DNA from: a virus
Direction: 5' to 3' (one strand)
IMG/VR virus record: IMGVR_UViG_3300017727_000112
Span: 1 to 28,424 of that record
Length of the DNA: 28,424 nt
Shown: positions 1-28,424 of the stretch, piece by piece
Position numbering within the stretch: the stretch's first letter is position 1
Layout: every line of letters starts with the position of its first letter
Notes under the pieces: model-generated
The model's input: the letters and a program-made list of their open reading frames with translations, nothing else
Database searches by the model: none
What the model was told of the DNA's origin: nothing
Made by a program: the position numbers and the translations under genes

Positions 1-3000
1 AATTTCTATAAGATTCTTTTCCGTCCTGGGTATTCTATCCAGACTAGAGAATTAACACAAATACAATCTATTCTACAGAATCAGGTTGAAAGTTTTGGTA
101 AGTATGCTTTCAAACAAGGAGACCTAGTTGTCCCTGGGGAAGTTGGACTTAACACCAAACTAGATTATGTGAAGTTGTCTTCTGTATCAGAAGTTGCTGT
201 TGAAGAAGATGGCGATATCGTATACAAAAAATATGATATTAGTCAACTAATTGGCAGACAATTGCGAGGATTAAATTCTGGCGTAATCTCCACTGTTCTA
301 GAAACAAAATTAGCAACAGAAACTACTGCTGATACTGTTTATGTAAACTACTTAAACAGTGGCAATTCTAATAATGAATCAAAATTTCGTCAAGGAGAAA
401 CTCTAGAAGTTGTTGACGGTATCAATACACCATTGTTAGTTGTTGGTACTGATGGTAGCGTACTTCCTACCAGCATTCAACTCACAAATCCGGATACGGG
501 AGACGTAACTTCAATTGAAAGTCCCGCGATGGGATTTGCTTCTGCTGTAGAAGTAGAAGAAGGAATATATTTTGTTAATGGTTATTTTGTACGATGTAGT
601 AAAGAAATTTTAGTAATTGATGATTACTACAATAGTCCTTCTTCAAAAGTAGGATTTAGAATCCAAGAAGAAATTATCACTCCAGAAGAAGATGCCAGTC
701 TTTATGACAATTCTATTGGATCTTCCAATTTCACTGCTCCAGGAGCACATAGATTAAAAATTTCATTGAAATTAGTTAAGTTTGAATTCAATCAAACTAC
801 AGATAAAAATTTCATCCAGTTGCTTACCACACTAAGAGGTGCAGTACAAAGAAAGGTATCACCAACTAATTATAGTTTGATTGAGCAAACTCTTGCACGT
901 AGAACGTTTGACGAAAGTGGAGACTATGTTGTTGGCAACTTTGATATTGATGTCAGAGAGTATGCACAAAAAAATAAAAATGGTGGACTGTATAAAGCAG
1001 ATGTATTTGGACTTTACAATGGTCTAACTGAAGGAGAAGCATCAAGAAAGATGTTAGCTAGTGTCAGCACAGGCAAAGCATACATCAAAGGATATGAAAT
1101 TGTCAATAAAGAGACTAAGTATCTAGAAATTAATAAGGCGAGAGCAAGTCTTACTAGTGATAATATTAGATTAAAAACTAAATCTCTCCCAACTTTAAAT
1201 ATCACTAACGTATATGGTAGTGTTCCTCTTAACAAAGAAGGAGCAGATCTTACTGCGTATCCATACATTAACTTATATTCTACATTCAATGATGGATCTG
1301 TAGGATTAGGAAATTCTGAACTTCCTACTGATCACAGACAAACAACAGATAGAAGAGGACAAGTTTTTGGTTCAGATGATGCCACAAAGACTATTGTTGT
1401 TGAAGTAACTAACACAACACAACCTCTCTCAAGTATCACAGATGCAAACTTTGATAATTTATTTGGGGAAATTCATTTCATTAAAACCAGAAATGATGCA
1501 GGTACTGCAACCTCCACTTCAACAGTAAAAGGAATCGCTTTTGCAAAAGTCAACAAACCATTAATCAATGCAAATGATTCTGTTAAATTTTTGGAATTGA
1601 CAATTCTTGGCAAGAAAGATGATTTGGATTTATTGTTTGTAGAGTTTGATTTAGGAGATTCAAATTATCAAAGAAAAATTTTCCTTACTAGTGCAGATGC
1701 ATCTACAGATGCTAACGAAATAGGTTTCATTGTAGATTACAGTGAAACAATTACACCTGTTATTGGTAGAGCAAAACCAAATAATTTCGCTCTCAAGAAA
1801 AAAGGATCTGGATTTAATAGCGACTCTGACATTATTTTATCGCAAGGTCGTCAAGCTGATGGATCTGCAACTTACAATGCTACTTTTGGATTGTCTTATT
1901 TTGATCCAGAATTCTTTACTAAAATTTTATTAGATACTGTCCCTACACAAGGAGCATTTGGAATTGGCAAATACATATTTGGTTTAAAATCTGGAGCATA
2001 TGGAGTTGTTGAAGGTAGTCCTTCTGGAGTATATTCCGTAGGAAAACTGTTGTTTATAAAAACTCTATCTGGTAGATTTCAATCCGGAGAATCCATCAAG
2101 GATGAAGGTGGAAATGTAGTTAAAATTGCAAAGGATAATACAGTATCTCATTTTATTGTAACTAATCCTGGTCTTGGATATGCAGAAAATTCAAACATTG
2201 TAATCAATGGTGTTGAATATGACAATTCTGTTGTTGATCTGGCAAGATTGAACAGCGGTGCTTTTTATAGAGCAGAGATTAAAAATAAGTCTGCTTTATC
2301 TACAGAATATGCACAACCACCAGCAGTAACTGTAAAGCAACCTGATGGTTCTGCGACACCAGCTCAAGGTGCAGTTATTTTAGCAGTTCTAACTAGAAAT
2401 GCAATAACAACATATACTCCGCAAAATGTAAAATCAGTTTCTGCCAAGTATGGATCTGCTGGAGAAAATGTATTCACTGCAGATGTTGTAGTTGATGATG
2501 CAGAATTTGCAGAAATTAAATCTATTACCGATTTTACTTTCTTTGGAGATAAAGGATATAACTTTATTGAATCTACTAGTTTTAATGCAGATGCTAGTAA
2601 TGTGCTTCAACAGGGCGACATCATTCAATTCTCTGATACGGATAATAATCTAGTACGTTCTACTATACAGTATGCAACGATAAAACAAGGAGCATTCAAG
2701 ACCAGAATCTATCTAGATACAATGCTTCCTGGTGATGTTGTTAATACTAGCATTGTACGTTTGCGTCCTAGAGTTGGAAATGCAAATCAAGGAACTCTGA
2801 TTTATCCAACCGGAAGTAGTCAAATTAAACAGATTTCTTCAACACCAGAAGAAACTAAAATTAAATATTTTTTCCGTAGAGATTTTGTAACTACTGCGGC
2901 TACTTCCGGTGGTGTAATTACATTTGCTGCACAATTGCCATTTGGAACACAAAGATTTGCTGCTTTTACAGAAGAAAATTACATCATTACTGTTCTAGAT

Positions 3001-6000
3001 CCCGGTGATTCTCCTAATGTACACACAGGAGATATTGTTTATATCGATAAAGATGCAGTAGAAATTAGTTCATCTACTGATACCAGTAGTGGACTTATTG
3101 CCGGAAGCATTAGTCTGAAATTGCCAACAACATATTTTGGAACAATTCCATCAAATGGAACTTATCCAAAGTTAAAACTGACTGCCACATTAGAAGTAGA
3201 GAATGCAAAACCAAGATTAAAAACTTCTATAGAAAATAGAAGAATTGTAATTACTTCCAGTGGTGATAGAGTAATTCCATTTAGAGGTATTAATTACGAC
3301 ACTGAAGTTGTTGAAACACTTTCATATTCAGATGCTTATAAACTTAGATATGTTTATGAAGGTAGTGCTACTCAACCACCTCAAGCAGATTCTGCAGGAA
3401 GTTTAATTTCTGGTTCGGATGTTACAGATAGATTTACATTCGATAATGGTCAAAGAGACACTGTTTATGATGTTTCTAGATTAGTTTTAAAACCAGGATA
3501 TGAACAGACTACTGGACAACTTCTAATTGCTTTCGATTACTTTGAGCATTCTGCTGGAGATTTTTGTACCGTCGATAGTTATATTCACGAAGCGGGAGTA
3601 ACTGAAGATGAAATCCCATCGTTTAATTCATCTGTTTATGGTATTATTAATCTTAAAAATATTCTAGATTTTAGACCTAAAGTAGATACTACCGCATCTA
3701 TTGCTGGTTTCCAAGATACTGCATCTTTAGCATCATCAATTGGTCCATTTGCTGGTGCTGGTGCCATTGTTTCTTCTAGTCCTGCATCAGATACGAATTT
3801 AGAGTATACATTATCGTTCAGTCAAATTCAATACCTAGACAGAATTGACGGTGTATTTCTTAACAAGAATGGTAAATTTATTATTAAAGAAGGCAATTCC
3901 TCACTCAATCCATCAAAACCAGATCCTGTTGATGATGCGATTCCTTTATTCTATGCATATATTCCTGCATTCACACAAAATAGTAAAGATGTAAGAATTA
4001 CTCCTGTTGATAATCGTCGTTATACAATGCGTGATATCGGCAAACTAGAAAAACGTATTGAGAGACTTGAATACTATACCACGCTTAGTGTTCTAGAACA
4101 ACAGGCATTGAATATGCAAGTTAAAGATGAGATTGGATTTGATAGATTCAAGTCTGGTTTCTTGGTAGACAATTTTGAATCCCACAGAACAGGAAATTTA
4201 ACTTCATTAGATTACCAGTGTTCTATTGATTCTCAGCAATCAGTCTTACGTCCACAATCAAAAGAAGATTCTTTTATACTTAAAGAAGTAAATACTAGAG
4301 AAGATCAAAGAGTTGTTTCTGGATACAAAAAATCCGGAGATATAGTTACTTTACCATATTCCAATTTAGAATTTATTGGTAATAATTTTGCATCAAAAAC
4401 ACTAAATCCAAATCCATTTGTTGTTCTTCAATATGTTGGAGATTCTGTTTTATCACCAAGCATTGATCAATGGTATGATACCACAGAAGAACCACTAGTT
4501 GTCGATACTAATACTGATCTATACAAAATTTTCTTATCTAAAGAAAATGTAAAAGAAAGTTTTTCTAGTTTGTATAATTCTTTTGTAATTAACTGGGTTG
4601 GTTCATCACCATCTTTCTCTTCGATTAATTCTCTTGGTAGTATTAACAGCCAAGATTCACAGTCAAAAGTAAAACTAGCGTCCACTGCTAGTTCTTCAAA
4701 CATTAGTCCGAAAAATAATGATGTTGCGAAAGGAGTTCAAACTAAGACTATAAGAGGAAATTCTGTATCTTCTGCTTTGCAGTTCTTTGCTAGAAGTATT
4801 CCAGTTAAGTTTGTTGTTAGAAGACTGAAACCGAATACTACTATTTCTGTCTTCTTGGAAGGTAGGAATATTAGTCGTTGGGTAAATCCAGATCTCAGAT
4901 TTACTGGGATCGCTGGTAATTCTCCATCTGCTTTTAATGGACCAGTGACTACAGATGATGATGGAAATGCTAGTGGTATTATTGTTATTCCTGCTGGTCT
5001 TCCACCAGAAGAAAATACAACTTGGACTGGAGATGTAGATACCTTATCATATGATTCTTCTGGAGAAGAAGTAAAAATTGCAGCAGGTATCAAAACATTT
5101 AGATTTACTTCTAGTCCTACAGATGAAGAGAAGTCCACTGTAACTACCTATGCAGAAGTTAAATATTATGCAACTGGTATTTTGCCAGAAAATCCAGGAA
5201 CAATTGTTTCAACGAAACCATCTTTCTTTAAAGCAAATGAAGGTGTTCAATTCATAGATAGCAATACCGATAATCCTGTAAGACCAAATCCACTTGCTCA
5301 GACATTTAAAGTTGAAAACTACGAGGGAGGTATATTTACAACTGGTCTTGATCTATACTTTAATAAAAAAAGTAATAAAATTCCAGTTAAAGTATACTTG
5401 ACAAATGTAGACTCAGATAAACCAGGAAAAAATATTATTCCTGGCACAGAAAAAGTTATATCCCCATTTACTTTCCTTAAAATTTTTACTAACGGAAATG
5501 TTTACTTGACTCAGGGAGAATCAATTACTGGTTCTACCTCTGCTGCAAGTGGTCCTCTTGCCAAAATTATTGATAAAAATGGCGTTGACCTGGTGCCTTC
5601 CTCTTCAGGAAGATATCTACTGACAAATGAACAAGTTTACACAATGGTTCTAGATAACCATAATGGTCGTTCTTTCAATCAAAATGAAAGTTTGATTATA
5701 CCATCAGTAATCTTATCAAATAATACCCAAGGAACAAATTCGGTATTGACTATTGCAAAAGATAGTGGAAAAGTTTCTGCTGTTAAAATTCTAAACCCTG
5801 GATTAAATTATGATAGTGCCATCATTTCAATCGAGAGTCCACAACTTCCGGGAGGATCAGTTGCAACTGCACGAGTAGAAGTTTCTGGTGGTAAAATTTA
5901 CAACACAGAAATTTCATTGACTGGTTTTGGATACACAGAACCACCATCAGTAGTCGTCAGAGGCGTTGGAAATGGCGCTGGAGGGTGTGTTATTGAAACA

Positions 6001-8061
6001 GAGATAGAGATTGACACCCCAGCAGTTAGAATGGGCGTAGCAATCGATTCAGAGGGTCTCACAAACTCTACTACACCCACACATTTCTCTTTCGATCATC
6101 CTGTTTATTTACAAAATGATACTGAATATGCTCTTGCTGTTGAAACAGATTCGATAGATTATGAACTATGGGTATCTAGACTTGGCGAAACAGATATTGC
6201 CACAAGCACAGTTATCACCACACAACCCTCACTTGGTTCTGTTTACAGATCTCAGAACACTGAGAATTGGACGGAAGATAATTTTGAAGATATCAAATTT
6301 AAGATGTATAGAGCAGAGTTTGATATTACAAGAACTGCAGAGTTAGTCCTGACGAATGAAGATTTGGGATATGAACTTCTCGAAAAAAATCCATTCCAAA
6401 CCAGTGCTACAGCAAACACAAATGCAACTTCGTTATTGTTTAGAAACAATAACAATATTGTACGTGTTAATCATAGAGATCATGGATTTGAAACTCTTGG
6501 AGATTCTTATGTTTTCTATAGAACAGCACTAGAAACCGGTGGTATAACATCTGATATTTTAAACAACACATTATTCCAGATTTCTAATAGTGGAGTGGAT
6601 ACGTATGATATCACATCATCTATTTCTGCTTCTGGAAATATTGTAGGTGGGGGAGATAAAGTTTATGCTTCTTATAACAGGAAATATGAAACTTTATATC
6701 CACAAATGCAATATCTAACTTTTACTGGAACTAAGTTAGAATCTACGGTAAAAACTACGAATGTTATTGCAGTAGATGCTTCCAAAATTAATTATGATTC
6801 TTATGATCAGTCTGATTATGAAAAAACTTTCTTGAATGAACCCCATTACTTTACTAATCAAAAATTTATTTCTTCGAGTATTAATGAAATATTAAATGAT
6901 TTAACAAATTCTCTATCATATAAGTTAGAACTATCTTCTACAGTATCACATCTTTCACCTGTTGTGGATCTCTCAACCTCCAGTGTGAAAACATCTACTA
7001 ACAGAATAGAAAAAGCATATGGACAGGAAGATCGTTATGGAAGAAGAGATCAAGTTATTGAATTTTATCCAATCTACTCGTTTACTGTTTCTAACATTAG
7101 TGGAGTTACTATTCAAAATGATCAAGCAATTGAAGGATACAACTCTAAAGCAGTTGGTAAGATTGCAAAAGTTAGTGGAAATACAATTTGGGTAAAACTA
7201 AAAACTTCACAGTTCTTCCAAAAAGGAGAAAGAGTTACTTTAGGAAACCAACCAACACTAATTGAAACTGTCAATAGTGTAGATGTTCCAAGAGCAGTTG
7301 TTGATACCAATCCAATTCAAAATTTCCAGGAAATTCCTGATGCTGCCACAATTACAGCAAGAAATCCAGCTACACCAGTAGAAACTTATGACAATATTAT
7401 CACTGGTAAAGCGGTAATTTGGAATGATAGAACACAAGAATTGACATTGAGGACTGACACTCAACCTATTGCTGGAGACTTTAATGGAAGAATCCAAGAC
7501 AATGATGCATATGCTAGAAAAGCACAATTAGTTGACCAAGTTTCTGATATTTTCCGTGTGGGTGATATTGTATCATATCCAAATCAACCTGCTGATGAAG
7601 TTCTTTTCTTAGAAGTTGGCACTATGACATATAGCAATGGTTCCGAATTCGTTTCAGAACTTACTTCTAGAAATAGTTCTTCTAGTGCCAAATATATTAC
7701 AAAGGAAGTTGCTATTTCAAATCCAGCTACCGCAATTGATGTGCATTTAACTTTGAATATTAGAGATCTTTCTGATATCGAAGTTTTATATAAATTCAAA
7801 AAAGCATCTAGTAATGAAAATTTTGAAGATATTGATTGGGAATATTTCAATGGCACAGGGCAACCAGATTCTTTGGAAATTGCTACACCAGAGAACAGCA
7901 TTTCGAGTGTAATCGAAAAGCAAGAATCATATCAAGACATTACTTACAGCGTAGCAGAACTTCCTGAATTTTCTTCGTTTGCTATCAAGATTGTTATGAA
8001 GGGTACTGATCCAGCATACGTTCCCAAAATTCAAGATATTCGTGCAGTAGCAGCATTCTAA
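1..8061 (+). CDS. Giant virion structural protein with DUF4815-type N-terminus (5' end outside window)
   Basis: The frame is open from base 1, so the GTG at 169 is not the real start; 2686 codons are visible. The first residues (FRPGYSIQTRELTQIQS, about residues 7-23) match the start of DUF4815-type phage tail/baseplate proteins. Further landmarks are a GKAYIKGYEI segment (nt about 1072), a coiled-coil heptad region RRYTMRDIGKLEKRIERLEY (nt about 4018-4080), PLAQTFKVE...GGIFTTGLDLYF (nt about 5290-5360), and TEYALAVETDSIDYELWVSR followed by SQNTENWTEDNFEDIKF (nt about 6120-6300). These last blocks recur in marine T4-like phage wedge or fibre-network proteins. Glycine-rich GxGY modules lie at about 2152-2215 and 5770-6020, the second just before the conserved TEYALAV block. 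Likely role: extracellular baseplate or fibre-attachment protein of the virion. No signal peptide or membrane segment is visible in the part seen. The next gene starts 9 nt after the stop. Exact T4 counterpart is unclear. Confidence 0.85.
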   Translation, partial: NFYKILFRPGYSIQTRELTQIQSILQNQVESFGKYAFKQGDLVVPGEVGLNTKLDYVKLSSVSEVAVEEDGDIVYKKYDISQLIGRQLRGLNSGVISTVLETKLATETTADTVYVNYLNSGNSNNESKFRQGETLEVVDGINTPLLVVGTDGSVLPTSIQLTNPDTGDVTSIESPAMGFASAVEVEEGIYFVNGYFVRCSKEILVIDDYYNSPSSKVGFRIQEEIITPEEDASLYDNSIGSSNFTAPGAHRLKISLKLVKFEFNQTTDKNFIQLLTTLRGAVQRKVSPTNYSLIEQTLARRTFDESGDYVVGNFDIDVREYAQKNKNGGLYKADVFGLYNGLTEGEASRKMLASVSTGKAYIKGYEIVNKETKYLEINKARASLTSDNIRLKTKSLPTLNITNVYGSVPLNKEGADLTAYPYINLYSTFNDGSVGLGNSELPTDHRQTTDRRGQVFGSDDATKTIVVEVTNTTQPLSSITDANFDNLFGEIHFIKTRNDAGTATSTSTVKGIAFAKVNKPLINANDSVKFLELTILGKKDDLDLLFVEFDLGDSNYQRKIFLTSADASTDANEIGFIVDYSETITPVIGRAKPNNFALKKKGSGFNSDSDIILSQGRQADGSATYNATFGLSYFDPEFFTKILLDTVPTQGAFGIGKYIFGLKSGAYGVVEGSPSGVYSVGKLLFIKTLSGRFQSGESIKDEGGNVVKIAKDNTVSHFIVTNPGLGYAENSNIVINGVEYDNSVVDLARLNSGAFYRAEIKNKSALSTEYAQPPAVTVKQPDGSATPAQGAVILAVLTRNAITTYTPQNVKSVSAKYGSAGENVFTADVVVDDAEFAEIKSITDFTFFGDKGYNFIESTSFNADASNVLQQGDIIQFSDTDNNLVRSTIQYATIKQGAFKTRIYLDTMLPGDVVNTSIVRLRPRVGNANQGTLIYPTGSSQIKQISSTPEETKIKYFFRRDFVTTAATSGGVITFAAQLPFGTQRFAAFTEENYIITVLDPGDSPNVHTGDIVYIDKDAVEISSSTDTSSGLIAGSISLKLPTTYFGTIPSNGTYPKLKLTATLEVENAKPRLKTSIENRRIVITSSGDRVIPFRGINYDTEVVETLSYSDAYKLRYVYEGSATQPPQADSAGSLISGSDVTDRFTFDNGQRDTVYDVSRLVLKPGYEQTTGQLLIAFDYFEHSAGDFCTVDSYIHEAGVTEDEIPSFNSSVYGIINLKNILDFRPKVDTTASIAGFQDTASLASSIGPFAGAGAIVSSSPASDTNLEYTLSFSQIQYLDRIDGVFLNKNGKFIIKEGNSSLNPSKPDPVDDAIPLFYAYIPAFTQNSKDVRITPVDNRRYTMRDIGKLEKRIERLEYYTTLSVLEQQALNMQVKDEIGFDRFKSGFLVDNFESHRTGNLTSLDYQCSIDSQQSVLRPQSKEDSFILKEVNTREDQRVVSGYKKSGDIVTLPYSNLEFIGNNFASKTLNPNPFVVLQYVGDSVLSPSIDQWYDTTEEPLVVDTNTDLYKIFLSKENVKESFSSLYNSFVINWVGSSPSFSSINSLGSINSQDSQSKVKLASTASSSNISPKNNDVAKGVQTKTIRGNSVSSALQFFARSIPVKFVVRRLKPNTTISVFLEGRNISRWVNPDLRFTGIAGNSPSAFNGPVTTDDDGNASGIIVIPAGLPPEENTTWTGDVDTLSYDSSGEEVKIAAGIKTFRFTSSPTDEEKSTVTTYAEVKYYATGILPENPGTIVSTKPSFFKANEGVQFIDSNTDNPVRPNPLAQTFKVENYEGGIFTTGLDLYFNKKSNKIPVKVYLTNVDSDKPGKNIIPGTEKVISPFTFLKIFTNGNVYLTQGESITGSTSAASGPLAKIIDKNGVDLVPSSSGRYLLTNEQVYTMVLDNHNGRSFNQNESLIIPSVILSNNTQGTNSVLTIAKDSGKVSAVKILNPGLNYDSAIISIESPQLPGGSVATARVEVSGGKIYNTEISLTGFGYTEPPSVVVRGVGNGAGGCVIETEIEIDTPAVRMGVAIDSEGLTNSTTPTHFSFDHPVYLQNDTEYALAVETDSIDYELWVSRLGETDIATSTVITTQPSLGSVYRSQNTENWTEDNFEDIKFKMYRAEFDITRTAELVLTNEDLGYELLEKNPFQTSATANTNATSLLFRNNNNIVRVNHRDHGFETLGDSYVFYRTALETGGITSDILNNTLFQISNSGVDTYDITSSISASGNIVGGGDKVYASYNRKYETLYPQMQYLTFTGTKLESTVKTTNVIAVDASKINYDSYDQSDYEKTFLNEPHYFTNQKFISSSINEILNDLTNSLSYKLELSSTVSHLSPVVDLSTSSVKTSTNRIEKAYGQEDRYGRRDQVIEFYPIYSFTVSNISGVTIQNDQAIEGYNSKAVGKIAKVSGNTIWVKLKTSQFFQKGERVTLGNQPTLIETVNSVDVPRAVVDTNPIQNFQEIPDAATITARNPATPVETYDNIITGKAVIWNDRTQELTLRTDTQPIAGDFNGRIQDNDAYARKAQLVDQVSDIFRVGDIVSYPNQPADEVLFLEVGTMTYSNGSEFVSELTSRNSSSSAKYITKEVAISNPATAIDVHLTLNIRDLSDIEVLYKFKKASSNENFEDIDWEYFNGTGQPDSLEIATPENSISSVIEKQESYQDITYSVAELPEFSSFAIKIVMKGTDPAYVPKIQDIRAVAAF
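5770..6020 (+). repeat. Pair of GxGY glycine-rich beta modules inside the giant DUF4815-type protein
   Basis: Two consecutive modules follow the pattern V..V.I.NPGLNYDS....I.SP...GG.VATARVEVSGGKI and TEISLTGFGYTEPPSVVVRG followed by a GNGAGG turn. The same pattern occurs in the two other giant proteins downstream. The pair lies directly upstream of the conserved HPVYLQNDTEYALAV block, so it looks like an addition to a conserved core. Similarity is at protein level only. Confidence 0.6.
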
Positions 8062-8070
8062 TTTCCGCGT

Positions 8071-8277
8071 ATGGGTTATATTAAAGTTAAAGGGCATGAT
8101 GGTCTCGTTAGAGACGAGACCTCAGGTGCCATAGTCAATCACAGCGATTCTGCTATCCAAGCAAGACGCAAACAGCGACAGCTGAATTCCGCGTTGGACG
8201 ACATAAATATCTTGAAGGATGAAGTCTCTGAAATCAAATCCCTACTTAGAGAGTTAATAAAAAATGCCCGCAATTAA
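8071..8277 (+). CDS. Small conserved cyanophage structural hypothetical protein, C-terminal coiled coil
   Basis: This 68-residue protein begins MGYIKVKGHDGLVRDETSGA, a signature I recognise from small conserved proteins next to fibre genes of T4-like cyanophages; no function is established that I know of. The N-terminal half is a short polar beta-like segment. From about residue 30 it is strongly helical and charged (ARRKQRQLNSALDDINILKD, then EVSEIKSLLRELIKN), with leucine/isoleucine spacing consistent with a short coiled coil. It starts 9 nt after the giant upstream gene and its last 14 nt overlap the start of the next gene, so translation is probably coupled. A role as a trimerisation or attachment adaptor for a neighbouring fibre is plausible but inferred. 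Confidence 0.7.
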   Translation: MGYIKVKGHDGLVRDETSGAIVNHSDSAIQARRKQRQLNSALDDINILKDEVSEIKSLLRELIKNARN

Positions 8278-11200
8278 TGTCGCTAGAACTGATACTTTTG
8301 AAAAGCAAAGGTTAAAAATTAACGAAATTGGATCTCAGATTTTTTCAATTTCTGAAGGTGGTAGTGATCTATCCACAGGTATTTTAAAACTTGGTAATGG
8401 AACAAGATCTAATCCAGCATTAGCATTTGTTAATGAAGAAACTCTAGGGTTGTATAGACCAGATATTGGCACAATTGGATTTATTGCATCGTCAAAAAAA
8501 CTTTTTAATATCTCGGAAGCAGAGGTTACTTCATACAGAGATTTAAAAATACAACAATCAATTCTTCAAACAGCCGGACTTTCTATTACTGCTGGTGGAT
8601 CAAATTACGATGTTGGTATCTACAATGATATTTCTCTTACTGGAGGAACTGGCGCTGGTGCAACTGCAAGTATCACCGTAGAAGAGTTTGAAGGAACACT
8701 AACCAATGTTGGTGTAAATTATCTTCCTGGTAGTTATGCTAGTGTAAGCATTAGTGGTGGTAATGGTACTGGTGCTTTAGTTTCATTTGAAGTAGATGGA
8801 ATAACAGGAAACATTACAGATCAGGGTAGTGCATACGCACCAGGAAATTATACTAGCGTTCCTTTAATTAATGGAAATGGTAGTGGTGCCATTGCGGATA
8901 TTGATATTATTGGAGATACTACTATTACCGGTAATATTTCTAATGCTGGTAGTGGATATGAAGATGGAACTTATGCTGGCGTACAGTTAACTGGTGGAAA
9001 TGGATCAGGTGCAGAAGTAACTATTACTATTGCTAGTAATATTATAGACAGTGTTCAGATTGCATCGAGTGGTGTTGGGTATCAAGTTGGAGACGTATTA
9101 AGTGCTGATCCATTGTTTGACAGTGTTGGAAATGGATTAAATTTTTCTTTTACAGTTGCTAGTGTCGTCAATACCGGTTATGTTTCAAATGTAATAATTT
9201 TAGAATCTGGACAAAATTATCAAACTGGAGATATACTAAGTATTGCTGACAGCAGTGTTGGTTCTGGTGGTGGTTCTGGATTTGAGTTTTTAATAACTTC
9301 TTCGCCGGGAACGGTGCAGAACTTACAGTTTAGTGATAGAGGAACCGGTTATCAAACTGGAGATGTACTGTCAATTGGATCCGGTATAACTGGATTAGCA
9401 TCAACTTTAAAAGGACAAGTATTTGATGTAGCAACTACAGTAAGTTCTGGTTCTGCTAGCATTACAGTCGCTGATACTACTGGCATTATTGCTGGAATGG
9501 AAGTTACTGGCAGTGGAGAAAGTGATGTTGGCACAATTGCTACAGGAACTACTGTTCAGTCTGTCAACAGCGGAACTTCTATTACACTATCTGCCAATGC
9601 TACCGGTAGCGGATCTATTACATTAGCATTTACATCGCAAGGAACTTTAGAAGACATTGTTGTAAGTTCTGTTGTTGGAGTTGGTATCAATGATTTAGTC
9701 ACAGTAACTGGAGGAACTGGTGTTATTCCAGCAGGAACACAAGTTTCTGGTATTGATGAAGTAAATAATATCATTTCATTATCAACCACACCCACAACTG
9801 CTGGTTCGGTAGTTTTATCACTTGTTCCTGTTTACGGGACACCTACAACAAATTTGCAGTTTACTGTTGGAAATACTGGAGCAGTAAGTGATGTTTCAAT
9901 TAGCGATGCTGGAAATGGATATTCAAATGATGATGTCTTAAGTGCAGAACCAAATCAATTAACGCAACCAATTGCATATCCAGTAACTAATGTTGCGATT
10001 GATAAAATATCATTCACCCCTTCCCCTTCCAGTGCAACATTTTCAGTTGGAGATATACTGAGACTTGTTGACGGTGATCTTCAGGGATTTAATATCCAGA
10101 CGCAACCTACAATAACTCCAACAACAACCGGACCATTAACTACTACACTAGATAGCAATTCATTAACAATTAATGTTTCGACCACATCTGGAATTAATGT
10201 TGGTGATTATGTTACCGGTATTGGTTCTGATGTTGGGCAACTTGCTGATAGCACTGTTGTTGCTAATGTAGTTAATGGCACAACTATTACTTTATCAACA
10301 GAACCTGGAATTTCTGGTGCAGCAAATCTTACATTTGCATCAGACGAATCGGGAAATTTTACCAATCTAGCAACTACATCACCAAATGGATCTGGTGCAA
10401 CTTTCAATGTTGTGCGATCGTTTGATGGACAAGTAACACAAGTAGACCTTGTGCAATTTGGAAGATTTTACCAAGATCTAGATACAATTACAATTGCCGG
10501 TAATTTAGTTGGTGGAACTTCTCCTGCACATGATATCACAATTCAAGCAAGTTCAGTCACCACAAACACAGATCAACCTATACACAAGATAATTACTTCT
10601 GGTGGTAATACTGACTATGTTTATGTTGGATATGGATCTACATTATCCAATGGAGATGAACTTTATGTTGTTGGAAACACAGGAACGTTATACACAGTAA
10701 ATACCGCATCAGACCTTCAATATAGATGGTTTATTGATATTGGTTCTGGTTCTGTAATGACACCAAACCTAACATTATATTCTGGATCTACTTACGAATT
10801 TGATTTAACTGATTCTAGTAATATCGGACATGAATTTATCTTATCTGAATTTAGAGATGGTATTCACCCACCAAGTAACATAACTGGTATTTCTGCAAAT
10901 TTAGATATTGCTACCACATCTATTACTGTATCTGATGCTTCCAATTTATTGGTTGGGATGGAGGTAATTGTAACATCTGGATCTGGTGTTCTAAATCCAT
11001 CAACTTTAATTGAAAGTATTGTAGGAAATGTTATCACATTAAGTGAATTGCCTGCTACTAGCGGATTCTCTACCTTACAATTTATAGGAACCGAATACAC
11101 AAATGGTGTGGTTAGATCGGCAGCAGGATTGATAATTTCAGTTATTGATACCACCCCAAACTTATATTATGCATGTTCGATAGGATCTAGCGCACACTAC

Positions 11201-13252
11201 GATGAAGGCGGTGAAGATAACGATGAATCTACTATTACGATAGATTTAAATAATCCGAAAGTTTTTGGATCTGGATTGCTAATTAATGTAGATTCTGTTG
11301 TTCAAACTGATGTTATTGTTTCCGATATCGAATCTGGAACACTTAGTGCAGTTTCAATGACTGCCCCAACAGGAACGTTCCCAACATTAAATTCTTCTGG
11401 GACATCAACGTTATCTAATATTGTTTCCAATTCACTATCAGTTAGTTCAATTAATGGAAATACTATTACAGTAACAACATCTGGAACACTCCAGTTAAAT
11501 GGTGATATTGCTATTGGGTCCACATCACCAATTGTGATGTCTTCCACGTCTGGAGATATCACTACAACAGGAACTTTTAAAACTTTTAATAGTCTTAATG
11601 TTAATGATAGTCTTGTTATCTCAAATAATAATATTTCTTCTGCTGCAAATTTAGATATTAAATTTACTCCAGCAACAGGTAGAGTTGCTAAAATTGATTC
11701 TGTAAGTGCAATTACTATTCCTTCCGGTACTATTAATGAAAGACCTCCGTCTGGGGTTGTCGAAAATGGTTCTATTAGGTTTAATACTGATAGTAGTCAG
11801 TATGAAGGATATAGCGCATCCACAAATTCATGGGCATCTTTGGGAGGTGTAAGAGATATTGATGGAAACACTTATATCTTAGCAGAACTTTCGGCAGGAT
11901 CAAATGATAACATTTTATATTTTTATAATGATGGAAGCAACACATTACAAGTAAATTCTAACTCATTAGATTTTAGAACTGCTAAACAAATATCATCAAC
12001 AAAATTAGGTCTCCCAGCATATACCTTATGGAGTGCAAATACTGCAGTAATTGTTGGACAATATTTAAGATATAAAAATAATGTTTATGAAGTGACTTCT
12101 CCAGGAACAACTGCTTCTGCTGGAAATTTTCCAACTCACACTAGTGGAGTAGCGAACAGTGGATCATCACAACTTACATGGTCTGCTACTGCTGTATCTC
12201 CTCTAACGATTGATGAAGTAGAAGAACTCAGAATTGGTCCAGATAAAAATTGTGCATTAATTATTGGTCAAGAATTAAAATTAGATGATAATAAAATTTC
12301 TACATCTGTCCAGGATCTTATTATTGAACCAAATGCAGGAAAGCAGGTAATTGTTAATTCAACAACACATTTGAAAATTCCTGCTGGAACTGACAACGAA
12401 AAATCTATCGCTCCAGCTGGTCCAGGATCTATTAGATTCAACACCACAACTGTTCAGTTTGAGGGATATAGTGGTGCTAACTGGTCTTCTCTTGGCGGAG
12501 TAAGAGATGTTGATGGTAATACATACATCATTCCAGAAACTGCTCCTGCAGCAAATGAAAATATTTTATATTTTTACAATAATAATATTAACACTATTCA
12601 ATTAACAGAAACTGTTTTAGATTTTACAAGTATCGACACTATCACAACTAGTGGAGGAACAAATCTTGCTCTCGATACACAAACTCTTACATTAAATAGC
12701 AACGCTACAACTATAGACAATAGCGATTCAACTAGAACATTTATTAGCACCACAAAGCAATATCTTGATATCGGTCTTTCTTCTGGATTAAATACAGATC
12801 CTGTTCTTAGATTCGATGATCAAGGCGACATCTTTTTTAATACTACATTTGGGTCTGGTTCTTTTAATGGAGTTAAAATTTTTGACGGAGAATTAAAAGA
12901 ATTTGAATTAGCAGATTATAAAATTAGTTCTGCTACTTTTACATTAGACAAAGGCGGATTGGAATCATCTTCTGTAGTTCTTTATGATAGTACAACTTCA
13001 AAAGGTTGCAAAGTAACAGTTGTTTCCAAATCAGACTCAGGAAAAAGATCTATGGCAGAGTATTCTGTTATAGATAATGGCACTGATATTTTCTTCAATG
13101 AATATGCCTCTTTAAATACTTCTTCTGATCAATTCACATCAGCATTTGATTTTACTTCTTCAACAGAACCAAGAATTACAGTTACATTAACAGATGATCA
13201 CACTATTGCTGATATTATTAACTTCACCATACTAATTCAGGAACTTAAGTAA
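8264..13252 (+). CDS. 1662-residue modular fibre/adhesin virion protein with nested beta domains
   Basis: The N-terminus (about 1-100, MPAINVARTDTFEKQRLKIN...) looks like a virion-attachment region. Residues about 104-370 are tandem GxGY glycine-rich beta repeats (for example GVQLTGGNGSGAEVTITIA). A second, roughly 65-residue module with the pattern ITV.D......GMEV...ITLS appears four times: about 390-456, 463-522, 626-692 and 877-940. Residues about 817-983 form a cupredoxin-like domain interrupted by the last copy (H856, C971, H978 visible). A Y..N.Y..T..GTT...PTH module lies at about 1250-1309, and a roughly 97-residue block (GSIRFNT...GY...W.SLGGVRD.DGNTYI) occurs twice, at 1139-1237 and 1359-1454. 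The C-terminal 120 residues look like a closing beta sandwich. No enzymatic motif is visible. Its ATG overlaps the upstream gene by 14 nt, and the next gene starts 1 nt after its stop. Likely a secreted-side fibre or adhesin of the tail; exact partner unknown. Confidence 0.8.
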   Translation: MPAINVARTDTFEKQRLKINEIGSQIFSISEGGSDLSTGILKLGNGTRSNPALAFVNEETLGLYRPDIGTIGFIASSKKLFNISEAEVTSYRDLKIQQSILQTAGLSITAGGSNYDVGIYNDISLTGGTGAGATASITVEEFEGTLTNVGVNYLPGSYASVSISGGNGTGALVSFEVDGITGNITDQGSAYAPGNYTSVPLINGNGSGAIADIDIIGDTTITGNISNAGSGYEDGTYAGVQLTGGNGSGAEVTITIASNIIDSVQIASSGVGYQVGDVLSADPLFDSVGNGLNFSFTVASVVNTGYVSNVIILESGQNYQTGDILSIADSSVGSGGGSGFEFLITSSPGTVQNLQFSDRGTGYQTGDVLSIGSGITGLASTLKGQVFDVATTVSSGSASITVADTTGIIAGMEVTGSGESDVGTIATGTTVQSVNSGTSITLSANATGSGSITLAFTSQGTLEDIVVSSVVGVGINDLVTVTGGTGVIPAGTQVSGIDEVNNIISLSTTPTTAGSVVLSLVPVYGTPTTNLQFTVGNTGAVSDVSISDAGNGYSNDDVLSAEPNQLTQPIAYPVTNVAIDKISFTPSPSSATFSVGDILRLVDGDLQGFNIQTQPTITPTTTGPLTTTLDSNSLTINVSTTSGINVGDYVTGIGSDVGQLADSTVVANVVNGTTITLSTEPGISGAANLTFASDESGNFTNLATTSPNGSGATFNVVRSFDGQVTQVDLVQFGRFYQDLDTITIAGNLVGGTSPAHDITIQASSVTTNTDQPIHKIITSGGNTDYVYVGYGSTLSNGDELYVVGNTGTLYTVNTASDLQYRWFIDIGSGSVMTPNLTLYSGSTYEFDLTDSSNIGHEFILSEFRDGIHPPSNITGISANLDIATTSITVSDASNLLVGMEVIVTSGSGVLNPSTLIESIVGNVITLSELPATSGFSTLQFIGTEYTNGVVRSAAGLIISVIDTTPNLYYACSIGSSAHYDEGGEDNDESTITIDLNNPKVFGSGLLINVDSVVQTDVIVSDIESGTLSAVSMTAPTGTFPTLNSSGTSTLSNIVSNSLSVSSINGNTITVTTSGTLQLNGDIAIGSTSPIVMSSTSGDITTTGTFKTFNSLNVNDSLVISNNNISSAANLDIKFTPATGRVAKIDSVSAITIPSGTINERPPSGVVENGSIRFNTDSSQYEGYSASTNSWASLGGVRDIDGNTYILAELSAGSNDNILYFYNDGSNTLQVNSNSLDFRTAKQISSTKLGLPAYTLWSANTAVIVGQYLRYKNNVYEVTSPGTTASAGNFPTHTSGVANSGSSQLTWSATAVSPLTIDEVEELRIGPDKNCALIIGQELKLDDNKISTSVQDLIIEPNAGKQVIVNSTTHLKIPAGTDNEKSIAPAGPGSIRFNTTTVQFEGYSGANWSSLGGVRDVDGNTYIIPETAPAANENILYFYNNNINTIQLTETVLDFTSIDTITTSGGTNLALDTQTLTLNSNATTIDNSDSTRTFISTTKQYLDIGLSSGLNTDPVLRFDDQGDIFFNTTFGSGSFNGVKIFDGELKEFELADYKISSATFTLDKGGLESSSVVLYDSTTSKGCKVTVVSKSDSGKRSMAEYSVIDNGTDIFFNEYASLNTSSDQFTSAFDFTSSTEPRITVTLTDDHTIADIINFTILIQELK
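8573..9373 (+). repeat. Tandem GxGY glycine-rich beta repeats (protein-level), about 40-46 residues each
   Basis: About seven degenerate copies follow each other at residues 104-370 of the 1662-residue protein. Two alternating flavours are seen: an early type GSGYEDGTYAGVQLTGGNGS and a later type GTGYQTGDVLSIGSG. The copies share the G.GY, G..Y..V or GD.LS, and GG.G.GA elements. They probably stack as an elongated beta rod. DNA similarity between copies is low, so these are old duplications rather than recent direct repeats. Confidence 0.7.
9431..11083 (+). repeat. Four dispersed copies of a ~65-residue 'GMEV / ITLS' beta module
   Basis: Copies lie at about 9431-9631, 9650-9829, 10139-10339 and 10892-11083. 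Shared elements are a leading strand (SASITVADTTGIIAGMEVTG; ITVSDASNLLVGMEV; LTINVSTTSGINVGDYVTG), a middle G....GT.V..V element and a closing NGTTITLS or GNVITLS strand ending ...L.F. The second copy is the most divergent. I recognise it as a common beta module of phage structural proteins, though I cannot name a family with certainty. Confidence 0.65.
10712..11212 (+). other. Cupredoxin-like domain split by an inserted beta module
   Basis: Residues 817-983 of the 1662-residue protein. The first half (QYRWFIDIGSGSVMTPNLTL, GSTYEFDL, then GHEFILSEFRDGIHPP) and the second half (GTEYTNGVV ... PNLYYACS) together match the phage/marine cupredoxin-like domain, which normally runs DGTH directly into a GSEYTTGV-type strand and ends YYYC..H.GMGG. 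Here the two halves are separated by about 67 residues that match the ITV/GMEV/ITLS module. The terminal ligand loop is altered: C971 is followed by H978 instead of a C-x2-H-x3-M arrangement, so copper binding is doubtful. Confidence 0.55.
11678..11974 (+). repeat. Copy A of an intragenic duplication (GSIRFNT...SLGGVRD.DGNTYI block)
   Basis: Residues 1139-1237 of the 1662-residue protein. It shares with copy B the elements IP.GT...., NGSIRFNTDSSQYEGYSAS, SWASLGGVRDIDGNTYI and NDNILYFYNDG, ending in LDF. The two copies are separated by about 120 residues that contain the PTH module. Similarity is clear at protein level. Confidence 0.75.
12011..12190 (+). other. Small aromatic 'W..N..Y...NVYE.T..GTT..PTH' module
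   Basis: Residues 1250-1309 (LPAYTLWSANTAVIVGQYLR, then YKNNVYEVTSPGTT and FPTHTSGVA). The pattern resembles small carbohydrate-binding-like modules common in phage fibres. A second version occurs near the N-terminus of the long tail fibre at about 14361-14530 (PWASNIIVSENSYRYSQGN, then YQATNTGTTGTLPPTH). Sugar binding is inferred only from the aromatic pattern. Confidence 0.5.
12338..12625 (+). repeat. Copy B of an intragenic duplication (GSIRFNT...SLGGVRD.DGNTYI block)
   Basis: Residues 1359-1454 of the 1662-residue protein. It contains GPGSIRFNTTTVQFEGYSG, NWSSLGGVRDVDGNTYI and NENILYFYNNN, ending in LDF, and matches copy A along its whole length. Its core (G.I.FN/D....F.GY/WDG..W..L) is also echoed in the N-terminal parts of the three short fibres downstream. 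Confidence 0.75.
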
Positions 13253-13253
13253 A

Positions 13254-13754
13254 ATGACATCAAACTTACAAAAATTTGACTCCCTTGGTGGATTTTCTGT
13301 AGCAGAATTAATTCACGTTGACGACAAACATAATGCAAAAGAGTTTAACTCAATTGAAATGAAAAATTCGTTTCATTTAGATAGTAAAACTACAAATTAT
13401 ATTTTGCGAGGATTGAATACTTCTACTCTACAGTTAGATGATGTTGGCACATCTATTACTATCGATAGTAATACTATGAATTTTATTACTGGACATTTTA
13501 TTGGAGTAAATTCAACTGGTGTTGTCTACACTGGAAAAATTGAAAGTGCTGTTTATTGTAGTGGAGTTGGGGCAGTTTCAGAACTATCTAATATGTTAAC
13601 CATTATTAAACATGATGTTCCTGTTAGCGAGACTTGGAGTATCGAATCTTTTACGGCAACAAATCGTTTTAGTTATTCTACAGTAAGATCAGGAACTGTA
13701 CAAACAATTAAGTGGGCAGTATCCACAGAAGTTATCAGTATTGCTTGGGCTTAA
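13254..13754 (+). CDS. Conserved cyanophage virion-associated hypothetical protein (166 aa)
   Basis: Starts MTSNLQKFDSLGGFSVAELI and ends in a beta-rich segment with NRFSYSTVRSGTVQTIKWAV and STEVISIAWA. I recognise the overall pattern (KFD.LGGFSV, NF.EMKNS, YILRGLNTS, NRFSYSTVR, IKW..ST.V.SIAW) as a conserved hypothetical of T4-like cyanophages in the fibre region, without a known function. It is predicted soluble, beta-rich, with one cysteine near residue 104 and no membrane segment. It begins 1 nt after the stop of the 1662-residue fibre, so the two are almost certainly co-transcribed and translationally linked. A capping or tip protein for the neighbouring fibre is a reasonable guess, not shown by the sequence. 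Confidence 0.7.
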   Translation: MTSNLQKFDSLGGFSVAELIHVDDKHNAKEFNSIEMKNSFHLDSKTTNYILRGLNTSTLQLDDVGTSITIDSNTMNFITGHFIGVNSTGVVYTGKIESAVYCSGVGAVSELSNMLTIIKHDVPVSETWSIESFTATNRFSYSTVRSGTVQTIKWAVSTEVISIAWA

Positions 13755-13756
13755 TG

Positions 13757-13763
13757 CTAAATA
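13757..13763 (+). promoter_or_regulatory. Late-promoter-like CTAAATA box before the long tail fibre gene
   Basis: CTAAATA lies in the only larger gap (45 nt) of the left 23 kb, 36 nt upstream of the fibre ATG at 13800. It matches the T4-type late promoter (TATAAATA) in the variant form seen in cyanophages, and is followed by an overlapping TATAAT at 13762-13767. A Shine-Dalgarno-like GGGA stands at 13791-13794, five bases before the ATG, making this one of the few clear ribosome binding sites in the window. Confidence 0.5.
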
Positions 13764-13799
13764 TAATATAGGAAAAAAAGTCAAGAGCACGGGAACACC

Positions 13800-16700
13800 A
13801 TGAGTTTTCATATTAATTCCGACAAAGAAAAAATTAAGGGTGTAAACCCTAAACTTATCGGTGATAATGAGACTACTATTAGAGTTGGCGCGGGAGCTAA
13901 TGAACGAGAAGTAATGCGTTTAGAGCTAGATGCTCAGAGCGGATTACCTCGTATTGGTATTAATAGAACTGGTCAAAGAATTAACAATATTGATATTACT
14001 GCTGGTGGTTCTGGGTATACGTTAGCACCTACTGTTGTTATTGATCCACCACCGGCAGGTGGAACTCAAGCTCTTGCTTCAGCATTTGTTTTTGCAGGAG
14101 AAGTTGTATCAATTGCTGTCAATGATCCTGGTATTGGATATACTTCTGTTCCAAACGTTGTCTTTAATGGTGGTAATGGAGCTGGTGCTGCAGCGACTGC
14201 AGTTCGAGACACTGTTGATTTTGAACTTGATATCAATGGAGCTATCAGAACTTCAACATCTATCATTTCTGATACTGCAAGAATTCTCAACCTAGACATT
14301 GAGAATTTTGTTACTCCAGATTTGAATATGAGGGCACCAAACCTCAAAACATATATGAATGGCACTGGAACGCCATGGGCTTCTAATATTATTGTATCTG
14401 AAAATTCTTACAGATACTCACAAGGAAATATATACCAAGCAACTAATACTGGTACTACTGGAACACTTCCACCTACGCATAAAGATGGTATTGTATTAAA
14501 TGGTGATGTTAACTTTAAACATATTGGTTTTAGAGTATCTGATCCAAATAGTTTTAAATTTTTAGAAACAGGAGAATCTGGTGAGTTCCCACGTTCTATT
14601 ACTCCTCTCCTAGGTGATCGATCAGATAAGATTGCTACTACAGAATACGTCCTCAACCTGGCAACGAATGACGTTGGTGGTCGTGTTTATGTTTCGGCAC
14701 AAATTGGTTCTGATTTAAATGATGGTCGTTCTGCGGTAAACCCAGTTAGAACTATCAAGAAGGCAGCACAGATTGCGTGGTCCACTCCCGGTATTAAAGA
14801 GACCCTTATTGTTTCTGGTGGTGATTATGTAGAAGATAATCCAATCTCACTACCACCCGATTGCTCTGTTGTTGGTGATAACCTTCGTTTGGTTATTATC
14901 AGACCAGCTAACCTTGGAAAACACATCTTCAAGTTTGGTGATAAAAACTATGTTACTGGTGTAACATATAGAGATAGAATTGATGCCAATGGCGACCCAG
15001 TTGGAACTTGGGATTTTGCTATGGTCTTTGACGATAAGCAAAGAGTTCTTATTGATAATGAGGTAAATGGAGATTTTGGCGTAGAGTTTCCAATTGGTCA
15101 TCAAATTTTTGGACCAGAAAGATTCCGTATTGGATTTCAAAATAATACAGGATTGTCTTTATTACAATCGGGAATTCAAGCTGTAGGTTTAAACACTGGT
15201 GCTAGAGCATCTATTTTTGATGTTATTTTTGATACCACTACTGGAAATGATGCATATACTAGTGGTAGTATAGATGTACAAGTAAAGGCAGGTTCGCCAA
15301 TTCAAGGTGATCAATACAATTATGTGACGTCAGCAAGTACTGGGGGATCTTTATCTTTAACAATCAGTCAAACTGCTGGCGAAAATATTCTTAGATTTAC
15401 AACAGATCCAACTTCTACTATTCCAGTAAGTGCATATGTATATCTAGATGATGCCGATGACTCCAGTTTTACTCAAGGATATTATCAAGTAACAAGTATT
15501 GATGATACTAATGCCCCAACATATTGGGATGTTCAATTTATTGCTCTTCTAGATTCTTCTGACTGGGATACATCTCAAGCAGAAACGATTACAATTAATT
15601 CTGCAACTCCAGTTGTCAACACAATTGATACTATAAGTTTAAAATCTATTAGAGCTGAAGGTGAAGTTGTATCTTATGATGAAGATATTACTTCAACTCT
15701 TCCTATCTCTAGAATTGATTTCTCTTTACAGGGAGATCCAAGTATTACAACAGGAGGATTCCAAGAATCTCAATTTGGTAGTTCGGAAGATATTGGTGGT
15801 ATTGTATTCTACACAAGCGCACTAGTTGGTAGAACCAATACACACGAACTAAAAGAAGGTCAAGAAATTATTCTTGAGAATTTACCTACTTCAAATCCTA
15901 ATTTATCTTTCTTGAATGGCAAGCAAAGAATTTATAAAGTTCTAGAAGATGCTGATGGTCGTGCCAGAAGATTTGTAATTCCGAAAAAATTCCCGGCATT
16001 TACAGTTGCTAACTTTAATCCAGGTGAATTTGCTACAGTAAAATCATATACAAAAAGTGTTACTTTATCATTACTTAACTCACCAAACAAATTTCCTCTT
16101 GCATCTCCCGTCGAAAGAAGATATCAAGATGCTTGTCAGTTAATTAGAAACAATAGAGAGTTTATTGCTGATGAAGTAGTTGGTATTATTAACGATCAGT
16201 TTAAATCAGAATATTATTCTGTATACAATTTAGATGCAGTTAATAATACTTTTGATATTTTCCTAGGAACACTTGATCACCCAAACACATACGTTAGTGG
16301 CGGTACTATAACTTTTAGTGGTAATTCTTACAATATTAGTGATTTTGTATATGATACATCTATAACTGGTGTTGCTACAATTACTACTACTGCAGCTGCT
16401 ATATCTGCACTGTCAGAAGATGACACTGTTCAATTAGCAGATATCTTAATTTCTTGTTCTGCTGGTCAGAAAATTTACCCTGCATATAGTGCCCCAACAA
16501 ATTCAAACATTGGAACAAATGGAGATGAGCAGTGCAGACAAGATGTTATTCATTTTTTAAATGCTCTTGTTCGAGATCTTGAATTTGGATCCAACCACAA
16601 TATTCTTGAAGCTGCCGGTAAGTATGTTGTCGATGGTAAAATTGCATACATCGAAGATGAAATTTTACAAAATGTACGTGCCATTGAATATGCCAGAGAA

Positions 16701-19700
16701 TTGGCAATTTATGCAATGTGTAATTGGAGGATTAAGGATAGAACAATTAATGATCCTGTTTACACAGTAAAACATTCTACACTACCCAGATATATTGATG
16801 ATACTATAATTTCAGCAACTGCAGGTGATCCTGCATGTGATGATGTGAGATCTGCTATTGATACATTATCATATCTTTGGGCAGATGTTATCACAAATAA
16901 TGCGTCTGGAACATATCTCGATGCTGCTTATCTAATTGCTAAGAACGCAGATTTAATTGCGGATCAAGCACTAATCAATACAGAAACAACATATCCAACT
17001 TTAAATCTTTCAAACATTCGTCAAAGAAAATGTCGTAGAGATATTAGACTTGTAATTGAAGGTCTTGTAAGAGACTTAGTTCTTGGAGGAAACCATGGTA
17101 TTGTTTCTGCTGCAGAATCGTATTTTAGTGGAACTGTTCTTTCTGGAATTCCAGAAGCGCAATTGGATGAAACCAGATATGCATTCCAGCAAGTAAAAGA
17201 TCTTGCTATTGCAGCAATGCGTAATTGGTCCGATGGCGATGTTGTACCAACAACACCAACAGGATCTACATATGCTCCAACTACTGGAGTATTTACAGTA
17301 ACTTTCCCCAATCTTGCTATCATACCATCCCTTCAGGATAGGATTGCTTTTGCTGAAGGAGCTATTACATATAGTTGTGCTGCTAACGGTGGTGGTAATG
17401 ACGCAAGTCCCTATAGAACTGATCTAAATTTTGGACAAAGTTTCGCGCTTACAAATGTTTCATCTTCTGGAGGAAATACTACAATTACTGCTAATGTTGG
17501 AGTTGCTGGATCTAACACAGATGTACATACGTTCGTAAGTGCCTTATCAAATGGAACTAAAATTATTTACAATCCATTTGCTACCACTTCACCTATTCCT
17601 AAGTTTGAGGATTGGAGTATTCTTGAAGACAGTGCAAACCCATCTTGTGCTGCTATTGCTTCTGCTATCACAACATCATTAGCAACTTTCGATAGTATTT
17701 TAGAGTATGCTTCTGATACTGTTAATGGTTCTGCCCCCGGTTCTATTACTCAAACTTTTGGAACTTTATTTGATTTTGCTGCTATTATCAATTATCCAGA
17801 TAGTTTTATCTACGATTTTAATAATCAAAAAATGGCAGTTCGTGGTAGATTTGATGATCTACCAATCATTGAAGCATCACCATATACACAGAATGCTTCT
17901 ATTATTTCTTTCAGAGGTGGTGGTGGTGCTCTAATCGATGGAGACAAAGTTAAGCAACCTAACTGCCCCTTCGCTGGTCTAGAACCAGACGGAACAGCAT
18001 CGTTCCCCAATCAGGGTAAGTCGATGGTTGCTGCGGCATTCACGATTGTCTCCTTTGGTGGCACAGGATATAAAGTTATCAATGATGGTTATACCCAATT
18101 AGTTTCTGTCTTCGTTATCTTCTGTCAAGATGGTGTTCTTTCTGAATCTGGTGGATATGCATCTATTACAAACTCCGCCACAAACTTTGGTACGTTTGCT
18201 TTAAGAGGAACAGGTTTCCGTAAAGACGCATATGAGTTTGATGCAGGAATTATAAACACTGTTTCACAGACTCCAACTGGTAGAACAACTCTTCGTATTG
18301 GAGATATTGGAAGAGAACCATTAGAACATTACATTGTTAAACTTGATGGATATAGAAATGCAGATCCAGATAAAGAATTCTTTATTGATGCTGTATCTGA
18401 AGTTACTGTTGGTCCACCATTTTCTGCAACACTTACTATTGATGATGGTATAGGAAATGGTCTTTCTTTGATTAGAGAGTCTGATGGAGCTACTATCTCC
18501 GGTTTAACGGCACTGCAGCAAGCACTGACGCCTGCAGGAGCAACAAACGCAACTATAAGATTACACAGACCATCTATTGTTAATAGTTCTTCTCATACTT
18601 GGGAATTTGCTGGTTCTGGTAATAATTACCTTGCACTACCAGAGAACGGTGGAACTAAAGTTGAAGCAAATGAACAAGTTTCTGAAAATTATGGTAGAAC
18701 ATATGTTTCTGGTACTGACGAACTAGGAGACTTTAAAGTTGGTACATTCGCGAGAATTGAAAACAGAACTGGTAATATTACTTTCACAGGTACTGTTACA
18801 ATTTCGGAAGTTGAATTCCTGAAATTGAAAGGTGGCGATGTTGTTGTTACTGGTTTTGATAACTCTAATACTCTTGGTGGTGCCAATACCAGTGATTCTA
18901 AACTACCCACTCAGAAAGCAGTTAAGGATTATATTACCAACAACCTTGGTCCATATATCAACAAACCATATTCTACGAACGCTGTTCCTAGAGCACTAGT
19001 AGAACTTACCGACTCTGGTAAGATTTCCATTGACCAAATTCCAGCGTTAAGACCTTTCCAAGTCTTCACTGTTCCTGATCTAGCAGCAAGACTTGCTCTT
19101 GAAGGCGCACTTGCTGGTGACATTGCAATTCAACAGGGACTTGCTCCACTCAACTTTATTTCTTCTTCTATTGACACAGGCACCGATGAAATTACAATTC
19201 TAAATCATGGTCTTACCAATGCTAAGTTGGTTACTTATAGAGAAGTGACAGGAGCAACAGCACCAACACCCCTCAATAATGCACAAGAGTATTATGTAAT
19301 TGTTATTAATGCTAATACTATTAAGTTAGCAGCATCTGAGGTTAACGCAAATTCTAATACCGCCATTGATATTACTAATGCTGGTTCCGGAAGCCACATT
19401 TTAGAACCAGAAGGATCTACACAAACATTGATTCTAAACAATGATCTTGATAGTTTGTTCTTGGCATTTGCAGTAGATTCAAGTCTCGTATTTAATATAA
19501 ATGATGTTTATACAGGTACACCTTCCACAGGTAGAATTCAAGCTACAGAATATAGAGAGGGTGTAGTTCACAAAATTAACATCTCAAACGGTGGTTCTGG
19601 ATATACAGTTGCCCCTACTGTAAGTATTAGTGGTGGCAATCCTGTTAGTGGTGCTGTTCCAGCATCTGCGACATGTAGCATTGCTAACGGCGAAGTTGTT

Positions 19701-22700
19701 ACTATCACAATTGAAAACAACGCTGGTTTAGTTGGTGGTTCTGGATATACAACACAACCAGTAGTTACTATCGCAGCACCTCCTGGAGCTGGCACACAAG
19801 CAACTGCGGATGCATTTATTGAAAGCAGATTGTATGGCGATATTGTTAACAATATCAAGATGGTTGATACTGATACTTTTGATGATAGTGATTCACCGAG
19901 TGCAAATACGGTTAATATTACCAGAGTTGTTAATACTTCTTCTAATGATGTTAATAACTGGGTATCTTTATCATCAAACCAAATTGCTGCTTCTGATATT
20001 ACTTCTGGTGTTATCGAAACAGATAGATTAGCAACCGGTGGTGCTGCAAACTCCTTCACATTCCTACGTGGTGATCAGAACTTTGCTCCTGCTGTACAAT
20101 CTATTAAAGGTGCTGAAACAAGATACTTTGCAAGACTATTTACGACAGCATCAATAGGCGCAAGTGCCTTTATTTTCCAATTCAATCAAAATGCTTTAAT
20201 TGGTCATGTAGTTGTCGCTAGTGTAGCAGGAATTCCAGCAAATACAACTATTAACGGTGTTTCAACTGTTGCTGGAATCACAACAGTTTCCATTAATAAT
20301 CCTATCACTGCTGATATTGCATCAGGAACAGTTATAGAATTTGAAAGAGGTAGTTCCCCTCTAACATTTGACTCTTCAAACACAACTGGCAATTTTATTG
20401 ATAGCGTTGTTATTGCCAACCCTGGTAGTGGTTATACTAATGGACAATTTTTTGATATTAGTCTAGATGGTGGCGCAGGGGTTGATCTTAGAGCTAATTT
20501 AATTATCTCTGGTGGTGAAGTTACTGACGCTACCGTAACAAACGCTGGTAGTGGTTATACTTCCGACTTCCAAGTCACTCCAAATCCAGCTACTATTGGT
20601 GCTGGATCTAACTTAGTTCTTCTTGCAAAAGTTAGCACGGTTAATAAACAGTTTGCTAATGTTGCTATTGATGTTCAGAGAGTTTCTGATCTGACTATTT
20701 CTGCTGATGAATTTGGATCTATTGGTGTTGCCAGATTCAGAAAATCTCAGTTTAATATTGGTCAAGAAGGCAATGGATCTATTACAATTAAAACAGGTAA
20801 TCAGAGTGGACTTGACGCTGATTTACTTGATGGTGCTCAAGGGGATTTCTACTTAGACGGCACTAATTTTAGTGATAGAAGTATTGGACCAGACAAACTT
20901 AAAGATGATACTTATGGTATTAATATTGGTGGCAGATCTGGTAATACTCTAAGACTGCTGACAGGTACTAGCAATCCAGCATCTAATTTATCACCAAGTG
21001 AATCAGTTGAAGGTGTATCAGTCAAAACTGTATTTAATAGTTCTAATGGTCTATTGACTGCATTCCCAAGTGTAGATACTGGAGCTTCTAACTCCGCCAA
21101 GCATTTGGTGATGACTCTCCGTAATGGTGGGTCTGGTATCGACACTTCGTTTGGTGGTGTAAGACAACTTGCGTTTGCAAATGATGATAGACTTTATTTA
21201 CGTGGTTCCGGTGATGCTGTATCGTCTTACGGATCTTGGTATGAGATTTGGAACTCAGGAAACCAAGGTATTGATTCTGGATTAGATGCCGATAAACTTG
21301 ATAACAAACAGGGTGTTTGGTATCAAGATGGTTGGAATATTCAGAAAAATGAAATCTTTGATACAAGACTTCCATCATGGAGAAGTTCTACTAAGTTCAG
21401 AGATAAGATTGAAATTAAATCTTTCTCTGGATCAGATGTCTCTTATAGAATTCTAGTAAGGCAAGTCCTTGATGCTGCAGCAGGAGGAGATTTTTCACCA
21501 GGATCTCAAATCAATATTTACAATATTAACAAGCAAGATATTGGTGATTTCTTCATTGATCTTGCTCCACAATTAAATGATGCTAATGATTCTGCTAATA
21601 GTTACACAATGCTTATTGGTAGATTGGCATCTGGTGGTAATCTTGAGGATGCAGTATTCCTTGGTGTTGCGGGTGATGAAAGACGCTTTGAAAATTATGA
21701 AATTTATGACAGCAACACAACACAGTTTGCTGAACTTGGAAACAATTCTGGTGATGGATTCTTAAGACTTGGAAGATATGATGGTTTGTTCTCTACAAGT
21801 CCATACATACACTTCAATTCGTCTCAAGCACAAGCAGTAGATAACAACGGAGATCCTACTTACAACTCTGCTATTATTGCAACTGGCGGTACTACTGCCG
21901 AGGGATCTGGTAGTCTTGAGTTTAAGGTCGTTGATGAAAATGAATTGACAGTTAATAACAATATCATCTGGAACGCAGGTAATGTTGCATTTAATATTAG
22001 TAATGTAGTTTCTACATCTTCACTGAAATCTGCTGTGATGAGAGATACCAACGGCGATTTTGCTGCTGGAACAATCACAGCAAGTCTAATTGGTGCTGCT
22101 TCTCTCAACGTATTGAAAACTGGTGATACCATGACCGGTGGTTTGACTATCACTGGTAATAACAACCTTAACATCCAAGGAACTGGTACTCTCAATGTTG
22201 GTGGTAATACTACATTAGGAGCAGATTTAACCGTTGATAGTGGAACTCTATATGTTAATTCCACAAATAATAGAGTTTTAATTGGTCAAACTACAGAATC
22301 AAATCCAGTTAAGTTTAATGTTTATACCTCACTAGAATCTTCAGAATATGAAAATGGTGCTGCACTATCTTCACAACAATCAGTTTACCAATCAAGTGTA
22401 TACAACCAAGTAAATGGTGGAGAATCTGGTATTGTATTACAGCACGGTGCTTCTGGTGCTGCCCAATGGGGTATCACAACACACAGAACAAGTGCTAATG
22501 TTGGCGAACTAATTATTAGAACCAGAACAGCCAATGCTACTTCTGCAACACGACTCAAAATTTCTAATGGTGGCAATATTCTTCCTGGTGCTGATAGCGA
22601 CCAAGATCTTGGTAGTAATTCTGTAAGATGGCAGAATATCTATAGTGATATTACGTATGTATCTAATAGTGTAAGGATTGCCGATGGTGTTGCAAACCAA

Positions 22701-23384
22701 GAAGCAGACTTACAGTTTAGGGGTGGTGGTACTGGCGCAGGTGGTGGTAGAGGATTCCGATTAGGTTCTAATATTGGTGGTGGTGCTGATGTTTTCGAGA
22801 TCTATTCATCGCAAACATTAGGCAGTGATGACTGGAAGAGTCTAGCATCTCCAAATACTTTACCACCAGCATTTGCAATTCAAGGAGAAAACAACAGAGT
22901 AGGTATTAACACAAATCAATTCCAAGGAACTGATACAACTACCACTCCAAATGTCGTTAGAAACTATCAACTCAACATTGATGGTGATGTTAACTTCAAT
23001 GGAACACTATTCCAAAATAATGCAGAATTTGTAACTTCCAGATGGACAGAATCTCCAAATGGCGATAACATTTATAGAGCATCATTTGTTGGTATTAACT
23101 TTGTCCAAAGTGGAACCAAAGAACCAGCATTCCCATTGGAAATTTATGGTGGGTCTAATATTCTTGGATCTGACTACACAAATGAAGTTAACTCCCATAC
23201 TCTTCATGCCAATGGAGATAAGCAATGGTTGGATAGTTATGGTGTTTTCAAAGCAAATAGAAATACTTGCGAAGAAAATATCACAATTCCACAGAATACT
23301 AACTGTATGACTGCTGGACCAGTATCCATAAATAACAGTGTAATTATTACAATTGCTGACGGAGCTTCTTGGAGTATAGTATAA
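13800..23384 (+). CDS. Long tail fibre / receptor-binding protein, 3194 residues, with pectin-lyase-like region
   Basis: Domains in order: N-terminal attachment region; two GxGY beta modules (nt about 13981-14205); aromatic PTH module (about 14361-14530); a right-handed beta-helix (pectin-lyase-like) region opening with RVYVSAQIGSDLNDGRSAV, GGDYVEDNPISLPP (from about 14675). Helical insert modules follow, including a duplicated CRxD..........VRDL.....N pair (16533-16730 and 17031-17231), then a second beta-helix-like block with GYTQLVSVFVIFCQDG (about 18016-18270). The distal half has fibre-shaft signatures: GRTYVSGTDELGDFKVG, LPTQKAVKDYI (about 18910), GLDADLLDGAQGDFYLDG, GLDADKLDNKQGVWYQDGW, MRDTNGDFAAGTITASLIGA and KTGDTMTGGLTI. 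The C-terminal tip (TIPQNTNCMTAGPVSI...GASWSIV) is a fibre end common in marine phages. Likely the main host-contact fibre. No S74 chaperone tail is present. Confidence 0.85.
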   Translation: MSFHINSDKEKIKGVNPKLIGDNETTIRVGAGANEREVMRLELDAQSGLPRIGINRTGQRINNIDITAGGSGYTLAPTVVIDPPPAGGTQALASAFVFAGEVVSIAVNDPGIGYTSVPNVVFNGGNGAGAAATAVRDTVDFELDINGAIRTSTSIISDTARILNLDIENFVTPDLNMRAPNLKTYMNGTGTPWASNIIVSENSYRYSQGNIYQATNTGTTGTLPPTHKDGIVLNGDVNFKHIGFRVSDPNSFKFLETGESGEFPRSITPLLGDRSDKIATTEYVLNLATNDVGGRVYVSAQIGSDLNDGRSAVNPVRTIKKAAQIAWSTPGIKETLIVSGGDYVEDNPISLPPDCSVVGDNLRLVIIRPANLGKHIFKFGDKNYVTGVTYRDRIDANGDPVGTWDFAMVFDDKQRVLIDNEVNGDFGVEFPIGHQIFGPERFRIGFQNNTGLSLLQSGIQAVGLNTGARASIFDVIFDTTTGNDAYTSGSIDVQVKAGSPIQGDQYNYVTSASTGGSLSLTISQTAGENILRFTTDPTSTIPVSAYVYLDDADDSSFTQGYYQVTSIDDTNAPTYWDVQFIALLDSSDWDTSQAETITINSATPVVNTIDTISLKSIRAEGEVVSYDEDITSTLPISRIDFSLQGDPSITTGGFQESQFGSSEDIGGIVFYTSALVGRTNTHELKEGQEIILENLPTSNPNLSFLNGKQRIYKVLEDADGRARRFVIPKKFPAFTVANFNPGEFATVKSYTKSVTLSLLNSPNKFPLASPVERRYQDACQLIRNNREFIADEVVGIINDQFKSEYYSVYNLDAVNNTFDIFLGTLDHPNTYVSGGTITFSGNSYNISDFVYDTSITGVATITTTAAAISALSEDDTVQLADILISCSAGQKIYPAYSAPTNSNIGTNGDEQCRQDVIHFLNALVRDLEFGSNHNILEAAGKYVVDGKIAYIEDEILQNVRAIEYARELAIYAMCNWRIKDRTINDPVYTVKHSTLPRYIDDTIISATAGDPACDDVRSAIDTLSYLWADVITNNASGTYLDAAYLIAKNADLIADQALINTETTYPTLNLSNIRQRKCRRDIRLVIEGLVRDLVLGGNHGIVSAAESYFSGTVLSGIPEAQLDETRYAFQQVKDLAIAAMRNWSDGDVVPTTPTGSTYAPTTGVFTVTFPNLAIIPSLQDRIAFAEGAITYSCAANGGGNDASPYRTDLNFGQSFALTNVSSSGGNTTITANVGVAGSNTDVHTFVSALSNGTKIIYNPFATTSPIPKFEDWSILEDSANPSCAAIASAITTSLATFDSILEYASDTVNGSAPGSITQTFGTLFDFAAIINYPDSFIYDFNNQKMAVRGRFDDLPIIEASPYTQNASIISFRGGGGALIDGDKVKQPNCPFAGLEPDGTASFPNQGKSMVAAAFTIVSFGGTGYKVINDGYTQLVSVFVIFCQDGVLSESGGYASITNSATNFGTFALRGTGFRKDAYEFDAGIINTVSQTPTGRTTLRIGDIGREPLEHYIVKLDGYRNADPDKEFFIDAVSEVTVGPPFSATLTIDDGIGNGLSLIRESDGATISGLTALQQALTPAGATNATIRLHRPSIVNSSSHTWEFAGSGNNYLALPENGGTKVEANEQVSENYGRTYVSGTDELGDFKVGTFARIENRTGNITFTGTVTISEVEFLKLKGGDVVVTGFDNSNTLGGANTSDSKLPTQKAVKDYITNNLGPYINKPYSTNAVPRALVELTDSGKISIDQIPALRPFQVFTVPDLAARLALEGALAGDIAIQQGLAPLNFISSSIDTGTDEITILNHGLTNAKLVTYREVTGATAPTPLNNAQEYYVIVINANTIKLAASEVNANSNTAIDITNAGSGSHILEPEGSTQTLILNNDLDSLFLAFAVDSSLVFNINDVYTGTPSTGRIQATEYREGVVHKINISNGGSGYTVAPTVSISGGNPVSGAVPASATCSIANGEVVTITIENNAGLVGGSGYTTQPVVTIAAPPGAGTQATADAFIESRLYGDIVNNIKMVDTDTFDDSDSPSANTVNITRVVNTSSNDVNNWVSLSSNQIAASDITSGVIETDRLATGGAANSFTFLRGDQNFAPAVQSIKGAETRYFARLFTTASIGASAFIFQFNQNALIGHVVVASVAGIPANTTINGVSTVAGITTVSINNPITADIASGTVIEFERGSSPLTFDSSNTTGNFIDSVVIANPGSGYTNGQFFDISLDGGAGVDLRANLIISGGEVTDATVTNAGSGYTSDFQVTPNPATIGAGSNLVLLAKVSTVNKQFANVAIDVQRVSDLTISADEFGSIGVARFRKSQFNIGQEGNGSITIKTGNQSGLDADLLDGAQGDFYLDGTNFSDRSIGPDKLKDDTYGINIGGRSGNTLRLLTGTSNPASNLSPSESVEGVSVKTVFNSSNGLLTAFPSVDTGASNSAKHLVMTLRNGGSGIDTSFGGVRQLAFANDDRLYLRGSGDAVSSYGSWYEIWNSGNQGIDSGLDADKLDNKQGVWYQDGWNIQKNEIFDTRLPSWRSSTKFRDKIEIKSFSGSDVSYRILVRQVLDAAAGGDFSPGSQINIYNINKQDIGDFFIDLAPQLNDANDSANSYTMLIGRLASGGNLEDAVFLGVAGDERRFENYEIYDSNTTQFAELGNNSGDGFLRLGRYDGLFSTSPYIHFNSSQAQAVDNNGDPTYNSAIIATGGTTAEGSGSLEFKVVDENELTVNNNIIWNAGNVAFNISNVVSTSSLKSAVMRDTNGDFAAGTITASLIGAASLNVLKTGDTMTGGLTITGNNNLNIQGTGTLNVGGNTTLGADLTVDSGTLYVNSTNNRVLIGQTTESNPVKFNVYTSLESSEYENGAALSSQQSVYQSSVYNQVNGGESGIVLQHGASGAAQWGITTHRTSANVGELIIRTRTANATSATRLKISNGGNILPGADSDQDLGSNSVRWQNIYSDITYVSNSVRIADGVANQEADLQFRGGGTGAGGGRGFRLGSNIGGGADVFEIYSSQTLGSDDWKSLASPNTLPPAFAIQGENNRVGINTNQFQGTDTTTTPNVVRNYQLNIDGDVNFNGTLFQNNAEFVTSRWTESPNGDNIYRASFVGINFVQSGTKEPAFPLEIYGGSNILGSDYTNEVNSHTLHANGDKQWLDSYGVFKANRNTCEENITIPQNTNCMTAGPVSINNSVIITIADGASWSIV
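13981..14205 (+). repeat. GxGY beta module pair near fibre N-terminus
   Basis: About residues 61-135 of the long fibre: INNIDITAGGSGYTLAPTVV, then VVSIAVNDPGIGYTSVPNVV and a GGNGAGAAATA turn. The module is the same type as in the DUF4815-type protein and the 1662-residue protein. Confidence 0.65.
14675..15200 (+). other. Right-handed beta-helix (pectin-lyase-like) opening region of the long fibre
   Basis: The pattern GGRVYVSAQIGSDLNDGRSA, V.TIKKAAQIA, KETLIVSGGDYVEDNPISLP, SVVGDNLRLVIIRPAN is the classic entry into a parallel beta helix, as in DUF1565/pectate-lyase-like proteins. In phage fibres such helices may be either structural or polysaccharide-degrading. I cannot identify catalytic residues, so activity is left open. 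Confidence 0.6.
16533..16730 (+). repeat. Helical insert module, copy 1, in the long fibre
   Basis: About 66 residues (CRQDVIHFLNALVRDLEFGS, NHNILEAAGKY ... ELAIYAMCNWR). It aligns with copy 2 about 500 nt downstream through CR.D......LVRDL..G.NH.I..AA..Y and LAI.AM.NW. Predicted mostly alpha-helical, unlike the beta-rich surroundings. Confidence 0.7.
17031..17231 (+). repeat. Helical insert module, copy 2, in the long fibre
   Basis: About 67 residues (CRRDIRLVIEGLVRDLVLGG, NHGIVSAAESY ... DLAIAAMRNWS), the partner of copy 1. Related shorter helical pieces flank both copies: ACQLIRNNREFIADEVVGII near 16130 and AYLIAKNADLIADQALINTE near 16927. The whole insert may therefore be a duplicated two-part unit. 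Confidence 0.7.
19569..20625 (+). repeat. Further GxGY beta modules in the mid-distal part of the long fibre
   Basis: Two groups are seen. One is at about 19569-19815 (HKINISNGGSGYTVAPTVSI, then GLVGGSGYTTQPVVTIAAPP). The other is at about 20398-20625 (IDSVVIANPGSGYTNGQFFD, then VTDATVTNAGSGYTSDFQVT). They are separated by non-repeat fibre sequence. Confidence 0.65.
23269..23384 (+). other. Fibre C-terminal tip module
   Basis: The last roughly 38 residues contain NTCEENITIPQNTNCMTAGP followed by ISINN-type strands and a GASWSIV end. This terminal block (TIP.N.N.M.AGP..I......I.DG..WSIV) is shared by many marine phage fibre and adhesin proteins. Here it carries two cysteines 13 residues apart, which could pair or bind metal. 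Confidence 0.6.
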
Positions 23385-23385
23385 G

Positions 23386-24480
23386 ATGAGTCAACTATCA
23401 GTTCACGATATTCGCGGTATTGCTGCATATAACAATAAAATTAGAGTCCCTCAAGGTCATCAATTAGACATTGAAGGACTCATGAAACTTCCCCAGTGGA
23501 CGGAATCTTCAAAACCAGCAACACCAGAGGTTGGTTTACAAGGATGGAATACTGAAACGGAAACTTTGGAATTTTACGATGGTACTAATTGGAAAGCTTT
23601 AGCACGTTCTGCTATTGGAACACAAGATTCACCAGCAACTTCTGCTGCTGAACTTGTGGCAAATGGACAAACAACGGATGGCGTTTACTGGATCAAAGCA
23701 AGTTCGTCAGCACCTGCCCAACAAATTTACTGTATTCTAGATCCAGCATATGATGGTGGTGGATGGATGGTTGTAGCAAACAATTCTGCCAGCAATGTTT
23801 TATATACTTCGTCTCATATCTGCAGATTTACAGCATATACATCTTATGTTGGTAGTTCTGGATCTGATTCACATTCTCCAAGCAATAATTTTAGTATTAA
23901 TTGTACTGATATTCAATTCAATAAAATGGTTTGGGTAATAACAAACTCAAATTCAAACTTTATTGGTTCTGGTGGTAGTAATGTAAACGGTTATATTAAT
24001 TTTACATGGAACAATCAAATTACTGTTCCAACCGAGCAACCATATTGGTCTGCTGATAATGGAAACAACGGATTTTCCATGGGAGCAACTGTAAGTTGGC
24101 CTGGTTTTGGCGCGAAGAGAATGAATTCTAGTTATGGTGGATATGGGCAAAACTCTACTAATAACTATGGTTTTGGTACACTCCACAGTAGTTCATATTC
24201 AACGAACAGAGGAACTGGAACTCAATATAAATGGGTTGGAAGTGGTGGAGCATATTATCCAGCAACAGGTGCTTTCCAAGGTTCTAGAGCCAACAGTGGA
24301 AATACAGATGCATTGAATGCTTATAGTTGGACAGATTCTAGAACTGGAAGTGGTAGCACATACAGTAATGTGGGATTTGATGACTGGCAAGATGGATCTG
24401 GTCTTGGAGATCAGTGGAACGTTGAAGGTGGAGACAAGTCAACCACTCGTGGTAAACCAAGTTTTATCATGATTAAGTAA
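23386..24480 (+). CDS. Short tail fibre/adhesin with fibrinogen-like C-terminal domain
   Basis: A 364-residue protein. Residues 1-72 form an attachment region that ends in a small module (GLQGWNTETETLEFYDGTNW, then KAL). From about 86 the sequence follows the fibrinogen-related domain pattern: AAELVANGQ..DGVYWIK, QQIYCILDPAYDGGGWMVVA (C116), and a C-terminal VGFDDWQDGSGLGDQWNVEG ... GKPSFIMIK. Other cysteines are C147 and C174. The middle is rich in Gly, Ser, Asn and Tyr, typical of phage receptor-binding tips. Fibrinogen-like domains bind glycans or acetylated sugars in other proteins, so a host-surface sugar is the likely ligand (inference). It starts 1 nt after the stop of the long fibre and is the first of three short fibres sharing N-terminal features. 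Confidence 0.75.
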   Translation: MSQLSVHDIRGIAAYNNKIRVPQGHQLDIEGLMKLPQWTESSKPATPEVGLQGWNTETETLEFYDGTNWKALARSAIGTQDSPATSAAELVANGQTTDGVYWIKASSSAPAQQIYCILDPAYDGGGWMVVANNSASNVLYTSSHICRFTAYTSYVGSSGSDSHSPSNNFSINCTDIQFNKMVWVITNSNSNFIGSGGSNVNGYINFTWNNQITVPTEQPYWSADNGNNGFSMGATVSWPGFGAKRMNSSYGGYGQNSTNNYGFGTLHSSSYSTNRGTGTQYKWVGSGGAYYPATGAFQGSRANSGNTDALNAYSWTDSRTGSGSTYSNVGFDDWQDGSGLGDQWNVEGGDKSTTRGKPSFIMIK

Positions 24481-24499
24481 TCACAAAAATCGTAAAACA

Positions 24500-24763
24500 A
24501 TGACACAACCATTTGCTGACTATGATGCGTTATATGAAGGACGCATGGAATCTCTCAAGAAAAAGAGAGAAGAAAAATTTAAACAACTAGATGGAGATTT
24601 TTTCAAAGCTCTAGAAGTTAATGATACAGTATCTCAAGCAAGAATTGCTGCCAAGAAAAATAAATTAAGAAATTTTCCACAAGAGATGGAAAAGAAAACT
24701 TTTCTTTCAAGAGATGATATAATTCGTTATGAACCAGAGTGCTTTAGAAATGAAACAGTGTGA
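24500..24763 (+). CDS. Small charged helical protein (87 aa), possible fibre chaperone or adaptor
   Basis: I do not recognise a named family. The sequence (TQPFADYDALYEGRMESLKK, KREEKFKQLDGDFFKALEVN, ARIAAKKNKLRN) is strongly helical, rich in Lys and Glu, and has few hydrophobic stretches. Small helical proteins of this kind next to fibre genes are often tail fibre assembly or attachment factors, which is only a contextual suggestion. It lies between a short fibre and a 2OG-Fe(II) oxygenase gene, whose preferred ATG overlaps its last 14 nt, so the two are probably translationally coupled. No clear Shine-Dalgarno precedes its ATG; the 19-nt gap upstream shows no promoter box. Confidence 0.65.
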   Translation: MTQPFADYDALYEGRMESLKKKREEKFKQLDGDFFKALEVNDTVSQARIAAKKNKLRNFPQEMEKKTFLSRDDIIRYEPECFRNETV

Positions 24764-25325
24764 ATATACAACTAGTGCCGGAAAAAAGATCTATGTTTTT
24801 CGTGATGTTTATGACTATGATCGACAATTAAATTTAATTGATTGGTGTGTTAGACAAAATTATAAATTCCGACCATCCAACGAAGGTGTATTGATTGGAC
24901 TAAAAAGTGATTTAGTTTTGAGCGCACATCCAGGATTAGAACTTCCACAATTAGCAGAACAATTTTCTCTAAATGACGAAAAGTTAAAACCAATAGTAGA
25001 TATTATTGGGAATAAACGAGAGATGGTAGCACATTGGATTAATGCTAATATTTCAAAAACATCTCCACATTTTCACCCCGATAGTTTTAAAAAAGGATCT
25101 TTGTCTATGCTTTACTATGCAAATGTAAAGTGGGACCTTTCGTGGGATGGATATACAGTATGGGCATCAGATGATTTAAACAACATCGAGCATGTAGAAT
25201 TTCCAGAACCAGGAAAAATTGTTATTTTTGATTCTAGTATTCCACACAAACCAACTGCTGCTGGACCAGAAGCACCGTCTTTTAGGTATACAATGAATAC
25301 AGTTTGGGAACCTATAAATAGTTAA
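24750..25325 (+). CDS. 2OG-Fe(II) oxygenase (HxD type)
   Basis: A 191-residue protein from ATG 24750 (an in-frame ATG at 24729 would add 7 residues). The metal and cosubstrate triad is visible: H109-x-D111 in SPHFHPDSF, distal H166 in SSIPHKPTA, and R179 in SFRYTMN, with the double-stranded beta-helix core strands LSMLYYANVKW and GKIVIFDSS between them. The preceding INANISKTSPHFHPD stretch is typical of phage and marine 2-oxoglutarate oxygenases. These enzymes hydroxylate proteins, sugars or small molecules using Fe(II), O2 and 2-oxoglutarate; the substrate here is unknown. They are frequent in cyanophages. The start at 24750 is preferred because homologues as I recall them begin with a short xxEYTT.AGK.I.VF.DV segment. 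Position inside the short-fibre cassette suggests fibre or host-surface modification (inference). Confidence 0.8.
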   Translation: MKQCEYTTSAGKKIYVFRDVYDYDRQLNLIDWCVRQNYKFRPSNEGVLIGLKSDLVLSAHPGLELPQLAEQFSLNDEKLKPIVDIIGNKREMVAHWINANISKTSPHFHPDSFKKGSLSMLYYANVKWDLSWDGYTVWASDDLNNIEHVEFPEPGKIVIFDSSIPHKPTAAGPEAPSFRYTMNTVWEPINS

Positions 25326-25353
25326 ACATAACATGCCCAAAAAATAGATAGTC

Positions 25354-26346
25354 ATGGCAGGAATTTTAAAACTGGATGAACTTCACAACTCTTTAGGCAA
25401 TAACTGCGCTAGTTTAACTAATACAGGTATTGCTTTGAGAGTGGCAAATTACGCTGGTGATGGCACATATCCAACTCTGACAGCAGCAGAAGCTGGTTAT
25501 ATGATTTATGATTCTGTCTTAAAAACTATGGTTTTTTGGGACGGTTCTGAATGGTTTCAACTTAAAAAACAAGGAAACCAAGACGGGTCTACCCCAACAA
25601 ATGCCATCGAAGATTTTGCTGTTTGGTATTCCGATGGACCTTCTGCAGGAGAATACTGGATCAAACCATCTGGATATGGTGGAGCAGCAGAACTTGTTGC
25701 AATTGATATTGATGGATCTGCACAATTTAGTGGTATTAATGATCAAGGTATCTGGGTCAGAATCAGATATGCTCAATCATATTACTCTCGTGGGGATGCA
25801 TGGCGTGGTCAATCTGGACTATCAAATCCAGCTGCCGCATCCTCAACAGCATACTCTGGAGACTTTGCTTATGATCAATCAGATGGACTAATTCAAGCAT
25901 TACTTGATATAGGTTTAGAAACGAGACAAGTATTTGAATCTTGGGGTGCTGGTTCTGTTGGTTGGACATATGGTTCTGGTTATATGGAATCAAGAGGATT
26001 TGATAATGTAAACTATACCAGATGGAATGGTTCTCAGAACATTGTTGGTAAGAGTTATACTAGAGTGGCTGGCATGTCTCACAGTGTTACTTCTATTAAT
26101 GGTCCTTGGGACAACCCAACTGCTAGAAACACTGACGACACTGATAGAAACGACTCTGCCACATGGAGAGTAGGTAGATTCTACTTTAAATATACTGGTA
26201 GTTCTGCTACTGCTCCACTTCCTATCAAAGGTATTTGGAACGCTGACGTTGACGGAGCCACTGAGCAAAGATATTTCCCATTCAGAGATGCAGCTGGTGG
26301 TTGGTCTGGTAATGGCGAAAGTGATATTTACATCAAAGTTCTATAA
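25354..26346 (+). CDS. Short tail fibre/adhesin paralogue (330 aa)
   Basis: The N-terminus (MAGILKLDELHNSLGNN..., residues 1-70) ends in a module AGYMIYDSVLKTMVFWDGSE followed by WFQL. This corresponds to the GLQGWNTETETLEFYDGTNW module of the fibrinogen-like fibre and to a similar one in the next gene. Residues 98-104 (AGEYWIK) sit at the same spacing as DGVYWIK in the fibrinogen-like fibre, hinting at a diverged fibrinogen-like fold, but no clear cysteine pair remains. The C-terminal part is rich in Gly, Ser, Tyr and Trp (DAWRGQSGLSNPAAASSTAY; SDIYIKVL end), typical of receptor-binding regions. It follows the HxD oxygenase by 28 nt and precedes another fibre by 13 nt. Probable host-contact protein; ligand unknown. 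Confidence 0.7.
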   Translation: MAGILKLDELHNSLGNNCASLTNTGIALRVANYAGDGTYPTLTAAEAGYMIYDSVLKTMVFWDGSEWFQLKKQGNQDGSTPTNAIEDFAVWYSDGPSAGEYWIKPSGYGGAAELVAIDIDGSAQFSGINDQGIWVRIRYAQSYYSRGDAWRGQSGLSNPAAASSTAYSGDFAYDQSDGLIQALLDIGLETRQVFESWGAGSVGWTYGSGYMESRGFDNVNYTRWNGSQNIVGKSYTRVAGMSHSVTSINGPWDNPTARNTDDTDRNDSATWRVGRFYFKYTGSSATAPLPIKGIWNADVDGATEQRYFPFRDAAGGWSGNGESDIYIKVL

Positions 26347-26359
26347 GTTTTAAAAGAAA

Positions 26360-27445
26360 ATGTCTCAAATTAATGTCGGCACAGCAAATGCCAGTATTCT
26401 AAAACTTGGATCCTATAACGGAATTGATAATTTTCCAACAGGTTTGTCTGCTGGTGATGCAGGATCTATGGTATTTGATAGTTCAACTGGACAACTTGCT
26501 TTCTGGGATGGAACTGATTGGAAACTAGTAAAAGGTGGTGGAACTCAAGACGGTCTTACAGCAGATGGAGCATTCTCTCAATTATCTGATGTTGCCGATA
26601 AAGGATACACAGGTATTCAAACTCTTTACACTACATTTAACGAAACTGTAGCACCTGTAGAAGTTCAAGTTAACTTTAGTGTTCCAAATGGTCCATGGTA
26701 CATGGTTAGTTTTGCAATGCCAGCTGGATACCGTTGGGATGCTGATAATATGAACGGCACTGTTGGTGCTGGTGTATACAATAACACTAATAGTACTCAT
26801 AGCAGTACCACGAGACCTAGAAGAACAGGAACAGTTCCAAATATGGGAACACGCCAAATTGGAGAAATTTATAACGTATCTCAAATTGAAAGTGTTTCAA
26901 ACGCTGCTGCAAGAGGATGGTATGTTGGAGGAGCTGGTTATAATACAGGGTGGAAAGCAATTGAATATTATAATCACGGAACTCAAACCAATTTTTCTTT
27001 ATCTGAAATTACAGCACTGAGAAATATTGTAACGCAATTATCTTCATATACTCCACACTGTGGATTAGAAGTTGACGCTCAAGGTCTTGGTTCTGCCACC
27101 AATTGGAGACAAGATTATACTGGTAATATTGGTGGTCATGGTAATTGGTTGAGAATCGGAAATGATTATATGAGATCAACTCCATCAGAAAACGCATCTG
27201 ACGAAAGAGGGGTAGCTTTCTTCTGGACACATAACTCATATCAAGCAGAACTATTTGGCGGTGGATCACTTGATTATGCTGTTAGTGGGGGTACGCCATC
27301 TGGTCTTCCAAACGGATTTATTTTACCCGATGCAGTTAAATTTAGTGGAACTACTGGAGGAGGATCAATGTTTGGAACTCCATATATGAACTTCTCGGGA
27401 TTTGAAAATAGAAGAAATAATAGAAACTATTTCTTGTGTAAGTAA
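26360..27445 (+). CDS. Short tail fibre/adhesin paralogue (361 aa)
   Basis: Starts MSQINVGTANASILKLGSYN; residues about 32-57 hold the shared module AGDAGSMVFDSSTGQLAFWD, GTDWKLV. Downstream is a beta-rich segment (VEVQVNFSVPNGPWYMVSFA) and a Gly/Asn/Tyr-rich distal part with a cysteine in PHCGLEV and another in the last residues (YFLCK). The end differs from the other two short fibres, so the shared N-terminal module seems to carry unrelated tips, as in exchangeable phage adhesins. No catalytic motif is seen. It lies 24 nt before the second oxygenase gene. A host-range role is inferred from domain layout and position. Confidence 0.7.
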   Translation: MSQINVGTANASILKLGSYNGIDNFPTGLSAGDAGSMVFDSSTGQLAFWDGTDWKLVKGGGTQDGLTADGAFSQLSDVADKGYTGIQTLYTTFNETVAPVEVQVNFSVPNGPWYMVSFAMPAGYRWDADNMNGTVGAGVYNNTNSTHSSTTRPRRTGTVPNMGTRQIGEIYNVSQIESVSNAAARGWYVGGAGYNTGWKAIEYYNHGTQTNFSLSEITALRNIVTQLSSYTPHCGLEVDAQGLGSATNWRQDYTGNIGGHGNWLRIGNDYMRSTPSENASDERGVAFFWTHNSYQAELFGGGSLDYAVSGGTPSGLPNGFILPDAVKFSGTTGGGSMFGTPYMNFSGFENRRNNRNYFLCK

Positions 27446-27469
27446 TGCTATAATTAAAATAAAAATATT

Positions 27470-28093
27470 ATGAGTTTTGATAATTTTATTATGGAAGTGC
27501 CTGGAGCATTTTCAAAATCTTGGTGTAACAGCGTAATTGAACAATTTGAAAAAGATAAAAATCTTCAATTGGATGGAACATGTGGATCAAATATAAATGG
27601 GTCATCTACTGTAGATAAAAAAATAAAAGATGGAACAGAAATTTGTGTTAACCCAGAATTACTAGGAAATCCTGAATGGAGACCATTACTAGAACCTTTT
27701 CAAAAAATTTTAAAAAAACATATAAAAAATTATTGTAAAAGATATTCCTTTGTGGATGAAAGTAATGATACAGAAAGCGGATTAAATGGAATTGCAAAAT
27801 TGGAACTAGAACCAGAATTTAATATTCAAAAATTTTATCCAGAAAAAGGATTTTTTGTTTGGCATGTTGAAACTGGTTCTGATACCAATTCATATAGACA
27901 ACTTGTTTGGATGATATACTTAAATGATCTTAAAGATAAAGGAGGAACTCTTTTTAAATTTCAAGATATTAGATGTAAACCACAAAAAGGAAAATTAGTT
28001 ATATGGCCTGCTGGTTGGACACATTTTCATAAGTCGGAAATTTCTCCATCAGAAATTAAATATATTGCAACAGGGTGGTACAAATACGCATAA
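27470..28093 (+). CDS. 2OG-Fe(II) oxygenase, prolyl-4-hydroxylase-like, with HxE motif
   Basis: A 207-residue protein. Visible landmarks: NIQKFYPEKGFFVWHVETG with H132-x-E134 as the likely metal pair, LVWMIYLND, GGTLFKFQDI, then GKLVIWPAGWTHFHKSEIS with H185 (or H187) as distal ligand, and EIKYIATGWY with K197 as a possible 2-oxoglutarate contact. This is the P4H-like 2OG-Fe(II) layout (PF13640 type), but the usual HxD is HxE. I recall the same WH.E pattern in marine phage members of the family, so it is probably functional. It is clearly different from the HxD oxygenase 2 kb upstream, so the cassette carries two distinct oxygenases. Its stop codon lies inside a late-promoter-like CATAAATA. 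Substrate unknown. Confidence 0.75.
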   Translation: MSFDNFIMEVPGAFSKSWCNSVIEQFEKDKNLQLDGTCGSNINGSSTVDKKIKDGTEICVNPELLGNPEWRPLLEPFQKILKKHIKNYCKRYSFVDESNDTESGLNGIAKLELEPEFNIQKFYPEKGFFVWHVETGSDTNSYRQLVWMIYLNDLKDKGGTLFKFQDIRCKPQKGKLVIWPAGWTHFHKSEISPSEIKYIATGWYKYA

Positions 28094-28096
28094 ATA
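28089..28096 (+). promoter_or_regulatory. Late-promoter-like CATAAATA box overlapping a stop codon
   Basis: The box matches seven of eight positions of the T4 late consensus TATAAATA. The TAA stop of the preceding oxygenase gene (28091-28093) is contained in it. It is 28 nt upstream of the ATG at 28125, a distance suited to a start site just before the small coiled-coil gene. Confidence 0.55.
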
Positions 28097-28124
28097 ATCA
28101 TATACACAATTACCTGTGATAACC

Positions 28125-28322
28125 ATGGATCCAGCACAACTCAAAACAAACTTTGAAGAGCAGATTGCTACAACCGAAAAGCAAATTGCTGAACTCGAAG
28201 CAAACCTTATTAAAGCAAAAGAGTATAAGATTAAACTAGAAGGCGGTCTAGAAACTCTAGGTCTTCTAGAAGACAAACCTGAAGAAGAAGCAGCACCTGC
28301 AGCAGAAACAACAGAAGAATAA
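28125..28322 (+). CDS. Small acidic coiled-coil protein (65 aa), conserved cyanophage hypothetical
   Basis: Starts MDPAQLKTNFEEQIATTEKQ and continues as an uninterrupted charged helix (IAELEANLIKAKEYKIKLEG) with heptad-like hydrophobic spacing, then an acidic Glu/Ala/Pro/Thr tail (EEEAAPAAETTEE). I recognise this as a small conserved hypothetical near the neck genes of T4-like cyanophages; function unknown. An in-frame GTG at 28116 would add three residues (MIT), but the ATG fits known homologues better. The gene has its own late-promoter-like box upstream and a strong terminator right after its stop, so it looks like a separate one-gene late unit, possibly for high expression. Confidence 0.75.
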   Translation: MDPAQLKTNFEEQIATTEKQIAELEANLIKAKEYKIKLEGGLETLGLLEDKPEEEAAPAAETTEE

Positions 28323-28329
28323 CTCTCAG

Positions 28330-28365
28330 ATCCCTTCTTCCTAAATAGGTAAGAAGGGATTTTTG
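28330..28365 (+). terminator. Rho-independent terminator after the small coiled-coil gene
   Basis: A perfect 10-bp stem (ATCCCTTCTT at 28330-28339 with AAGAAGGGAT at 28351-28360) encloses an 11-base loop and is followed by TTTTTG. The loop itself contains CCTA-AA-TAGG, which can extend the hairpin with one bulged base. Confidence 0.85.
28341..28347 (+). promoter_or_regulatory. Late-promoter-like CTAAATA box inside the terminator loop
   Basis: CTAAATA, identical to the box before the long fibre gene, occupies the loop of the terminator hairpin, 24 nt upstream of the ATG at 28372. Start of transcription would then fall within or just after the 3' arm of the stem, so the new transcript would not carry a full hairpin. 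Confidence 0.5.
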
Positions 28366-28371
28366 TGTGTA

Positions 28372-28424
28372 ATGGCGTCTCCAAATTCAAGAGCTGATCT
28401 TATCACATATTGTAAGAGGCAACT
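28372..28424 (+). CDS. Start of a probable gp13-like neck protein (truncated by window end)
   Basis: Only 17 complete codons are visible (MASPNSRADLITYCKRQ). This opening, M.SPN.R.....YC.R.L, resembles the N-terminus of cyanophage gp13-type neck/head-completion proteins, and gp13 is the expected neighbour after the fibre region in T4-like genomes. The identification from so few residues is tentative. It is preceded by the terminator hairpin and its embedded late-promoter-like box; an AAGGGA in the 3' stem arm is the nearest Shine-Dalgarno-like sequence but is about 12 nt from the ATG. Confidence 0.45.
   Translation, partial: MASPNSRADLITYCKRQ

Follow-up and report, generated by a model that had tools for sequence, protein, structure and literature searches.

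Computational analysis of a 28.4-kb virus record (IMGVR_UViG_3300017727_000112; all 28,424 nucleotides of it are called the window here), a structural-gene stretch of a marine T4-like cyanophage, revealed a cupredoxin-like domain with a second beta domain nested inside it. We consider it probable that this nested cupredoxin, with its tail-tube-type insert, has kept a His-Cys-His-Glu site that likely holds one metal ion and stiffens a fibre or baseplate-attached protein. Positions 10712-11212, singled out in a preliminary description, encode residues 817-983 of a 1662-aa ORF product, and the cupredoxin halves reach slightly past these limits, covering approximately residues 808-1005 (Table 1). 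The sequence motifs, C971 and H978, the lack of a Met and the separation of the halves by about 70 residues were all found as that description had given them. Profiles of the three parts score strongly on the window (8e-23 for the insert; Table 1 for the halves), the window itself being one row of the training alignment.

Table 1. Features of the nested domain and its host protein in the window
Feature	Positions	Strand	Evidence
Host-protein ORF, 1662 aa, phrog_6005 virion structural protein	8264..13252	+	phrog_6005 E=0, 1802 bits
Free-standing insert copy (residues 386-457)	9419..9634	+	insert profile 2.5e-19; 39% identity to nested copy
Second free-standing copy, weaker (residues 464-520)	9653..9823	+	insert profile 2.7e-5
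Third free-standing copy (residues 623-692)	10130..10339	+	insert profile 3.1e-15
Outer cupredoxin, predicted first half (residues 808-870)	10685..10873	+	half-A profile 5e-27; AF2 strands in model 16-54
His856, first metal-ligand position (GHEF)	10829..10831	+	H in 70/70 Cys-containing relatives
Inserted beta module (residues 871-942)	10874..11089	+	AF2 block pLDDT 96-98; model 64-135 matches phage tail-tube domains 8eci, 9n71
Outer cupredoxin, predicted second half (residues 943-1005)	11090..11278	+	half-B profile 1.6e-25; aligned with first half to cupredoxins
Putative metal loop C971-x6-H978-x2-E981 (CSIGSSAHYDE)	11174..11206	+	recurrent C-x5/6-H-x2-E class, 27/96 distinct domains

The host protein is a member of the phrog_6005 family of T4-like cyanophages. 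The profile match extends over most of its length, and the gene has the same neighbors, in an order common to S-H9-2, S-CAM4 and others: a large structural gene upstream, then a small ORF, the phrog_6005 gene and a phrog_5449-type gene. In many orthologues a second cupredoxin, free of any insert, lies near residues 250-370; the window protein does not have it. This second domain carries C-x2-H-x2..4-M in 53 of 57 entries, one of the other four being a truncated nested domain, and the form is mostly C-x2-H-x2-M (L004, L015, L042, L050, L073 and others). Elsewhere in the window, positions 13800-23384 encode a 3194-aa fibre-like protein with no Pfam match, a stretch of which resembles the inserted module by eye; the insert profile gave no match to it. 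Two fibre-like genes are flanked by genes for proteins with similarity to 2OG-Fe(II) oxygenases, one above the Pfam cut-off (27470-28093, 39.8 bits) and one below it (24729-25325, 22.5 versus 27).

The AF2 model of the nested domain, built from an alignment with 48 IMG/VR homologues, has a pLDDT of 90.8 and a pTM of 0.82. With the insert skipped, VIA-align superposes the joined halves on the cupredoxin domain of a nitrite reductase (6tfo; Z 6.8, 91 residues, 3.0 Å), with 2dv6 (Z 6.7-6.8 for the pair) and small laccases also matching. Overall the matches of the outer domain (model 10-193) give middling Z values of 5.3-6.8 over ∼90 residues at 2.9-4.0 Å, and among the matches listed all those that span both halves are cupredoxins. 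The BFVD model of the ACG-2014e orthologue, made independently, is in agreement (TMq 0.81 across 176 columns), and an uninterrupted homologue modeled from a separate alignment (AF2 pLDDT 80.9) matches rusticyanin with a Z of 9.0 (2.2 Å, 90 residues). A Foldseek search of the PDB with the window model returned no match below E 1e-3, and no convincing match came from searching PDB sequences. On these models the halves pack together, the outcome that the check set in the preliminary description called for: residues 808-870 and 943-1005 are predicted to make up a single cupredoxin domain, one loop of which accommodates a distinct second domain, as first proposed. That the halves are instead two small beta domains in their own right, one on either side of a third, with no split domain at all, would fit the fact that the profile of each half scores alone, but is extremely improbable: the AF2 and VIA-align comparison packs the halves as a single cupredoxin, and the S-WAM2, L170, L171 and podovirus homologues are continuous over the junction.

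The interrupted form is widespread among cyanophages. A tblastn search of phage genomes found it in 46 records at 31-52% identity, every one of them a Synechococcus or Prochlorococcus phage or a cyanophage by name. When the window protein is aligned to 17 orthologues, the insertion falls at one site, after the strand with the first His (between DG-I-H and G-T-EYT in the window), in all but S-WAM2, the sequence of which passes from ...SQTQDG straight into PGEY.... No relatives came up in IMG/VR when the window domain was the query. A manually built consensus of the two joined halves recovered 65 loci, and the insert is present in every complete domain among them. A scan seeded with S-WAM2 returned mostly interrupted relatives together with two further uninterrupted ones, L170 and L171, and the insert occupies the same site in 93 of the 96 distinct phrog_6005 domains, with S-WAM2, L170 and L171 continuous across the junction. 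This recurrence at one site in the 46 cyanophage records and the IMG/VR loci indicates that the nested architecture is not due to chance. S-WAM2 is a long branch at the edge of the unrooted tree, a placement compatible with either gain or loss of the insert.

The uninterrupted domains on which the preliminary description drew do exist, and outside phrog_6005 they are common. They include 422 IMG/VR relatives of the tail fibre domain of Fussvirus and are also found in S-TIM5 and the pelagiphage Baldr, and in tail fibres of podoviruses and pelagiphages. Six further uninterrupted phage-type cupredoxins (L228-L233), with 74-87% identity to the Fussvirus domain, come from Pelagibacteraceae single-cell genomes and MAGs; these contigs, filed as SAR11 genomes, are possibly phage DNA in single-cell assemblies.

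The inserted module (model 64-135) matches tail-tube proteins of the phages Bridgette and Mystique in VIA-align (8eci, Z 8.3; 9n71, Z 8.0), superposing on 8eci at 1.9 Å over 67 residues and so sharing the beta-domain fold of the tail tube, although ubiquitin-E1 domains reach Z values of 5.3-6.7, which leaves the tail-tube assignment a modest margin. It shares this fold with the phage tail-tube accessory beta domains at 18-21% identity, but unlike them it is nested in another domain and is also found free in a fibre-like protein. The insert profile, which was built from nested copies, detects free-standing copies upstream in the same protein (Table 1) and similar ones in orthologues. Identity between the nested copy and two of the free copies is only 38-39%, so the nested copy is a long-standing member of this protein's module family rather than the product of a recent duplication. 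In a tree of nested and free modules, based on a short alignment, the nested copies cluster, with 9 changes compared with 33 when shuffled, a pattern compatible with a single insertion as well as with several.

The window domain has His856, Cys971, His978 and Glu981 aligned to the canonical ligands of its relatives. His, Cys and His are thus present in the order canonical for type-1 copper, and in place of the axial Met (or Gln) there is Glu981, overlooked at first reading, which lies three residues past His978 where relatives have Met. Among the 96 distinct domains, 70 contain the Cys, and all 70 keep both His residues, with Met in 43 and Glu in 27 at His+3; the 26 domains without the Cys are also without the loop His, and in 19 of these the first His is gone as well. 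The loops divide into C-x2-H-x2-M (35), C-x6-H-x2-M (7), C-x10-H-x2-M (1), C-x5-H-x2-E (16) and C-x6-H-x2-E (11, window included), although these class frequencies are biased since the patterns of the first scan included one Cys-His motif (YCENHPNM). Glu at His+3 is found only with the long loops, x5 or x6. The metal loop of L060 is longer still (C-x10-H-x2-M), with all four ligands kept.

The co-conservation of the ligands is all-or-none. It is significant after clustering at 80% identity (Fisher p 8e-10) and at 60% (4e-7), and also in the second scan alone, the search patterns of which held no Cys-His motif (3e-6 at 80%, 1e-3 at 60%). In a tree built from the downstream region of the protein, without the domain, the Met, Glu and lost states require ∼14 changes; the Glu class is spread over this tree, and its supported branches force at least four Glu changes, whereas the tree of the domain itself, which has few columns, forces only two. 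Strictly independent pairs on supported branches are never discordant, in numbers too few for significance. Domain exchange between phages could contribute to these changes of state. Since most metal-competent sequences in this set are interrupted, and S-WAM2 is uninterrupted yet has lost its metal site, insertion and metal loss are uncoupled. Many relatives are without the whole site, and the metal is therefore dispensable for the fold.

These results bear on the proposal in the preliminary description that the metal loop of the window domain has decayed. Metal-free versions of the domain certainly exist, the site being wholly lost in the 26 relatives without the Cys, and the window domain is without the Met and reads YYAC at a place where YYYC or YYFC is seen in others; the nested fold could thus be real and its site degenerate, with Cys971, His978 and Glu981 as leftovers in a metal-free spacer or adhesin. 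Drift, however, would leave mixed and partial sets, whereas the Cys-containing domains have both His and nothing but Met or Glu at His+3, and the Glu class is scattered over the tree. Interrupted relatives such as L051 and L042, moreover, retain the full type-1 set at the window's own spacing (C-x6-H-x2-M). Hence simple decay of the loop is not supported, and we regard a degenerate site as unlikely. The related suggestion that the domain is possibly copper-free is compatible with the sequence but is the less good reading of a set that belongs to a recurrent His/Cys/His/Glu class.

We favor the following account of the kept site. A tail-tube-type beta module would have entered the cupredoxin loop at an early stage in the evolution of this family of cyanophage proteins, with the outer and inserted domains folding independently and the two halves packing into one sandwich. 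The site would have been kept as His856/Cys971/His978/Glu981, making it a version of the type-1 site in which the loop is longer and the ligands are His-Cys-His-Glu. From the pattern of residues we infer metal binding, the identity of the metal and its structural role: the putative site most likely binds a single metal ion, for which copper is the default guess, and the bound metal would clamp the loops and let the domain serve as a rigid connection within an extracellular fibre or a protein attached to the baseplate. Copper is known to change the mechanical unfolding of azurin (PMC5792602), and by analogy a metal staple that stiffens the fibre is our best guess. The inserted module would be carried out sideways and probably projects as extra surface, possibly with an adhesin role. 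A redox-active virion cupredoxin, passing electrons or copper to or from the surface of the host or its photosynthetic chain, would suit the canonical type-1 ligand sets of many relatives, but we recognized neither an enzyme domain nor a redox partner in the protein, the site has been lost repeatedly and the domain sits amid repetitive beta modules, all of which makes such a role very unlikely.

Cupredoxins and nested domains are both already known, and our search of the open literature turned up no paper on a cupredoxin from a phage tail or virion. A profile search of Pfam and NCBIfam gave no significant family for either the nested or the uninterrupted domain, and our data point to a broadly distributed virion cupredoxin family missing from both collections. 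More tentatively, the virions of marine phages may carry metal-binding cupredoxins that form a large and so far uncatalogued family; one of its branches would naturally use a His-Cys-His-Glu site, with Glu where the axial Met usually lies and with a longer loop, that has arisen or been exchanged several times, in a domain also hosting the nested tail-tube-type module. The interrupted and uninterrupted alleles together make this a clear-cut natural case of domain nesting, and the Met/Glu series at a copper-type site is a natural one that is open to direct testing. If virions do carry copper or another metal, this would bear on phage stability and on the trace-metal biology of the ocean.

Three groups of known copper proteins provide the closest comparisons. 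A natural His2CysGlu red copper site is found in nitrosocyanin (PMC9241007). The same four residue types make up the putative window site. The Glu of nitrosocyanin is contributed by another part of the fold, and we found no close sequence relation between it and the window domain. AcoP, a green cupredoxin copper protein with the ligand arrangement C159-x6-H166-x4-M171 (PMC4059628), has the same long C-x6-H spacing as the window domain and is among the best Foldseek matches of its model; unlike the window protein, it is a single-domain respiratory protein with an axial Met and with x4 rather than x2 after the second His. The type-1 copper proteins rusticyanin and plastocyanin share the fold, and their ligand order, His followed by Cys-x-His-x-Met, recurs in many of the phage relatives, whereas the window domain differs from them in lying within a giant virion protein, in bearing an insert after the strand with the first His and in having Glu for Met.
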